Assembly: GCF_030345075.1 (NCBI RefSeq)
Contig: NZ_CP128361.1
Coordinates: forward strand, 2,728,001-2,792,000
Length of the DNA stretch: 64,000 nucleotides
From: Solwaraspora sp. WMMA2065
GTDB lineage: Bacteria; Actinomycetota; Actinomycetes; Mycobacteriales; Micromonosporaceae
Direction: 5' to 3'
Shown here: positions 1 to 64,000 of the stretch, piece by piece
Layout of the letters: each line of letters begins with the position of its first letter
Position numbering within the stretch: position 1 is the stretch's first letter
Translations under genes and position numbers: made by a program
Notes under the pieces: generated by a model
Told to the model about the DNA's origin: nothing
The model's database searches: none
Seen by the model: the letters and a program-made list of their open reading frames with translations, nothing else

Positions 1-290
1 CCGCGTTCGCCGCCCTGGCGTACGGCGTGGGGGCCGCTACCGGCAGCCGGGCGACGGCGCTCGGCGTCGGCGCGGCGGTCGCCGTGCTCGGCTACCTCGC
101 CAACGCCGTCCTGCCCCAGGTCGAGGCGCTGGCGTGGGCCCGCGACATTTCTCCGTTCCACTGGTACCTCGCCGGCGACCCGCTGGTGAACGGGGTGCAG
201 GTCGGCGGCGTACTGCTGCTCGCCGGCTTCGCTGTGGTCTGCGTCGCCGCCGGCACCTGGCGCTTCACCCGCCGCGACATCGCCGTGTGA
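1..290 (+). CDS. ABC-2 type transporter permease, C-terminal fragment
   Basis: The reading frame is open at the left edge, so only about the last 95 residues are present. They contain two hydrophobic segments, one rich in Ala/Val/Leu near the start and one before the end (GVLLLAGFAVVCVAAGTWRF), joined by a loop with ISPFHWYLAGDPL. An aromatic loop followed by a last helix and a short basic tail (RRDIAV) is typical of the end of ABC-2 membrane permeases in actinomycete drug/antibiotic exporters. The ATPase partner is not visible and would lie upstream outside the window. The substrate cannot be inferred. A GTG at 27 is internal and is not the start. Confidence 0.7.
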   Translation, partial: AFAALAYGVGAATGSRATALGVGAAVAVLGYLANAVLPQVEALAWARDISPFHWYLAGDPLVNGVQVGGVLLLAGFAVVCVAAGTWRFTRRDIAV

Positions 291-373
291 GGGATCGCCG
301 CGCGGCCGGGCGGGTGGGTGCGGCGCCTGCCGTGCCCACCGGCCGGACCGGCCCGGCTGCCACACTGGCAGGC

Positions 374-778
374 ATGGACTCCGACGTGATCTCCATCCGG
401 ACCGGCTCCCGGCCCGTGGTGCGCGACATCACCGCCGAGGCGGGGCGGTTCGTGGCCGGACGCGGCGACGGGCTGCTGCACGTGTTCGTACCGCACGCCA
501 CCGCCGGCATCGCGATCATCGAGACCGGTGCCGGCTCCGACGACGATCTGCTCACCGCTCTGGACCAGCTGCTGCCCACCGACGACCGTTGGCAGCACCG
601 GCACGGCTCGCCCGGGCACGGCCGGGACCATGTGCTACCGGCGTTCGTCGCCCCGTACGCGACGTTGCCGGTGCTCGACGGCCGGCTCGCGCTCGGCACC
701 TGGCAGTCGGTCTGCCTGGTCGACCCGAACGGGGACAACGCCGACCGCAAGGTCAGGTTCTCCTTCCTCGCCGGCTGA
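374..778 (+). CDS. YjbQ/UPF0047 family protein
   Basis: The 134-residue product matches the length and fold signature of the YjbQ (UPF0047) family. It has the conserved HATAGIAIIETG segment near residues 43-54 and the LALGTWQ motif near residue 104, followed by a DPNGDNADRKV stretch. Family members are small soluble trimers. E. coli YjbQ has weak thiamin phosphate synthase activity, but the physiological role is not settled. The ATG at 374 is preferred because the family signature begins close to it, and a longer upstream extension would run through the previous gene. It sits between a permease gene and aceE with no obvious operon link. Confidence 0.85.
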   Translation: MDSDVISIRTGSRPVVRDITAEAGRFVAGRGDGLLHVFVPHATAGIAIIETGAGSDDDLLTALDQLLPTDDRWQHRHGSPGHGRDHVLPAFVAPYATLPVLDGRLALGTWQSVCLVDPNGDNADRKVRFSFLAG

Positions 779-790
779 CCCGCGCCGCCC

Positions 791-830
791 GGAGCCGGTC
801 GGAGCCGGTCGGAGCCGGTCGGAGCCGGTC
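791..830. repeat. Four perfect tandem copies of a 10-bp unit
   Basis: The unit GGAGCCGGTC is repeated four times without mismatch just after the stop of the YjbQ-family gene and about 125 bp before aceE. It is a simple tandem repeat of the kind that varies in copy number by slippage. It is not a hairpin, so it is not itself a terminator. Confidence 0.9.
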
Positions 831-954
831 GGAAGTTACCGTCTGGTACCTGTGTCCCAGATCGCCTCTATGGCGGCCGCGCGTGACGCAACCGGCCTCC
901 AGGGGGCAGGATGGTCAGTAGAGACCTATCCCACACACAACTGAGGGAACGCCT

Positions 955-3717
955 GTGGCCACGGAACGCAAGCGCCCGGTGATCAGCGACGGCCTGCCGA
1001 GCCAGCTTCCGGACATCGACCCTGAAGAAACCAGCGAATGGGTCGAGTCACTCGACGGAGTGATCGACGAACGCGGCGCCAAACGCGCCCGCTACGTCAT
1101 GCTGCGCCTGCTCGAACGGGCTCGGGAGCGTCAGGTCGGGGTGCCGCCACTGACCACCACCGACTACATCAACACGATTCCGCCGGAACGCGAACCCTGG
1201 TTCCCCGGCGACGAGATGATCGAGCGGCGGATTCGCGCGTACATCCGGTGGAACGCCGCCGTGCTGGTGCACCGCGCGCAGCGGCCGGAGATCGGCGTCG
1301 GCGGCCACATCTCCACGTACGCCAGCGCGGCGTCCCTCTACGAAGTGGGTATGAACCACTTCTTCCGTGGCAAGCAGCATCCCGGCGGCGGGGACCACAT
1401 CTTCTTCCAGGGGCACGCCTCCCCGGGCATGTACGCCCGCGCCTTCGTCGAGGGCCGGCTGTCGGAGCAGCGCCTCGACGGCTTCCGGCAGGAGCTGTCG
1501 CACGCCGGGCTCGGCGGCGGGTTGCCGTCGTACCCGCACCCGCGGCTGATGCCGGACTTCTGGGAGTTTCCCACCGTCTCGATGGGCCTCGGCGCGATCA
1601 ACGCGATCTACCAGGCGCGGTTCAACCGGTACCTGCAGCACCGGGGCATCAAGGACACCTCTGATCAGCACGTGTGGGCGTTCCTCGGCGACGGTGAGAT
1701 GGACGAGCCGGAGTCGCTCGGCGCGATCGGGGTGGCCGCCCGCGAGGAGCTGGACAACCTCACCTTCGTCATCAACTGCAACCTGCAGCGGCTGGACGGC
1801 CCGGTACGCGGCAACGGCAAGGTCATGCAGGAGCTGGAGGCGTTCTTCCGGGGCGCCGGCTGGAACGTGATCAAAGTCGTCTGGGGTCGGGAGTGGGACC
1901 CGCTGCTCGCCGCGGACACCGACGGCGCGCTGGTCAACCTGATGAACACCACGCCGGACGGCGACTACCAGACCTACAAGGCCGAGTCCGGCGCGTACGT
2001 GCGGGAGCACTTCTTCGGCCGCGACCCGCGTACCCGCAAGATGGTCGAAGGGCTGTCCGACGACGAGATCTGGAACCTCAAGCGCGGCGGGCACGACTAC
2101 CGGAAGCTGTACGCGGCGTACAAGGCGGCCACCGAGCACACCGGCCAGCCGACGGTGATCCTGGCCAAGACGATCAAGGGCTGGACGCTCGGGGAGCACT
2201 TCGAGGGCCGCAACGCCACCCACCAGATGAAGAAGCTGACCCTGGACGACCTGAAAACCTTCCGGGACCGGCTCTACCTGGACGTGGCGGACGAGCAACT
2301 GGAGGCGAACCCCTACCTCCCGCCGTACCTGCGCCCGGCCGACGATTCCCCGGAGATGACCTACCTGCAGGAGCGCCGCAAGGCCCTCGGCGGGTACGTG
2401 CCGACCCGGCGGACCGCCGCCCGCCCGCTGGCGGTGCCGGGCAGTGAGCGGTTCGGTGATGTCAAACGCGGCTCCGGCAAGCAGAAGGTCGCCACCACGA
2501 TGGCCTTCGTCCGGCTGCTCAAGGACATCATGAAGGACCGCGAGTTCGGCAAGCGGTGGGTGCCGATCATCCCGGACGAGGCGCGGACCTTCGGCATGGA
2601 CTCACTGTTCCCGACGCAGAAGATCTACTCACCGCACGGGCAGAAGTACACCGCGGTGGACCGGGAGCTGTTCCTGTCGTACAAGGAGTCGACCGCCGGG
2701 CAGATCCTGCACGAGGGGATCAACGAGGCCGGGTCGGTGGCGTCGTTCACCGCCGCCGGCACGTCGTACGCCACCCACGACGAGCCGATGATCCCGCTGT
2801 ACATCTTCTACTCGATGTTCGGCTTCCAGCGCACCGGCGACGCGTTCTGGGCGGCGGCCGACCAGATGGCCCGCGGCTTCGTCCTCGGGGCCACCGCCGG
2901 GCGGACCACGCTCAACGGCGAGGGTCTGCAGCACGAGGACGGGCATTCGCAACTGCTCGCCGCGAGCAACCCGGCGGTGGTCGCCTACGACCCGGCGTTC
3001 GCGTTCGAGATCGCGCACATCGTGGAGAACGGCCTGCACCGGATGTACGGCGAGTCACCGGAGAACATCTTCTACTACCTCACGGTGTACAACGAGCCGA
3101 TCGTGCAGCCGGCACAGCCGGACGGGCTCGACGTCGAAGGGCTGCTCAAGGGCCTCTACCGGTACGCGGCGGCACCGCAGGTGAGTCGGGCCGACGGCGG
3201 CGAGGCGCCGCGGGCGACGATCCTCGCCTCCGGCACCGGGATGCAGTGGGCACTCAAGGCGCAGCAGCTGCTCGCCGAGGACTGGGGGGTGGCCGCCGAC
3301 GTGTGGTCGGTGACCTCCTGGACGGAGCTGCGTCGGGACGCGGTGGCCTGCGAGGAACACAACCTGATCAACCTGGGCGGTGAGGCGCGGGTGCCGTACG
3401 TGCGAACGGCGCTGGCCGACGCGCCGCAGTCGGTGGTCGCGGTCAGCGACTGGATGCGGGCGGTGCCGGACCTGATCGCCCGGTGGATTCCGGGCGACTA
3501 CACCTCGCTGGGCACCGACGGGTTCGGGCTGTCGGACACCCGGCACGCGTTGCGGCGGCACTTCCATGTCGACGCCGAGTCGGTGGCCGTCGCGACGCTG
3601 CGGCAGTTGGCGTTGCGCGGCGAGGTGCCGGCCGAGGTGCCGGCGGGGGCCGCCAAGAAGTACGCGATCGACGACGTCAACGCCGCTCCGGTCGGGGAGA
3701 CCGGCGGCGACTCCTGA
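955..3717 (+). CDS. aceE: Pyruvate dehydrogenase E1 component, homodimeric type
   Basis: The 920-residue protein has the length and organisation of the homodimeric (alpha2) E1 of the pyruvate dehydrogenase complex, which decarboxylates pyruvate with thiamine diphosphate and passes the acetyl group to the E2 lipoyl domain. The ThDP motif is [10 protein letters not shown] near residue 243, continuing to [16 protein letters not shown] about 30 residues later. The second half contains the pyrimidine-domain segment [29 protein letters not shown] family residues. The GTG at 955 has an AGGGA-type ribosome site about 8 bp upstream. Actinobacteria use this AceE together with SucB/LpdA-type partners encoded elsewhere. 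It appears monocistronic, since a strong hairpin follows it. Confidence 0.96.
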
Positions 3718-3739
3718 TCCGCAGCGACCGCAGTCGACG

Positions 3740-3765
3740 GGCCCCGGCGGGTGACCGCCGGGGCC
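3740..3765. terminator. Hairpin terminator between aceE and the convergent gene
   Basis: Perfect 11-bp arms GGCCCCGGCGG and CCGCCGGGGCC flank a GTGA loop. It lies 22 bp after the aceE stop. There is no U-tract, which is common in high-GC actinobacteria. It could act in both directions. Confidence 0.8.
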
Positions 3766-3810
3766 TGCCGCGTCCGGGGCCGCACCGTCGGCGGACCTCG
3801 CCGTAGCTGC

Positions 3811-3860
3811 GGTCCGGCTGCGGTCAGCAGACGTTGGTCCGGCTGCCGTCAGCAGACGTT
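3811..3860. repeat. 25-bp tandem duplication spanning a gene end
   Basis: Two adjacent 25-bp copies (3811-3835 and 3836-3860) differ at a single base. The second copy contains the last codons and the TGA of the minus-strand SRPBCC gene. The first copy therefore repeats the same tail and stop downstream of the real one. Confidence 0.9.
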
Positions 3861-4319
3861 GGTCCGGTCGCCGGCGTTGGCGGCGTACCGGGCGGCGGCC
3901 AGGTCGGACAGGCGGCCCAGGGAGGTCTCCAGGTCGGCGCCGACCCGGTGCTTGCCGAGTCGCAGCAGGGTCGCGCTGACCTGGCCGGCCGGCCACCGCA
4001 CGATGGTCAGCCGTACTGCGGTGCCGTCCCCCTCCGGGGTGAGTTCGACCTGCACCTCGGTGCGGGCCTCGGCCCGCAGGCCAGGGCCGGCGGCCCGCTC
4101 CCGCCAGGCGATCAGCTTGGGCGGCTGGAGCTCGATGACCTCGGCGTCGGCGGCCGCGCCGTCCGCCGTGTGCACCCGCATCCGGCGGATGTCGCCGCCG
4201 ATCACCTCGGCCTGGCGGACACCGGCGAGCCAGTCGGGCAGCAACGCGGCCTGCCCGACCACCTCCCAGACGGTGTCGATCGGGGCCTCCGCCCGCCCGC
4301 TGCGTTCGATGAGGATCAT
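3849..4319 (-). CDS. SRPBCC (START/Bet v1-like) family protein
   Basis: The 156-residue product begins MILIERSGRAEAPIDTVWEVV, the usual first strand of actinobacterial SRPBCC/polyketide-cyclase-like proteins (helix-grip fold binding hydrophobic ligands). Later features are the alternating beta-strands LTPEGDGTAVRLTIVRW and a final long helix. The ligand is unknown. An in-frame extension to 4502 exists, but it is Cys/Arg-rich, unlike the family, and overlaps the start of gltX, so the ATG at 4319 was chosen. It is divergent from gltX and convergent with aceE. The end of the gene lies in a 25-bp tandem duplication. Confidence 0.8.
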   Translation of the reverse strand: MILIERSGRAEAPIDTVWEVVGQAALLPDWLAGVRQAEVIGGDIRRMRVHTADGAAADAEVIELQPPKLIAWRERAAGPGLRAEARTEVQVELTPEGDGTAVRLTIVRWPAGQVSATLLRLGKHRVGADLETSLGRLSDLAAARYAANAGDRTNVC

Positions 4320-4461
4320 CTGCCTGCCTGTCTCTGCCTGCTCGTCCTGACAGGCGCAGCCTAAAGCACATTCTCGGCAAAAGGTGCAGACTTCGCTGTT
4401 CACCCCGGGCGCCACCGGACCTGACCGTCGGGCGGGGATCGGCCGCCCGTAGGCTGGGGCC

Positions 4462-5895
4462 GTGACGGTACGCGTACGCTTCGCCCCATCCCCCACCGGC
4501 ATGTTCCACGTCGGCGGTGCCCGTTCAGCACTGCAGAACTGGATCTACGCCAAGCAGCACGGGGGCGTGTTCGTACTACGGGTGGAGGACACCGACGCGG
4601 CCCGCAACCGCCCCGAGTGGATCGAGGGGATCCTCAGCGCGCTGGACTGGATCGGCATCCGTCGTGGTTCGTACGAGGGGCCGTACTTCCAGTCGGCCAA
4701 CGCCGGCGAGCACCGCGCGGCGGCCGACCGGCTCCACCAGTCCGGGCGTGCCTACTACTGCGACTGCGCCCGCGCCGATGTGCAGGCCCGCACCGGCAGC
4801 GAGTACCGCGGGTACGACGGGTTCTGCCGCGACCGGGGTCTCGACGCCGGCGCCGGACGGGCCCTGCGCTTCCGCACTCCGGACACCGGCAGCACCACGG
4901 TCGCCGACCTGATCCGCGGCGAGCCGACGTTCGAGAACCAGTTGATCGAGGACTTCGTCATCGCCCGGGGCGACGGCTCGCCGGTTTTCCTGCTGGCCAA
5001 CGTGGTCGACGACATCTCCCAGGGGATCACCCACGTGATCCGCGCCGAGGAGCACCTGCCGAACACCCCGAAACAGCAGCTGCTCTGGGCAGCGCTCGGG
5101 GTCAAGCCACCGGTCTGGGCACACGTACCGGTGGTCGTCAACGAGAAACGTCAGAAACTGTCCAAGCGCCGTGACAAGGTGGCGCTGGAGGCGTACCGCG
5201 ACGAGGGGTACCTCGCCGACGCGATGCGCAACTATCTGATGCTGCTCGGCTGGGCGCCGAGTAACGACCGGGAGATCGTGCCCTGGTCGGTGATCGAGGA
5301 GGAGTTCCGACTGGAGGCGGTGAACCCGTCCCCGGCCTTTTTCGACGAGCGCAAACTACGCGCCTTCAACGGTGAGTACATCCGGGCGCTACCGGTCGAG
5401 GACTTCATCGCCGCCTGTCAGCCCTGGCTGACCGGGACGCCGTCGACGCCGGCGCCGACCGGCAGCGGTATCGCGCCGCCGCCGTGGCGGGCGGCCGACT
5501 ACGACCCGACGACGTTCGCGGCGGTCGCCCCGCTCGCCCAGACCAGGATCGCGGTACTCAGCGAAATCGTCACCAACGTCGATTTCCTCTTCCTCGACGT
5601 CCCGGTAATCGACGACGCCGCGTGGGCGAAGGCGATGAAGGCTGGCGCAGCCGACTTGCTGGACGCGACGATCGCCGCGTTCGCGGCGCTGCCGGACTGG
5701 TCCGCCGAGCCACTGAAAGCAGCGCTGGAGCAGGTCGGCGCCGAGCGTGGCCTCAAGCTCGGCAAGGCCCAGGCACCGGTACGGGTCGCGGTGACCGGCC
5801 GGTCCGTCGGGCTGCCGCTGTTCGAGTCGTTGGAGGTCCTCGGGTCGGAGCGCACGTTGCGTCGGCTGCGCAACGCCCGCGCCCGGCTCGGCTGA
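4462..5895 (+). CDS. gltX: Glutamyl-tRNA synthetase
   Basis: The 477-residue class I synthetase charges tRNA-Glu, and in actinobacteria usually also tRNA-Gln as substrate for GatCAB. The N-terminus [19 protein letters not shown] carries the HIGH-type motif, and KLSKRRDKV near residue 231 is the KMSKS-type motif. A Cys pair (YYCDC) and a later Cys near residues 95-121 resemble part of the zinc-binding insert of bacterial GluRS. The C-terminal anticodon-binding domain is complete. No Shine-Dalgarno is visible. Instead a TAGGCT hexamer at 4450-4455 lies 6 bp before the GTG, the spacing expected for a leaderless actinobacterial mRNA. Confidence 0.95.
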
Positions 5896-5911
5896 CGTCG
5901 CGACGGTCCGG

Positions 5912-6502
5912 TCAGGTGGTACGGCGGCGGACGAAGAACGCTCCGGCCGCCACCGCGACCAGCAGGACGACGGCACCGACCAGCCACGGCCACCATGGGG
6001 TCGACTCGGTGGAACTGGTGGCCTGCGGCGTCGGTGCCGGGGTCGCCTCCGGTGTCGGTTCGGCGGCGGTGGGGCTGGGTGCCCCGGTCGGTGACGGCTG
6101 AGCGGTCGGTGACGGATCAGCGGTCGGCTCGACACCGACCGTCAACGTGAAGGCGAACGCACCCTTTACCCAGTGTCCGTCGGCGGACAACACGTTGTAG
6201 TCCACTGTGTATTCTCCGGCGGGTCCGGGACGGAACGGCACGCTCACCGCCTTGCCGTCCACCACGGGCGCCCCGGTGGACGCCGCAGCGCCATCCGGAC
6301 CGGTCACGCTCAGTTCGGTCTGCTCCTGGCTGAGGTTGGCCAGAAAGGTGAGTCGGACCGTCTCGGGGGCCTGCGCGAGCTCCGCACCGTCGGCCGGATC
6401 GCTCCCGGTCAGCACGTTGTGCGCCTGGGCCGGCGATGTCCCGAACAGCACCGCGAGCAGCCCGACGAACACCGCGAGCAACACCCCTGGTACGCGTACC
6501 AC
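5912..6502 (-). CDS. CopC-domain exported protein with C-terminal membrane anchor
   Basis: The protein has a signal peptide ending near TSPAQA, then mature AHNVLTGSDPADGAELAQAP, the start of CopC/YcnJ-type beta-sandwich domains, whose N-terminal His is a copper ligand in characterised members. A second conserved stretch is YNVLSADGHWVKGAFAFTL. A Pro/Thr-rich linker and one transmembrane helix (WWPWLVGAVVLLVAVAAGAFFV) followed by RRR anchor it on the outside of the membrane. Copper handling is inferred from the family. The start at 6502 follows a GGTGGGGGA ribosome site; a GTG at 6514 is also possible. It is convergent with gltX. Confidence 0.8.
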   Translation of the reverse strand: MVRVPGVLLAVFVGLLAVLFGTSPAQAHNVLTGSDPADGAELAQAPETVRLTFLANLSQEQTELSVTGPDGAAASTGAPVVDGKAVSVPFRPGPAGEYTVDYNVLSADGHWVKGAFAFTLTVGVEPTADPSPTAQPSPTGAPSPTAAEPTPEATPAPTPQATSSTESTPWWPWLVGAVVLLVAVAAGAFFVRRRTT

Positions 6503-6768
6503 CCTGTCCCCCACCTGTTGCGATCGCCGGATACGATCGGTCGCCAGACGACGCGCCGGGCCGTCATCGGCCGACCTCCCTGGTTGGTCGGTCACCGGTC
6601 GTCGATGGTTCCCGAAAAATCCGTCCAGCGGGTGCAACCGTCCAGAGTCGTGCGGAGTCTCTCACAGTGAGGGTCCGCGACCACGCCCGCCGCTGATTAC
6701 GTCGGGCCGCCATCGGGTAGTACGCACATCGACTAGGACCTGACCTCCGCGGGGCGAGGGAGTTGACC

Positions 6769-7416
6769 ATGGGACAGCGGGCAGCCAGCCGTCTCCTAGC
6801 GGCCGGTGCGCTGCTCCTGGCATTCGGCACGTCCATCCTGGCGGCGAACCGGGTGTACGCGGCACCACCTGCACCAACGACCGTCACCATCGAAGGTGAC
6901 GACCTGCCGGAGCCGCTCGCCGTGCACGCCGACGCCGACGCCGAGTTGTTCGCGGCGGTGCTCAGCCAGGTCAGTTGGCTCACCGGACCGGGCCAGACCA
7001 GTTCCCCGGAGCCGGGTGACCTCGGCCCGAAGTACCTGGTCGTGGTCATGGTGGCGGACGAGCCACATCGCACCTACGAGCTGTATCCGCTGGCCAAGGG
7101 AGGCCCGCGCGCGTTTCGACCGGCGGAGCAGCCTGGTGACGGCAAGACCGCAGCCGGCTGGTTCTTCGGCCGGCTGACGATGTCCGAGACGCTGCGAGCG
7201 GCCGGCGCACCGCTGCCGGCCCGCCCGGACAGCATCAGCGGTGGCATCGGCGGTGGTGAACGGGTGATTCCGGAGGACGCGCTCAACCCGGGCGAGGACA
7301 TCGACCAGATGCTCACCGACCTGCGTCAGGTCATGGTGCTCAACGCCGCCGTGGTGGTCGGCATCACCCTGGGGATCGCGGGGATCGCCCTGCTGGTACG
7401 CCGCCGGACCAGGTGA
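6769..7416 (+). CDS. Exported membrane-anchored protein of unknown function
   Basis: The 215-residue product has an N-terminal signal peptide (SRLLAAGALLLAFGTSILAAN), an extracytoplasmic domain of about 145 residues without a recognised family, and a C-terminal helix (MVLNAAVVVGITLGIAGIALLV) followed by RRRTR. The topology mirrors the CopC-like protein encoded divergently about 265 bp away, so the two may share a regulator. The domain contains KYLVVVMVADEPHRTYELYPLAKGG. The ATG at 6769 follows a GAGGGAG site by 6 bp. A TTG six bases upstream is less likely. Confidence 0.75.
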   Translation: MGQRAASRLLAAGALLLAFGTSILAANRVYAAPPAPTTVTIEGDDLPEPLAVHADADAELFAAVLSQVSWLTGPGQTSSPEPGDLGPKYLVVVMVADEPHRTYELYPLAKGGPRAFRPAEQPGDGKTAAGWFFGRLTMSETLRAAGAPLPARPDSISGGIGGGERVIPEDALNPGEDIDQMLTDLRQVMVLNAAVVVGITLGIAGIALLVRRRTR

Positions 7417-7719
7417 CCGGCCCGGCCGCACGGGTGACCGGAGCGGTCGGGCGGTGTCAGCACCAGCGGTGCGGCGGGCGTTCCCGACGTACCACCCGGG
7501 AACTCGGCCGGACCCCGAGATGGCGATGCGCGCCAGCCCATCCCCGTTGCCCCGCGCAGCAGGTCGACACCGGCTGCGGGTCGGCCGAACCGCCCCGGTC
7601 GGTTCCCTGCCCGGTCAACGTCCGGCCGAGTGACAGCTGGTCCCGCTCCCCCGGATGGTCCCGCCCGACGCCATGGTCCCGCCCGACGCCGCCGCTGTGG
7701 CCAGCCCCCAGGTACGCCA
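7417..7719. other. Intergenic region with an 18-bp direct repeat
   Basis: This 303-bp gap lies between convergent genes and no coding sequence is convincing. It holds two perfect adjacent copies of an 18-bp unit at 7655-7672 and 7673-7690 (ATGGTCCCGCCCGACGCC). No clear hairpin terminator was found. Confidence 0.6.
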
Positions 7720-8412
7720 TCACGAACTCCTCACCTCACACGAGCCGTCCCGAGACGACACCTTGCCAGGTACCGGGCCGGCCGCCGCCGGCCCCCCCGC
7801 CCGCGGTGACCACAGGCGGGCGGCCAGCGCCACCACCGTCACCGCCACCAGGGCGCCGCCGATCACGTCGACCGGCCAGTGCGCGAGCAGCACCAGCCGG
7901 GTCGCCGCGATGAACAGCGCGCCGGCTCCGGCGAGCACCACCACCAGCAACCGCCCGGTACGCCGTACCCCGGGCCAGACCAGCAGGACGACCGCGAACG
8001 CCGCAGCGGCGGCGTTGGTGGTGTGCCCGCTGGGGAACCCGTTGGCGGCGATGGTCACGAAGCCGTCCACCGGGCGGGGTCGGTGCAGCAGCCACTGTCC
8101 CAGCATCCAGCTGACCGGGGCCGCGACGGTCACCGTCGCGCAGAACCAGGCCCGGGGCCGGTCCCGGCGCACGGCGAACAGGGTGGTCGCGGCGGCACCG
8201 GCGGCCAGGAACGGCATCGTCGCCGCCAGGTCGGTGGCGATCCGCAGGACCGCCACCAGCGTCGGCCGGTCGGCGGCGTAGGCCCGCAGCCCGTCGGTCA
8301 CCGGGGCGTCCAGCCGGGCGACCAACGCGGGATCCACCACCAGACCGATGGTCAGCGCCGCGAGGGCGAGCAGGGCCAGCAGCGGTACGACCAGCGGCGG
8401 GCGGGCGATCAT
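7720..8412 (-). CDS. PAP2-family membrane phosphatase
   Basis: The 230-residue integral membrane protein has the three-part signature of PAP2 phosphatases: LLHRPRP (motif 1), NGFPSGHTTNAAAA (motif 2) and TRLVLLAHWPVDVIGG (motif 3), with five or six hydrophobic helices. Such enzymes dephosphorylate lipid phosphates or polyprenyl diphosphates on the outer membrane face. The substrate here is not known. The ATG at 8412 places the first helix (PPLVVPLLALLALAALTIGLV) at the N-terminus. The longer in-frame extension upstream is Arg-rich and unlike the family. It is divergent from fasR with about 58 bp between starts. Confidence 0.88.
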   Translation of the reverse strand: MIARPPLVVPLLALLALAALTIGLVVDPALVARLDAPVTDGLRAYAADRPTLVAVLRIATDLAATMPFLAAGAAATTLFAVRRDRPRAWFCATVTVAAPVSWMLGQWLLHRPRPVDGFVTIAANGFPSGHTTNAAAAAFAVVLLVWPGVRRTGRLLVVVLAGAGALFIAATRLVLLAHWPVDVIGGALVAVTVVALAARLWSPRAGGPAAAGPVPGKVSSRDGSCEVRSS

Positions 8413-8470
8413 CCGCACATGTTGGCACGGTCGGCGCGGTCCTGCCCGCTGGCCGTGACACCCTGACGGG

Positions 8471-9673
8471 GTGGCGACCAAGCGCAACGACGCCGGGCTC
8501 ACCGCGACCCTGCGTCGTATCGAGCGGTCGGCCGGGGCGCTGGCGACCGCGAGCGTGGCCCGGATGGACGAGACCCTGCCCTGGTTCCGTGAGCTGCCCG
8601 CCGACCAGCGTTCCTGGGTGATGCTGATCGCTCAGGCCGGCGTACGGTCCCTGGTGGAGTGGCTGCGCGACGGTGGCGGCGCGAGCGGCAGCCCGCAGGA
8701 GGTCTCCGACGAGGTCTTCGCCGCCGCGCCGCGGGCGCTGGCCCGGTCGATCAGCCTGCAGCACACGGTCGCCCTGATCAAGGTCACCATCGACGTGGTC
8801 GAGGCGCAGGTGCCGCACCTGGCGGCGACCGGCGAGGAGTCGCTGCTACGCGAGGCGGTGCTGCGGTTCTCCCGGGAGATCGCCTTCGCCGCCGCCCGGG
8901 TGTACGCGCGGGCGGCGGAGTCGCGCGGCGCGTGGGATGCCCGGCTGCAGGCGCTGCTGGTCGACGCCCTGCTGCGCGGCGACTCGTCGGACGTGCTGGC
9001 CAGCAGGGCCGCCGCGCTGGGCTGGACCGATGCCTCGCCGGTGTCGGTGGTGGTCGGGCGGTCCCCGGGCGGCGAGGTCACCGCGGTCCTGCAGATCGTC
9101 TACCGGGCAGCCAGGCGGATCGGGGTGGAGACGATCGGCGGGGTGCACAACGACCGGCTGGTGGTGGTACTGGGCGGCGCGGCCGATCCGGCGGCGGCGA
9201 CCGGCAAACTGCTGGACGCGTTCGGCGCCGGCCCGGTGGTGGTCGGGCCGATGGTGGCCAGCCTGGACGAGGCGACCGAGTCGGCCCGGGCAGCGCTGGC
9301 CGGGTACCGGGCGGCACCGGCCTGGCCGGCGGCGCCCCGCCCGGTCGCGGCGACCGATCTGCTGCCGGAGCGGGCCCTCGCCGGTGATCCCGAGGCCCGC
9401 CGTCGGCTGCGCCGCGACGTGTACGGGACCCTGGTCCGTGCCGGCGGGGAGCTGCTGGAGACCCTGGACGCGTTCTTCGCCGCCGGGGCCGTGCTGGAGG
9501 CGACCGCGCGGGCACTGTTCGTCCACCCGAACACGGTGCGTTACCGACTGCGGCGCATCGGTGAAGTGACCGGACTGTCGCCGTTCGCCGCCCGCGACGC
9601 GTACGCGCTGCAGATGGCCCTGGCGATCGGCCGGTTGGATCCCCCGCCGCTGTTGCGGGCCTCGCCCGACTGA
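8471..9673 (+). CDS. fasR: PucR-type transcriptional activator of the fab operon (FasR-like)
   Basis: The 400-residue protein ends in a PucR-type helix-turn-helix (LFVHPNTVRYRLRRIGEVTGLSPFAARDAYALQMAL). Its central part resembles the GGDEF-like regulatory region of this family. In Streptomyces coelicolor the orthologous position, immediately upstream of fabD-fabH-acpP-fabF, is held by FasR, which activates that operon; the same arrangement is seen here. The function is therefore assigned from family plus synteny. The GTG at 8471 has no obvious ribosome site. A palindromic site lies in the 138 bp between fasR and fabD. Confidence 0.87.
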   Translation: MATKRNDAGLTATLRRIERSAGALATASVARMDETLPWFRELPADQRSWVMLIAQAGVRSLVEWLRDGGGASGSPQEVSDEVFAAAPRALARSISLQHTVALIKVTIDVVEAQVPHLAATGEESLLREAVLRFSREIAFAAARVYARAAESRGAWDARLQALLVDALLRGDSSDVLASRAAALGWTDASPVSVVVGRSPGGEVTAVLQIVYRAARRIGVETIGGVHNDRLVVVLGGAADPAAATGKLLDAFGAGPVVVGPMVASLDEATESARAALAGYRAAPAWPAAPRPVAATDLLPERALAGDPEARRRLRRDVYGTLVRAGGELLETLDAFFAAGAVLEATARALFVHPNTVRYRLRRIGEVTGLSPFAARDAYALQMALAIGRLDPPPLLRASPD

Positions 9674-9691
9674 ACGCACTTCCAAAGCAAC

Positions 9692-9716
9692 ATGTGCGGG
9701 CAAAAGACGTGCACAT
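9692..9716. promoter_or_regulatory. Candidate operator upstream of fabD
   Basis: ATGTGC (9692-9697) and GCACAT (9711-9716) form a perfect inverted repeat with a 13-bp spacer, about 95 bp before the fabD start and just after fasR. A dimeric activator such as FasR is the natural candidate to bind it. The sequence was not compared with the published FasR site. Confidence 0.4.
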
Positions 9717-9811
9717 CCGACGATCTTTGTAGGAATCCTCCAACGACGGTAGTGCGGATTGGTATCTCAGCGCACCCAAGTGACCCGTGGGTATCAGGAA
9801 GAGTCATAGCC

Positions 9812-11017
9812 GTGCTCGCTGTTCTCTCCCCCGGCCAGGGGTCCCAGAAGCCCGGCTTCCTCACCCCGTGGCTCGACCTGCCCGGCGCCGAGGCCCGTCT
9901 GCGGTGGTGGTCCGCGCTCGCCGGGGTCGACCTGGTGCACCTCGGCACCACCGCCGACGCCGACGAGATCAAGGACACCGCTCGCACCCAGCCGCTGCTG
10001 GTCGCCGCGGCCCTGCTCGCCGCCGAGCACCTGCCTGGCGGATCACCGGCCGGGCACCGCCGGGGCGGGCTCTACGACGTCGCCGTCGTCGCCGGTCACA
10101 GCGTCGGCGAACTCGCCGCTGCATCGCTGGCCGGGGTGCTGCCCGCCGAGTCGGCCATCACGCTGGCCGCGGTCCGGGGCCGGGAAATGGCCGCCGCGTG
10201 CGCGCTGGAACCCTCCGGGATGGCCGCCGTACTCGGCGGCGACCGGGACGAGGTGCTGGCCGCGATCGACCGCCACGGACTACACCCGGCGAACCACAAC
10301 GGAGCCGGTCAGATCGTGGTGGCCGGAGCCACCGGCCAGCTGGAGAAGTTCGTCGCCGAGCCGCCGGCCCGGGCCCGGGTGGCGACGCTGCAGGTAGCCG
10401 GGGCGTTCCACACCCCGTACATGGCCCCGGCCGAGCAGGCGCTCGCGAGCGTCGCCGCCGGGATCATCCCGGCCGACCCCAACCGGATCCTGCTGTCCAA
10501 CCTGGATGGCGATGCCGTCAACCACGGCCGGGAGCTGCTGCAACGCCTCGTCCGGCAGGTGACCGCACCGGTGCGCTGGGACCTGTGCATGCACACCCTG
10601 GCGAATCTCGGTGTCACCGGAGTACTGGAGCTGCCACCGGCCGGCACCCTCGCCGGTCTGGTCAAGCGGGAGTTCAAGGACCGTGGCGTGCCGGAGATCG
10701 TCACCGTGAAGACCCCGGACGACCTGCCTGCGGCGCGGGCGTTGATCGCCCGACACGGGATGGCCCCCAGTTCCGAGCCCACCAGGCAGTTCCGGGTCGT
10801 CGTGTCGGCCAGCGCCGGCACCTTCGAACCGGCTGCCGGACTCGCCGAGGGCGATCCGCTCACCGGCGGTCAGATCATCGGACACGTCACCACCCGGCAG
10901 GGTCCGGTCGAGGTCGCCGCGCACGACGCCGGCGTGCTCACCGAATGGCTCGCCCACCACGACGACCCGGTCGCACCGGGCCAGCCGCTGGCCCGGATCA
11001 GCGGTTCCGCACTGTGA
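9812..11017 (+). CDS. fabD: Malonyl-CoA:ACP transacylase with C-terminal lipoyl-like extension
   Basis: The enzyme loads malonate onto ACP for fatty acid synthesis. LSPGQGSQKPGF opens the protein, the nucleophile motif is GHSVGE (Ser about residue 97), and VAGAFHTPYM supplies the catalytic His region. The start GTG at 9812 has an AGGAAGAG site 8 bp upstream; the reading frame is open further upstream, but that part has no family similarity. At 401 residues it is longer than the roughly 310 of simple FabD. Residues about 327-401 look like a biotinyl/lipoyl fold (EVAAHDAGVLTEWLAHHDD then VAPGQPLARI) without the usual modified Lys. It is first gene of the fab operon. Confidence 0.92.
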   Translation: MLAVLSPGQGSQKPGFLTPWLDLPGAEARLRWWSALAGVDLVHLGTTADADEIKDTARTQPLLVAAALLAAEHLPGGSPAGHRRGGLYDVAVVAGHSVGELAAASLAGVLPAESAITLAAVRGREMAAACALEPSGMAAVLGGDRDEVLAAIDRHGLHPANHNGAGQIVVAGATGQLEKFVAEPPARARVATLQVAGAFHTPYMAPAEQALASVAAGIIPADPNRILLSNLDGDAVNHGRELLQRLVRQVTAPVRWDLCMHTLANLGVTGVLELPPAGTLAGLVKREFKDRGVPEIVTVKTPDDLPAARALIARHGMAPSSEPTRQFRVVVSASAGTFEPAAGLAEGDPLTGGQIIGHVTTRQGPVEVAAHDAGVLTEWLAHHDDPVAPGQPLARISGSAL

Positions 11018-11055
11018 GCGCGCACCCCCGACAGCGCGCCGGGAAAGGCAGCAAC

Positions 11056-12000
11056 ATGACCGGATCACAGATCGTGGCACTCGGGCACTACCAGCCCTCC
11101 CGGGTGGTCACCAACGACGAACTCGCCCAACTGGTGAATACCAACGACGCCTGGATCCGGGACCGTGTCGGTGTCGTCACCCGCCGAATCGCCGACTCGG
11201 AGACCGTCGCCGACATGGCCTCGGCGGCGGCCGAGAAGGCGCTGGCCAACGCCGGCCTGACCGCGGCCGACATCGACCTGGTGGTGGTGGCGACCTGCAC
11301 CGCCATCGACCGCAGCCCGAACGTCGCCTGCCGGGTCGCGGCCCGGCTCGGCATCGCCGCCCCGGGTGCGTACGACATCAACACCGCCTGTTCGGGCTTC
11401 AGCTACGCGCTCGGCACCGTCGACCACGCCGTACGGGCCGGTGCCGCACGCAACGCCCTGGTCATCGGCGCGGAGAAGCTCTCCGATTTCACCAACTGGA
11501 CCGACCGCTCCACCTGCATCATCTTCGGTGACGGCGCCGGCGCCGCGGTGGTCACCGCCACCGGCGGCAACGAGCCGGCCGGGATCGGACCGGTGGTCTG
11601 GGGCTCGGTCCCGGACAAGAGCGACGCGGTACGCATCGAGGGCTGGCGGCCGTACATCGAGCAGGAGGGTCAGTCGGTGTTCCGGTGGGCGACCACCGCG
11701 CTTGCCCCGTTGGCCCTGCAGGCCTGCGAGCGCGCCGGGGTCGACCCGACGGAGATCGCCGCCTTCGTTCCCCACCAGGCGAACGCCCGGATCATCGACG
11801 GCATCGCCAAGCGGCTCGGGATGCCCGACGCGATCGTCGCAAAGGACATCGTCGAGTCCGGCAACACCTCGGCGGCCAGCGTGCCGTTGGCGCTGTCGAA
11901 GCTGGTCGAGCGGCGGGAGATCCCGTCCGGCGCCCCGGTGCTGCTGTTCGGCTTCGGCGGTGGACTCACCTACGCCGGGCAGGTCGTCCGCTGCCCGTAA
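11056..12000 (+). CDS. fabH: 3-oxoacyl-ACP synthase III
   Basis: The 314-residue condensing enzyme starts fatty acid chains from an acyl-CoA primer and malonyl-ACP. The Cys-His-Asn triad is visible: DINTACSGFSYAL (Cys112), PHQANARI and SGNTSAASVPLA. Actinobacterial FabH normally prefers branched primers, which is known for the family and not shown by the sequence alone. It follows fabD by 38 bp with a weak purine-rich site (GGGAAAGGCAGC), consistent with one operon under FasR. Confidence 0.95.
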   Translation: MTGSQIVALGHYQPSRVVTNDELAQLVNTNDAWIRDRVGVVTRRIADSETVADMASAAAEKALANAGLTAADIDLVVVATCTAIDRSPNVACRVAARLGIAAPGAYDINTACSGFSYALGTVDHAVRAGAARNALVIGAEKLSDFTNWTDRSTCIIFGDGAGAAVVTATGGNEPAGIGPVVWGSVPDKSDAVRIEGWRPYIEQEGQSVFRWATTALAPLALQACERAGVDPTEIAAFVPHQANARIIDGIAKRLGMPDAIVAKDIVESGNTSAASVPLALSKLVERREIPSGAPVLLFGFGGGLTYAGQVVRCP

Positions 12001-12087
12001 GCTCCTACCGCCCGCTCCGAGGTGGAGCGGGGCCGCCCGCCGACCCGGCAGGCATCATTGGTTCAACCGAGAGGAAAGTAGAAACCC

Positions 12088-12327
12088 ATGACCCGTGACG
12101 AGATCACCGCTGGCCTCGCCGAGATCCTCGAAGAGGTCGCCGGGGTCAACCCGGACGACGTGGCCGGCGACAAGTCGTTCACCGATGACCTGGACGTCGA
12201 CTCGCTCTCCATGGTCGAGGTCGTGGTGGCCGCCGAGGAGAAGTTCGGCGTGAAGATCCCGGACAACGAGGTGCAGAACCTCAAGACCGTCGGCGACGCG
12301 GTCGCCTACATCGAGACGCAGGCGTGA
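12088..12327 (+). CDS. acpP: Acyl carrier protein
   Basis: The 79-residue acidic protein carries the growing acyl chain on a phosphopantetheine attached to the Ser of DLDVDSLSMVEVVVAAEE. The length and the final helix (NLKTVGDAVAYIE) match primary-metabolism ACPs. GAGAGGAAAG precedes the ATG. Its TGA overlaps the GTG of fabF (GTGA), so the two are translationally coupled. Confidence 0.96.
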   Translation: MTRDEITAGLAEILEEVAGVNPDDVAGDKSFTDDLDVDSLSMVEVVVAAEEKFGVKIPDNEVQNLKTVGDAVAYIETQA

Positions 12328-13550
12328 CGATGGTCGACGTCGTCGTCACCGGGCTCGGCGCGACGACCCCGCTCGGCGGGGACGTCGCGGCGACCTGGGA
12401 TGCCATGCTCAACGGCAAGTCCGGAGTCGACAAGCTCACCCACGACTGGGCCGCGCAGCTGCCGGTCCGGATCGCCGCCGAGTTGGCGTCCGAACCCGCC
12501 GAACGGTTGGACCGGGTCAAGCTGCGCCGGCTGGACCGATCCGAGGCGATCGCGCTGATCGCCGCAGGTGAGGCGTGGACGGACGCTGGGCTGGGCGACG
12601 CCGGCGTCGACCGGGAACGGCTCGGCGTCAGCATCGGTTCCGGCATCGGCGGCGCACTCACCCTGCTCGCCCAGGACGACATCCTGGAAGCCTCCGGGCC
12701 GCGCCGGGTGTCGCCGCACACCGTACCGATGCTGATGCCCAACGGCCCGGCCGCCTGGGTCGGGTTGGAGTTCGGCGCGCAGGCCGGCGTCCACTCGGTC
12801 GCCAGCGCCTGCGCGACCGGCGCGGAGGCGATCGCGCTCGGCCTGGACATGATCCGGGCCGGCCGGGCCGACCTGGTGATGGCCGGTGGCACCGAGGCCG
12901 TGGTACACGGCCTGCCGATCGCCGGTTTCGCCGCGATGCGGGCCATGTCCACCCGCAACGACGACCCGGAACGGGCGTCGCGACCGTGGGACAAGGGCCG
13001 CGACGGGTTCGTCCTCGGTGAGGGTGCCGGCGTCGTGGTGCTGGAACGGGCCGAGCACGCGGCGGCCCGCGGCGCCCGGGTGTACGCCCGGCTCGCCGGC
13101 GCCGGGCTCACCTCCGACGGCTACGACATGGTGCAGCCGCATCCCGAAGGGCTCGGCGCGGCCCGGGCGATCCGGCTGGCCCTCGCCGACTCCGGGGTGT
13201 CCGGCGGCGACATCGTGCACGTCAACGCGCACGCCACCTCGACCCCGGCCGGCGACCTCGCCGAGCTGGTGGCGCTGCGCGAGGCGATCGGCGACCACCC
13301 GGTGCTGACCGCGACCAAGTCGATGTCCGGCCATCTGCTGGGCGCGGCCGGCGCGCTGGAGTCGATCGCCACCATCCTGGCGATCCGCGACAGCGTCGTC
13401 CCGCCGACGATCAACCTGGACGACCCGGACGACCAGCTCGACCTCGACGTGGCAGCGCAGAAGGCCCGACCGATGGACGTACCCGCCGCGTTGAACAACT
13501 CGTTCGGCTTCGGCGGACACAACGTCGCGCTCGTCTTCACCCGGGTCTGA
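12324..13550 (+). CDS. fabF: 3-oxoacyl-ACP synthase II
   Basis: The 408-residue ketosynthase elongates acyl-ACPs. The Cys-His-His triad is present: VASACATGAEAIALG (Cys about 163), HVNAHATSTPAGD and KSMSGHLLGAAGALE. The start may be the GTG at 12324, overlapping acpP by 4 bp, or the ATG at 12330; both keep the usual VVVTGLGATTPLG beginning. It is the last gene of the fab operon and is followed by a long palindrome. Confidence 0.95.
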   Translation: MTMVDVVVTGLGATTPLGGDVAATWDAMLNGKSGVDKLTHDWAAQLPVRIAAELASEPAERLDRVKLRRLDRSEAIALIAAGEAWTDAGLGDAGVDRERLGVSIGSGIGGALTLLAQDDILEASGPRRVSPHTVPMLMPNGPAAWVGLEFGAQAGVHSVASACATGAEAIALGLDMIRAGRADLVMAGGTEAVVHGLPIAGFAAMRAMSTRNDDPERASRPWDKGRDGFVLGEGAGVVVLERAEHAAARGARVYARLAGAGLTSDGYDMVQPHPEGLGAARAIRLALADSGVSGGDIVHVNAHATSTPAGDLAELVALREAIGDHPVLTATKSMSGHLLGAAGALESIATILAIRDSVVPPTINLDDPDDQLDLDVAAQKARPMDVPAALNNSFGFGGHNVALVFTRV

Positions 13551-13593
13551 GAGCCGACCGGGTCACGACGACAACAGACAGGGCTCCGGCCCT

Positions 13594-13635
13594 GCCGACG
13601 GCGCTCCGGCCCGGCCGGGCCGGAGCGCCGTCGGC
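13594..13635. terminator. 42-nt perfect palindrome, bidirectional terminator
   Basis: Two 21-nt arms are exact reverse complements with no spacer (arms begin GCCGACGGCGCTCCGG). It lies between the convergent fabF and GH3 genes, 44 bp past the fabF stop and 20 bp from the GH3 stop. Transcribed from either side it forms the same GC-rich hairpin. Confidence 0.85.
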
Positions 13636-13654
13636 GTCTGGTCGACGCGCGTGG

Positions 13655-15394
13655 TCACCCGGTGCAACTGGTGGCAGGCAGGCCGGACACCGGCACCGGC
13701 AACCGGCCGGGTGCCGGTACGGCACCCCGCAGCACGTCGGCCAGCGCGGACATCGCCGCCGGGCTCGACGAGTAGGTGGCCAGCAGCGTCGCGGACCGGG
13801 CCTCGGCGAGCAGGTACGGGGTGTCCATGGCAACGGTCACCGCTGCGTTGACGTTCAGGTCGGACGGGCCGTCGCCGTAGCCGACCAGGTGCACGACCGT
13901 ACCGCCCTGGCCGACCACCTCGGCCCCGGCGGCGCGCAGCTCCTCGATCAACAGCGCCCGGGTACGCTCCCGGCCACCCGAGGCGGTGACGGTCACCGGC
14001 CCGTCGACCCCGGCGCAGTCCCCACGCACCTGGGTGACGGCGGCAGCGGCCAACCGCCGCGCGGCGGCGTAGTGGTCTTCGGCGCCGAGCACCGTCATCG
14101 GCGGGGTGGTCTCCTCGGCGAGCCGCTGTTTGAGGGTCAGCACCCGGGTGACCGCCTGCACGAGTCGCGCCCGGGGCAGTGACCCGTCGAGCAGCGCGGC
14201 GAGCAGACCCTCGTACGCGGCCGTCACGTCCGGCGGCATGAGGATCAGGTCGTTACCGGCGTTGATCGCCGCGACGGCCGCGTCGCCGGGCGACAACGCG
14301 CGGGCCGGAGCCATGTTCATCCCGTCGGTGACCACCACCCCGTCGAAGCCGAGTTCGCCGCGGAGCAGGTCGGTGAGGACCTTGCGGGAGAACGTCGCCG
14401 CCACCCCTGGGTCGACCGCGGCGACGTCCAGGTGTCCGGACATCACCAGGCCGGCGCCGGCGTCGATGCCGGCCACGAACGGCGGCAGGTCGGCGGCGGC
14501 GAGAGCGTTCCGGTCCTGGTCGAGCACGGGCAGGTCGCCGTGGGAGTCGACAGCGGTGTGGCCATGCCCCGGAAAGTGCTTGAGGGTGGCCGCGACGCCG
14601 GCCGTCTGCAGGCCACGGACGGCGGCGGCGACCTGTCCGGCCGCCGCGTCCGGGTCGGCGCCGTACGACCGGGAGCCGATCACCGTGCTGTTCACCCCGA
14701 GGACGTCGGCGACCGGTGCGAAGTCGACGTTGACGCCGAGCGCCGCGAGTTCGGTACCGGCCGCCCGCCAGGCCGCCTCGGTCAGCTCCGGCTGCCCGGC
14801 CGCACCGGCCGCCATCGCGCTGGGCAGCAACGTCACCCCCTGGTTGATCCGGGTGACGATGCCGAACTCCTGGTCGGTGCCGATCAGCAGTGGCAGCTCG
14901 CCGACGCCGTCGGGCAGCGCGGCGGCGGGCAACCGCCCGGCGGCGTCCTGCAGCCCGGTGGTCAGCTCCCGCACCTGGGTGGTGCTGTCGACGTTGGTGG
15001 TGGGTTGGTTGCTGCCGGTCGGGTCGTCGGCCGAGAAGCCGACCAGGATCAGGCCGCCGACCCGGTAACGGTCGATCATCTCGGCCGGCGTGTCGACTCC
15101 GGCGAGCTGCTGGTTACCGGCCGCCGACCCCGGTGAGACCTCGGTCGCGGACGCTCCGTACGCGTACGGCATCAGCACCTGACCGACCAGGTCCTCGTCA
15201 CTGAGAGTCGCGACCAACCGGGCGGCCGGCGATGCGGCAGGGCTGGCTTTCGGCTCGCTGGAAGGGCCTTCCGGGCTGCTGGGAGTGCTGGCTTCAGGAC
15301 GGTCGCCGGGTCCGGCGCAGCCGCTCGTGACGCCGAGGACGGCCAGCAGAACGGAGGCGATTGTTACGCGGGGTGAGGGGAGCACACCGGCCAT
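13655..15394 (-). CDS. Glycoside hydrolase family 3 lipoprotein (beta-N-acetylglucosaminidase-like)
   Basis: The 579-residue product begins with a lipoprotein signal peptide (lipobox VTSGC, Cys26) and a Ser/Pro-rich linker to about residue 57. The GH3 barrel follows, with KHFPGHGHTAVDSHGDLP at 272-289 carrying the conserved KHFPGHG motif and GFDGVVVTDGMNM carrying the Asp nucleophile. A C-terminal alpha/beta sandwich follows. KHFPGHG with a nearby Asp/His is characteristic of NagZ-like enzymes acting on muropeptide-derived or chitin-derived GlcNAc. Surface anchoring suggests action outside the membrane. Convergent with fabF. Confidence 0.88.
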   Translation of the reverse strand: MAGVLPSPRVTIASVLLAVLGVTSGCAGPGDRPEASTPSSPEGPSSEPKASPAASPAARLVATLSDEDLVGQVLMPYAYGASATEVSPGSAAGNQQLAGVDTPAEMIDRYRVGGLILVGFSADDPTGSNQPTTNVDSTTQVRELTTGLQDAAGRLPAAALPDGVGELPLLIGTDQEFGIVTRINQGVTLLPSAMAAGAAGQPELTEAAWRAAGTELAALGVNVDFAPVADVLGVNSTVIGSRSYGADPDAAAGQVAAAVRGLQTAGVAATLKHFPGHGHTAVDSHGDLPVLDQDRNALAAADLPPFVAGIDAGAGLVMSGHLDVAAVDPGVAATFSRKVLTDLLRGELGFDGVVVTDGMNMAPARALSPGDAAVAAINAGNDLILMPPDVTAAYEGLLAALLDGSLPRARLVQAVTRVLTLKQRLAEETTPPMTVLGAEDHYAAARRLAAAAVTQVRGDCAGVDGPVTVTASGGRERTRALLIEELRAAGAEVVGQGGTVVHLVGYGDGPSDLNVNAAVTVAMDTPYLLAEARSATLLATYSSSPAAMSALADVLRGAVPAPGRLPVPVSGLPATSCTG

Positions 15395-15491
15395 CCCATC
15401 AGGCTACGGTCGCGGCGGCAACCCGTGCCCGGCTGGCGCAGCTTCCGCGCCCGGCTCACCCGGCCGGATCAGCCCACCCGGGTGACCCGGA

Positions 15492-15983
15492 TCAGCCCAC
15501 CCGGGTGAGCAGGGTCACCGGCGCTCCTTCACCGGCGTGCCGGTACGGCTCGAGTTCGGTGTCCCAGGCGGTGCCCATCGCCTTGTCGAGGGCGTGCGCA
15601 ATCGCTTCGGGAGCCGGCGACGCCGCAATGATCGCCCGGATCCGGTCCTCACCGAGCTGGATGTCACCGGCTGCCCCGATAGTGGCCCGGAACAGGCCGC
15701 GACCGGGTACGTGCATGAACCGCTCGCCGTCGGCGCCCGGGCTGGGTTCCTCGGTGACTTCGAAACGGGTCATCGGCCACTGCCGTAGGGCAGCGGCCAG
15801 CTCAGCCCCGGTCCCCGCCCGACCGGTCCAGCTGCACTCGGCACGCCGGCCGTTCGGATCGAGCGGCTGAGCGGTCCAGTGCAGGTTGACCGGCGCGACG
15901 AGGACGCGCGATATCGCCCATTCGACGTGAGGGCACACGGCGAGCGGGGTCGAGTGGACGTATACGACGCCACGCGTTGGCAC
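15492..15983 (-). CDS. DUF3145 family protein
   Basis: The 163-residue protein (MPTRGVVYVHSTPLAVCPHVEWA) is recognisable as the actinobacterial DUF3145 family, which in Streptomyces is also found next to the fab operon. No enzyme motif is known and the role is unknown. The invariant-looking start segment, RVLVAPVNLHW and the acidic middle part are intact, and the length is normal. It lies about 98 bp upstream of the GH3 gene on the same strand and may be co-transcribed with it. Confidence 0.85.
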   Translation of the reverse strand: MPTRGVVYVHSTPLAVCPHVEWAISRVLVAPVNLHWTAQPLDPNGRRAECSWTGRAGTGAELAAALRQWPMTRFEVTEEPSPGADGERFMHVPGRGLFRATIGAAGDIQLGEDRIRAIIAASPAPEAIAHALDKAMGTAWDTELEPYRHAGEGAPVTLLTRVG

Positions 15984-16291
15984 GGTGACCTCCCGGAGAG
16001 CGAGGTGCGTCTTCCCCTACGACCTCGACCACCGGGCGGTGTGACCAATGATGACTGTTGTGACGGGTGGTGCGCCAGTGAATCGGCAAACTGGTCGAAA
16101 AATTGTCGCCGCCCGGCTCCCGGGTCCGCTCCGCCGCTGGGAATGACAGCCACGGGTGCGTCGTTGTCCCTGCTGGTCGGCCGGAAGCCAGGGCCGAGAT
16201 CGAGGTGGCCAGCCGGTCTGCGGCCGGCCGTCCGGTAAGATGAGGGCGGCGTATGCCCGACACCCGGCGAACCCGTTCGTGTGATCCGTCG

Positions 16292-16381
16292 TACCGCCAG
16301 TTCCGTCCGTATCACCAGTGTTGCCAGTACCACCAGCTTTGCCAGTACCGCCAGTCCTGTCCGTACCGTCAGTCCTGCAAG
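16292..16381. repeat. Five degenerate 18-bp tandem repeats before a small gene
   Basis: Five consecutive 18-bp units start at 16292, 16310, 16328, 16346 and 16364. Each follows the pattern TAyCrnCAGynyyGyCmG (for example TACCACCAGCTTTGCCAG). The array ends at the ribosome site of the downstream gene, so it lies in the probable 5' leader or promoter. No reading frame through it is convincing. Confidence 0.8.
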
Positions 16382-16392
16382 GGAGTCCCCCC

Positions 16393-16722
16393 GTGGCGAG
16401 CAACACCTCCAAGACCGCGCGCGCGTCAGTCCGCGCCGGCCAGGCCGGTCAGGGTGGTGCCCTGAGCGTCCTCGGCGAGTTCAAGTACCTGATCCCGCTC
16501 AACGGCGGCAAGCACGCCTATGTCCGCAACCTCACCAACGGGAAGACCGCTCACCTGCGGACCGACTCGGACGCGTTCGTGGAGGAGATCCGGTCGCTGG
16601 CCGGTGCCGGCCACGCCGCGAAGATCCGGTTGGAGATCAACGCGCTGGCGGCCGCCCACCCGGGTCACGGCTGGGAGCTGACCGAGAAGCGGCTCGTCGA
16701 GGCCGGGGTCTTCGAGGCCTGA
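16393..16722 (+). CDS. Small conserved actinobacterial protein of unknown function
   Basis: The 109-residue protein starts at GTG 16393, with GGGAG at 16381-16385 seven bases upstream. It has a basic Ala/Ser-rich first 25 residues and then a compact region (FKYLIPLNGGKHAYVRNLTNGKTAHLRTDSD type strands) followed by two helices ending ELTEKRLVEAGVFEA. No known domain is recognised. The upstream frame is open but encodes Pro/Val repeats derived from the tandem array and is rejected as coding. A hairpin terminator follows at 16762-16792. Confidence 0.75.
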   Translation: MASNTSKTARASVRAGQAGQGGALSVLGEFKYLIPLNGGKHAYVRNLTNGKTAHLRTDSDAFVEEIRSLAGAGHAAKIRLEINALAAAHPGHGWELTEKRLVEAGVFEA

Positions 16723-16761
16723 GCATGATCTGACGGATCGACGACGACCCGGACCTGGACC

Positions 16762-16792
16762 GGCCCCGCCGGGCGGCACGCCCGACGGGGCC
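16762..16792. terminator. Hairpin terminator between convergent genes
   Basis: Outer arms GGCCCCG (16762-16768) and CGGGGCC (16786-16792) and inner arms GGGCG and CGCCC pair around a 3-nt loop, followed by GTTTCC. It lies 39 bp after the small gene and 33 bp from the stop of the carbonic anhydrase gene. Confidence 0.75.
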
Positions 16793-16824
16793 GTTTCCGT
16801 CGCTGGTGTTGGCGGCCGCGCTGC

Positions 16825-17484
16825 TCAGTTGAGCAGTTCCACCTGGCCGTTTCCGAGGTCGTAGACCCCGCCGGTGACGTCGATCCGCCCGTCCGCGAGC
16901 GCCGCGGCGAGCAACTCCACCTGCCGGAGCCGCTGCACGGTCCGCCGCACGTGGGCCCGTACCGCGAGGGGCTGCACGTCCGGGTGCCCGACACCGACCT
17001 CGGTCACCGCCGGAGCGATCTGCTCGACCAGGTACCCGATGCTGCCGGTCGGGCGGCTACCCGTGCGTTGCGCGCTGATGGTCGATGCCACCGCCCCGCA
17101 CCGCTCGTGTCCGAGCACGATGACCAACGGCACACCCAACGCGCCGACGGCGAACTCGATCGACCCGATGATCGCCTGGTCCAGCACCTGGGCGCCGGAC
17201 CGCCCGACGCAGATCGAGCCGAAGTTCTGGTCGAAGATTGCTTCCAGTGGCACCCGCGAGTCGATGCAACCGAGCACGAACGCGATCGGATACTGCTCGC
17301 CGAGCGCCGCGCTGGCGGCAGCTGCCGACACGTCGTGACCGTGCCGTGGTCGTCCGGTGACGAAGCGCTGGTTGCCGGCCAGCAGCTCGGCCAGCGCCTC
17401 GGCCGGGCCGGGGTGATCGGGTGGTGGCGGGCCGGACGGACGCGGTGCCCGGGAATCCGGCATCGGGAACGACGGTGACGACAT
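16825..17484 (-). CDS. Beta-class carbonic anhydrase
   Basis: The 219-residue protein interconverts CO2 and bicarbonate. Zinc ligands and the Asp-Arg dyad are visible: LGCIDSRV (Cys73, Asp75, Arg77) and GHERCGAV (His126, Cys129). The segment between them, normally RNAGN-like in the family, reads ICVGRSGAQVLD here. An N-terminal Pro-rich extension of about 25 residues precedes the catalytic domain. No signal peptide or membrane segment is present, so it is probably cytoplasmic. Confidence 0.9.
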   Translation of the reverse strand: MSSPSFPMPDSRAPRPSGPPPPDHPGPAEALAELLAGNQRFVTGRPRHGHDVSAAAASAALGEQYPIAFVLGCIDSRVPLEAIFDQNFGSICVGRSGAQVLDQAIIGSIEFAVGALGVPLVIVLGHERCGAVASTISAQRTGSRPTGSIGYLVEQIAPAVTEVGVGHPDVQPLAVRAHVRRTVQRLRQVELLAAALADGRIDVTGGVYDLGNGQVELLN

Positions 17485-17615
17485 GGTTGCAGCGTGGCGT
17501 GCTACTGGCCGGTCGGGAAGGCAGTTGCGAGTCTTCTCACCGTGCTGGTTCCAGATCCGACCTACCGGGGTACGTCCCAGTCGGGACCGCCAGCGACACG
17601 GGCGGAGGTGACTCG

Positions 17616-17867
17616 GTGGGCAGGCCTCAGGAGTTCAGCGTCCGGCTGCCGGACGGAGCGGTGCTGCGCGGGCGGTCGAGCGGCAACGACCGGACCGGGT
17701 GCCGGCCGCCCTCGTCGAGGTGCTCGGCAGGGCGGCCGTACCTGGTGACCACCTTCGCCGGGCGGCCCCCTGCTGAGGCGGATCGAGGTTCGCCGGCGCC
17801 CTGGGAGCCGGCGCCGGGTTGGCGCGCGGACGGTAACGTCGTAAGGCTGCCGGGTCGGACCATCTGA
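17616..17867 (+). CDS. Possible small protein upstream of the helicase gene
   Basis: An 83-codon frame starts at a GTG that has a perfect GGAGG (17604-17608) seven bases upstream. The product begins VGRPQEFSVRLPDGAVLRG, which reads like an ordered beta-hairpin, then becomes Pro/Gly/Arg-rich and ends NVVRLPGRTI. No family is recognised. The gap to the helicase start is 103 bp. It may be a true small gene, or a decayed remnant whose second half has shifted frame. Confidence 0.4.
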   Translation: MGRPQEFSVRLPDGAVLRGRSSGNDRTGCRPPSSRCSAGRPYLVTTFAGRPPAEADRGSPAPWEPAPGWRADGNVVRLPGRTI

Positions 17868-17970
17868 CGGGGGCACCACGCTCCGTCGTCGCCGCCCGGC
17901 GCCGTGACCGTCCGCCGGCGGACCGGCCGCCCTGCCCCGGCTGGCCCGCCCTCGCCCAGGAGCCGCAGCG

Positions 17971-20115
17971 TTGACCGACGCCACCACGCTGGACCAGGAG
18001 ATCGCCGCCGAGCAGCGGCACGTCGACCGGGTGTACGCCCGGTTGGCGCAGCTACGCCAGGACGCGGTACGCGCCGAGCGGGACGGCTACCGCCTTGCCC
18101 GGGTGGGCAACGTCGGCGCCCTGGTGGAGCGCGACGCGATGGTCTTCCACGCGGCCCGGCGGCGGCATCTGCTCGACGCCGAGCACGAAGGGCTGGTGTT
18201 CGGCCGGCTCGATCTACGCGACGGCGCGGTGCTGTACGTGGGTCGGCTCGGGGTGCGCGGCGAGCGGGCCGAGCCGCTGCTGGTCGACTGGCGCGCCCCG
18301 GCCGCCGCCGCGTTCTACCAGGCGACGCCGGCCCGACCGCAGGGCGTGGTGCGGCGGCGCACCATCCAGTCCCGGGGCGAGCGGGTCACCGGCGTCTCCG
18401 ACGACCTGCTGGATCCGGCGGCCGCGCCGGCCGGGATGCGGGTGGTCGGCGACGGTGCGCTGCTGGCCACCCTGGCCCGGGCCAAGGGACGTGGGATGCG
18501 CGACATCGTGGCCACCATCCAGCAGGAGCAGGACCAGGCGATCCGGTCGCCCGCCACCGGGGTGACGATCGTCTCGGGCGGCCCCGGCACCGGCAAGACC
18601 GCGGTCGCGCTGCACCGGGCGGCGTACCTGCTCTATTCGGACCGGAGCCGGTTCGCCGGCGGCGGCATCCTGGTCGTCGGCCCGACCGGGGTCTTCGTCG
18701 AGTACATCGCCGCGGTGCTGCCGGCCCTGGGTGAGGACAGCGCCACCCTGAGGTCGCTGGGGTCGCTGCTGCCGGGGGTGTCGGCGACCCGGACGGATCC
18801 GGCGGCGGTCGCCGTGCTGAAGGGGTCGCTACGGATGCGGCGGGTGCTGGAACGGGCGGTACGTGACGCGGTACCGGACGGGCCGACCGAGCTACGTCTG
18901 CTCTACCGGGGGCAGTTGCTGCGGCTACGCGGCCCGGAGCTGGACGGCATCCGGGCCCGGGCGCTGCCCCGGGGTGCCCGGCGCAACGAGGTCCGGCGGG
19001 CCGGTATCGACGGGTTGTTCGAGGCGCTGTGGGCGCAGGCCCGGCAGTTGGTGGCCCCGGCCCGGCTGCCCGGCCAGGCCGAGTTCGAGGACGAGTTGTC
19101 GGACCGGGACGATTTCCGGGACTTCCTGCGGGCCTGGTGGCCCCGGCTGCTGCCGCGACATGTGCTGGGCTGGCTGGCCCGGCCGGGCCGGCTGCATCGG
19201 TACGCGCGAGGCGTGCTCGACCCGGCCGAGATCACGGTGCTGTCCGACGCCTTCGGTGACCTGGTGGACCACGGACCGACGATCGCGGACGTGGCGCTGC
19301 TGGACGAGTTGGACGAACTGCTCGGCCGGCCGCCGCAGCCCCGCCGCAAGCACCGGGATCCGTTCCGGGTGGCCGGCGGGGTACGTGAGGTGACGACCTT
19401 CGCCGACCGGGAGCGGGCAGCCCGCGTCACCGCCCGGGAGCGGCCGGCCGACTACCGGGAGTACGCCCACGTGGTGGTCGACGAGGCGCAGGACGTGTCG
19501 CCGATGCAGTGGCGGATGGTCGGGCGCCGGGGCCGGCTGGCCTCCTGGACGGTGGTCGGGGATCCGGCACAGACCGCGTGGACCGGGGATCCGGCCGAGC
19601 TCGCCCAGGCCCGGGACCGCGCGTTGGGGCGGCGACCGCAGCGGGAGTTCCAGCTGACCACGAACTACCGCAACCCAGCGGAGATCTTCGAACTGGCCGC
19701 CGGGGCGATCCGCGAGGTCGCCCCGGACGCCCCGTTGCCGACGGCGGTCCGGGCGACCGGGGTGGCACCGCGCCGGGACCGGGTCTCCGCGGCGGCGCTG
19801 CCGGCCGCCGTCCGCGCCGCGACCGCCGAGATGCTGGCGGCGGTGGAGGGGACGGTCGGCGTCATCGCCCCGGTGACCCGGCGCGACGAGGTCGCCGGCT
19901 GGCTCGGCGGGTTGGCGACCTCGCGGCTGCAGGTGGTGTCGAGCCTGCAGGCGAAGGGCATGGAGTACGACGCGGTGGTGCTGGTGGCCGGCGAGGAGAT
20001 CCGCGCCGAGTCCGAGGCCGGGGTGCGCACGCTCTACGTCGCGCTCTCCCGGGCGACCCAGCGGCTGGTCACCATCGACCTCGACCAGGAGTCGATTGCA
20101 CATATTGCCATGTGA
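17971..20115 (+). CDS. HelD/HelR-like UvrD-superfamily helicase
   Basis: The 714-residue superfamily 1 ATPase has an N-terminal coiled coil (EIAAEQRHVDRVYARLAQLRQ), LLVDWRAPAAAAFYQATP near residue 103, Walker A GGPGTGKTA at 203-211, the DEAQD box (HVVVDEAQDVSPMQWRM) near 507, and C-terminal motifs SSLQAKGMEYDAVVLV and LYVALSRATQRL. This layout matches HelD, which clears stalled RNA polymerase by inserting a coiled coil into its channel. Actinobacterial HelR relatives displace rifamycins from RNA polymerase. Which role applies here cannot be told from sequence. No rifamycin-associated element was identified upstream. Confidence 0.85.
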   Translation: MTDATTLDQEIAAEQRHVDRVYARLAQLRQDAVRAERDGYRLARVGNVGALVERDAMVFHAARRRHLLDAEHEGLVFGRLDLRDGAVLYVGRLGVRGERAEPLLVDWRAPAAAAFYQATPARPQGVVRRRTIQSRGERVTGVSDDLLDPAAAPAGMRVVGDGALLATLARAKGRGMRDIVATIQQEQDQAIRSPATGVTIVSGGPGTGKTAVALHRAAYLLYSDRSRFAGGGILVVGPTGVFVEYIAAVLPALGEDSATLRSLGSLLPGVSATRTDPAAVAVLKGSLRMRRVLERAVRDAVPDGPTELRLLYRGQLLRLRGPELDGIRARALPRGARRNEVRRAGIDGLFEALWAQARQLVAPARLPGQAEFEDELSDRDDFRDFLRAWWPRLLPRHVLGWLARPGRLHRYARGVLDPAEITVLSDAFGDLVDHGPTIADVALLDELDELLGRPPQPRRKHRDPFRVAGGVREVTTFADRERAARVTARERPADYREYAHVVVDEAQDVSPMQWRMVGRRGRLASWTVVGDPAQTAWTGDPAELAQARDRALGRRPQREFQLTTNYRNPAEIFELAAGAIREVAPDAPLPTAVRATGVAPRRDRVSAAALPAAVRAATAEMLAAVEGTVGVIAPVTRRDEVAGWLGGLATSRLQVVSSLQAKGMEYDAVVLVAGEEIRAESEAGVRTLYVALSRATQRLVTIDLDQESIAHIAM

Positions 20116-20160
20116 GCATTAGTCTGCCGACGAGACGCCGGGCAACGGAGGGTGGCAGGC

Positions 20161-21069
20161 GTGGGAGTCGGACACGATCACTGTGCCGGGAGCACCGGCC
20201 AGCGACACTACGGGTGCCTCTGGGCCGCCTTCGCCCTGCTGGCGGTCTTCATGGTCGTCGAGGCCGTCACCGCGCTGGCGACCGGCTCCCTGGCACTGCT
20301 GTCCGACGCCGGGCACATGTTCACCGACGTACTCGGCATCGGTATGGCGCTCGCGGCGATCGCCGCGACCCGACGACCGACCGGGGAGCCGCAGCGCACC
20401 TTCGGCCTCTACCGCCTCGAGGTGCTCGCCGCGCTGGCGAACGCCGTACTGCTCGCCGGGGTCGCACTCTACGTTCTGGTGGAGGCGGCTCGCCGGTTCG
20501 CCGATCCGGAGCCGGTGATGGTCGGCCCGATGCTGGTGGTGGCGATCGCCGGACTGCTCGCCAACATCGTCGCCTTCGCCCTGCTGCGCCAGGGGGCCAG
20601 GGAGAGCCTCAACGTACGGGGCGCCTACCTGGAGGTGCTCGGTGACCTGCTCGGCTCGGTGGGGGTGCTGGTGGCCGCCACGGTGATCGCCACCACCGGC
20701 TGGTGGTACGTGGACCCGCTGGTCGCCGTCGGTGTCGGGGCGTTCATCCTGCCGCGTACCTGGCGGTTGGCGCGGGCCGCGCTGCGCATCCTGGTGCAGG
20801 CGGCGCCGGAGCATGTCGAGGTCGACCGGGTTCGCAGCCGGCTGGCCGCTGTGCCGGGCGTCTGCGACGTGCACGACCTGCATGTCTGGACGCTCACCCC
20901 GGGCATGGAGGTGGCCTCGGCACACCTGGCCGTGACCCCGTCAGCCGAGATCGGCACGGTACTGCGGGACGCCCGGGCGGCCCTGCACGACGAGTTCGGT
21001 ATCGAGCACGCGACGCTGCAGATCGAGCCGCTGGCCCCCGCCGACTCCTGCGGACCGGCTGACTGGTGA
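20161..21069 (+). CDS. Cation diffusion facilitator (zinc/divalent metal exporter)
   Basis: The 302-residue inner-membrane protein has six helices and a cytoplasmic C-terminal domain, as in CzcD/ZitB. The first metal site is SDAGHMFTDV in helix 2. In helix 5 the usual HVLGD is EVLGD (GAYLEVLGDLLGS), so one His is replaced by Glu. The N-terminal HDHC is a possible metal-sensing tail. The C-terminal domain carries VHDLHVWTLTPGM, typical for the family. The GTG at 20161 sits 8 bp after GGAGGG, so it is preferred to the GTG at 20152, which would overlap that site. Confidence 0.9.
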   Translation: MGVGHDHCAGSTGQRHYGCLWAAFALLAVFMVVEAVTALATGSLALLSDAGHMFTDVLGIGMALAAIAATRRPTGEPQRTFGLYRLEVLAALANAVLLAGVALYVLVEAARRFADPEPVMVGPMLVVAIAGLLANIVAFALLRQGARESLNVRGAYLEVLGDLLGSVGVLVAATVIATTGWWYVDPLVAVGVGAFILPRTWRLARAALRILVQAAPEHVEVDRVRSRLAAVPGVCDVHDLHVWTLTPGMEVASAHLAVTPSAEIGTVLRDARAALHDEFGIEHATLQIEPLAPADSCGPADW

Positions 21070-21246
21070 TTAGCAGATGCTTAAGTTTCGTGACCTTACC
21101 GCGACGTTGACAACTACGATCTACGTATATTTCTGATTTTTCTGGATATAACAGACCTATCGATGCCGGGACGGCAGCCCGAGGAACCGGTAGTCTCGGC
21201 CCCGGTCTCCGCTCGGGCGGCGCCCCTCCGGCGCCCGCGGAGGCCG
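21070..21246. promoter_or_regulatory. AT-rich promoter region before the riboswitch
   Basis: This stretch is strikingly AT-rich for the genome. It contains TTGACA at 21107-21112, TATATT at 21126-21131 and TATAAC at 21147-21152. The spacings (13 and 34 bp) do not make a standard sigma-70 pair, so the exact promoter is unresolved, but transcription of the riboswitch should start here. Confidence 0.5.
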
Positions 21247-21366
21247 TCGCCTAATCGCCGTACGGCGAGCCGGGGAACCACGTACCTGGGGTGCATCCGC
21301 GTCACGCGGTAGGGATCTTCCGTCCCGAACCCGTCAGCTAACCCGGTCGGCGGCTGACGGAAGGAA
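21247..21366 (+). promoter_or_regulatory. c-di-AMP riboswitch (ydaO/yuaA class)
   Basis: The leader contains the class signatures in order: GAGCCGGGGAACCACG (about 21268), CTGGGGTGCATCCGC, GGTAGGGATCTTCCGTCCC and CGAACCCGTCAGCTAACC (about 21322), closing with GGCGGCTGACGGAAGGA, which also holds the ribosome site of the next gene. In actinobacteria this riboswitch class precedes wall-remodelling hydrolases and represses them when c-di-AMP is high. Overlap of the closing helix with the GGAAGGA site suggests control of translation initiation, although a terminator mechanism cannot be excluded. Confidence 0.92.
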
Positions 21367-21372
21367 TGCACA

Positions 21373-22536
21373 GTGTCGCGCACAGTCCACAGAAAAACCC
21401 GATTCGCGTTATTGGCGGCGTTGACCGCCGCCCTGATGGCCGTCACCGGCACCCCGATCGGCTCGCCGGCCGGAGCCGCCCTGCCCGCCAACCGGCCCGA
21501 CCGGGTCGACAACGAGGGAGGCACCGACAGCCTGCGCAAGGAGCTCGATGCGGCCTCCAAGGGCTGGATCGACGCCAAGGCGGCGCTCAACCACTCGAAG
21601 GGCCGGCAGAAGAAGCTGTCCGAGCAGCTCACCACGGTCGGTGCTGAGCTGGAGCAACGGAACAGGAACGTCGGACACATCGTCGACCGCGCGTACCGCA
21701 ACGGCAGGCTCGGCCCGGTCTCCGCGTTGCTCAACAGCACCTCACCGGAAGGGTTCGTCGACCGGGCGGCGGCGCTGAGCGCGGTGACCGCCAACGAGGA
21801 GAAGCAGCTCCGCGAGCTGTACCGCACCCGTGACCAGGTAACCAGGTCCAAGGCTGCGATCGAGCATGAGATTCGGGAGCAGCAGAAGCAGGTCACCATC
21901 ATGGACCAGCGCCGGAACCAGGCGGAGCGGGCCCTGGCCGTCGCGGTCGCCGCCGAGAAGCAGGCGGAGGAACAGGCGGAGGAACAGGCGAGGCAGCAGG
22001 CGGCGGAGGAGGCCGAGCAGGCCGCCGCCAGCGGATCCTCCGGCTCCGGGTCGTCGGGGTCCGGATCCTCCGGCACCGGGTCGTCGGGATCCGGGTCATC
22101 CAGCGCGTCGGCGACTCCGGCACCACGCAACGCGAACGGCTCCTGGCCGGCCGAGTCATGCAACGTCGACGACCCCACCACCTCCGGCTGCATCACACCC
22201 CGTACGCTGCACGCCCTGAACCAGGCGAAGGCTGCCGGCTTCACCCGCTACGTGTCCTGCTTCCGCAACGGCAGCTCCGGCGAGCACCCCAAGGGCCGGG
22301 CGTGTGACTTCGCCGCCCAGCCCAACGGCTTCGGTGGAGTGGCAACCGGCGGTGACAAGAGCTACGGCGACAACCTGGCGAACTACTACATCAACAACGC
22401 CGACCGGCTCGGTGTGCTCTACGTGATCTGGTACAAGCGGATCTGGCTGCCCAGCAGCGGCTGGAAGACGTACAGCGGTGCGGGTGGCGACCCGTCCAGC
22501 GACCACACCAACCACGTACACCTGTCGGTGTACTGA
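21373..22536 (+). CDS. Secreted coiled-coil LAS-type peptidoglycan peptidase
   Basis: The 387-residue protein has a signal peptide to about residue 36, two coiled-coil blocks (about 48-100 and 140-225, ending in a Glu/Gln/Ala-rich run), a Gly/Ser linker with repeated GSSGSG, and a C-terminal domain from about 262. That domain has EHPKGRACDF (HxxxGxAxD) and TNHVHLSV (HxH), the zinc ligands of LAS/M15-type peptidases, so cleavage of wall peptides is likely. The layout of an N-terminal coil regulating a C-terminal hydrolase resembles actinobacterial RipA/RpfB-type wall remodellers. It is controlled by the riboswitch directly upstream and closed by a strong terminator. Confidence 0.82.
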   Translation: MSRTVHRKTRFALLAALTAALMAVTGTPIGSPAGAALPANRPDRVDNEGGTDSLRKELDAASKGWIDAKAALNHSKGRQKKLSEQLTTVGAELEQRNRNVGHIVDRAYRNGRLGPVSALLNSTSPEGFVDRAAALSAVTANEEKQLRELYRTRDQVTRSKAAIEHEIREQQKQVTIMDQRRNQAERALAVAVAAEKQAEEQAEEQARQQAAEEAEQAAASGSSGSGSSGSGSSGTGSSGSGSSSASATPAPRNANGSWPAESCNVDDPTTSGCITPRTLHALNQAKAAGFTRYVSCFRNGSSGEHPKGRACDFAAQPNGFGGVATGGDKSYGDNLANYYINNADRLGVLYVIWYKRIWLPSSGWKTYSGAGGDPSSDHTNHVHLSVY

Positions 22537-22547
22537 CGTCCGCGATC

Positions 22548-22592
22548 GGGGGCGGACGGCCACGTCGGTGGCCGTCCGCCCCCGTTTTCTTT
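22548..22592 (+). terminator. Rho-independent terminator
   Basis: Perfect 16-bp arms GGGGGCGGACGGCCAC (22548-22563) and GTGGCCGTCCGCCCCC (22568-22583) flank a 4-nt loop and are followed by GTTTTCTTTT. The U-rich tail makes it the clearest intrinsic terminator in the window. Confidence 0.93.
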
Positions 22593-22678
22593 TCGCGGCG
22601 GAATCAGCGTACGGAGTCATTTGCGCAACAGCGGCAGACCGATCGGCATATTTGCCGACGGTCACCGGCGACCACGCG

Positions 22679-22754
22679 AGAGCGCTCTACCGCCATGCAG
22701 TCGCACTCGGCTCACGCAGAGCACATGCAGCCCATGAGGAGAGAGAGCGCTCTC
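22679..22754. promoter_or_regulatory. Two LacI-family operator palindromes upstream of the GH81 gene
   Basis: AGAGCGCTCT at 22679-22688 and GAGAGCGCTCTC at 22743-22754 are perfect palindromes centred 65 bp apart. The central GAGCGCTC core is the type bound by LacI/CebR/CelR-family sugar-responsive repressors of actinobacterial glycoside hydrolase genes. They lie about 190-260 bp before the GH81 start. A paired arrangement could allow looping. The regulator gene is not in the window. Confidence 0.75.
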
Positions 22755-22941
22755 ACCGAGAGGTTTACAGCAGCACCGGCGCGGCTGTCAACAGACCACC
22801 ACGACCCCGTACCGAATACACGAAACTTCATGTCGGGATATTGACAGAAGCCCGCATCTCTGATGACCTCCTGGCAATAACTCGTTGACGGGCGCGAATT
22901 TTCGCGATCGTGGACCGCGCCCGACCCGACCCGGAGGCACC

Positions 22942-25899
22942 ATGAACCTGTCGATCCGTGGCGCGCGAACAGGTCGTACGCCGCGCCGGATCCTGGCAGC
23001 CACCACCGTGACAGCGCTGGCCGCGACCGGACTGATCTTCGGCGTACTGCGCACCGCCGACGCCGCCACCGTCGGCGCCGGCAGCTACACCACCACCCGC
23101 CCGGCGGGCGCCGCCGCCCCGACCGCCTGCGGAAACATCTCCGCCAACCCCCGGCAGTACGTCACGGGCACCGCCCCGGCCGGGGCGGTGCCGACCAACG
23201 ACTGGTGGTCGTCGCTGCTGTTCAAGCGGTACAACTGCGCCTACTCCGACCCGCTGCACGCCCACCCGATGTCGTTCCAGCCGACCGCTGGCGGGCTCGG
23301 CGTCTCCTACACCACCGAGGCGGCGATCTCCGGTACGTCGACCGGCGTCGGCGAGTACCACTACCCGTACACGCGAGAGTTCACCCTCGGCGTCGCCGGG
23401 CTCAACGCCCCGGACGTCAAGGTCGACGGCTGGACCGACTGGACGGTCAGCCCGTACTGGTCCGACGGCGCCCGCACGCTACGCGCCACCGTCGGCCACG
23501 GTCTGCCGTTCGTGTACGCCCAGGTCACCGGCGGCAACGCCGAGCTGTCGTTCCCCGGCACCCCGACGGTCTGGCACCACAGCGGCACCCGGGTCGGCTT
23601 CTCGATGCGCGGCCACGACTACGTCGCCTACGGCCCCAGCGGAGCGACCTGGTCCGTCAACGGGACCACGATCAGCTCCACCCTCGCCGGCCGCGGCTAC
23701 TTCTCCGTCGCACTGCTGCCGACCGGCGCCGGCACCAGCGCCGCCCGGCGCACCGCGCTGATGGACAGCTACGGCCGGTACGCCCACGCCCACGTCACCG
23801 GCACCCGGGTCAGCTGGAGCTACGACCAGGCCAGCAGCACGGTCGACGCCACCTACAGCTTCACCACCACGGCCCGGGAGGGCTCCGCCACCGGCACGGT
23901 CGTCTCCCTCTACCCGCACCAGTGGAAGCACCTCGACGGCGCCAGCCCGATCGCCGAGACCTACGTGTCGGCCCGCGGTCCGATGCGCAACCTGGTCGGC
24001 GCGACGTCGTTCCGGACCGCGATGCGCTTCCACGGCGTACTGCCGGAGGTCCCAGCGGTGGCCACCAGCGTCGGTGCCGACCTCGCCACGCTCACCGCGC
24101 ACCTGGACCAGGCCGCGTCCGGCGACCCGCTCGCCGGCTTCGACAACGACACCTACTGGACCGGCAAGGCGCTCGGCCGGGCCGCCCGGCTGGCCGAGAT
24201 CGCCGACCAGCTCGGCCGCACCGCCCAACGCGACCATTTGCTCACCGCCATCCGGAACCGGCTGACCGACTGGTTCACCGCCAGCCCAGGCAAGACGCAA
24301 CGGGTGTTCTTCTACGACCAGGCGTGGGGCACTCTGGTCGGCTACCCCGCCTCGTACGGATCCGACACCGATCTCAACGACCATCACTTCCACTACGGCT
24401 ACTACATCGCCGCCGCCGCGACGCTGGCCAAGTTCGACCCCACCTGGGCGGCGACCAGCCAGTACGGCGGCATGGTCAACCTGCTGATCCGCGACGCCAA
24501 CAGCTGGGACCGCAACGACCCGATGTTCCCGTTCCTGCGCGACTTCGACATCTACGCCGGCCATGACTGGGCCGCCGGGCACGGAGCGTTCTTCGCCGGC
24601 AACAACCAGGAGTCATCCTCGGAGGGGATGAACTTCGCCAACGCCCTGATCCAGTGGGGCCTGGCCACCGGCAACACCGCGATCCGCGACGCCGGACTGT
24701 ACATCTACACCACTCAATCGGCGGCCATCCAGGAATACTGGTTCGACTCCTCGGACACCAACTTCCCGGCCTCCTTCGGGCACCGGTCGGTGGGCATGGT
24801 CTGGGGCGACGGCGGGGCCTACGCCACCTGGTTCAGCGCCGAGCCGGAGATGATCCAGGGCATCAACATGCTGCCGGTCACCGGTGGCTCGCTCTACCTC
24901 GGCTACCGGCCGGACTACATCGCCACCAACTGGAACGCGCTGGTCACCAACAACGGCGGCCCGCCGACGGTCTGGCAGGACATTCTCTGGTCGTTCCAGG
25001 CGCTCGGCGACGCCAACGCCGCCCTGACCAATCTGCGGGCGAACCCCAACTACCCGGTCGAGGAGGGCGAGAGCCGGGCGCACACGTTCCACTGGGTGCG
25101 CAACCTGGCAGCGTTGGGTCGGGTCGACACCGGCGTCACCGCGAACACTCCACTTTACGCGGTGTTCGACCGCAACGGTGCCCGCACCTACGTGGCGAGC
25201 AACTTCACCTCGTCGCCGGTCACGGTCACCTTCTCCGACGGTACCCGGATGACCGTGCCGGCCGGCCAGACCGCCACCACCGGGGCGCACACCTGGAGCG
25301 GCGGCACCGCCACCGGCACCCCGACCAGCCCGAACCCGTCACCGAGCCTGCCCCCCACGCCGCCGGCCTCGCCCACGCCGGACCCGACCACCCCGCCGGT
25401 CACTTCGGACCTGTTCCACCTGCGGTCCGCCGGGGTGCTGAGCAACACCGCCGGGACGAACGCGACGACGGTCACGGTGCCGTCGGCTGGCGGGGCGAAC
25501 TACGACGGTACGCCGCACAACCCGGTCACCTTCCGGGCCTGCGGGTTGACCGGTGCGTACCGGTCGGCAGCCACCACGTTCGACCTCCAGGTGGACGCGG
25601 GCACCTCGGTCGGTGCGGGTATCCAGGCCCGGGTGTCGTACGACTTCACCGGCTCCGGCAGCTACGGCCGCACCGAGACGTACCACTACTTCGCCACCGA
25701 TCCGGTGCCCGGCACCGAGACCTACCGGCAGAGCGCCGGGCTGCGATCCGCCTCAGGAGAGTTCCGGGCGATGAGCAACGGGTGCGTCCGGCTGGAACTG
25801 TGGAACGCCATCGGTAATGCAGCGACCACGGTTCGGGTCGACGCGACGAGCGCCGACACCGGCCGGTCGACCCTGCGGGTGCCGTTCCGGATCGGCTGA
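22942..25899 (+). CDS. Secreted GH81 endo-beta-1,3-glucanase with C-terminal beta-domain
   Basis: The 985-residue protein has a signal peptide ending around TADA (residue 41). The GH81 region follows: VPTNDWWSSLLFKRYN at the start of the beta-sandwich, DTDLNDHHFHYGYYIAAAA with the conserved Asp, and NNQESSSEGMNFANALIQWG with the catalytic Glu pair. A Pro/Thr linker (about 795-825) leads to a 160-residue C-terminal domain (FHLRSAGVLSNTAGTNATTV onward) that is probably a glucan-binding beta-sandwich. The enzyme cuts beta-1,3-glucan of fungal or algal walls outside the cell. The ATG at 22942 follows GGAGG. Regulation by the two upstream LacI-type operators is likely. Confidence 0.92.
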   Translation: MNLSIRGARTGRTPRRILAATTVTALAATGLIFGVLRTADAATVGAGSYTTTRPAGAAAPTACGNISANPRQYVTGTAPAGAVPTNDWWSSLLFKRYNCAYSDPLHAHPMSFQPTAGGLGVSYTTEAAISGTSTGVGEYHYPYTREFTLGVAGLNAPDVKVDGWTDWTVSPYWSDGARTLRATVGHGLPFVYAQVTGGNAELSFPGTPTVWHHSGTRVGFSMRGHDYVAYGPSGATWSVNGTTISSTLAGRGYFSVALLPTGAGTSAARRTALMDSYGRYAHAHVTGTRVSWSYDQASSTVDATYSFTTTAREGSATGTVVSLYPHQWKHLDGASPIAETYVSARGPMRNLVGATSFRTAMRFHGVLPEVPAVATSVGADLATLTAHLDQAASGDPLAGFDNDTYWTGKALGRAARLAEIADQLGRTAQRDHLLTAIRNRLTDWFTASPGKTQRVFFYDQAWGTLVGYPASYGSDTDLNDHHFHYGYYIAAAATLAKFDPTWAATSQYGGMVNLLIRDANSWDRNDPMFPFLRDFDIYAGHDWAAGHGAFFAGNNQESSSEGMNFANALIQWGLATGNTAIRDAGLYIYTTQSAAIQEYWFDSSDTNFPASFGHRSVGMVWGDGGAYATWFSAEPEMIQGINMLPVTGGSLYLGYRPDYIATNWNALVTNNGGPPTVWQDILWSFQALGDANAALTNLRANPNYPVEEGESRAHTFHWVRNLAALGRVDTGVTANTPLYAVFDRNGARTYVASNFTSSPVTVTFSDGTRMTVPAGQTATTGAHTWSGGTATGTPTSPNPSPSLPPTPPASPTPDPTTPPVTSDLFHLRSAGVLSNTAGTNATTVTVPSAGGANYDGTPHNPVTFRACGLTGAYRSAATTFDLQVDAGTSVGAGIQARVSYDFTGSGSYGRTETYHYFATDPVPGTETYRQSAGLRSASGEFRAMSNGCVRLELWNAIGNAATTVRVDATSADTGRSTLRVPFRIG

Positions 25900-25921
25900 T
25901 CTGACCGCTGAAGGAGGAGGA

Positions 25922-25954
25922 ACCCTTTCCCGACGCTCGGCGCCGGGAAAGGGT
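25922..25954. terminator. Bidirectional hairpin terminator
   Basis: Arms ACCCTTTCCCG (25922-25932) and CGGGAAAGGGT (25944-25954) enclose a smaller CGC/GCG stem. It lies between the GH81 gene and the convergent kinase gene. Confidence 0.8.
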
Positions 25955-26047
25955 CCTCGCCGTCGACGATGCCGGACGTGCCGCGACGGCGGAGCCACTT
26001 CCCGGACATCGGCCATACTTTGCACGATTCCCCAGATTGACCGACAA

Positions 26048-26908
26048 CTAACATAACTGGGACAAAACGCCGCCACTCGCCCTGTCGCAGCCGCTATTGC
26101 CGAGGCTGCCGCCGAGCAGGTCCCAGAGCGCGAACGCCGCCTCGACACTGGTCGGTCGGTTCTCCGGACGCTTGCTCATGCAGGCCCGACAGAGATCGGC
26201 CACGGGACGCGGCAACCCGGCGACGGCCAGCACCGGAGTGGGAGCCAGGGCCCCTGTCCGCACGCCGGTCGCCGGCGACCCCGGGCCGACCCCCAGGTAC
26301 GGCAACCGGCCGGTCAGCATGTGGTAGAGCAAGACGCCGAGGGAGTAGACGTCGTCGCCCGGTCGGCCGGAGCCAGCCACCGTCCCCGACGCACGGCCGG
26401 CCGGCGGCGGATCCGCGAACCGGGCCAGGCCGAAATCAATGATCTTGGCACCGGACCGGGTCAACATCACGTTGCCGGCGGTGAGATCCCGATGCACAAC
26501 GCCCCGCCGGTGAGCCACCGCCAGCACGTCTGCGGCGGTCCCCGCGGTGCGGACCGCGGTGGGCCAGGGCAATGGACCGCCAGTCAGCCGGTCCGCCAGC
26601 GACTCGCCGCAGATCAGCTCCATGACGACATACGACGACGTGCCGCCCCCGGGTAGCGGCAGTTCACCGACGTCGTAGACGCGGGGCACACTGGGATGCC
26701 GCAGCCGCTGGGTGAACGACGCTTCCCGGCGAATGTCGTCCCTGGCCCGTCGGTCGCCGGCGGCGGCCGGTGCCAGCAACTTGACCGCGAACGGCCGGGC
26801 CGAGTCGACGTCGATCGCCTGGTAGACAACCGACACCCCACCGCGACCGATCGGACGAAGAAGGACATAGCGCCGGAGAATGGTGGTACCCACCAGCAAC
26901 CATGTCAC
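26048..26908 (-). CDS. Soluble Ser/Thr protein kinase (PknB-like catalytic domain)
   Basis: The 286-residue protein is almost only a Hanks-type kinase domain: glycine loop IGRGGVSVVYQA (residues 20-31), Lys in FAVKLL, the catalytic loop VVHRDLTAGNVML and IIDFGLARFADPP. The Lys usually found two residues after the catalytic Asp (HRDLKPxN) is Thr here, a variant also seen in other actinobacterial kinases. Asp and Asn are kept, so activity is plausible. The activation loop is short. No transmembrane helix or sensor domain follows, unlike PknB. Targets are unknown; the neighbouring STAS gene on the same strand is a possible pathway partner. Confidence 0.87.
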   Translation of the reverse strand: MTWLLVGTTILRRYVLLRPIGRGGVSVVYQAIDVDSARPFAVKLLAPAAAGDRRARDDIRREASFTQRLRHPSVPRVYDVGELPLPGGGTSSYVVMELICGESLADRLTGGPLPWPTAVRTAGTAADVLAVAHRRGVVHRDLTAGNVMLTRSGAKIIDFGLARFADPPPAGRASGTVAGSGRPGDDVYSLGVLLYHMLTGRLPYLGVGPGSPATGVRTGALAPTPVLAVAGLPRPVADLCRACMSKRPENRPTSVEAAFALWDLLGGSLGNSGCDRASGGVLSQLC

Positions 26909-27020
26909 GATAGATCATTTTCCGGCAGGACAGCGCTACCGACAAGATCTACCGCCGGGTGTTAACACGACCCTAATCAGCCGTTCGAACTGCGACCTGC
27001 CGCCACCGAGCACCACGAGC

Positions 27021-27380
27021 TCAGGAGAGCGGCACCTCACGCTCGGCGCCGTCACCGACGTACGGCTCGGGAGCACCGAACAGGCCGAGCAGCCCGGTCA
27101 CCCACAACTGACGGTGCACGAACCGGCTCGGCTCGGTCACCACCAGCTTGATGCCGCTCACCTCGGCCGCCTGGAAACCGGCGACCATTGCGCTGATGCC
27201 AACCGAGTCGATGAACGTCACCAGCCGCATGTTCAGCTGGATTCGGGTCGGACGGCCGTTGGTCAGTACCGCCTGCACCGCTTCGCGCACCTCGTGCGCG
27301 GTATCCACGTCGATCTCACCCTGTGGTGAAATCTCAACCACTGCACCAGGCAGCGTCGATGTGACAACCGACAGGCTCAC
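27021..27380 (-). CDS. STAS-domain anti-sigma factor antagonist
   Basis: The 119-residue protein is a single STAS domain of the SpoIIAA/RsbV type. VVEISPQGEIDVDTAHEVREAV gives the first strand and helix, and VTFIDSVGISAMVAGFQAA contains the conserved Asp-Ser pair whose Ser is phosphorylated by an anti-sigma kinase in the family. It would release a sigma factor by binding its anti-sigma kinase, but neither partner is in the window. The GTG at 27380 has GGAGGTG upstream. It lies 112 bp upstream of the Ser/Thr kinase gene on the same strand. Confidence 0.87.
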   Translation of the reverse strand: MSLSVVTSTLPGAVVEISPQGEIDVDTAHEVREAVQAVLTNGRPTRIQLNMRLVTFIDSVGISAMVAGFQAAEVSGIKLVVTEPSRFVHRQLWVTGLLGLFGAPEPYVGDGAEREVPLS

Positions 27381-27812
27381 GCGAGCACCTCCACTCGCCC
27401 ATCCGGGCGTCTCGTCAGTACGCGGGCCGCGACCGAGAGTATTCCGGTGCGGGCATCACCGCCAGCTTTCGCCGGGCCGGATCCGCATCCGACGGGCACA
27501 ATAATCGCTAACAATCAGACAACCCGCATCATAGCCCCCTGCGCGCTGAGCTACGGCACGGACACCCGGGGCACGATTCGTTGCGGCACGGGCGCCTGAG
27601 GTGCCGACCACGAACCTCGGGTACCCATCGGCCTCCGGCTCGGCGCCGGCTGTCATCCCAACAGTAGCGGTCCGGTACGACAGAAGACAGCCGTAACAGC
27701 ACGACGACAAGGGGGTTTGCCGCCGACCGGGGCTGGGCACGTGGAGGCAACCGCAGCGCGCCACGGCTCGCCGGGCGCTTCCGGCAGCCGTGGCGCTGGA
27801 GGAGGTAGCAGC
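27381..27812. other. Divergent intergenic region
   Basis: This 432-bp gap separates the divergently transcribed STAS gene and the small membrane-protein gene. No convincing coding frame, palindrome or repeat is seen. Promoters for both genes must lie here. The segment around 27495-27540 is relatively AT-rich. Confidence 0.5.
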
Positions 27813-28208
27813 ATGTTCGCGACCAACCTGATGGAGCACCGCCGCAAGCCGCAACGCATCACCGACCAGGCCTGGGCGCATCTGGTCTCGGCGGTCGACT
27901 CCGCCGGTGACGCCGCTCGACTGGCCCACCGGCACACCTCGAACCTCGCCACCGAGACCGGAGCGCGGATGGGCCCGGCCAGCGCGGAGGCGCGGCACCG
28001 GGCGCGGGCGGCCGTCGACGCGCTCGCTGGTCGTCGCCGGGCCGTGCCGTGGGCGTGGCTCGCCGGTGCGGCGGCCGCCGGAGTGGCCCTCGGCTGGCTG
28101 GCCGGGGCGATGACCCGGTCGGTGCTCCGGCCCGGCGAGCGGTCCGACGAGGCCCGCATCGAGTTCGTCGACGTGGACGAGCCGGCCGGCAGTACCCCGC
28201 GGCGGTGA
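27813..28208 (+). CDS. Small single-pass membrane protein of unknown function
   Basis: The 131-residue product starts at an ATG with GGAGGAGG (27798-27805) seven bases upstream. It has an amphipathic helical first half (WAHLVSAVDSAGDAARLAHRHT), then one hydrophobic helix near residues 78-97 (VPWAWLAGAAAAGVALGWLAG) and an acidic tail ending DVDEPAGSTPRR. The arrangement resembles YtxH/DUF-type small membrane proteins of actinobacteria. No function is assigned. Confidence 0.75.
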   Translation: MFATNLMEHRRKPQRITDQAWAHLVSAVDSAGDAARLAHRHTSNLATETGARMGPASAEARHRARAAVDALAGRRRAVPWAWLAGAAAAGVALGWLAGAMTRSVLRPGERSDEARIEFVDVDEPAGSTPRR

Positions 28209-28288
28209 CCCGGCACCGCCGCGGCACGACCGCCGGGGCGGCGTCGACCGACATCGACGCCGCCCTGGTCATGGACCCGCCACCCGGC

Positions 28289-28690
28289 TCAGTGCGTGGC
28301 GCAGCTCACCCCTGCCGGAACTGCGTTGCCCGCTGTCCAGTCGGCCAGGAAACCCGGCGTGGTGCTGCCCCCGGGACCGACCTTGAACGGCAACTCGGTC
28401 GCCTGCCAGGTGTCACCTCTGTCGGTGGAGCGCAGGATCGCGCCGTTGTTCGGGTCCCAGTCGTTGGTGTACATGCCGACTGCCGCGTACAGCCGGTTGG
28501 TCTGCACCGGGTCGGTGGCCAGGCTGAGAACACCGTTCCAGCCCCAGCGGTCCCAGCCCACCCAGTCCAGTAGTGGGATCCGCGACTGGACGGCCTCGTT
28601 CCAGCGGTAGGCACCGCCGATGTCGGTCCGGGCGTAGACGAGATCGGGTTCGGTCTCGTTGAAGACGATGCCCGGCACGAAGCCACCGCC
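28289..28690 (-). pseudogene. GH74 xyloglucanase-CBM2 gene remnant with large internal deletion
   Basis: The frame starts with GGGFVPGIVFNETEPDLVYA and continues DWVGWDRWGWNGVLSLA and NNGAILRSTDRGDTW, the N-terminal blade of GH74 xyloglucanases. After ELPFK, near 28381, it jumps to GPGGSTTPGFLADW and ends SCATH, which is the C-terminal end of a family 2 cellulose-binding module. Intact GH74-CBM2 enzymes are about 850-950 residues, so roughly 700 or more residues are missing in frame. The signal peptide is also gone, with an in-frame stop at 28754-28756. It is therefore a dead remnant, although the short frame remains open. Confidence 0.85.
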
Positions 28691-28883
28691 GGGGGTGGCC
28701 CAGGCCCCCTCTCCTGGCTTGCCGACTCCCGCAACCGGCCGATCTCCAGACGTTCACACACTCCTCGACAGGGTGTCAATAGTTTGGTCGGCAAACAAAA
28801 AAACCCCCACCACCGGCCCGTCCGGCGATGATCGGCGACGGTACGTACGCACCGGGCGGCGGCGTCGACAGTAGGCTGGCCCG

Positions 28884-29321
28884 GTGGGGCAACGGGACCA
28901 GCAGGACTGGGCGCGGCAGCGCCGGCAGGCAATCGCCGCCCACGCGGCCGACCAGCAGCGCCGCCGGGCCAGCGAGGCCCAGCAGGCCGCGGATCTGCTC
29001 GCTGACTTCGTCGCGACCGCCCGGCACCACGGAATCGCCGTGCAGAACCTGTCCGCCCGACCACACCACGGCCGGGGCCGGTACCGGACCGGGCTGCACG
29101 GCTGGTATCTGAAATCGGACCGCACCCTGGCCGTCGGTACGGACGGGAAGCTCTACCTGTTGACCGTCCCGGCCAGCCTGCGGTCCAGGCTGACCGGCGC
29201 ACGCGTCTCCCCGATGGAGCCACGACTGGTGATCGGTGCCGGTGGTCGCGACGGCGAGTCCATCCCGCTCGCCACCCTGCTCGACCGGCGGCTCGCCGCG
29301 GGCCCCGGGCAGTCCCGCTGA
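28884..29321 (+). CDS. Conserved actinobacterial protein of unknown function
   Basis: The 145-residue protein begins with a long basic and Gln/Ala-rich helix (residues about 1-50, likely coiled coil), followed by a compact region with HGWYLKSDRTLAVGTDGKLYLLTVP, which reads as beta-strands, and a C-terminal helix. The family is seen in Micromonospora-like genomes but no function is known to me. The GTG at 28884 has no ribosome site; TAGGCT lies at 28872-28877, six bases upstream, exactly as for gltX, suggesting a leaderless transcript. Confidence 0.75.
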   Translation: MGQRDQQDWARQRRQAIAAHAADQQRRRASEAQQAADLLADFVATARHHGIAVQNLSARPHHGRGRYRTGLHGWYLKSDRTLAVGTDGKLYLLTVPASLRSRLTGARVSPMEPRLVIGAGGRDGESIPLATLLDRRLAAGPGQSR

Positions 29322-29497
29322 CCGGAGACGCACCCTGTCCTCGATTGGACATGACCAGACGCTGGTTACTCTCCGCTGTCAAGCATAAGCTTCAAGTCAC
29401 TTGCCGTTCTGCTCGGGCCCGGCGGACGGCACCGGTTCCATCCCTTTCGGCAGCCCGCGTCCACGCCGCGGAATGCCAATCTGCGAGGAGTCCCACC

Positions 29498-29914
29498 ATG
29501 TCCGAGTCATTCAGCGCAGAACGCGACGCCGGCATCACCGAACAGCCGCCGGTGTCCAAGACCGAACGGGAGCAGGCCAGCATCGCGCTGGTCCCCGCCA
29601 CCACGTCCGGAATGCCGCCGACCGCCCAGAGCTTCTTCGCAGTCGTCAACGCGAACGGCAGCCTGGCCCGTGGCTTCGGCGCGGTCTCCGCGACCCGTCT
29701 CGCCACCGGCACGTACCAGGTAGTCTTCAGCCACAACCTGACCGGGTCGGCCTACGTCGGCAGCATCGGTCTGTCCGGCAGCCTCGGCGCGTCAGCACCG
29801 GGTGAGATCACCGTCGTGGGTCGGGCCGGCGTCCCCAACGGGGTGTTCATTCAGACCTTCACCAGCGCCGGAGTACTGGCCGACCGTGGCTTCCACCTGG
29901 CGATCCTCTCCTGA
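29498..29914 (+). CDS. Small protein with a beta-rich repeat-like domain, unknown function
   Basis: The 138-residue product starts at an ATG with GAGGAG (29485-29490) seven bases upstream. The first 40 residues are polar and probably disordered. The remainder (AQSFFAVVNANGSLARGFGA, GTYQVVFSHNLTGSAYVGSIG, PNGVFIQTFTSAGVLADRGF) is a beta-rich domain like those found in actinobacterial surface or phage-tail-like proteins. No signal peptide is present. A perfect hairpin follows the gene. Confidence 0.7.
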   Translation: MSESFSAERDAGITEQPPVSKTEREQASIALVPATTSGMPPTAQSFFAVVNANGSLARGFGAVSATRLATGTYQVVFSHNLTGSAYVGSIGLSGSLGASAPGEITVVGRAGVPNGVFIQTFTSAGVLADRGFHLAILS

Positions 29915-29962
29915 CCGGCCGGTTTTGTTGATCAGCCCAGAACCGTCGTACGACCGGAACGG

Positions 29963-29999
29963 CTGCGGGCCCGGACTCGTTCGGAGTCCGGGCCCGCAG
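29963..29999. terminator. Bidirectional hairpin terminator
   Basis: A 16-bp perfect stem (left arm starts CTGCGGGCCCGGACTC at 29963, right arm ends at 29999) has a 5-nt loop. It separates two convergent genes and lies 21 bp before the stop of the Asn/Asp-repeat protein gene. Confidence 0.85.
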
Positions 30000-30020
30000 A
30001 TCGTTGAGCTACCAGGTTGG

Positions 30021-31319
30021 TCAGTTCACTTCGATCCGGACCGAGTCGAAGGCTGGCGTCTGATTGGCCCGCTCCGACATCGGCAGCCGGTGCGAACCGT
30101 CACCGGCCCAGACGGAGCACTGCGCGGTACCGGACTGCGGCATTCCCGAGACCTGGATGGTGATCTGGTCCGGCTCGCGACCGCCGCCGCCGTCCTCGGT
30201 CGCCACGAAGAACTCCGGCGCCGGAGCCGGGTCGGGCGCGACCTCGGTCGACTGCAGCATCCGGCACGCGGTGTGGAAGTGACCACGGGTCAGGCCCTGC
30301 TCGTCGAGCAGCGAGCTCTCGACGTAGTAGCCACCCTGAGCCGCCGGGAGGAAACGGTCCCGGACCAAGTTACGAGTGCTGACCCGGATGGTGAACGGCT
30401 CATCCACGCCGACCTCGTCCGGGAACTCGGTGATCAGCAGCGACGGGTTGTTGGCCGCCGCGCCGACCTCACCGAACTGCGTGTCGATACAGCGGTTGCC
30501 GACCTGGAAGCCGTCGTGGTCGTCCAGGTTGCTGTCGTCACAGCTGTTGGCCAGAATCTCCAGCCCGTTGTCGCCGTCGTTGTTGCCGTCGTTGTCGTTA
30601 CCGTCGTTGTTGTTGCCCTCGTCTCCGCCACCGTCGTTGTCGTTACCGTCGTTGTCGTTACCGTCGTTGTCGTTACCGTCGTTGTCGTTACCGTCGTTGT
30701 TGTCCGGGCGGTTGACGAGTTCGCAGGTGGCCAGCTCGTCGAGCCCGCGCGGACGCGGCGCGACCCGGCCGATGGCGATCTCGATCCGGTCCAGGGTGGC
30801 GGCCCGCTTACTGGCCAGCGGGCCGAGGATGGCGTTGTTGATGAAGTTCGGCCCACCCTCGCCTACGCTACTTGCGAGCCGGTTGTTAGCCTCCTCGATC
30901 TGGTTCTCCAGCAGGCCGAGGTTGCGCTCCACCTCGGTACGCGCCGCAGCGGGGACCTCCGGCAGACTGTCCACTACGGATGGGCACTCGATGGTCGGAG
31001 CCGCGACGAGGGTCGTACCGCTTTCACACTCCTCGAGCGTGATCTGTCCGTCACCCCAGTGGTGCCGCACCTCGCGGCCGTTCTCCTGGGTCACCGTGGT
31101 GGTCACGCCGCCTTCAGCAGTGGAGCCAGGGCTCGGGGCCACACACTCCGAGGCGGTACGCAGCTGGTCGTTGGCAGATGAGACCTGAGTGACCGCGACG
31201 ATGCCCGCGAACACCGTGACCGTACCGAGGACAGCGATGATGCGTTTGTTGCGGCCACTGACAGTGCGCTGGTTTCGGCCACGCGGGGTCGAACTGCGCC
31301 GTTGTGCCGACCTGTACAT
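30021..31319 (-). CDS. Exported protein with Asn/Asp/Gly repeats
   Basis: The 432-residue protein has a basic N-terminus (about 28 residues) and one hydrophobic segment (RIIAVLGTVTVFAGIVAVTQVSSA), either a signal peptide or an anchor. It continues with an extracytoplasmic domain containing a conserved-looking pair of Cys, a low-complexity tract of NDNDG units at about residues 205-250, and a C-terminal beta-domain (ITIQVSGMPQSGTAQCSVW). Related secreted proteins occur in other actinomycetes without known role. Asp-rich repeats could bind calcium or act as spacer. At DNA level the tract is a 15-bp tandem repeat between about 30571 and 30710. Confidence 0.78.
   Translation of the reverse strand: MYRSAQRRSSTPRGRNQRTVSGRNKRIIAVLGTVTVFAGIVAVTQVSSANDQLRTASECVAPSPGSTAEGGVTTTVTQENGREVRHHWGDGQITLEECESGTTLVAAPTIECPSVVDSLPEVPAAARTEVERNLGLLENQIEEANNRLASSVGEGGPNFINNAILGPLASKRAATLDRIEIAIGRVAPRPRGLDELATCELVNRPDNNDGNDNDGNDNDGNDNDGNDNDGGGDEGNNNDGNDNDGNNDGDNGLEILANSCDDSNLDDHDGFQVGNRCIDTQFGEVGAAANNPSLLITEFPDEVGVDEPFTIRVSTRNLVRDRFLPAAQGGYYVESSLLDEQGLTRGHFHTACRMLQSTEVAPDPAPAPEFFVATEDGGGGREPDQITIQVSGMPQSGTAQCSVWAGDGSHRLPMSERANQTPAFDSVRIEVN
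30571..30710. repeat. 15-bp tandem repeat tract inside the exported protein gene
   Basis: Units like CCGTCGTTGTCGTTA recur in register, encoding NDNDG on the minus strand. Since unit length is a multiple of three, copy-number changes keep the reading frame. Confidence 0.85.
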
Positions 31320-31782
31320 GGGGGTTACCTACTCCTTCTCGTCGAGGGCGGCGCGGTTGACAGGCGTCGTCCGGTGGGGCAGCCGTGTTCTGCTGGCTGG
31401 TCAAACGGGTGCCTTCAAACGCCCACTTCCATTGCCGGAACGAGTTCGCACCACGTTTACGGGAAGCCACGCTAAAAGTGAGATCTCTGGGCTGTCAAGC
31501 AGCCCGATCCCGTATCCGGGGTGTCTCACGGTTAGTGGAAAATTGGCGGGCATCCCTCAACCCGCCGACATCATACTTTCGGTCAATGGGCCGGGTTCAA
31601 CATCGGCTCAAGAATCTTGTTTCGGCAGCTCAGGGTCGTCCGGCGGGCACGGGCCGTATTCACCTCGTTCGACCGACAAGACGGATCACGTACCGCAAGC
31701 GACCACCTGGGAACTCAGTGGAATCGCGCCGGGTCGAGCCGATCCCGCAGTGAGAAAATCCACCCGCCGGGCGATCGCAGGG
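31320..31782. other. Non-coding region upstream of the Asn/Asp-repeat gene
   Basis: This gap of about 460 bp has lower GC than its surroundings in its middle part. It contains the promoter of the minus-strand exported protein gene. No coding frame with a plausible product or ribosome site was found on either strand. Confidence 0.5.
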
Positions 31783-31814
31783 GTGCGCCGCACCGGCGGA
31801 CCGGTGCGGCGCAC
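31783..31814 (-). terminator. Hairpin terminator of the protease gene
   Basis: Perfect 14-bp arms GTGCGCCGCACCGG and CCGGTGCGGCGCAC flank a CGGA tetraloop, 29 bp beyond the protease stop. Confidence 0.85.
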
Positions 31815-31843
31815 GAAAGGGTAGGGGATCAGGCTGGTACGGG

Positions 31844-32602
31844 TCAGGCAGGCAGTCCGCCCACCTGGGTGTCGATCCAGGAGCGGATCGACGGCAGGTC
31901 GCCGTAGATTGACGGGCCGGTGGCACAGGTGGAGTTGTTGTTGCCGGCGCGGCTGGTGGCCCCGATCAGGTACCACCGGCCGGAGACCATCCGGACCTGC
32001 GGACCGCCAGAGTCGCCGTAGCAGGCACCGGCGTTTCCGTTGGTGTTGTTGGTGCAGATCTCATAGCCGGCGTCGATGCCGAGACACCGGCTGTCCGCCA
32101 CGATCGAAGTGTCCAACTCGTGGGCGACGGTCGGGGCCGAGCCGCAGCCACGGGGAGCGCAGGTCTGGCCCCAGCCGATGATCCGGGTGGCGGTGCCGAC
32201 CGCCCCGGAGGCGGTCGGGATCGGTGCCGGAGCATAGCTGACCGAGCTGGCCAGCTGCATCAGCTTGACGTCGATCCGCGGGTGGTTGACCGCGCGGATC
32301 ACCCGGACCACCGTGCCGCCGCTGGTCCGGTTGACGCTGCCCACCCGTACGGAGCTCGGGGTCGGGCAGTGCCTGGCGGTGACCACCCAGTTCGACTTGA
32401 TCAGGGAGCCGGTGCAGCCAGAGGTGTAGACCATGAACGGGTAGTTCTCGGTAGCCGGACGGCCGTTCACCACCAGGATGCCGATCTCGTCGGCGGTGCT
32501 GGACGGCGGCGCGGCCTGCGCCGTGGTGGCCGGCAGCACAAGGCTGGCGGCGACGAACCCGGTGGCCAGCAGCATCCGGGACAGGAGCGGGAGTGCCTTC
32601 AT
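31844..32602 (-). CDS. Secreted trypsin-like serine protease (S1)
   Basis: The 252-residue preproprotein has a signal peptide ending near TTAQA (residue 30), a short propeptide and then a chymotrypsin fold. The catalytic triad is visible as VVTARHC (His), HPRIDVKLMQL (Asp) and CYGDSGGPQ (Ser). Six or more Cys suggest disulfides. The mature start around IGILVVNGRPA differs from the canonical IVGG, and the Asp six residues before the active Ser, typical for trypsin specificity, is not evident, so specificity is uncertain. It is a secreted peptidase with its own terminator. Confidence 0.87.
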   Translation of the reverse strand: MKALPLLSRMLLATGFVAASLVLPATTAQAAPPSSTADEIGILVVNGRPATENYPFMVYTSGCTGSLIKSNWVVTARHCPTPSSVRVGSVNRTSGGTVVRVIRAVNHPRIDVKLMQLASSVSYAPAPIPTASGAVGTATRIIGWGQTCAPRGCGSAPTVAHELDTSIVADSRCLGIDAGYEICTNNTNGNAGACYGDSGGPQVRMVSGRWYLIGATSRAGNNNSTCATGPSIYGDLPSIRSWIDTQVGGLPA

Positions 32603-32893
32603 CGTGCGGTGTCCTCATCGTCAGGGGGGTACGCGCCGACCCGATGGGCGGCGCGGCGACAGAACAGGTTGTTCGGCCTTGTCGGACAGGCGCTGCTGGG
32701 TACCCGATGCGAATACTATCGACAAACGACGATACTTCAATGCTTCTGGGGATACCGGTCCTGCCCTATTTCCGGGTGATGGCACGCCCGGACGCCAGCT
32801 GTCACAGGGTGAGGTCGGCTGGGATCGCCCCGGCGCGTCGGCGACCCGTGCGACCATGCGGATGCCTCCCGGTGCTGCCGCGCGGAGGTGACC

Positions 32894-35800
32894 ATGCCGG
32901 AGGATCGACGTCCCACACCGGAGGAGAACGCCCTACCCAACCGCCGTGAGCTGCGGATCGCCCTCGCCATGCGCGGCGGCGTCAGCCTGGCGGTCTGGAT
33001 CGGTGGGGCCGTCGCGGAGCTGGACGTGCTGCGTCGGACCACACCCGACCCGCGGGGCACCGCGACCCTGCAGCGGGGGAAGTCCCCGGAACGTCCCGCC
33101 CAGCAGCAGCGGGCCGAGATCTATGCCAGCATGCTCCGGCTCGCCCGCTACGACGAGGTCAAGATCGACGTACTCGCCGGCGCCAGTGCCGGCGGTCTCA
33201 ACGCCGTCGTGTACGGCGTGGCTCAGTGCGTCGGCTCGACCGTCGACGCGGTCCGCAACCTCTGGCTCGACGACGCCGATCTGTGGCGGATGATGCGGCA
33301 GCCTCGCCCGGTCGGTCGGGTGCCGTCGCTGCTGGCCGGCGACAGGTATCTCTACCACCGCATCTGCCGGGCGCTCTACCGGCTGCGCGACCAGGGCCAC
33401 TGCGGGCTCGCCACCGACGACATGACCGTCGACCTGTCCGCCACCCTGCTGGCCCAGGATCAGAACCAGGAACGCAGCCTGGCCGAGGGGCAGGCCCAGT
33501 TCCACTTCACCCGCCGCGACGCTCCGCTCGACACCGGGATCACCGACTTTCCCGGACCCGCCGACCGACCGGACGCCACCGATCATCCGTGCGACGATCC
33601 GCCGCACCCGGTCAAGTACCGGCTGGACCGGCTCGCCCTTGCCGCCCGCGCCACCTCGTCGTTTCCCGGGGCGTTCGAACCCGCGTCGATCCATGCCGTC
33701 GCCGGTCACCACAACAAGCTGGAGTACGGCAGCGGCACGGACCGGACCTCGGTGCCGGAGATGTCGATGGTCTTCTCCGGACTACGGCCGCGGGGAACCA
33801 GCCTGCACATCGGGTCCGAACCGTACTACGTGGTCGATGGGGGAATCTTCGACAACATCCCGATCCGACGGGCGCTGCTGGCGATCTGCCGGACCGCAGC
33901 CGTCTCCCCCACCGATCGACGGTTGATATACCTGGATCCGGATCCGTCGCCGTCGGCTCGTAGCTCCCCGACTCAGCCGGACAGCAAGGGCGCCCTGCAC
34001 TGGCTCCGGGTGCTGCTGCGGGCGATCGCGTTGAAGCAACGCACCGAGACCGAGGAGGGCGAACTCGGGCACGTCCGAAGCACCAACGACATCGGCCTCG
34101 CCGCCCAGATCCGGCAGCACCTCATCACCCAGCAGATCACGCTCACCAGAGCGCGTCGCCGGCCGCTGGGCAGCTGGCGACCGCCGGCCTGTGAGTGCCG
34201 GACCTGCCGCCGGACCATGATCAGCGACCGCGTCGTCAAACGTGACGGCGATCCACCGCCACCGCTGCCGGATCATTACCGCGACTATCGACACTCCGTC
34301 GACGCTCAAAAGATCGCCGAGATTCTCACGAAGCCGGCGGAGTACTCCATCGGCCGACCCGCACTGTCCGGACCGTATCAGGTTCTCGGCGAGTACGAGG
34401 CGCTGAACATCCAGGCACAACTCGACGACATCTACCACCAGGGGACAGTAGACGAGGAGGAATTTCAGGACATTGAGGCGGCCTACAGCGCGACTACCAT
34501 GCTGATCTCCTGGATCCGTGCACTCGAGGAGAAGAATCGCAATTCCGATTACCGCGACGACCGGGCAGCGGGCGACGAGGCCGTCAAATGCCTACGCGAG
34601 GTCAAGCACAAAGTCTACCGGCTGCTGGAGCTGGCCGACCACATCCGTGACCTGGCCGGCGCGGAACTGCTCCGGGACTTCCAGGGACCGGGCGGCGCGC
34701 TGGAGAACCCGGATCTGCTGGCCGCCACCCGGCGGGCGCGCGCCCTGCAAAAAAGCCTGCCGGGTCTCCCCGACAAACTCCGCCGGGCGATAGTTGACGG
34801 GCAATGCGACAGCCAACAGTTCAACCGCATGCTGTTCGAACAGTACCCGGCGAAGTACATGGCCCGGGAAGTCGACATGTCAAGCCCCGGGACGACCGCG
34901 CTGGAAGAAATCTGGACGCTGGCCGAGGACCTGAAAGGAGAGTTGCTGGAGATCGGCCAACCGATCGCCAGGCGGAAACTGCGCAGCGACGACGAACTGT
35001 GCCCGAAGGACCGGCGGGCCTGGTGCGACTCGGCATTCAAGGACGTCCACGATTCATCGCTACGCAAATTGAGCATCAAGAAGCTGCACACCATCTTCGC
35101 GGTTGCCGGCGGCGTGCCGGGAGTGCAACCCGTCGTCCATTACCACAAGATCACCGGTAACCAGGAGAGCCCACTGCAGCAGAAGTTCCGCAACATCGAC
35201 TGCAGCGAACGCCGCAAGCGCCTGACCGAGCGGCTGCGCACCGGCCGACTCGACCCAGCCGATCCGGTGATCAACTCCCGTGCCAAGCTGGCCGGTACCA
35301 CACTGCACAACTTCGGAGCCTTCCTCCGCCGGTCGTGGCGGGCCAACGACTGGGCCTGGGGCCGGCTGGACGCCGCCGCCGGCATCACCGACATGATCAT
35401 CGACAAGCTCTGCGGCTGCTGCGACGACAACGAGCTCAACCGCGTCTGGCAGCGATGGGTCCAGGAGCCCGTCCCCGGCGTGTCGGGGCGGGAGTGGCGG
35501 CGGATTCTCACCGGCAGCAACGGTGACCTGCCGCCCGTGCCCACCAGGATGAGCCGCCTGCAGCCCGACCAGCGGGAGTGTCTCAAGCGTGCGCTGAAGA
35601 GCTGGCTGCAGTACCAGATCCTGTTGGAGGAGGACCAGGAGGCCAGGGAGACGGGCCGGTCCGACGACCCCGACCAACCCCGGCAGCCAGCGGCGATGGA
35701 CCACTGGGAGCAACTCACCAACCGGGTGTCCCGCGGCAACGAAGGCGTCCGCGACCTTCCGGTCGCCTACCGCTACGGTCTGTCCAGCCGGGCGGTCCAC

Positions 35801-36823
35801 CTCACCTACCGGGCCCTCTGGCCGGCCGGTAAGGGCTGGCCGACGAGGGTCGGGCGCGCCCTGCTGCTGCTGATCCGGCCGCTGATCGTGTTGCTACCAC
35901 TGGCTGCTGACCCGGCCCGCGCCGCCGCCACCACCCTGCTGGTCCTGCTCGGCTACGCGTCGATCGCCGACGCGTCCCGCGCCGACGAGAACCGGCCCGG
36001 CTGGGCCGCTGGCGTCGCCGCGCTGCTCGCGGCTGCCGCTATCGTCGTCGGCTGGATCCGAAGCACCCGAGACTGGGCGCGGCTCGACCGCGAGACCGAA
36101 TCGTGGAGCGAGGAGTGGCACCGGATCGGCCATCAGATGTGGTGCACCGCCCGACGTTGGCGGGCCCTGGGCCTGGTACTGGCGGCCGTCTTCACCGCCG
36201 GCGGGGTCGGGTTGCTCTGGTTGCTGCCGAGCGGCAGCCTGCTCGGCAACCGCCCGGAAACGCTGACGATCGTCGGCACCGTCACCGCCGCCACCCTGTG
36301 GTGGCTCGCCCATCGGCACGACCCGGCCCGGATCCCGCTACCCCGCCTGCGACGGCACAAGCAGCCGTACGACGCGGCGTGGAGCGCGGCGAACCACCGT
36401 CGTCACGTCCCCGTCCAGCGGGCCGTCTTCGTCTGCGCCACGCTGCTCCTGCTCCTGCCGCTGGTCGTCTGGAAACAACCCCGCCGGCTGCTGGAAGGAC
36501 TCACGCTCGAGCCGCTGCGGCTGGTGCCACCCCGCGCCGAGGTCACCGTGCAGGGCGTTCCCGAAGCGCACTTCCCCGCGATCGGGATCGGACTGCTCGC
36601 CGTAGCGCTGAGCGCGGTCCTGCTCTGGGGCTGGACGAGACCGTGGCCGGCTCTCACCGCGATCATCGGCACCGGCATGGTGGTCGAAACCACCGCGCAC
36701 CTGCTGTATCCCGGCCGGATAGCCAGCGGTCAGCTGACCGTGCTGCTCGTCGTCTGGGCGTCCTGCATGGCGGTGGTCACCGTCTTCCTACCTGTTACCG
36801 AGCAGTCCCCCGACCGGGTCTGA
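32894..36823 (+). CDS. Very large patatin-like phospholipase with C-terminal membrane domain
   Basis: The 1309-residue protein begins with a patatin domain: oxyanion segment ALAMRGGVSLAVWIGGAV (residues 24-41), nucleophile motif AGASAGGLNAV (Ser98) and the dyad VVDGGIFDN (Asp315). Residues about 400-960 form a large mostly helical region with a Cys cluster (CECRTCRRT) near 435. The last 340 residues hold about eight hydrophobic helices, so the protein is membrane-anchored with the lipase domain presumably cytoplasmic. Patatins hydrolyse acyl esters of membrane lipids. Similar giant patatin-related proteins occur in actinobacteria without known role. The ATG at 32894 follows GGAGG by 5 bp. The 3' end overlaps the next gene. 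Confidence 0.85.
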   Translation: MPEDRRPTPEENALPNRRELRIALAMRGGVSLAVWIGGAVAELDVLRRTTPDPRGTATLQRGKSPERPAQQQRAEIYASMLRLARYDEVKIDVLAGASAGGLNAVVYGVAQCVGSTVDAVRNLWLDDADLWRMMRQPRPVGRVPSLLAGDRYLYHRICRALYRLRDQGHCGLATDDMTVDLSATLLAQDQNQERSLAEGQAQFHFTRRDAPLDTGITDFPGPADRPDATDHPCDDPPHPVKYRLDRLALAARATSSFPGAFEPASIHAVAGHHNKLEYGSGTDRTSVPEMSMVFSGLRPRGTSLHIGSEPYYVVDGGIFDNIPIRRALLAICRTAAVSPTDRRLIYLDPDPSPSARSSPTQPDSKGALHWLRVLLRAIALKQRTETEEGELGHVRSTNDIGLAAQIRQHLITQQITLTRARRRPLGSWRPPACECRTCRRTMISDRVVKRDGDPPPPLPDHYRDYRHSVDAQKIAEILTKPAEYSIGRPALSGPYQVLGEYEALNIQAQLDDIYHQGTVDEEEFQDIEAAYSATTMLISWIRALEEKNRNSDYRDDRAAGDEAVKCLREVKHKVYRLLELADHIRDLAGAELLRDFQGPGGALENPDLLAATRRARALQKSLPGLPDKLRRAIVDGQCDSQQFNRMLFEQYPAKYMAREVDMSSPGTTALEEIWTLAEDLKGELLEIGQPIARRKLRSDDELCPKDRRAWCDSAFKDVHDSSLRKLSIKKLHTIFAVAGGVPGVQPVVHYHKITGNQESPLQQKFRNIDCSERRKRLTERLRTGRLDPADPVINSRAKLAGTTLHNFGAFLRRSWRANDWAWGRLDAAAGITDMIIDKLCGCCDDNELNRVWQRWVQEPVPGVSGREWRRILTGSNGDLPPVPTRMSRLQPDQRECLKRALKSWLQYQILLEEDQEARETGRSDDPDQPRQPAAMDHWEQLTNRVSRGNEGVRDLPVAYRYGLSSRAVHLTYRALWPAGKGWPTRVGRALLLLIRPLIVLLPLAADPARAAATTLLVLLGYASIADASRADENRPGWAAGVAALLAAAAIVVGWIRSTRDWARLDRETESWSEEWHRIGHQMWCTARRWRALGLVLAAVFTAGGVGLLWLLPSGSLLGNRPETLTIVGTVTAATLWWLAHRHDPARIPLPRLRRHKQPYDAAWSAANHRRHVPVQRAVFVCATLLLLLPLVVWKQPRRLLEGLTLEPLRLVPPRAEVTVQGVPEAHFPAIGIGLLAVALSAVLLWGWTRPWPALTAIIGTGMVVETTAHLLYPGRIASGQLTVLLVVWASCMAVVTVFLPVTEQSPDRV

Positions 36824-38887
36824 CGCCGCGCGACGCTCACCGGTCAGGGTCCGCCGGACGAACTCCAGCAGCAGTGCCCACTTGAACGCCTGCTGTGCGT
36901 TGTCCGCTGCTGCGGAATGCCCACCCTCGACGTTCTCGTGATAGGTGACGTCGTGGCCGTACTCGCGCAGCCGGGCGACCATCTTGCGGGCATGACCGGG
37001 ATGCACCCGGTCGTCGCGGGTCGAGGTAAGAAAGAGCGACGGCGGGTACGCCGTACCCCGTCGGATGTTCTGGTACGGCGAGTACTCCCGCAGAAACGCC
37101 CAGTCCGCCGGATCGTCGGGGTCGCCATACTCGGCCATCCAGGAGGCTCCGGCGAGCAGCTTGTGGTAGCGGCGCATGTCCAGCAGCGGCACCTGCCCGA
37201 CGACCGCGCCGAACAGTTCCGGGCAGCGGGTCAGCATCACGCCCATCAGCAGCCCGCCGTTGCTGCCGCCGTAGACGCCGAGCCGGTCCGGTCTGGTCAG
37301 GCCACGGGCGACCAGGTCGGTGGCGACGGCGGCGAAGTCCTCGTACGCGCGGAGCCGGTTCTCCCGTAGTGCGGCAGTGTGCCAGCGCGGTCCGTACTCG
37401 CCGCCGCCCCGGATGTTGGCGACCACGAAGCTGCCGCCCCGGGCCAGCCAGCCGGCGCCGACGACGCCGTTGTAGGTCGGGGTCCAGGCGACCTCGAAAC
37501 CGCCGTACCCGGTCATCAGGGTGAGCCCGGCCGCCGGTCCGGGCGGGCTGGCATCACCCGGTGTGACCAGGAAGTACGGCACCTCGGTGCCGTCGGCGGA
37601 GCCGGCGAAGAACTGCCGGACGGTCATCTGGTCGGCGTCGAAGAAGGCCGGACCGGTCTTGACCGGTCGCGTCGGGCCGTCGACGGTGCCGTGCAGCAGC
37701 GTCGGTGGCCGGATGAACCCGGCGGTGTGCAGCAGAAACTCGTCGCCCCGGTCCGGCTCGGTGTCGGCCACGTCGGTGTGGTCGAATCCGCCGGCGTCGG
37801 GCAGCGTGCGCCGCCGCCAGCCGTCGTCGCCGGGAGTCAGGATAGTGATCTCGCTACGGACGTCGGTGAGGGTGACCAGCAGCAGATGGTTGCGGGTCCA
37901 TGCGTGGTAGCTGTAGGCGGAGCGCTCGGTCGGCTCGAAGACCGTGGTCAGCTCCCGTTTGCCGGCCAGGAACTCGTCGACCGGGGTGACCAGCACCGCG
38001 CCGGCAGGGTAGGTGATGTCACCGGTCTGCCAGTCGCTGCGCAGCTCGATCAGCAGCCACTGCCGGTGCAGGTCGATCTCGGCGTCCGAGGGCACGTCGA
38101 CCAGGCCCCAACCGCCGTCGGGCCGCAGCAGGTAGGTCCGGTTGCGGAAGAACTCGGTGCGCCGTACCGCCAGGTCGCGCTCATAGCCGGCGGTCGGGTC
38201 GTGCACCACGGAGACGGTGACGTCGTCGACCTCGCCGGCGAACGCCAGCGGGGCGTCGGCCAGCGCGGTGCCGCGCTGCCAGCGCCGGATGGTCCGCGGG
38301 TAGCCGGAGTTGGTGACGGTGCCGGGCCCGAAGTCGGTGCCCACGTAGATGTGGTCGCGGTCGATCCAGCAGACGGTGCTCTTCGCCTCCTCGACGATGA
38401 AACCATCGGTCACGAAGTCTCGGGTGGTCAGGTCGAACTCGCGGACCACCGCGGCGTCCGATCCGCCCCGGGACAGCACGACCAGGCACCGGTCGTACCC
38501 GGGCCGCAGCACGTGGGCACCCTTCCAGACCCAGTTCTCCCCTTCGACCCGGGCGAGTGCGTCGAGGTCGAGCAGGATCTCCCAGCTCGGCTGCGGCCGA
38601 CGGAACTCGTCGAGGGTGGCCCGCCGCCACACCCCGCGGGGATGTCCGGCGTCCTGCCAGAAGTTGTAGAGGTGATCCCCGCGCCAGGTCGGGTCGGGAA
38701 TCTTGTCGGCGGAATCGAGCACCTGCTTGATCCGGTCCCGCAGCTGGGTGAACCCCGGCTCGGCGGTCCAGCCGGCGGTGGTCTCCGCGTTGCGGTCGCG
38801 GACCCAGTCGAGGGCGGCGGCACCGAGCACCTCCTCCAACCAGAGGTACGGATCGCCGCCGTGCGACACCCGGCCGTCCTTCGCCAT
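36788..38887 (-). CDS. Prolyl oligopeptidase family serine peptidase (S9A)
   Basis: The 699-residue cytoplasmic protein has an N-terminal beta-propeller (residues about 70-420) and a C-terminal alpha/beta hydrolase domain. The catalytic residues are visible: GVYGGSNGGLLMG (Ser), TSTRDDRVHPGHARK (Asp) and VEGGHSAAAD (His). The opening DPYLWLEEVLGAAALDWVRDRN is typical of the family. It cleaves short peptides, usually after Pro. Its stop lies inside the 3' end of the patatin gene on the opposite strand, a 36-bp tail-to-tail overlap. Confidence 0.93.
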   Translation of the reverse strand: MAKDGRVSHGGDPYLWLEEVLGAAALDWVRDRNAETTAGWTAEPGFTQLRDRIKQVLDSADKIPDPTWRGDHLYNFWQDAGHPRGVWRRATLDEFRRPQPSWEILLDLDALARVEGENWVWKGAHVLRPGYDRCLVVLSRGGSDAAVVREFDLTTRDFVTDGFIVEEAKSTVCWIDRDHIYVGTDFGPGTVTNSGYPRTIRRWQRGTALADAPLAFAGEVDDVTVSVVHDPTAGYERDLAVRRTEFFRNRTYLLRPDGGWGLVDVPSDAEIDLHRQWLLIELRSDWQTGDITYPAGAVLVTPVDEFLAGKRELTTVFEPTERSAYSYHAWTRNHLLLVTLTDVRSEITILTPGDDGWRRRTLPDAGGFDHTDVADTEPDRGDEFLLHTAGFIRPPTLLHGTVDGPTRPVKTGPAFFDADQMTVRQFFAGSADGTEVPYFLVTPGDASPPGPAAGLTLMTGYGGFEVAWTPTYNGVVGAGWLARGGSFVVANIRGGGEYGPRWHTAALRENRLRAYEDFAAVATDLVARGLTRPDRLGVYGGSNGGLLMGVMLTRCPELFGAVVGQVPLLDMRRYHKLLAGASWMAEYGDPDDPADWAFLREYSPYQNIRRGTAYPPSLFLTSTRDDRVHPGHARKMVARLREYGHDVTYHENVEGGHSAAADNAQQAFKWALLLEFVRRTLTGERRAASDPVGGLLGNR

Positions 38888-39161
38888 CCGTCAATCCCTC
38901 CCCGCCCCCCGCCCCCCGGCCCGCTCCGCGAGGGTACGCACCAGGATAGGCAGGCTCGTCGTACCGCACCGCCCAGCAGAGGGTGCCGCCCCAAGGCCGG
39001 CTGCGAACGTCGCCGCCGGAAGCTGGACACTGGACGCTACCGTGACGGTCGGACAAGATTGACGCACGTCCAACGTGCAGACGTGCGACCAATGATCCGT
39101 CCGGGCCGGGTGGCGCGGACGGTCGGGGCGGGAGTGGACCGGCGACGATCGGGGCTGACAG

Positions 39162-40754
39162 ATGAGCAGCATGCAGGAGGCGCAGCGGGCACACGCCCAG
39201 CAGGTGCACGCCCAGCACCGGGCCCAAGCCTTCGCGCACCGTCAGCATCAGCAGATGGTCTGGGAGGCGGAGAACGCCCGGCAGGCCGCCGAGCAGGCGG
39301 CCGCCGAGGACGAACGCCAACGCAAGCGTCTCTACATCGAGGCCCGGGCGGCGAAGATCGCGGCCGCCAACGCGAACCTGCGCTCGCGGGTGGCCGAGCT
39401 GGAGGAGCTGCTCGCCGACACCCTGGCCGTCGACGACCACATCGACCTCGATCGGCTCAAGCGCAGCAGCACCCCGCCGCCGTTCGATCCGGGTAACCTC
39501 GCCGTACCGCTGGCCGCACCGCAGTGGTCCGACTTCGCCCCACCGGAGCCGGCCGGCCTGGGCCGGATGTTCGGCGGTGAGGTCCGCCATCAGCAGCAGG
39601 TCGCCGAGGCGCGAGAGATGTTCGAGCAGGCCACCGCGAAACACGAGGCGGCGGAGGCTCAGCGGCACCGCCGGCTGGCCGCAGCCGAGGAGAAGTACCG
39701 TCAGCAGTGCGAGAAGCTGGCCGCCAAGGTCGCCGCGCACAACGCCGCGATCGACCGGTTCTCCGCCGTCTTCGCCGCCGCCGATCCGAAAGCCGTCGTC
39801 GAGTACTTCGGGCTGGTGCTCGGAAACTCCGTCTACCCGGACGACTTTCCGCAGCGCTACCGGCTCGCCTACCTGCCCGAGTCCCGTCAGCTGGTGGTCG
39901 AGTACCACCTGCCGGCGGTGGAGGTCGTCCCCCGGATCCGGGAGTACCGGTACCAGCCGGCCAACGACGAGGTGACGGCGGTCGGCCGGCCAGCGACCGA
40001 GATCGCCGAACGGTACGCCGACCTCATCACTCAGATCACCCTGCGTACGGTGCACGAGCTGTACGAGGCTGACCGCACCCGACTGCTGGAGACCGTCTGC
40101 CTCAACGGCATCGTCGAACGGATCGACCCGGCCACCGGTCGACCGGCCCGGCCCTGCCTGGTCAGTCTGCGTACCAACCGGGACGAGTTCGTCGCGATCA
40201 ACCTGGCCAACGTCGACCCGGCCGCCTGCCTGCGCCGACTCGAAGCGCGGATCTCCGCCCATCCGGTGGATCTGGCACCGGTGCCCGCCGTGGTCGATTT
40301 CGACAAGGTCGACAAGCGGTTCGCCGACGAGATCGACGTCCTCGCCGACCTGGACCAGCGACCGGACCTGCTGACCATGCCGGCCGACCAGTTCGAGCAG
40401 TTGATCGCCGACCTGTTCACCAAGCTCGGGCTGCAGATGCGCCAGGTGCGCACGACAGCCGACGGTACGGTGGAGTGCATGGCGCACGATCCCCGCCCGT
40501 TGTTCGGCGGCACGGTCGTCGTGCTGGCCCGGCGCGGCGGCGGCACCGTGGACGTGTCGGCGGTCCGTGATCTGTTCGGCGTCGTCCAGGCGGAGAACGC
40601 CTCGAACGGCATCCTGGTGACCACCGCCGGCTACACCTCGGCGGCCTTCGACTTCGCTTCCGGCAAGCCGCTGGAGCTGATCGACGGCTCGGCGCTGCTG
40701 CACATGCTCGCCGAGGACGGTGGGGTGAAGGCCCGCATCGACCGCCGGGCCTGA
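39162..40754 (+). CDS. Coiled-coil protein with Mrr-type endonuclease domain lacking canonical catalytic residues
   Basis: The 530-residue protein has two long coiled coils (about 1-90 and 135-205), a middle domain (RYRLAYLPESRQLVVEYHLPA, region 220-380), and a C-terminal Mrr-like restriction endonuclease fold from about 395. In relatives known to me the core reads GGVD...QAKR. Here the corresponding residues are GTVE (Glu438) and LARR (Arg457), so the acidic residue is changed to Glu and the catalytic Lys to Arg. DNA binding may persist while cleavage is doubtful. SAVRDLFGVVQ and GILVTTAGYTSAAFDFA are retained. The next genes are unrelated; no methyltransferase is nearby. Confidence 0.8.
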   Translation: MSSMQEAQRAHAQQVHAQHRAQAFAHRQHQQMVWEAENARQAAEQAAAEDERQRKRLYIEARAAKIAAANANLRSRVAELEELLADTLAVDDHIDLDRLKRSSTPPPFDPGNLAVPLAAPQWSDFAPPEPAGLGRMFGGEVRHQQQVAEAREMFEQATAKHEAAEAQRHRRLAAAEEKYRQQCEKLAAKVAAHNAAIDRFSAVFAAADPKAVVEYFGLVLGNSVYPDDFPQRYRLAYLPESRQLVVEYHLPAVEVVPRIREYRYQPANDEVTAVGRPATEIAERYADLITQITLRTVHELYEADRTRLLETVCLNGIVERIDPATGRPARPCLVSLRTNRDEFVAINLANVDPAACLRRLEARISAHPVDLAPVPAVVDFDKVDKRFADEIDVLADLDQRPDLLTMPADQFEQLIADLFTKLGLQMRQVRTTADGTVECMAHDPRPLFGGTVVVLARRGGGTVDVSAVRDLFGVVQAENASNGILVTTAGYTSAAFDFASGKPLELIDGSALLHMLAEDGGVKARIDRRA

Positions 40755-40786
40755 GCCGTCGCGGATCAGCGGGGCACCGTCCGGGG

Positions 40787-42043
40787 TCAGCGGGGAAAGT
40801 AGCGGTCCAGGAAGTCGTTGTGGAACACGCCGGCCGGGTCGTAGTGGACCAGCAGGTCGGCGAAGTCGTTCCACCGCGAGTACCTGCCGACGAGTTCGTC
40901 CCGGCCGATGCCGAACAGCTTGCCCCAGTGCGGTCGGGGGGCGTACGGCACCAGTGCCTGCTCGACCGCGGTGATCACCGGCATCACCGCCGTCGCATCC
41001 GCGACCCAGGTGAAGTGGATCGCGACGCTGTCCCGCGAATGGTTCATGCTCAGCCACAGTTCGTCGGCGGCGACGGTACGGATCTCGCAAACCTGCAGCA
41101 CGGGCGCGACCCGGTCGCGGATCTGGGCCACCGCGTCGAGGGCGTCGACCACGTCGCCGGCCGCTATCAGGTATTCCGACTGTAGTTCGGCACCACTGCT
41201 CGGGGTAAAGTCGAGCCGGAAGTGCGGCAGCCTGGTGTGCCACGGACCGGCTACCCCCAGCTGGCTGGTGCAGTTCTCCACCGGCATCCCGGGTACCGGA
41301 TGGCGAGGGCCGTCGGCGGCGGCGAGCCCCAACCTGGCGGCGTCGACCGGCGGATGGTCGTGGTTGGTGCGCCGTTTCACCCACACCTGGTCGATACCGG
41401 TCCCGGTCCAGTCGGTGAACATGCTGACGCTGTAGCCGCTGTCCTGGAGCTGCTCCCATCCGGCGGTGAGCGCGTCGCGGGACAGCCCGTGATAGACGTA
41501 CTGGGCCACGTCGAAGGTCGACTCGATCGCCAGGGTGACGCTGGTGACCACACCCAGCCCGCCGAGCCCGACCACCGCGCCGGTGAAGTCGGGATGGGAC
41601 TGGTCCAGCCGGACCAGGTCTCCGTTGGCGGTCACCAGCTCCATCGCGCGTACGGCGGTGGCGAGGTTGCCGTTGCCCTGCCCGGAGCCGTGGGTGGCGG
41701 TCGCGCAGGCACCGGCGACCGAGATGTGCGGCAGCGAGGCCAGGTTGTGCAGCGCGTACCCGTGGGCGTGCAGGTGTTCGGCCAGCTCGCCGTAGCGGAC
41801 GCCGCCGCCGGCGGTGACCGTCGACGCCTCGGAGTCGACCGTCACCTCGGCGGGCAGGCCGGCGAGCGAGACGAGGTCTCCGTCGGTGTCGGCAATCCGG
41901 TTGAACGAATGCCCGGTGCCGAGCACCCGCAGCCGGGCCGATCTGCCCACGATCTGTCGCAGTTCGTCGACGGTGGTCGGGCGGTGCACGTGACGCGCGG
42001 CGAAGGTGACGTTACGCGCCCAGTTGGTGACCGCAGCGGTCAT
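40787..42043 (-). CDS. FAD-dependent alditol oxidase-like enzyme
   Basis: The 418-residue flavoenzyme matches the AldO/xylitol oxidase group. The FAD-binding half has [22 protein letters not shown], whose His corresponds to the covalent FAD attachment site of S. coelicolor AldO, followed by [20 protein letters not shown]. The C-terminal ALO domain contains [10 protein letters not shown]-like residues ([12 protein letters not shown]). These enzymes oxidise polyols such as xylitol or sorbitol at C1 with O2, producing H2O2. Exact substrate is unknown. It is divergent from a D-2-hydroxyacid dehydrogenase gene with 79 bp between starts. Confidence 0.87.
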
Positions 42044-42122
42044 CAGCCCGATCTCCTCTCGCCGACCCGCCTCACCGTACCCTGGACCGGCTCAAGCTAC
42101 GGCCACGCCGGAGGAGGTCCCC

Positions 42123-43127
42123 ATGCGGGTAGCGGTGTTCAGCACCAAGCCGTACGACAAGCGGTTCCTGGCCGCCGCGAACGCCGAGGCCGGTCACGAC
42201 CTGGTGTTTCTGGAGCCGAGGTTGTCGGCGGACACCGCGCCGTTGGCCGACGGTTGCGACGCGGTCTGCGCGTTCGTCAACGACGACCTCAGCGCACCGG
42301 TGCTGGAGATGCTGGCTAGCGGCGGGGTCCGGCTGGTCGCGCTGCGCTCGGCCGGGTTCAACCATGTCGATCTGGCCACCGCGCGCCGGCTCGGGCTGAC
42401 CGTCACCCGGGTGCCGGGCTACTCGCCGTACGCGGTCGCGGAGCACTGTGCCGGGCTGATCCTGGCGCTCAACCGCAAGATCCATCGGGCCTACAACCGG
42501 GTCCGGGAGCACAACTTCGCCCTCAACGGGCTGCTCGGCTTCGACCTGCACGGTCGGACCGTCGGCGTCGTCGGCACCGGCAAGATCGGTGTCCGGTTCA
42601 TTCGGATCATGGCCGGGTTCGGCTGCCGGGTGCTCGCCGCCGACCCGTACCCGTCGGACGAGGCCGTCGCCGCTGGCGCGAGTTACGTCGCGCTGCCGAC
42701 GCTGCTCGCCGAGTCGGACATCGTCACCCTGCACTGTCCGCTCACCCCCGACACCCACCACCTGATCGACGAGGAACGGATCGCGCAGATGCGCGACGGT
42801 GTGATGCTGATCAACACCAGCCGGGGCGCGCTGGTCGACACCGCCGCCGTGATCCGTGGTCTGAAGAGCGGCAAGATCGCCCATCTGGGCCTCGACGTGT
42901 ACGAGGAGGAGGCCAGTCTGTTCTTCGAGGACCTGTCCGACCAGATGCTGCGCGACGACCTGTTCTCCCGGCTGGTCACCTTCCCCAACGTGCTGATCAC
43001 CGGCCATCAGGCGTTCTTCACCGAGGAGGCGTTGCACAACATCGCCACCACCACCGTCGGCAGCCTGACCGCGTACGAGCGGGAGGGCACGCCGACGGAC
43101 ATCCAGCCCGACGCCCTGGTGCGCTGA
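42123..43127 (+). CDS. D-2-hydroxyacid dehydrogenase (D-lactate dehydrogenase-like)
   Basis: The 334-residue NAD-dependent enzyme has the nucleotide motif [21 protein letters not shown] near residue 145, the catalytic Arg in [13 protein letters not shown], the Glu in [16 protein letters not shown] and the His in [24 protein letters not shown] is characteristic of the fermentative D-lactate dehydrogenase (LdhA) subgroup. It would reduce pyruvate to D-lactate. The ATG at 42123 has GGAGGAGG upstream; the frame is open upstream but there is no family similarity there. Confidence 0.9.
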
Positions 43128-43381
43128 CCGACGACCCACGTGCACGGCGTCCGACGCGACGGGGCCCGGTACGAGGCCCGTCAGCGCCGGAACACCCAGC
43201 CACGCAGGCACCGTCGCGACGCCGGCCGGTTCCCCGTTTTCGCCGGTTCACGCCGGTTATCTTTCCGCGTCTGCGGAGACTCTTCACCTTGACGGATGCT
43301 CAACGCCCGGGCCGGCCCGGCAGCGCAGCCCAGCCGACCAACGGCAGAAGCAGGAGCGCACCGAGAGTCAGGAGTGACGCC

Positions 43382-44203
43382 ATGGGGTACCTCACCACGC
43401 AGGACGGCACCCAGCTCTACTACAAGGACTGGGGTTCCGGCCCCGCCGTCGTCTTCTCGCACGGCTGGCCGCTCAACGCCGACGCATGGGACGGCCAACT
43501 GCTCTTCCTCGCCCAGCAGGGCTTCCGGGTCATCGCGCACGACCGGCGTGGGCACGGTCGGTCCAGCCAGTCGCCCGAGGGCAACGACATGAACGGCTAC
43601 GCCGATGACCTCGCCGCGGTGATCGAGGCGCTCGACCTGACCCACGCCACGCTGATCGGGCACTCCACTGGTGGCGGTGAGGTCGCCCGGTACATCGGCC
43701 GGTACGGCACCGGTCGGGTGGCGAAGGCGGTGCTCATCTCCGCCGTACCGCCGATCATGGTGCAGACGCCGGACAACCCGGACGGGCTGCCGCTGGCCGT
43801 GTTCGACGAGATGCGGGCCAGCCTTGCCCACGACCGGGCGCAGTTCTACCAGGACCTGGCGATCAAGTTCTACGGCGTGAACCGGCCAGGTGCAGAGGTG
43901 TCCGACGGCATCCTGCACCAGTTCTGGTCGTGGAGCATGCAGGCCGGGCTGTGGAACGCGTACCAGAGCGTGTCGGCGTTCTCGGAGACCGACTTCCGCG
44001 ACGACCTCGCCGCCTTCGACGTCCCCACACTGGTGATGCAGGGCGACGACGACCAGATCGTGCCGATCAAGAACGCTTCGATGAAGACCGCACAACTGGT
44101 GTCCGGCGCACAAGAGGTCTACTATCCGGGCGCCCCGCACGGCATCACCGCGACCCACCAGGACCAGGTCAACCAGGATCTGCTCACGTTCTTGAAGAGC
44201 TGA
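43382..44203 (+). CDS. Alpha/beta hydrolase, cofactor-free haloperoxidase type
   Basis: The 273-residue enzyme has the oxyanion segment [12 protein letters not shown], the nucleophile elbow [13 protein letters not shown], an Asp in [11 protein letters not shown] and a His in [12 protein letters not shown]. The pattern is that of the non-heme chloroperoxidase/esterase group, which perhydrolyses short acids and hydrolyses esters. The real substrate is unknown. The ATG at 43382 starts [18 protein letters not shown], the normal family N-terminus. Mobile DNA begins 47 bp after its stop. Confidence 0.9.
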
Positions 44204-44250
44204 GCCCGGGTACCGGCCACGTTCGTCGGCCTGCGGGTGAGGTCGTTGCA

Positions 44251-44272
44251 TTGACATCCTCGCCGCCCTAAA
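44251..44272 (-). repeat. IS200/IS605-type right-end-like sequence (inverted copy)
   Basis: TTGACATCCTCGCCGCCCTA begins this 22-bp segment. It matches the reverse complement of the TnpB-element end at 47470-47491 at 20 of 22 positions. It marks a former element end on the opposite strand. No tnpB coding sequence accompanies it. Confidence 0.7.
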
Positions 44273-44328
44273 CCTCGATCCGTGGATTGGTCGGTCCGCT
44301 GCGACCGGTAACGGCGTGGAGATATGAC

Positions 44329-44400
44329 GAGAGTGCCCTCTGAGCTGGGATGATCGGGTTTGTCGAAGACCTGATCAGACCGGCTTGGAAGGGCACTCTC
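44329..44400. repeat. 72-bp sequence with 11-bp inverted ends
   Basis: GAGAGTGCCCT (44329-44339) and AGGGCACTCTC (44390-44400) are perfect inverted repeats around 50 bp of non-coding sequence. The end sequence resembles an insertion-sequence terminus, so this may be a solo remnant or a miniature element. It directly abuts the left end of the IS3-family element. Confidence 0.65.
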
Positions 44401-44447
44401 GGTGTGAGGGGCCTCGCGTTTTCCGGACAGTGGTTCGGCCGGTTCTT

Positions 44448-45062
44448 TCACGCCGCGATTTGAAGGTTCTCGAACTCTGCGTGGACTTCCCGGGGAGGTT
44501 GGTAGCCCACCGCTGAATGCAGACGCTGACGATTGTACCAGAATTCGATGTAGGCAGTAGCGTCCCGGCGTGCCGCCTCACGAGTGGGATACTTCACACG
44601 CGACACGCGTTCGTTCTCCAGTGCACCGAAAAACGATTCCGCCATCGCATTGTCGAAACAAATTCCGGTCCGGCCAGCAGATCGCCGCAACCTCAGATCC
44701 CGAAGCGTTCTGCCGTAGTCGTCCGACATGTAGTTGCTGCCCCGGTCCGAATGAAAGATGGCGTTCTTCCTGAGTTCGCGATTCCGGGCGGCGTTACGGA
44801 TGGCGCGGGACATCAACGGCGTCTGATAGTGGTCGTCCATCGCGTATCCGATGACCTCCTTCGTGCAGCAGTCGATGACGGTCGCCAGATACAGCCTCCC
44901 CTCGCCGGTCGGGATGTACGTGATGTCGCCGACGAGCTTCTCGCCAGGCGCGTCGGCGGTGAACTCCCGGCCGACGAGGTCAGGCACCGTGCCGGACGAC
45001 GACTGGGTGAGACCCCACCGCCTCGGGTGGGGCTGGCACGGCACGAGCCCGAGCTCGCGCAT
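44448..45062 (-). pseudogene. IS3-family transposase OrfB, N-terminally truncated
   Basis: The 204-codon frame retains the rve integrase core: GDITYIPTGEGRLYLATVID (first Asp), IFHSDRGSNYMS (second Asp) and CFDNAMAESFFGALENE (Glu), followed by WYNRQRLHSAVGY. A complete OrfB has about 90 more residues with a helix-turn-helix before MRELGLVPCQPHPRR. In the +1 frame upstream the sequence reads KLVRQLM directly after the end of OrfA, so that N-terminal part has been deleted. It is probably inactive. Confidence 0.85.
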
Positions 45063-45337
45063 CAGCTGGCGGACGAGTTTTTCAGGAAGCTGTTCTCCAT
45101 CTCGAGTTCCCGGTTGCGACGTTCGAGTTCCTTCAGTCGAGCGCGCTCGTCGACGCCGATCGGTGGGCTGTCCTGGGCGCCGCTGTTTTCCCGCCGGTAC
45201 TGGCGGACCCAGGAACGCAGCGTCTCCGGGTGAACGTCGATCTCCCGGGCAACCTGCGACACTGGCTTGTTCGACTGTAGAACGAGTTGCACTGCTTCTT
45301 CACGGAACTCTGGGGTGTATGAGCTTATGCGTGCCAT
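45062..45337 (-). CDS. IS3-family transposase OrfA
   Basis: The 91-residue protein is a helix-turn-helix DNA-binding subunit (MARISSYTPEFREEAVQLVL; REIDVHPETLRSWVRQYRREN) followed by a leucine-zipper-like helix (RLKELERRNRELEMENSFL). In functional IS3 elements it is fused to OrfB by a -1 frameshift. Here its end SSAS immediately abuts the truncated OrfB. The ISL3 element lies 37 bp upstream of its start and has separated it from the IS3 end. Confidence 0.87.
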   Translation of the reverse strand: MARISSYTPEFREEAVQLVLQSNKPVSQVAREIDVHPETLRSWVRQYRRENSGAQDSPPIGVDERARLKELERRNRELEMENSFLKNSSAS

Positions 45338-45373
45338 CGCGCTTCTTCCCTCGACTTTCCTTGCAGGGTAACC

Positions 45374-46936
45374 GGGTCTACGCATTTGATCGGGGTGAGG
45401 TGGTCGCTTGACCGCGTTGCGTGACGGCAACTGGTTGCAGACAGTGAGGCTCGGTCTGGCCGGGTCGGGCGTGTCGTAACGCAGGCGTACCCGCGACATC
45501 CAAGATCATGGTTCTTGTCTAGGGAATCATGATGAGTGGAAGGTCGCGGGTACGTGGTTCAGGATACTGCCGTGGACGCCCTGTTCGGGTTGACGGGTGT
45601 GCGGGTCGTCGAGGTCGACACCGAACCCGACGACAGCGTGACGGTGTATGTCCAGACGGCGGTGACCGTGGTGTGTCCCGGCTGCGCGACACCGGCGAAG
45701 CGGATCAAGGAACGCGTCACCGGCCGGATATGCGATGTGCCCTACGGTGGCCGCCGGGTCCGGGTGGTGTGGTGGAAACAGCGCTGGTCATGCCTGAACG
45801 AAGACTGTCCACGAAGAAGTTTCACCGAGTCCGTGACGGATCTGCCGACGCGTTCGCGGGTGACGCCCCGACTGCGGCAGTCCTGCGCACGGTCGATCAG
45901 TGACTCCGGGCGCACCGTCGCCGAGGTCGCCGCCAGTCACGGGGTGTCCTGGCACACCGCGCACGACGCGTTCACCGCCACCGTCGATCCGGTACTGGCC
46001 GGCGAACCGGAACCGGTCACCGACCTCGGGATCGACGAGGTCCGCCGGGGCCGTCCCCGGCTGGCCGCCGACCCGGACACCGGCCGGACACGGCAGATCG
46101 CCGACCGGTGGCACACCGGCTTCACCGACCTGTCCGGACCACAGGGACTACTCGGCCAGGTCGAAGGCCGCCGCACCGCCGACGTCACCGCCTGGCTCGA
46201 ACAGCGGGACCCGGCCTGGCTGGCCGGAATCCGCACGGTGTCGATCGACATGTGCCCCGCGTTCCGCGCCGCCGTCCGCAAGACACTGCCCCACGCCCTG
46301 CTGTGCGTGGACCCGTTCCACCTGGTCCAACTCGCCAACAGGATGCTCACCACCGTCCGGTGGCGCATCGTCAGGAACAAGTACGGCCGTCGGGGCCGTA
46401 AGACCGACCCCGAGTACGGCATCAAACGACTCCTGACCCGCAACCGGGAGGACCTGTCCCCGACACAACTCGCGAAGCTGTGGAACACCATGGCCGACGA
46501 CCCGACGCTGACCGATCTGCACCTGGCCTGGATCACGAAGGAACACCTCCGCGACCTGCTCGCCCTACGGATAACCCGCAGCCACACCACTCCCGCGCCC
46601 AGCCTCGTGCGCGACCGCTGGGCCAGCCTGTTGACCTGGTGCGCCGACCACGCCCACGTCGACGAGATCGCCGCGTTCGCCCGTACCCTCGACATGTGGC
46701 GCGACGAGATCGTCAACGCCGTCCTCACCGGCGCGTCCAACGCCGGCAGCGAAGGCATCAACCGGATCCAGAAACTCGACGCCCGCGCCGCGTTCGGCTA
46801 CCGCAACCCCGACAACCAACGCCGCCGCGCCCGAACAGCGACCCGACGACCCCGCAAACGATCACCCAACGCAATCAGCCGCAATCGACTCTGGGTAACC
46901 GGACCACAACACCACCCCGGCTAAATGCGAAGACCC
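45374..46936 (+). mobile_element. ISL3-family insertion sequence with 8-bp target duplication
   Basis: The element is 1563 bp. Its ends begin GGGTCTACGCATTT (left) and GGGTCTTCGCATTT (right, reverse complement), with 20 of 24 positions identical. It is flanked on both sides by the direct repeat GGGTAACC (45366-45373 and 46937-46944), the 8-bp duplication expected for ISL3. The perfect duplication indicates a recent insertion. It is nested inside the IS3-family element. Confidence 0.95.
45536..46924 (+). CDS. ISL3-family transposase
   Basis: The 462-residue protein has an N-terminal zinc-ribbon (VCPGCATPAKRIKER and WSCLNEDCPRRSF), a helix-turn-helix (SDSGRTVAEVAASHGVSWHTAHDAF) and the DDE core with LGIDEVRRGR, SIDMCPAFRAAVRK and a C-terminal Glu in NAGSEGINRIQKLDARAAFGYRN. 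The full length and lack of stops suggest it is active. A downstream GTG at 45554 (VVQDTAVDALFG) is an equally possible start. It can be the source of the recent insertion itself. Confidence 0.93.
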   Translation: MEGRGYVVQDTAVDALFGLTGVRVVEVDTEPDDSVTVYVQTAVTVVCPGCATPAKRIKERVTGRICDVPYGGRRVRVVWWKQRWSCLNEDCPRRSFTESVTDLPTRSRVTPRLRQSCARSISDSGRTVAEVAASHGVSWHTAHDAFTATVDPVLAGEPEPVTDLGIDEVRRGRPRLAADPDTGRTRQIADRWHTGFTDLSGPQGLLGQVEGRRTADVTAWLEQRDPAWLAGIRTVSIDMCPAFRAAVRKTLPHALLCVDPFHLVQLANRMLTTVRWRIVRNKYGRRGRKTDPEYGIKRLLTRNREDLSPTQLAKLWNTMADDPTLTDLHLAWITKEHLRDLLALRITRSHTTPAPSLVRDRWASLLTWCADHAHVDEIAAFARTLDMWRDEIVNAVLTGASNAGSEGINRIQKLDARAAFGYRNPDNQRRRARTATRRPRKRSPNAISRNRLWVTGPQHHPG

Positions 46937-47048
46937 GGGTAACCTTATTGGCTCCCTGTCCGGAATCCTCGGGGCACCTCAGATCTACAACCTGCTCAGA
47001 CCCGTTCCAGCAGTATGAGCCCTTGACAAACATAGGGGCATCCAAGCG

Positions 47049-47491
47049 GTGTACGTCGAGGACCTGTGCGTTGTTGGTCTCGGCCGGACTCGGCTGGCGA
47101 AGTCCGTGCAGGATGCGGGCTGGGCCGCCTTCACCGGCATGCTGGAGACACGGCGGAGCGGGTGCGCCACGAGGCGCGCGTTCGCCCGGGTGGACCGGTG
47201 GCTCCCGTCCACCCGGATGTGCTGCGACTGCGGCCGGATCAACGAGAAGATCGCGTTGAACGTCCGGGAGTGGGACTGCCCGTGCGGCCGTCACCACGAC
47301 CGGGACATCAACGCCGCCATCAACATCAAGGCCGCCGGACAGGCGGACTTCAACGACCGTCGAGCGCACGTAAGACCGGGACTCGTCCCGGCGGCGCGCA
47401 GTGAAGCGGTAACCCACCCGGGCGCCGCGTGTTCCACGCGCAGCGTGGAGGGAATATCCGTCCTTCAGCTTCAGGGCGGAGAGGATGTCAA
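47049..47491 (+). pseudogene. TnpB (IS200/IS605 or IS1341 type) C-terminal remnant with element end
   Basis: The frame begins VYVEDLCVVGLGRTRLAKS, corresponding to the VEDL segment of the TnpB RuvC domain, and continues through RWLPSTRMCCDCGRI and WDCPCGRHHDRDINAAINIKAAG, giving an intact four-Cys zinc finger and the final RuvC Asp (HDRDINAA). The N-terminal two thirds are missing, removed or separated by the IS3 insertion. The element ends in a CCGTCCTTCAG...GGATGTCAA type terminus. The 3' part overlaps the position where a guide (omega/re) RNA would be encoded in a complete element. Confidence 0.85.
47470..47491 (+). repeat. IS200/IS605-type right end
   Basis: TTCAGGGCGGAGAGGATGTC begins this 22-bp segment, which closes with AA and is the typical terminus of actinobacterial TnpB elements. 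It is the inverted partner of 44251-44272. Sequence to the right belongs to the disrupted host gene. Confidence 0.75.
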
Positions 47492-47903
47492 CGGTGAACT
47501 GGCTGTCCACCCCTGTGCTGCCGACGGTGGTGGGCGACCGCCTGCTGTCGACCAAACCGGTCAGCAGTACCCGGGCGGTCTCGACGAGAGCGAACACGGT
47601 TGCCGCCGGCGCGGTGAACCGGGCGACCTGCAACTGCCATGGCAGGTCGGCCCGGTCCGCGAGCTGGTCAGCGTCGAGGACGAAGAGCTGCAACGTGTAG
47701 TAGAGAACATCGACCGGCGCGGTCGTGCCGCCGGGCTCGCCCACGAGCAGCTCGGCGCAACCGACGAATCCCAGGATCGCCGACACCCCCGCCAGCAGCA
47801 CGAAAGCAACGCGGAGCAGGGTGATCCTCGTTCTGTTCCGGTCCTGGTCCAGGGAACCTCCCCACCGTACGGCCTGACGGTCGATGCAACAAGCATCACC
47901 CAT
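47492..47903 (-). pseudogene. N-terminal fragment of a membrane-anchored NAD-binding/RyR-type protein gene
   Basis: The fragment encodes RITLLRVAFVLLAGVSAILGFVGCAELL (a membrane helix), then VDVLYYTLQLFVLDADQLADR and LPWQLQVARFTAPAATVFALVETARVLL, a second helix. This two-helix start with the YTLQLF segment is like that of actinobacterial TrkA-N/ryanodine-receptor-domain proteins as I remember them. The frame runs into the IS605-type end at 47491 and the remainder of the gene is absent from the window. The start is uncertain; an ATG at 47903 was used. Confidence 0.6.
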
Positions 47904-48019
47904 AGGCGCCAGTTGGCTACCCAGCGCTTGACCATCACATTTCATGGTGAAGTGGGAAAATTCGCCTTGTTGCCACTGGTCCGTCACCGCGCACACCGAC
48001 CGGATAAGATTCCATCGCC

Positions 48020-48096
48020 GGGGCGGTAGCTCAGCCGGTCAGAGCAGGGGACTCATAATCCCTCGGTCGCGGGTTCGAGCCCCGCCCGCCCCACCA
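48020..48096 (+). tRNA. tRNA with anticodon CAU (Ile2 or elongator Met)
   Basis: A complete cloverleaf is visible: acceptor GGGGCGG/CCGCCCC, D arm GCTC/GAGC, anticodon stem GGGGA/TCCCT with loop CTCATAA, T arm GCGGG-TTCGAGC-CCCGC, discriminator A and an encoded CCA. The anticodon region GACTCATAATCCCTCGGTCGC resembles E. coli tRNA-Ile2 (lysidine-modified) more than elongator tRNA-Met, but the isotype needs a covariance model. It lies at the left border of a region of degraded genes. Confidence 0.93.
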
Positions 48097-48359
48097 GGTG
48101 CAGCGTTTCGCGAACCAGATCCAATTCTCGGTGTTGCCAGGGACGGGGACGCAGCAGGAGCACCACCGCGTCTGCGCGGGGCCGGACCGCGAGCGACCAG
48201 GCACGGTGACAGGAAGGTTGCCAGCGAATCAGCGGCAAGGACATCCAGGTAGCGGCCTTCGATGAAGGCAGGAAAGGCAACATCGGCAAGAACTGAGCCG
48301 TACGCGGTGGAACGATCTCCTTGCGCGGACGGCGCACCCGGCGGCGAGGCTTGCCGGCG

Positions 48360-48650
48360 GCCAGAGCAAGACCCCCACCGAACGTGACGCCTGGGATTTC
48401 GCGGCCGCCGAGGAAACACCGGCTTGGAACTGGTCACCCTGTGTCCGGTCGCCGTGCTCGGCCCAGTGATCGGCTAGGAGATCTCCGGCACCAACCACAT
48501 CGTGCAGCGCAGCCTGGACGGCAGCTTGCCGGGTTAGCCGGAGCTGTACATCCATTCGTTGACGTGCGCAACGTCGCCGCCGCCCACGTGCTAGCCATGA
48601 CCACGCCCGGTGCCAGCGGCCAGCGGTTCCTGCTCTCCGGCGGCCCGGGC
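48360..48650 (+). pseudogene. NAD-dependent epimerase/reductase C-terminal remnant
   Basis: Pieces in different frames reconstruct an extended SDR protein: SKTPTERDAWDFAAAEE, then GLELVTLCPVAVLGPVIG, then PFVDVRNVAAAHVLAMTTPG and ASGQRFLLSGG. Frames shift between the first and second pieces and near 48552. In-frame TAG codons occur at 48475-48477 and 48535-48537. The N-terminal Rossmann motif is missing and the 3' end is cut at the tail of the TetR gene. It is a clear pseudogene. Confidence 0.82.
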
Positions 48651-48665
48651 GATCCCGCATACGGG

Positions 48666-49346
48666 TCACCGCCAGTTTTCCCGGCTCCGCTGCAGACCGT
48701 CGAGGATCAGGTCGAGTCCGACGTCGAACTCGGCCGCATAGGAATAGCCGGGAGCCAGCGCCCGGTGGACAATCATCTCGGCGAGATGCGGCAACTCGTC
48801 GCGGGGCAGTTGCTCCAGGATCGCGCCCGCCACCTGCGTGACTTCGGCGGACGAGGTGAACGGCAGGCTGAGTTCCTGCAGAGTGAACCCGTAGACGTAG
48901 CTGTCCAGCAAGGAGAGCGCGTGCGCCGCGCCAGCGACGGAGAATCCGCTGGCGCGCAGGCAGCCGAGCACTGCGTCGTGGTGACGAAGGGTAGCCGGGC
49001 CGGGGTTGGTCCGGGAGTCCATCAGACCGATCGCCCACTGGTGTCGGATCAGCGCCGCCCGCATCGATGCCGCTCGGTCCCGCATCGCGGTGCACCAGTC
49101 GTTTCCGTCCGCCGGTAGCTCGATCTCATCGAAGACGAGATCGACCATGCCGTCGAGGATCAGGTCCTTGTTGCGGAAGTGGTGATACAGCGACATCGCC
49201 TCGACGCCGAGCCGCTGCGCGAGCCGGCGCATGCTCGGCACGCCCGAACCGGCCTCGTCCGCCAGCGCGACCGCTTCGCGCAGCACCAACTCCTTGCTGA
49301 GCGCGGTACGCCGGTTCGCGGGCGGGTCGGCTGGCTCCGTGACCAC
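48666..49346 (-). CDS. TetR family repressor (TetR_C_1 type)
   Basis: The 226-residue regulator has the N-terminal helix-turn-helix VLREAVALADEAGSGVPSMRRLAQRLGVEAMSLYHHFRNKDLILDGM and a C-terminal ligand domain of the tetracycline-repressor type (DSYVYGFTLQELSLPF). It is divergent from the NmrA-like gene. Two 15-bp near-palindromic sites between the genes are probable operators, so it likely represses its neighbour and itself. The inducer is unknown. Confidence 0.88.
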   Translation of the reverse strand: MVTEPADPPANRRTALSKELVLREAVALADEAGSGVPSMRRLAQRLGVEAMSLYHHFRNKDLILDGMVDLVFDEIELPADGNDWCTAMRDRAASMRAALIRHQWAIGLMDSRTNPGPATLRHHDAVLGCLRASGFSVAGAAHALSLLDSYVYGFTLQELSLPFTSSAEVTQVAGAILEQLPRDELPHLAEMIVHRALAPGYSYAAEFDVGLDLILDGLQRSRENWR

Positions 49347-49377
49347 GTGATCCTCCTGCTGTCACCTCTCGGACTAC

Positions 49378-49419
49378 TTGACAACCTTACACCGCAAGGC
49401 TGTACCTTACAGCGTAAGC
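49378..49419 (+). promoter_or_regulatory. Promoter with two TetR-type operator copies
   Basis: CCTTACACCGCAAGG (49385-49399) and CCTTACAGCGTAAGC (49405-49419) are direct copies of a near-palindromic 15-mer, 20 bp apart. TTGACA at 49378-49383 and TGTACC at 49401-49406 have 17-bp spacing, reading toward the NmrA-like gene. The operators cover the spacer and the -10 region, as expected for steric repression by the divergent TetR protein. Confidence 0.72.
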
Positions 49420-49457
49420 CGAACGCGATTCGGGGAGCGACAGACGGGAGCAGGACC

Positions 49458-50192
49458 ATGGAACCAGTCGACACCGACGGGGTCGGCCAGCCAGGTGCCG
49501 GCCGGCGGATCTGCGTCGTCGGGGCGTCCGGGAAACTCGGGCGATACATGGTGCGGCACGCGTTGGAGCGTGGGTACGAGGTCGTCGCCGTGTGCCGGGA
49601 AAAGAGCATGCCCAAGCTGGCCGAGTTCGACGGACGGATCACCGTGGTCCCCGGGCCAACCAACTCCCATACGGTCATCGCCCAGGCGGTGCGCGGCTGC
49701 GACGCCGTGCTCACGGTGCTGGTGCCGTGGGGTGTGCAGAACTACGCCTCGGGCACCGCCCAGGCGGTGCTCGACCATGCCGAGCCCGGTGCCCGGCTGA
49801 TCTTCTCCTGCGGTTGGCACATCAGCAACGACGGTCAGGACGTCTACCCCCGAGGGTTCAAGCTCTACACGGCGGTCTTCGGCTGGCTGGCGAAGCTGCT
49901 GCGGGTGGTGGATGTCAACGACCAGGTACGGGCCTGCCGACGGGTCTTCGCCAGCGGTGCCGACTGGACCGTCGTACGCGGCAGCGACCTCGAAGAAGGC
50001 GACAGCCAGGGCCTGCCGGTGTGGAGCCGGCACGTGGGCGACCCGGTGTTGGCCAGCAACCTGACCCGGCGAATCGACTTTGCCCGGTTCATGGTGGAGG
50101 CCGTGGACGACGACACCCTCGTCCGGGAGGCCCCGGCCATCGTCGGTCGGCTCACCCCGTCCGCCCTCGCCCACGCCGGTCGGCTGCAGTGA
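49458..50192 (+). CDS. NmrA-like/atypical SDR NAD(P)-binding protein
   Basis: The 244-residue protein has a Rossmann start RICVVGASGKLGRYMVRHALERGYEVVAVCR (GxxGxxG) and the organisation of NAD(P)-binding SDR-a proteins. No Tyr-x3-Lys catalytic pair is obvious; LIFSCGWHISNDG occupies the place of the strand preceding it. It may be a redox sensor or reductase with unknown substrate. The ATG at 49458 is downstream of the TetR-controlled promoter. It is the best candidate target of the divergent repressor. Confidence 0.85.
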   Translation: MEPVDTDGVGQPGAGRRICVVGASGKLGRYMVRHALERGYEVVAVCREKSMPKLAEFDGRITVVPGPTNSHTVIAQAVRGCDAVLTVLVPWGVQNYASGTAQAVLDHAEPGARLIFSCGWHISNDGQDVYPRGFKLYTAVFGWLAKLLRVVDVNDQVRACRRVFASGADWTVVRGSDLEEGDSQGLPVWSRHVGDPVLASNLTRRIDFARFMVEAVDDDTLVREAPAIVGRLTPSALAHAGRLQ

Positions 50193-50341
50193 CCGACGCG
50201 GTCGACGCGGCCCAGCCGGCACCGGCCACCGCGAACGACGCCCTGTGGCGCAACGGTGATCCGTCGTCGCGCGATTGCCGTATCGCCCGCCGCATCGCCT
50301 CCCCCACCGGCACCCGGTACGGAGTATCCCGGGCAGCGCGA

Positions 50342-50529
50342 TCATGAGGTTGGCGGCACCGGTAGGCCGGTCAACTCGGCGACGAGCGTGACGGAGGGCA
50401 TCACGGTGACCGGCCACCGGTCGACGAGGGACTCACCCGGACCGGACCGCAGGGCGGCGAACGGCACTCGGTGGAGCTCGCCGTCGGGCATCACCACCAG
50501 CAGTTCGGCTGCCTCATCGCGCGCGCAGG
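50342..50529 (-). pseudogene. CHAT-domain protein fragment
   Basis: The frame encodes LLVVMPDGELHRVPFAALRS followed by PVTVMPSVTLVAELTG, the central strand-helix segment of CHAT (caspase-like) proteases. The catalytic His and Cys segments that should follow are absent, and the frame ends at TGA 50342-50344. The upstream part of the frame is Arg-rich and unlike a CHAT protein. It is a short remnant; the original may have belonged to a TPR-CHAT protein. Confidence 0.7.
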
Positions 50530-50637
50530 TATCCATCGTCACCGACGGTCGTCGCGACCGCCCCTTTGTCCGGCGACGCGAACCGGACGGCGCCCCGGTG
50601 ACCGCGCGGTGACTCCCGTATCCCAGTGGGAGGACAG

Positions 50638-51345
50638 ATGCATCCGTCGTTCTCTGAGTCCGAAGACCCGGCGCCCGCAGCCCGGCAATCCGCACATTCG
50701 CTCAGCCGTGATCGCGCGTATCCGCCCGCCCGGCGCTCCACACACCGGTCGGCTCGGCCGGACCGCAGCCGGCGTCGGGTTCGGGGCGTGCTCGCTGCGG
50801 CGACGGCCGCATTGCTGGCGGTCGCCGGGCTCACGTTGATCCCGAACGCGAGCGCCGCCAAGAACCCGTTCGAACGGGGTCCGGCACCGAAAGCGTCCAG
50901 TCTCGCCGCTGCCCGGGGCCCGTTCGAGACGTCCCAGGTGACGGTGTCGTCGCGCGATGCCAGCGGGTTCGGCGGCGGCACGATCTACTTCCCGACCAGT
51001 GGCGACGAAGGCACCTTCGGTGGAGTGGCGGCGCCCCCGGCTTCACCGCGTCTCGGTCGAGCATGGCCTGGTTGGGACCCCGGCTGGCATCACAAGGGTT
51101 CATTGTATTCAATATGGTGATCGGCACCGAACGAGACACGATCGCCTCGGTACGATTCCATTCCGAACCATTCTTCGAAAGCCTTCCATCCGATTTGGAC
51201 AAGGCATATCTGGAGCTCAACAACGCTAGCCATTTCGCACCGAACATTCCGAACACTACCATCTCGTCGTTCAGCGTGGCCTGGCTGAAGCGCTTCGTCG
51301 ACGACGACACCCGCTACGAGCAATTTCTCTGCCCGCCGCCCCGCC
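50638..51345 (+). pseudogene. Polyester hydrolase/cutinase-like gene, frameshifted and internally deleted
   Basis: The ATG at 50638 has a good GGGAGGA site and encodes an export signal ([20 protein letters not shown], ending near NASAA). [21 protein letters not shown] and [14 protein letters not shown] are the N-terminus of the actinobacterial cutinase/PET-hydrolase family. Two extra bases in a C-run at about 51033-51037 shift the frame. The next frame has [17 protein letters not shown] and then jumps to [13 protein letters not shown], losing about 110 residues including the GHSMGG nucleophile. The catalytic Asp and His regions ([14 protein letters not shown]) and the tail [11 protein letters not shown] remain. 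GC drops after about 51100. Confidence 0.87.
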
Positions 51346-51642
51346 CCGCAGGTCGAGGTCCGGCTGCCGGCCGGTGAGCAACTCCGCGTAGATGGCGGGC
51401 TCGACGATCCGGATGTAGAGGTACGCCAGCGACTCCGGTGCGGCGTGGTTGGCCAGATCAGGGCCGAGCACGTCGACGAAGATGTCCACCTGGGCACGGA
51501 TGAATCGCCGGTGCACCCTGCCCGGCTCGGCGAACAGCACCCGGGCCGCCGTCCCGGGTTCGTCGGCGAGGAACTGCCGGAACGGCGCGGACCGACGCAC
51601 CGCGACGGCGTAGCGCGTGGTCACCTCGATCACGCCGTCCAC
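51345..51642 (-). pseudogene. QsdR-like TetR regulator, C-terminal domain remnant
   Basis: The frame encodes DGVIEVTTRYAVAVRRSAPF, PGTAARVLFAEPGRVHRRFI and [20 protein letters not shown], the ligand-binding domain of QsdR-type TetR regulators. The helix-turn-helix part is missing; the sequence upstream (51643-51909) is open but unlike a regulator. The 3' end abuts the cutinase remnant on the other strand, so the junction near 51345 is a recombination scar. Confidence 0.68.
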
Positions 51643-52064
51643 GTCGGTGCGTTGACGCGCGCCACGTGCTTCGGCCAGTTGAGGAAGTACCGGCCGCCAC
51701 CGCGAATGACCGTTTCCTCGCTCACCACCCGACGGGGTGCCGGATTCTGGGCGACCGGCGTCTGCGCAGTCCTGCCGTTGCCGTGTCGCATGCTGCTGGC
51801 CGGGCGGACCCGATAGGCCATTGACCCATACTCTGGGCACGTTCCGTGATCGCCAATGGTTCAAGACACCGCCAGAATCGGCCCGGCCAGCGAATATTTC
51901 GCCAACCATTGGTGACTCACCGCAATCTACCCGACTCGGCGACCGGAGGAACCATGCCGGTCAGGATGGCGGCCTCCAGGGATCCAGCAACCAGGAAGAA
52001 GCAGCCGACCGATCGGCAATGTAAAGATCCATGCACTTCATTCCAATCGGAAAGCAGGCTTACC
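51643..52064. other. Region upstream of the BASS transporter without a recognised gene
   Basis: About 420 bp with short open frames on both strands, none with a recognisable product. A minus-strand frame containing GGGRYFLNWPKHVARVN may be another gene scrap. The segment 51820-52060 is less GC-rich and must contain the promoter of the transporter gene. Confidence 0.45.
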
Positions 52065-52970
52065 ATGAGCAACGATACGGTGGTTCTCCTATTTCCCATC
52101 GCCGTGGCGATCATCATGCTCGGACTTGGGCTCACCCTGACAATGGAGGACTTCCGCCGGGTTCTGCGATACCCGCGGGCCATGGTGGTCTGCCTGGTCA
52201 GCCAGATGCTGGTGCTGCCGGCGCTCTGCCTCGGTCTGGTCTTCGTCCTCGGCCTACGCCCCGAACTGGCGGTCGGCATGATGCTGCTCGCCGCCTCACC
52301 GGGCGGCAGTACGGCGAGCCTGTACAGCCACCTGTTCAAAGGTGACCTGGCGCTGAACATCTCGCTCACCGCAGTCAACTCGGTGCTGGCGCTGTTCACC
52401 CTGCCGGTGATCGTCAACCTGTCCGTCGCCGGGTTCATGGGGTCGGACAATTCGATCGGGCTCCAGTTCGACAAGGTGATTCAGGTGTTCGCCCTCGTGC
52501 TGATCCCGATCTCCATCGGCATGGCGGTCCGGCGGCGGTTCACCGGCCTCGCGATCCGGTTGGAGCGCGCGGTCAAGGTGCTGTCCGTCCTCGTGCTGCT
52601 GATGATGATCGCCAGCGTGATCGCCGGTCTCGGCGAAGAGGTGTTCGACGTCCTTGGCGAGATCATCCTCGCCGTCGTGCTGTTCAACCTGCTCAGCATG
52701 ACGATCGGCTACTTCGGCCCCCGGCTGTTCCGGGTCGGCGAACGCGAGTCGATCGCCTCCGCCTTCGAGATCGGCCTGCACAACGCCAGCCTGTCGATCA
52801 CCATCGCGATGACCCCCTCGCTCCTCGGCAACACGGAGATGGCGATGCCCTCGGTCACGTACGGCTTCGTCATGTTCTTCACCGCCGCTGTCTTCGGCTT
52901 CATCGTCGCCCGGCGGGTTCCAGCGGCCAGCGCGTCCGCCGAGCGGGCGACGCCGGCCAGCCGGGTCTGA
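52065..52970 (+). CDS. Bile acid:sodium symporter (BASS/SBF) family transporter
   Basis: The 301-residue protein has about nine or ten hydrophobic helices and the SBF pattern: MLGLGLTLTMEDFRRVLRYPR after the first helix, LLAASPGGSTASLYSHLFKGDLALNISL in the middle (crossover region) and EIGLHNASLSITIAM near residue 235. Family members move organic anions or sulfated/carboxylated solutes with sodium. The substrate is unknown. The ATG at 52065 is preceded by a GGAAAGCAGGC purine run. It stands alone. Confidence 0.9.
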   Translation: MSNDTVVLLFPIAVAIIMLGLGLTLTMEDFRRVLRYPRAMVVCLVSQMLVLPALCLGLVFVLGLRPELAVGMMLLAASPGGSTASLYSHLFKGDLALNISLTAVNSVLALFTLPVIVNLSVAGFMGSDNSIGLQFDKVIQVFALVLIPISIGMAVRRRFTGLAIRLERAVKVLSVLVLLMMIASVIAGLGEEVFDVLGEIILAVVLFNLLSMTIGYFGPRLFRVGERESIASAFEIGLHNASLSITIAMTPSLLGNTEMAMPSVTYGFVMFFTAAVFGFIVARRVPAASASAERATPASRV

Positions 52971-53468
52971 CCCGCTGACCCCGATGTGACCCCAGGGCCC
53001 GAAGGTCAGCGCCGGCACCGTAGCGAGAGCCCGGGTGCCGGCGCCGACCTCTGGTCCGAAACCAGGGCTGTCGTCTGGTCCGAAACCGGCCTCGACCTCT
53101 GGTCAGGACCGACGGCGATGCAACGCCGCGTCGCCAGCCGCAGCTGGGCGGGTGGCAAGAGGCCGGCGACGGCACGGGGCAGGTCGGCCGTTCCGGCGGC
53201 CGGCACCCCGATCTGACCCCGGGCGAAGGATCGCAGAATCATCGCGACGACATGATTCGACGTTTCCAGGTCGGGCGGAGAGTCCGGCTCGCCGCAACTC
53301 GTCCACAGCGCTGGTCTCCGCCGCAACGGGTGCGCCGGCCGTACCGTGTCATCGGCTCGCCGGACCAGCACAACAGGAGTGAAGAAGCGCAGGTCGAGGC
53401 GGTGATGTCGGTGGCTACCCGGCCACCGATCCGATCGGCCTGTTCGATGAGACGGCCATCCGTAGAAG
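52971..53468. other. Non-coding region with short repeats
   Basis: No convincing gene is present in these 498 bp. TCTGGTCCGAAACC occurs twice (53050-53063 and 53074-53087), with a third partial copy at about 53098. No hairpin terminator was found after the transporter. Confidence 0.5.
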
Positions 53469-53541
53469 CTCCCCCGTTTGGACTCGAACCAAAAACCTGC
53501 CGGTTAACAGCCGGCTGCTCTGCCAATTGAGCTACGGGGGA
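53469..53541 (-). tRNA. tRNA-Asn (anticodon GUU)
   Basis: On the minus strand the cloverleaf is complete: acceptor TCCCCCG/CGGGGGA, D arm GCTC/GAGC, anticodon stem GCCGG/CCGGC with loop CTGTTAA, T arm TTTGG-TTCGAGT-CCAAA and discriminator G. CCA is not encoded; CTT follows. Lone, without a visible second tRNA. Confidence 0.96.
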
Positions 53542-53865
53542 CCGCTGTGTAGCCGGCAGCGGATCTCTCCGGACGCCTGGCGACGGGACAAGAGTACAGG
53601 ACGCCACCGCCGGATGGGCGACCGGGTTCGCCGTCCCGGACCGACCGGGTCCACGGCCCCGGACCGGCCGGTCGACCTCCGATCAGGAGCGTACTGAAAC
53701 GGACAAAAGACCGAGTTGCCTGTGCTGACGCGTGAGAAGGGAGCAGGATGGGTAGACAGCACCGGACAGATGACGAAGGCACGACCGGGTCGCTCATCGG
53801 CCAGCCGGCACCGAACCGGACTGACGGCCGACGGGTACACCGGGTCAGGTACGGAAGGAGCCGCC
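53542..53865. other. Gap between tRNA-Asn and the YtxH-like gene
   Basis: This 324-bp stretch contains the divergent promoters of tRNA-Asn and of the small membrane protein. No coding frame or repeat is supported. Confidence 0.5.
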
Positions 53866-54228
53866 ATGCGCGGAAAACTTTGGTTCATCGGCGGGGTCGC
53901 CGTGGGTTTCGTCCTGGGCGCCCGCGCCGGCCGGGAGAAGTACGACGAGTTGGTATTCAACGCACGCAAGGTGATGAACCACCCGACGGTGCAGGAGGCC
54001 GCCGGGGTGGCGCAGGCTCAGGCCAACCGGATCTACGCGGAGGGCCGGGAGCGGCTCAGCCACACCCGGCTGGGCGAACGCCTCAACGGCCACGATCACC
54101 TCACCACCCCCGACAGCAGTCTCGCCGACGCTGGAATGGGCACGGCCTCCTCGCCCGGATCCACTGGTGCGACGACGGCCGGGAACAAGCCCGGCAAGGG
54201 CACCGGATCCGGCGGCAGCGCCAACTGA
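53866..54228 (+). CDS. YtxH-like small membrane protein
   Basis: The 120-residue protein starts MRGKLWFIGGVAVGFVLGARAGREKYDEL: one N-terminal hydrophobic helix with a glycine pattern followed directly by a basic/acidic amphipathic helix, as in YtxH-domain proteins. A long helical stretch (HPTVQEAAGVAQAQANRIYAEG) and a Gly/Ser/Thr-rich tail follow. The role is unknown; relatives are linked with envelope stress. The ATG at 53866 has GGAAGGAG upstream. A perfect bidirectional terminator follows. Confidence 0.82.
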   Translation: MRGKLWFIGGVAVGFVLGARAGREKYDELVFNARKVMNHPTVQEAAGVAQAQANRIYAEGRERLSHTRLGERLNGHDHLTTPDSSLADAGMGTASSPGSTGATTAGNKPGKGTGSGGSAN

Positions 54229-54262
54229 CGCCGGCACTCACCGTCGAGAACGCGGCGTACGC

Positions 54263-54300
54263 GTGGGCCGGTCACCCCGTCAACGGGGTGACCGGCCCAC
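54263..54300. terminator. 38-nt bidirectional hairpin terminator
   Basis: Perfect 18-bp arms (GTGGGCCGGTCACCCCGT and its complement) are separated by two bases. It lies between the convergent YtxH-like and isomerase genes. Confidence 0.88.
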
Positions 54301-54345
54301 AGTCGTCCCGGTGTGTTCGCCGCCGCTGGTCCGGCGGCGGCCAGG

Positions 54346-55356
54346 TCAGTCCCGGCTGCTGGAGAACGCGGCGTCGAACGCCGCCGTCGGGGCGTCGAAC
54401 GCCTGCTGACGGACGAACCGCAATGCCTCGGGGGCGCCGACCAACCGGTCCATCCCGGCGTCCTCCCACTCGACCGAGATCGGTCCGTCGTAGCCGATCG
54501 CGTTGAGTGCCCGGAAACAGTCCTCCCACGGCACGTCGCCGTGCCCGGTGGAGACGAAATCCCAGCCCCGCCGCAGATCCGCCCAGGGCAGGTGGGAGGC
54601 GAGCCGGCCGCGCCGACCGTCGCCGGTACGGACCTTCGCGTCCTTGCAGTCGACGTGGTAGATCCGGTCGGCGAACTCGAGGATGAAGTTGACCGGGTCC
54701 AGTTCCTGCCAGACGAAGTGCGACGGGTCCCAGTTGAGGCCAAACGCCGGGCGGTTGCCGATCGCCTCCAGGGTGCGGCGGGTCGTCCAGTAGTCGTAGG
54801 CGATCTCGCTTGGGTGCACCTCATGGGCGAACCTGACCCCGACCTCGTCGAACACGTCGAGGATCGGGTTGAACCGGTCCGCGAAGTCCTGGTAGCCGCG
54901 TTCGATCATCTCCGGCGGCACCGGTGGGAACATGGCCAGGGTGTGCCAGATCGACGAGCCGGTGAAGCCGATGACGGTGGAGACGCCGAGCTTCGCGGCG
55001 GCCCGGGCGGTGTCCTTGATCTCCTCGGCGGCGCGCTGACGGACGCCTTCGGGTTCCCCGTCGCCCCAGATCCGGGCGGGCAGGATCCCCTGGTGCCGCT
55101 CGTCGATCGGGTGGTCGCAGACCGCCTGGCCGACCAGGTGGTTGGAGATCGCGTACACCTTGAGGTTGTACTTGGCCAAGGTTTGCAGCTTGCGTTCGAC
55201 GTAGTCGTCCTCGGCCAGCGCCCGGTCCACCTCGAAGTGGTCGCCCCAGCAGGCGATCTCCAGGCCGTCGTAGCCCCACTCCGAGGTCAGCCGACACACT
55301 TCCTCGAACGGCAGGTCGGCCCACTGGCCGGTGAAGAGCGTGATGGGTCGCGCCAT
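54346..55356 (-). CDS. Sugar phosphate isomerase/epimerase-like TIM-barrel protein
   Basis: The 336-residue protein is a xylose-isomerase-like TIM barrel (AP_endonuc_2). Likely metal ligands are visible along the strands: [30 protein letters not shown] (Glu/His), [13 protein letters not shown] (Asp/His), [11 protein letters not shown] and [12 protein letters not shown] (Glu). The opening [16 protein letters not shown] is typical of a sugar-catabolism subgroup. The substrate is unknown; inosose or ketose derivatives are usual in this family. No catabolic partner gene is adjacent. Confidence 0.87.
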
Positions 55357-55710
55357 GGTCCTTCTCCCGTTGTCGTCACTGGGATTCCATCCCGCGCCGC
55401 AGGTGCGGCGCCTGGTTGGACCGGTGCGAGGTGACGGCCCGATGAGCTATCGGCGTGGAACTACCTGGTCGTGGTACATCGACCGGTGGGGCGGGCAGCG
55501 GACACCGGCCGGCTGGTCACGACGGCATCCGGCACGCTCGCCGTGCCGGCGCGACGCTTCCCGACCGGGCGGGTTGCGCCTCCCGCCCGGACACCGGCCC
55601 GGGGGACGGGCCTGCCCGCACCACTCTAGGCCGGTTGCGGGCCGCCGCGATAGAGGCAGCCGAGGTACGGGCCGACAGGGTACGACGCCAGCGAGTCACG
55701 AGCCTGGCGG
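55357..55710. other. Intergenic region, no clear gene
   Basis: These 354 bp hold the promoter of the isomerase gene and the 3' flank of the sulfotransferase gene. A plus-strand frame from ATG 55443 ([20 protein letters not shown]) has a weak GAGGTGA site upstream but soon becomes Arg/Pro-rich. It is not supported as a gene. Confidence 0.45.
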
Positions 55711-56616
55711 TCAGTAACCCCACTCGGCAAGCGGCTTCTCCAGCACCCGGTCCACCGCAGCCAACTGCTCCTGGCTGAGTTCCCGGTGGTACGCCGCCCC
55801 TCGACCGCTGTGGAACTCGTACCGGCGGAAGCCACGGTCGAACGAGGGCGACCAGTCGAGGCCGAGAAAGTCCAGCATCCGGGCTACTTCGTCGCTTGGT
55901 GCGACCAGCAGATCCTCGTACCGTACGTCCAGCCATTGGCCGGCCGGGTGGCTGGCCCGAGCCTCGGCGAACGCGGCCATCAGCATCTTCCAGCCGAGCG
56001 CGGCCAGCACCGGAAACGACCGGTCGGCTTCTTCCCACTCGGCCCGCAGATCGGCCGGCAGCGGGCCGAGGAACCAGTTGTCCGGCCCACGCCAGCCGTC
56101 CCACCAGCCCATCTGCAGCCACGAGTTGGCTACCGCACGTCCGTCGCGGACCACGTTGACCACCCGCAACTCCGGGTACGCGGCATGCAGCCAACCGGTG
56201 CGGGGCCAGCCCGTGACGTGTTGCAGCAGCACCTGGCAGCCCTGCCGCTTGACCCGGCGGTCGAAAAAGGCACGCAGCCGCTGGCCCACGTACGGGGTGA
56301 GGTCGTCAGCCCGCAGGTCCCGGCACGGCCTGGAGTAGCCGGCCATCACCTGCCGGTCAATCAGCCGATACGCCTCGGACGGCGCCACCCGCAGCCGGCC
56401 GCGTTCCAGCAGGCGACGGCTGTGCCCGAGCGAGGTCATGCCGGCCGGCCGGGGCGTCGAGCGGCGGTACAGCCGGCCGTTGCGACGACCGGCCAGGTTG
56501 AGCCGGGGCAGCTTGTCGTCCAGCCCGGACACGAAACCGACAGCCGGGTGCCGGGCCAGGATCTCCTGGACAAGGGTCGATCCGCACCGTCCGGTGCCCA
56601 CGACGACGGACAGCAT
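55711..56616 (-). CDS. PAPS-dependent sulfotransferase (1)
   Basis: The 301-residue enzyme begins MLSVVVGTGRCGSTLVQEIL, the 5'-phosphosulfate loop of sulfotransferases. VVNVVRDGRAVANSWLQMGWW near residue 155 is the 3'-phosphate-binding segment. It would transfer sulfate from PAPS to a hydroxyl or amine acceptor. It is the last gene of a minus-strand operon with a second sulfotransferase and a glycosyltransferase. The ATG at 56616 places the loop at the N-terminus, as usual; it lies 4 bp after the previous stop. Confidence 0.88.
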   Translation of the reverse strand: MLSVVVGTGRCGSTLVQEILARHPAVGFVSGLDDKLPRLNLAGRRNGRLYRRSTPRPAGMTSLGHSRRLLERGRLRVAPSEAYRLIDRQVMAGYSRPCRDLRADDLTPYVGQRLRAFFDRRVKRQGCQVLLQHVTGWPRTGWLHAAYPELRVVNVVRDGRAVANSWLQMGWWDGWRGPDNWFLGPLPADLRAEWEEADRSFPVLAALGWKMLMAAFAEARASHPAGQWLDVRYEDLLVAPSDEVARMLDFLGLDWSPSFDRGFRRYEFHSGRGAAYHRELSQEQLAAVDRVLEKPLAEWGY

Positions 56617-56620
56617 CGAG

Positions 56621-57742
56621 TCAGCCTTCCTTGCTCGGTGTCGTGGCCGGGACCGGCTCACCGACCGGCCCACCCTGGGCTCCGACCGGGGGCACCGCCC
56701 GGGCCGGGGGCGCTGCGGGTCGCCGTACCGGATAGCCGAAGCGGCGCAGCAGCGGCAGCGTCACTGCGGTGACCACCGCGAAGGACCGGCCGGGCAGCGC
56801 CCGGACCCATTCGGCGTCGTCGCTGACCGGGACCGCTCCGGTACGGTGCCGCGCCGGGTTGCCCGCCACCGAGTGGGTGGCGGCCAGGGTGAGCCGGCCT
56901 TCGGCGTCGATCGGCAGCCCGGCCGGATCCAGTCCGGCGAACAGCGCGATCCGGCGCAGCTGACCGGCCGGGTCGACAACCACGTCCTCGTAGCGGACCC
57001 GCAGGTAGCGGTCGGGTCCGGCGGCTTCGAAGAACCGCGCGGTGGCGGCGTTCCACACCCGCCACAGCAGAGCCGCCTTCCACACCGGCGGGCGGCTCAT
57101 CAGGTTGCGGTCCGCCGCGCCGTCCAGTCCGCGCCGACGGCGCCAGGAGAAGGCGGTGCCGCGCGGGTCCCGGACCAGGTGCAGCACCCGCAGGTCGATA
57201 CCGGGCAGGTCACGCAGCAACGCACCGTACGGTGGCAGCTTCGACGAGTCGACCACCACCACAGGTCCGTCGCCGCCGCGGCTCACCTGGCGGGCGACCG
57301 CCGGATAGACCGCGGCGATCGCGGCGTCGTCGGCGTGGTGCGGCACGGCCCGCCGTCCGGCACCGGCTCGCCTCAGCATGGCTGGCAGGTCCCGCATCCG
57401 CAGCCTGGCCCGCAGTCGTCGGGCGATGCCGGCCGCGTCCGGGCCAGTGGCCGAGGCCGGACCAGCAACAGCTGCCAGTTCGGCGGTGACCGCCCGCCAG
57501 ACCGGACAGGCGTCGAACGGCGCGCCGCAGCCGCAGGGACGGTTGTCGACCATCCCGCGCTGCCAGAGGTAGCGCAACTCGCCGGCGGCGAAACAGCCGT
57601 CCAGCTGCCCCAGGACGGTGGTGATCAGGGTGCTGCCGCTGCGACCGCTGCCGGCCAGGTAGAGCACCCGGACCGGAGGACTCGACGGGCCGGGTGTACC
57701 TGCGGCAGAGGATGTGCCTGCGGCGGAGGGCGTGCCGGTCAT
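56621..57742 (-). CDS. PAPS-dependent sulfotransferase (2)
   Basis: The 373-residue enzyme has a Ser/Thr/Pro-rich first 20 residues, then VRVLYLAGSGRSGSTLITTVL (phosphosulfate loop), a Cys-rich segment NRPCGCGAPFDACPVW characteristic of one bacterial sulfotransferase subgroup, and LRVLHLVRDPRGTAFSWRRRR (3'-phosphate binding). The final 35 residues are Pro/Ala-rich. Its ATG overlaps the stop of the glycosyltransferase gene by 4 bp (ATGA), so the two are translationally coupled. Confidence 0.88.
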   Translation of the reverse strand: MTGTPSAAGTSSAAGTPGPSSPPVRVLYLAGSGRSGSTLITTVLGQLDGCFAAGELRYLWQRGMVDNRPCGCGAPFDACPVWRAVTAELAAVAGPASATGPDAAGIARRLRARLRMRDLPAMLRRAGAGRRAVPHHADDAAIAAVYPAVARQVSRGGDGPVVVVDSSKLPPYGALLRDLPGIDLRVLHLVRDPRGTAFSWRRRRGLDGAADRNLMSRPPVWKAALLWRVWNAATARFFEAAGPDRYLRVRYEDVVVDPAGQLRRIALFAGLDPAGLPIDAEGRLTLAATHSVAGNPARHRTGAVPVSDDAEWVRALPGRSFAVVTAVTLPLLRRFGYPVRRPAAPPARAVPPVGAQGGPVGEPVPATTPSKEG

Positions 57743-58989
57743 CGTCGGGTTCCCGCCGGGGCGGTCAACGCCGCAGCCAGGTAGGCGTCGCGGAGCCGGT
57801 TCAGGTGCAGGTCGGGCGCGAAGTCACGGTCGATCTTGTCCCGGGCGGCCCGGCCCATCGCGTACGCCCGGTCGGGGTCGGCGACCAGCCTGCTCAGCGC
57901 GTCGCCGAGCGCCACCGGGTCGTCGGCCGGGACGGTCTCCCCGTCGAGACCGGGACTGATCAGCTCCGGCAGCCCACCGAGGTCGGTGCCGACCACCGGC
58001 ACGCCGCACGCGAACGCCTCGAGCACCGCCATTGGCTGGTTCTCATGCCACCGGGACGGCACCGCGACCGCCGCTGAGGACCTGATCAGGTCGTGCAGCC
58101 GGGACTTGTCCAGCCGGCCGTGGAACCGCACCCGACCGGGTGCCACCCGGTCGGCGAGGGCACGGACCGCAGGCAGGGCGGGGCCGTCGCCGGCCACGTG
58201 GACGGGCACCTGCCGGGGCAGTCGGGCGACCGCCTCGACCAGCGTGTCCACTCCCTTCTCGACGGAGATCCGGCCGGCGAAGACCACTCCCCCGCCCGGC
58301 GAGTCCTTGACCGCCACGGCGGCCGCGTCGACGAAGTGGTTGATCACCCGTAGCCGGTCCGGGTAGACGCCGGCCCGGCGCATCACGTCGGCGAGAAACC
58401 GGCTGGGACTGACGAACACCCCCACCGAACCATAGGCCCGTGACTGTCTGTGTATCCACGACTCCACAGCGAGTAGCGTACTGGCGGATGCCGATCCGTC
58501 CTTGCACCTGCGCCGCGCGGCGTGTAGCGGACCTCCATCGACGCACGCCGCACAGATCTTCCCCCGGTCCAGCATCTGGTAGCTGGGGCAGGCGAGCTTG
58601 TAGTCGTGCATGGTCAGCACGCACGGCACCCCGGCGTCGCGGGCGGCAGCGAGCACCGACGGAGACAGCTGGTGGTAGATGTTGTGCAGGTGGATCACGT
58701 CCGGCCCGAAGTCCTCGATCACCCGGGTCAGGCCGCGGCGGCTCGCCGGCGACCAGATCATCCGACCGGCGGCGGCCAGCCGGGGGCGCAGTCCGCGCGG
58801 CGCCGGCTCCAGCTCGACGTGCGGCGGGAAGTGCCGGGCGTACGGCAACGGCCCGTCGTTGTCCGGGTGGGTCATCCCGAAGTACGCCACCTCGTCCCCG
58901 GCCGCGCGCTGCAGATCGGCGAGGTCGATCAGATACCCCTCGGCGCCACCGCGACGGTACAGAAACTTGTTCACATGGAGGACACGCAT
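57739..58989 (-). CDS. GT4-family glycosyltransferase
   Basis: The 416-residue enzyme is a GT-B fold retaining glycosyltransferase. MRVLHVNKFLYRRGGAEGYLIDLA is the N-terminal Gly-rich donor/acceptor loop, and SRWHENQPMAVLEAFACGVPVVGTD carries the E-x7-E donor motif. An insertion with Cys residues (RGKICAACVDG and later RRRC) near residues 143-165 may bind a metal. It transfers a sugar from a nucleotide donor to an unknown acceptor at the cytoplasmic membrane face. It is the first gene of the minus arm of the sulfation cluster. Confidence 0.9.
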   Translation of the reverse strand: MRVLHVNKFLYRRGGAEGYLIDLADLQRAAGDEVAYFGMTHPDNDGPLPYARHFPPHVELEPAPRGLRPRLAAAGRMIWSPASRRGLTRVIEDFGPDVIHLHNIYHQLSPSVLAAARDAGVPCVLTMHDYKLACPSYQMLDRGKICAACVDGGPLHAARRRCKDGSASASTLLAVESWIHRQSRAYGSVGVFVSPSRFLADVMRRAGVYPDRLRVINHFVDAAAVAVKDSPGGGVVFAGRISVEKGVDTLVEAVARLPRQVPVHVAGDGPALPAVRALADRVAPGRVRFHGRLDKSRLHDLIRSSAAVAVPSRWHENQPMAVLEAFACGVPVVGTDLGGLPELISPGLDGETVPADDPVALGDALSRLVADPDRAYAMGRAARDKIDRDFAPDLHLNRLRDAYLAAALTAPAGTRR

Positions 58990-59249
58990 CAGTCCGGCCC
59001 GCTCGCTCGATACCGGGGTGTGGCCACCCGGTTATGGTGGCGCAGGGCTCCCGCCCTGGCTGCTGCCTCACGCTATGCACCCACGCCGGGTTAGTCCAGT
59101 ACCGAATCGCCAACTAGCTGATCGGGTGATCTTGTGTGGCTGACCAGCCTGCGTCCTGGCGTTTCGCCCCGATCCATGGGTAGCCTGACCGCGGCCCGAC
59201 CTCGCCCCAGCCTGGCCATCGCGGCTGGTGACGTGCCCGAGGAGGACCG

Positions 59250-60239
59250 GTGAACGACGACGAGCCTTCCACCCTGGCCTGGACCGCGCGGCGGATCGCC
59301 CGGCACGCCCGGTGGATCCGCACCGAAGGGCTCCGCCGCCTCGTCGAAGAGGACCGACTCAACCCGGTCGACCGGGCCACCACCGCCTGGGCCAAACTGC
59401 GCTGGCGGCATCGGCACGGCGTACCCCGTGGTCAAGCCGTTCCCGTCTACCTGGTCGGCCTGCAGCGGTCCGGCACCAACATGCTGGTCCGCGGGCTGGA
59501 GAACGCCGGCGAGGTCGAGGTCCGCAACGAAAGCGACCGGCGGGTCTTCCATCGTTTTCAACTCCGCGACGACGCGGTGCTGACCGCCGTGGTCAACCGC
59601 AGCCGACACGCGTACGTGCTGGTCAAACCGCTGTGTGACAGCCACCGGGTGGACGAACTGCTCGCCCTGCCCGGGATGGCGCCGGGACGGGCGGTCTGGG
59701 CGTGGCGCGACGTCGACGACCGGGCCCGCTCCGAGGTGGCCAAGTTCGGCGACGCCAACCTGCGGGCGCTCGCCGCCATCGCCGACGGCACCATCGGCCG
59801 CCGCTGGCAGGGCCAGCGCCTCGACGCGGACACCTACGAGCTGATTCACGGCTTCGACTACCGGCGGATGGACCGGCACACCGCCGCCGCCCTTTTCTGG
59901 TACGTCCGGAACACCCTCTACTTCCGGCTCGGCCTGGACCGCCGCGACGACGTGCTGCTCAGCTCGTACGACGCGTTGATCACCGACCCGGCCGGGCAGA
60001 TCAGCCGGCTGTGCGACTTCCTCGGGATCGCCTACCGCCCCGACCTGTCCGCGCACATCGCCCCCCGCACCCCCGCCCGCCAGCCGCTGCCGATCGACCC
60101 GGCGGTCCGTACGCTCTGCGACGAACTCACCGCCCGACTGACCGCCAGCGGCCGCCCACAGTCCCCCACCACCCCACCTCAACAAGCCGACACCGACCGG
60201 CGTGCTCCGGTGAGCGTGGAAAGGACCGACCATGGCTGA
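59250..60239 (+). CDS. PAPS-dependent sulfotransferase-like protein (3)
   Basis: The 329-residue protein has a basic N-terminal region of about 65 residues, then VPVYLVGLQRSGTNMLVRGLE (phosphosulfate loop). The 3'-phosphate segment is less canonical (VWAWRDVDDRARSEVAKFGD). A C-terminal DFLGI segment common in sulfotransferases is present (LCDFLGIAYRP). The GTG at 59250 follows GAGGAGG. It is first in the plus arm and overlaps the next gene by 8 bp. The deviation in the 3'-phosphate segment leaves some doubt about donor. Confidence 0.82.
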   Translation: MNDDEPSTLAWTARRIARHARWIRTEGLRRLVEEDRLNPVDRATTAWAKLRWRHRHGVPRGQAVPVYLVGLQRSGTNMLVRGLENAGEVEVRNESDRRVFHRFQLRDDAVLTAVVNRSRHAYVLVKPLCDSHRVDELLALPGMAPGRAVWAWRDVDDRARSEVAKFGDANLRALAAIADGTIGRRWQGQRLDADTYELIHGFDYRRMDRHTAAALFWYVRNTLYFRLGLDRRDDVLLSSYDALITDPAGQISRLCDFLGIAYRPDLSAHIAPRTPARQPLPIDPAVRTLCDELTARLTASGRPQSPTTPPQQADTDRRAPVSVERTDHG

Positions 60240-61038
60240 AGCCCCCGCGCCGGCCACCGCCGAAGTGGCGCAGTTGCCGACGGCGCCCATCTTCCTGGTG
60301 GGCTGCCAGCGCTCCGGCACCACCTTCCTGCGGCTGGTGCTCGACTCGCACTCCCGGATCTCCTGCGGACCGGAGACCCGGTTCCTGCCGGACCTGCGAC
60401 GCATCGTCGGCTCCGACTGGGAGCGGCTGGCCCGCTTCGGCTTCACCCGGGAGGACTGGCTGCGCCGCATCGCCGACTTCTTCGGCGGCGTGCACGCCGA
60501 CTACGCCGCCGGCCGGGGCAAGGCTCGGTGGGCCGACAAGACCCCGCTGTACGCGATCTCGCTCGACTTCGTCACCGAGGTCTTCCCGGACGCGCAGATC
60601 GTGCACGTCATCCGGGACGGCCGCGACGTGGTGGTCTCGCACCGCAAGCGGTTCGGGTACTGGTCGGCGGTGAAATGCGTGGTCAAGTGGCCGCGCTACA
60701 TTCGTACCGCCCGCGCGATGGGCGCCACCCTGCCAGCTGACCGCTACCACGAACTGCGCTACGAGGACGCGGTACGGGAGCCGGAGAAGTCGATGCGCGC
60801 GCTGTTCGAGTTCCTCGGCGAACCGTGGGAGGAAGGCGTGCTCGACTACGTCGACAAACCGCATGACGTGGCCGGAAAGTACACCAGTGAGGCGGACCGA
60901 CGCCGCGCCTCCGCCGGCACCGACTCGGCCATCTACCGGTCCCGCGTCGGCAGCTACCGCCGGGAGCTGGACCCGTTCCTGCGGCTGCTCGTCGCGGCCT
61001 TCTCCGGTCGGATGCTGCGCGAGCTGGGTTACCGATGA
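60232..61038 (+). CDS. PAPS-dependent sulfotransferase (4)
   Basis: The 268-residue enzyme has FLVGCQRSGTTFLRLVLDSH (phosphosulfate loop) near residue 24, DKTPLYAISL, and IVHVIRDGRDVVVSHRKRFGYW (3'-phosphate binding). FEFLGEPWEEGVLDYV is a typical C-terminal segment. This is the most canonical of the four. It overlaps its upstream neighbour by 8 bp and its downstream neighbour by 4 bp, indicating strict co-expression. Confidence 0.9.
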   Translation: MAEAPAPATAEVAQLPTAPIFLVGCQRSGTTFLRLVLDSHSRISCGPETRFLPDLRRIVGSDWERLARFGFTREDWLRRIADFFGGVHADYAAGRGKARWADKTPLYAISLDFVTEVFPDAQIVHVIRDGRDVVVSHRKRFGYWSAVKCVVKWPRYIRTARAMGATLPADRYHELRYEDAVREPEKSMRALFEFLGEPWEEGVLDYVDKPHDVAGKYTSEADRRRASAGTDSAIYRSRVGSYRRELDPFLRLLVAAFSGRMLRELGYR

Positions 61039-62531
61039 ACACTGCGACCCGGCCCGCCACTGCGACCCGGCCGGCCACTGCGGCCCGCCGCTGCGTGGCG
61101 GCGGCGCTCGGCGGGCTGCTGCTGCTGGCCGGCTGCACCAGCGCCGACGAGGACACCACCCCGCCACCGGTGCCGCCGACCGGCGCGCCGCTGCCGAGCC
61201 TGCCGCCGTACCCCGAGGACACCCACCCGTTCGGCGCGCACTGGGACTGGAACCGGTACGACGAGTTCCTCCCGTACCTGCGCAAACTGTCCGGGTCTGC
61301 CACCTACCACGAGATCAGCTGGTGCAGCATCGAGCCGACCCAGGGTCAGCAGGACTGGTCGGCACTGGACCAGATCGCCCAGCGCAGCCGGGAACTCGGC
61401 ATCGTGCTGAACATCAAGATCCGGACCGAGATGTGCTGGGCCACCGGTGGGACCCCGGAGCACGTCCGCGGCCAGGCCAACAAGACCGAGTCGACGATGC
61501 CGCTGGACATGGCCGCCTACCGGCAGTTCGTCGGTGACGTGGTCCGCCGTTACACGCCGTACGGCGTCCGTCAGTACGCGATCGAGAACGAGGTTAACGC
61601 TCCGCAGTACTGGCGCGGCACCCCCGAGGAGTACGTCGAGCTGGTCACCGTCGCCGCCGAGGCGGTGCACGCCGCGAACCCGGAGGCGGTGGTCGTCGAC
61701 TCCGGCATCAGCAGTGTCGCGTACGGCTTCGGGGTGGTCGACCGGCTGGTCCAAGCCGGCCGCGACGACGAGGCGATCGCCGCCTACAACGCGTACTTCA
61801 AGCGGCGGATCGGCACCCGGGGCCGCAAGATCCCCGAGGTGGACACGATCGAGACGCTACGGACCGCGCTCGACAACGAGACCAACGTACGCAACGTCGC
61901 CTTCCTGGCCGCCACCGAGCAACTGATTGACGACGGCGTGGTGCAGCTGCGTCAGGTGCACTACTACGAACACTTCGACGGCGTACCGGCGCTGCTGGAC
62001 TACCTGGCGGCGGAGAATCCGGCCGACGTGCCGATCGAAGCGTGGGAGGTCGGGCAGTTCTGGCGCGACGGTGACGGTGACGACGTCAGCCGGGCCGAGG
62101 AGGTCGTCAAGGTCTCCACCATGCTGCTGGCCGGCGGTATCCGGCAGGTGATGTGGCTGCCGCTGGGCTACAACCCGAACAACCGGGCCGGCAGCGAGGT
62201 CCGCTACGGCCTGCTCGACCCGGACGGTACGGAACGTGAGGCCGGCCGGATGTTCGAGAGCCTGGCGGTGGCGGCGCGTGGCGCCATGGTCACCCCGGTC
62301 CGCCGGGACGGCCTGATCGGGGTGGCGTTCCAGCAGGGCGAGGAGAGCACCCTGGTCGTCTGGTCCGGCGAGATCAACGACGCGGTACGGGTGTCCGCGG
62401 TGCCCAGCCTGCACGCCGGGCCGGCCGGTGCCTCGCCGGCCAAGACGGCGGCCGAGGTGACCGTCACCGACCGGCCGGTGCTGTTGCGCGCCACCGGCAC
62501 CCCGGAGTCGATCCTCGCCGACGTCGACTGA
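61035..62531 (+). CDS. Lipoprotein of the GH-A clan (cellulase/beta-glycosidase-like)
   Basis: The 498-residue protein has a signal peptide with lipobox LLLAGC (Cys about 35) and a Pro-rich linker. The catalytic barrel follows: HWDWNRYDEFLPYLRKLSGS, IKIRTEMCWATGG, then QYAIENEVNAPQYW whose NE is the acid/base Glu pattern of clan GH-A, and IEAWEVGQFWRDGD near the nucleophile position. A C-terminal beta-domain follows (residues about 400-498). It acts on the outer membrane face on an unknown glycoside. Translationally coupled (ATGA) to a sulfotransferase, so its substrate is probably the sulfated glycan. Confidence 0.82.
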   Translation: MNTATRPATATRPATAARRCVAAALGGLLLLAGCTSADEDTTPPPVPPTGAPLPSLPPYPEDTHPFGAHWDWNRYDEFLPYLRKLSGSATYHEISWCSIEPTQGQQDWSALDQIAQRSRELGIVLNIKIRTEMCWATGGTPEHVRGQANKTESTMPLDMAAYRQFVGDVVRRYTPYGVRQYAIENEVNAPQYWRGTPEEYVELVTVAAEAVHAANPEAVVVDSGISSVAYGFGVVDRLVQAGRDDEAIAAYNAYFKRRIGTRGRKIPEVDTIETLRTALDNETNVRNVAFLAATEQLIDDGVVQLRQVHYYEHFDGVPALLDYLAAENPADVPIEAWEVGQFWRDGDGDDVSRAEEVVKVSTMLLAGGIRQVMWLPLGYNPNNRAGSEVRYGLLDPDGTEREAGRMFESLAVAARGAMVTPVRRDGLIGVAFQQGEESTLVVWSGEINDAVRVSAVPSLHAGPAGASPAKTAAEVTVTDRPVLLRATGTPESILADVD

Positions 62532-63363
62532 TCGGCCGTACCTCCGGTGGTGGAGGATGGTCAGGATCTCGCGGCGGACCTGCTGCGGCTCAGTCACCAG
62601 CCGGCGGTGTGCGAACCGCACCACCTGGATGCCGACAGTGGCCAGCAACGCGTCACGCCGTAGATCGATCTCACGCTGGGCAGGGCTGCCGTGCGAGGCG
62701 GCTCCATCGAGCTCAAAGTCGATCCGTTCGGCCTGAAGGCCGGAGCGCTGGCCCGCATTCCGGTAGCGTCCGCATCGCGGCCCGGTCGGTGAGCCGCGGC
62801 AGCTCATCGAGAGTTGCGGAGACCCGGTCCGCGTTCGTCCACCTGTCGTTGACAGCCCGGATCAGCGGAGCCGGCCGGTCGGCGGCCGACAGCAGCGGCC
62901 AGGACTCGACAAGACTCGCTTCCAGCCGCGTCACCGGCGCCTCGCCGCGTACCACCACCTGCGGCGGACCGACGGCGAACGCCGTTCGGTGGTGCACGGT
63001 CAGGCCGGCCTGGCTACGAAATCCCACGCCGATCGGCACCGTCAGGTGCAGTGCCTCGTCAGTGGGTTGCTGGCGCAGCCCCCAGAGATTGAGTGCGGTG
63101 GTGTGGCTGAACGCGACCCGACCGTCGGCGTGGGCCAGCACCGCACGCCGACGCAGCTGCGGTGCGAGCGACTGGATCGACGACATTCCGCTATGGTTGT
63201 CGTCGATCAACTCGGCGGTGACGTAGACGCCCGGCAGAACGCGCCGCAGTCGACCGGCGCGTACCGCGTCGTCCAGCACCCAGCGCGGCACCATCTGAAG
63301 GGCCTGGCGACGGGTCACCACACCGCCGCTGCGCCGGCACAGCTCCTCGATCACCTCGTTCAT
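62525..63363 (-). pseudogene. AbiEi antitoxin-like/DUF559 endonuclease-fold gene, frameshifted
   Basis: The N-terminal part (from 63363) reads IEELCRRSGGVVTRRQALQM, an AbiEi-like winged helix, then RLRRVLPGVYVTAE. It remains in frame to RAAMRTLPECGPA near 62770, then the frame is lost. A different frame resumes with AERIDFELDGAASHGSPAQR and LRRDALLATVGIQVVRF, the C-terminal half of the DUF559/Vsr-like domain with its catalytic Asp. About 60 residues between the two are missing and the natural stop is not evident. Intact relatives are about 300 residues. It is probably non-functional. Confidence 0.75.
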
Positions 63364-63577
63364 GCCCGGCTACGATGCCGCGACCTCAGCCATCAGACGA
63401 CCCAGGTAGAGCCACGCTGTGGACAACTGCTCGACTGTGGATCGGGTGGCGGGTTCCTCGGCGACGCGCTACCGGACCATGATCACTTGATGCTCTGCTG
63501 GGCGCTCACCGGCGTGTCGGCCGAATTTCCGTCATCTGATCATGAGGGGCAGCTACTGATCATGAGGCAGCGGGCTG

Positions 63578-64000
63578 CTACTCGGGATCGGGCCGGCGGT
63601 CGTAGGCGGCCAGAGTCGCCTTGTTCGTGCTGGCATCCTGGAATACCAGCTCCCACGGGCCGGTGTTGACGTCCATCTCCTTACCGAACCCGATCCACTT
63701 TCCGGTCAGCCGACGCCCGGTAGGCTCGGCCAGCAGTTGGATCGCGCCATGGTACCGGGCGCCGCGGTAGTAGCCCTGCGGCGCGGTCTGCTCGATCCAG
63801 GTCCCGGTGACCACATTGCCGTCGACGGTCAGGTCCATGGTGAGGGGCGCATCGGAGGAACCAGGCAGACTTCGCACGGTGAGCCGGTCACCGTGCTGCA
63901 GCAGCACGACATAGTGCCGACCGGTGAACGTGGCACCACGACCCGAGCTGTGGTACTCGTACCGGGACAGCCACACCCCGGAGTAGTTGCCGGTCGGCGC
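63578..64000 (-). CDS. C-terminal part of a protein with a beta-barrel-like domain (probably an HTH regulator tail)
   Basis: The frame is open at the right edge of the window, so the 5' end is missing. The visible 140 residues include NYSGVWLSRYEYHSSGRGAT, TGRHYVVLLQHGDRLTVRSL, GYYRGARYHGAIQLLAEPTG and GKWIGFGKEMDVNTGPWELVF. This beta-rich domain is, as I recall, found at the C-terminus of actinobacterial XRE-type helix-turn-helix proteins, but the DNA-binding half is not visible here. The role is therefore unknown. Confidence 0.7.
   Translation of the reverse strand, partial: APTGNYSGVWLSRYEYHSSGRGATFTGRHYVVLLQHGDRLTVRSLPGSSDAPLTMDLTVDGNVVTGTWIEQTAPQGYYRGARYHGAIQLLAEPTGRRLTGKWIGFGKEMDVNTGPWELVFQDASTNKATLAAYDRRPDPE

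Follow-up and report, generated by a model that had tools for sequence, protein, structure and literature searches.

Sulfated surface polymers are well known from animals and algae and are, to our knowledge, unproven in the bacterial group studied here. Among bacteria, sulfated polysaccharides are still described as essentially cyanobacterial, and actinomycetes are mentioned only as possible producers (PMC8205485, PMC13390465). Of the described loci, synechan xss and Actinoplanes wps-1 come closest to the one presented here, with two sulfotransferases each. The xss locus of the cyanobacterium Synechocystis sp. PCC 6803 unites Wzx, Wzy and a polysaccharide co-polymerase with sulfotransferases, and its product is demonstrably sulfated; the accessible part of the source gives it eight glycosyltransferases and its own regulators (XssQ/R/S) and lists no glycosidase (PMC8205485). 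The wps-1 locus of Actinoplanes missouriensis, whose loss leads to deformed sporangia, encodes Wzx, Wzy, Wzz, two sulfotransferases (one of heparan type) and a glycoside hydrolase, its sulfation being predicted only (PMC13390465). A hydrolase is likewise part of the psl exopolysaccharide cluster, which encodes PslG, a retaining endo-beta-glucosidase (PMC11912335) that is mainly anchored in the inner membrane (PMC9075953). Sulfated capsular polysaccharides, with a biosynthetic cluster proposed for them, are also described from the marine Gammaproteobacteria Vibrio sp. KMM 8419 and Cobetia marina KMM 1449 in the accessible portions of the reports (PMC11641403, PMC11766843), while the paper on the imp cluster does not mention sulfotransferases (PMC12691653).

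The locus described here lies on a single contig of 6,743,220 bases from a soil actinomycete, and the window, i.e. the whole stretch of DNA that was analysed, comprises 64,000 nucleotides (genome positions 2728001-2792000). We read it, with a probability of about 0.78, as a locus that directs the Wzx/Wzy-dependent synthesis of a sulfated exopolysaccharide and encodes five sulfotransferases, two glycosyltransferases and a PslG-like hydrolase. This makes it a strong and directly testable actinomycete case in which sulfotransferases outnumber those of xss and wps-1, and in which their ratio to glycosyltransferases is the highest of the three loci (five to two, against two to eight in the accessible description of xss). 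If the product is multiply sulfated, the locus would offer five bacterial sulfotransferases, maybe with different target positions, for heparin-like materials, and would point to an unnoticed surface trait of Micromonospora and its relatives.

Six of the genes form a divergent block inside the window. The reverse arm consists of the sulfotransferases ST1 (55711..56616, minus strand, 301 aa) and ST2 (56621..57742, minus strand, 373 aa), the latter 4 bp upstream of ST1, and of a GT4-family glycosyltransferase (57739..58989, minus strand, 416 aa) that overlaps ST2 by 4 bp. The forward arm carries ST3 (59250..60239, plus strand, 329 aa, GTG start), ST4 (60232..61038, plus strand, 268 aa) with an 8-bp overlap to ST3, and a glycoside hydrolase (GH; 61035..62531, plus strand, 498 aa) with a 4-bp overlap to ST4; the start codons of all genes are predicted. 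The six genes, their strands, the gap and the three overlaps had been reported in a preliminary description of the window and were recovered unchanged on re-reading. The four sulfotransferases named there all pass the Pfam Sulfotransfer_3 cut-off of 27 bits (ST1 81, ST2 52, ST3 36 and ST4 139 bits), and the one GT4 enzyme has a clear Pfam match; for the locus as a whole, however, both counts were too low, since a fifth sulfotransferase and a second GT4 enzyme sit past the window end. NCBIfam provided no family name for any of the six proteins and only generic models for the GT4 enzyme, and its NoeE models matched ST1 and ST4 far under cut-off.

The preliminary description had also remarked on the lack of a polymerase and a flippase, which is literally correct for the window, but both genes are present just outside, the window edge having cut the locus short. 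With 28 kb read, the locus continues past the window end, and the next core gene follows 5.9 kb past the GH gene. There, five genes on the minus strand (G000:C1:2796389-2803029) encode, in window-equivalent positions, the fifth sulfotransferase ST5 (68389-69240; Sulfotransfer, 61.9 bits in Pfam), a Wzx flippase overlapping it by 4 bp (69237-70754; Polysacc_synt, 88.9 bits vs 28.2), a Wzz chain-length determinant (70894-72015; Wzz, 36.8 bits vs a cut-off of 25.5), a Wzy-type polymerase (72027-73514; Wzy_C, 78 bits vs 31.7) and the second GT4-family glycosyltransferase, GTb (73776-75029; 92 bits in Pfam). The six window genes therefore belong to a locus of at least eleven genes in two modules, and the best explanation is that they are most of its repeat-unit half. 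We count against our model that Wzy_C also occurs in ligases and that the modules are 0-12 kb apart. Among relatives, the stretch between the modules is practically absent (9 bp) at one extreme and 12 kb long at the other, and they do not share its genes (AbiEi-like, XRE-like, SDR, TetR, peptidases, thioredoxin-like lipoproteins); owing to this variability we rejected them as hidden core parts.

The locus is patchily distributed and, where present, remarkably constant in organization. In a sample of 151 Micromonosporaceae genomes from 44 genera, separate searches with GH, ST3 and Wzy each returned the identical 22 genomes and missed the same 129, so that for GH against ST3 the table reads 22/0/0/129 (Fisher p = 6e-27, shared ancestry ignored). 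The bearers span 10 of the 44 genera and make up about one in seven of the sampled relatives, and GH was found in all seven genomes of the window's own genus. ST1, ST2 and ST4 have an orthologue in every bearer, and the order and strands of the block (ST1-ST2-GT4 in reverse, ST3-ST4-GH forward) are intact in 22/22. The same block occurs in 28 named records from Micromonospora, Phytohabitans, Jidongwangia, Actinoplanes, Mangrovihabitans and Virgisporangium, ST1 being missing only from a 5.6-kb contig (L074). Counting eight of the 28 as already part of the 22-genome set, the fixed order extends over 42 distinct genomes, which confirms the conserved co-occurrence and contradicts the scattered homologues that would have spoken against a pathway. 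ST5 and Wzx follow within 20 kb of the block in 20 of the 22 bearers, Wzz and Wzy are on the same stretch in 19 and GTb in 17, with one stretch (G092) ending within Wzx. In two bearers Wzy is displaced, to about 40 kb from the block (G020) or to another contig (G077), and is still present; a genome thus retains both modules even where they are no longer neighbours. Purifying selection acts on all eleven genes (dN/dS 0.04-0.25).

This association bears on what kind of product the block makes. Mycobacterial sulfolipids are an example of sulfated glycolipids, and members of the same sulfotransferase Pfam family take part in the synthesis of sulfolipids and natural products, which counts for a reading in which the block produces or modifies a sulfated glycolipid or a small secondary metabolite and has no functional tie to the nearby Wzx/Wzy module. 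The single glycosyltransferase of the block itself and the variable genes separating the two modules would fit such a reading as well. We nevertheless consider it very unlikely, as a specific Wzy accompanies the block in 22/22 bearers, including those where it is unlinked, and in 0/129 other genomes, and as no recurring lipid-synthesis genes (PKS, acyltransferase) were seen in the block of the compared relatives. Homologues outside the family point the same way. Whereas a class-wide sample of 247 genomes contained no ST3 homologue outside the family, an order-wide sample of 250 genomes contained one in a genome of another family (G268), where sulfotransferase homologues are placed inside a Wzx-Wzy-Wzz run: ST3-like, Wzx-like, Wzy-like, ST1-like and Wzz-like genes form a single run, in which Wzx and Wzz are assigned by position and sequence character only. 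Homologues of both GT4 enzymes, the one of the block and GTb, adjoin each other about 17 kb from this run. Moreover, an Actinomycetota MAG has a 3.3-kb contig (L080) on which homologues of GH and ST3 lie next to Wzz and Wzy. Hence the window sulfotransferases and the Wzx/Wzy genes outside it appear to form one unit elsewhere. The multiply sulfated surface-glycan pathway that had initially been suggested, as either a glycolipid or an exopolysaccharide, is supported by these data, and an exopolysaccharide is favoured, since the block comes with a specific set of Wzy, Wzx and Wzz.

The sulfotransferases themselves are clustered beyond chance. Of the roughly 11 sulfotransferase genes in the 6.74-Mb genome, five fall within ~14 kb, a stretch for which the expected number is 0.023; the probability of finding four more beside a first is about 1e-8 by a rough Poisson estimate. 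ST1-ST5 are strongly unlike one another and yield local matches only. All have a recognizable 5' loop (GTGRCGS in ST1, GSGRSGS in ST2, GLQRSGT in ST3, GCQRSGT in ST4 and GGQRCGT in ST5) and a 3' PAPS motif of the RD....S type, and both PAPS-contact motifs are kept across 20-22 orthologues of each family. ST1 keeps GTGRCGS and RDGRAV..S at a dN/dS of 0.07-0.10, and GLQRSGTNM with RDV.DRARSEV in ST3 and GCQRSGTT with IRDGRDVVVSH in ST4 are conserved. ST2 is the least strict, retaining GSGRSGSTL and VRDPR...SW in most orthologues, and evolves fastest (dN/dS about 0.25). This, together with the weak Pfam match of ST3 (36 bits), might suggest that several of the five proteins are inactive or moonlighting paralogues that transfer no sulfate to the glycan. 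Such a scenario is unlikely in our view given the retention of both contact motifs, strictest in ST1, ST3, ST4 and ST5, and given that ST3 is among the best-kept parts of the locus even outside the family.

If all five proteins are sulfotransferases with different target positions and serve the two linked glycosyltransferases, sulfation might be dense, which we propose only tentatively. The polymer could then resemble heparin or carrageenan, with a very short repeat, and be trimmed by the PslG-like enzyme during export, a possibility to which we give well under even odds. We know of no such densely sulfated polymer from actinomycetes. For only two linked glycosyltransferases, a set of five sulfotransferases is unusual and as such counts against our model; some of the five could act outside this pathway, or additional glycosyltransferases must lie away from the locus.

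The GH protein had been described as a GH-A lipoprotein, and its predicted fold bears out the assignment to GH-A, although its sequence misses every Pfam cut-off. It passed no Pfam or NCBIfam threshold (GH42, 18.3 bits vs 21), including that of Pfam GH39 (PF01229; 12.1 bits vs 26). An AlphaFold2 model built on 20 sequences has a mean pLDDT of 80.7, the first 61 residues being disordered. Its best structural match is PslG of Pseudomonas aeruginosa (Foldseek E 1.8e-20; VIA-align Z 26.7 over 351 residues at 16% identity), followed by a family 39 hydrolase at less than one Z unit distance (Z 25.8). Likewise, in a profile search the top sequences with solved structures were GH39 xylosidases and PslG (E 2e-4 to 5e-4). 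The model shows the clan GH-A fold with two glutamates, E186 (in ENEVN) and E338 (in AWEVG), which are invariant in the orthologues and represent the putative catalytic pair; in the profile search E186 falls on the Asn-Glu motif of PslG, and E338 is located on strand 334-339 of the model. By its modelled structure the protein thus has a PslG-like fold, and we do not claim it as a member of GH39. A lipobox cysteine is found in most orthologues (LAGC34 in the source genome), so the enzyme is probably a lipoprotein. A clan GH-A hydrolase of PslG fold within a polysaccharide locus resembles the situation in psl; the low identity and the probable lipoprotein nature in a Gram-positive set it apart, and the Psl polysaccharide is not known to be sulfated. 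The membrane-facing trimming glycosidase that had been suggested at first can thereby be refined to a PslG-like one by fold, with trimming as its presumed role.

All parts that define a Wzx/Wzy locus were recovered, i.e. Wzx, Wzy, Wzz and a genome-encoded initiating transferase, which is often but not necessarily linked to such a locus. So were two genetic hallmarks of a locus for a sulfated product, namely sulfotransferases tied to the Wzx/Wzy set and a PAPS supply. Five Bac_transf (PF02397) phosphoglycosyltransferase genes are present in the genome, as is one ATP-sulfurylase/APS-kinase fusion beside another sulfotransferase (G000:C1:3.856 Mb), which judging from its sequence can make PAPS. 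Genome-wide Pfam matches placed no PAPS-synthesis or initiating-transferase gene at the locus, and therefore initiation and PAPS would come from elsewhere. In the proposed pathway, an unlinked housekeeping phosphoglycosyltransferase would load the first sugar onto undecaprenyl phosphate and the two GT4 enzymes would lengthen the lipid-linked sugar. The cytoplasmic, PAPS-dependent ST1-ST5 would sulfate this lipid-linked repeat unit, at least some of them targeting different positions or sugars. Wzx would then flip the unit, Wzy polymerise it and Wzz set the length, while the outward-facing, membrane-anchored PslG-like glycosidase may cut nascent or stalled chains. The product would accordingly be a polysaccharide, and sulfated; its sulfate number and the part played by the glycosidase we infer as well.

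Could the locus be a counterpart of wps-1 and supply the matrix of spores or sporangia with a sulfated polysaccharide? Both occur in Micromonosporaceae and share Wzx, Wzy, Wzz, sulfotransferases and a glycoside hydrolase, and ST5 may be of the heparan type that is represented once in wps-1 (PMC13390465). Some bearers, furthermore, are Phytohabitans, Actinoplanes and Virgisporangium. We rejected an identity with wps-1, compared by its published description, on gene content, and even the role of a counterpart appears doubtful: two GT4 enzymes and a GH39-type hydrolase stand against GT2, GT26 and GH26 in wps-1, five sulfotransferases against two, and the APS-kinase gene is adjacent there and unlinked here (PMC13390465). 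The methyltransferase and kinase-like genes of wps-1 are missing from the core here, and the divergent two-arm block is a feature of this locus and not of wps-1. Finally, most named bearers are Micromonospora, which are not known to form sporangia. The open-access papers searched contained no characterised locus of such make-up, which speaks against a known sulfated-metabolite locus, although a description elsewhere is possible; our searches found no sulfated polymer from bearer strains, nothing relevant on Micromonospora sulfated polysaccharides and no papers on actinobacterial sulfated exopolysaccharide clusters.

The tight gene spacing of the sulfated exopolysaccharide locus proposed here is conserved as well. 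With start codons chosen to come as close as possible to a 4-bp overlap, a start at -4 is possible at the ST4/GH junction in 22/22 bearers and at GT4/ST2 in 19/22, while ST3/ST4 has -8 in 17 and -4 in four (21 of the 22 bearers). The two arms are separated by 260 bp (58990..59249) that probably hold divergent promoters, as sequence conservation suggests, and the arms might be under joint control. An alignment of this gap from 15 genomes revealed a conserved block (A)CGCTATGCA around 59070-59079 and a conserved GTCCAG at 59094-59099, and a conserved TAGCCT at 59181-59186 is placed like a -10 element before ST3.

In Solwaraspora sp. WMMA2065, the Wzy module (ST5, Wzx, Wzz, Wzy and GTb) is directly followed, beyond the window, by an ebo-type cluster (window-equivalent 75054-83399; G000:C1:2803054-2811399). 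We take its content, with several genes named by recognition, to be a polyprenyl synthase, a phosphodiesterase, and EboE-like, TatD-like, EboA-like, sugar-isomerase-like, UbiA-like and inositol-phosphate-synthase-like proteins. The TatD-like gene was present in all 22 sampled Micromonosporaceae genomes bearing both the six-gene sulfotransferase-glycosyltransferase-glycosidase block and the Wzy module, versus 73 of the 129 non-bearers (p 2e-5, phylogeny ignored), and it lies near the module or the block in 13 bearers, including G020 and G077, where Wzy is displaced. A common lipid carrier or export role is possible.

The sole APS-kinase gene in this genome is an ATP-sulfurylase/APS-kinase fusion adjoined by an ST5-like sulfotransferase (38% identical to ST5; L082:9012-11661, G000:C1:3855012-3857661). 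In Actinoplanes missouriensis, an APS-kinase gene adjoins wps-1, a Wzx/Wzy-type cluster with two sulfotransferases (PMC13390465). A second locus in the Solwaraspora genome (L085:4549-14334, G000:C1:6477549-6487334) may be a relative of wps-1: it comprises Wzz-, Wzy- and Wzx-like genes, then a sulfotransferase with 43% identity to ST5, as well as GT2 and Alg14-like genes. A compact version of the block and Wzy module was found in G268, from another family of the same order (L094:13047-19209 and L095:16465-18920), with an ST3-like gene, putative Wzx, Wzy, an ST1-like gene and putative Wzz in a single-strand run, and homologues of the two GT4 genes side by side elsewhere on the same contig.

Closer to the block, an SDR/TetR insert, seen in only 3/22 bearers, is bracketed by two near-identical C-terminal domains (PTGNYS...RYEYHSSGRGATFTGRHYVVL; window 63578-64387 and window-equivalent 66769-67155), probably reflecting a duplication around an insertion. 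On the minus strand, a gene for a xylose-isomerase-like TIM-barrel protein (window 54346-55356) lies near ST1 in 10 of the 22 bearers; its product is possibly a sugar-modifying partner, or the two may simply share a neighbourhood.
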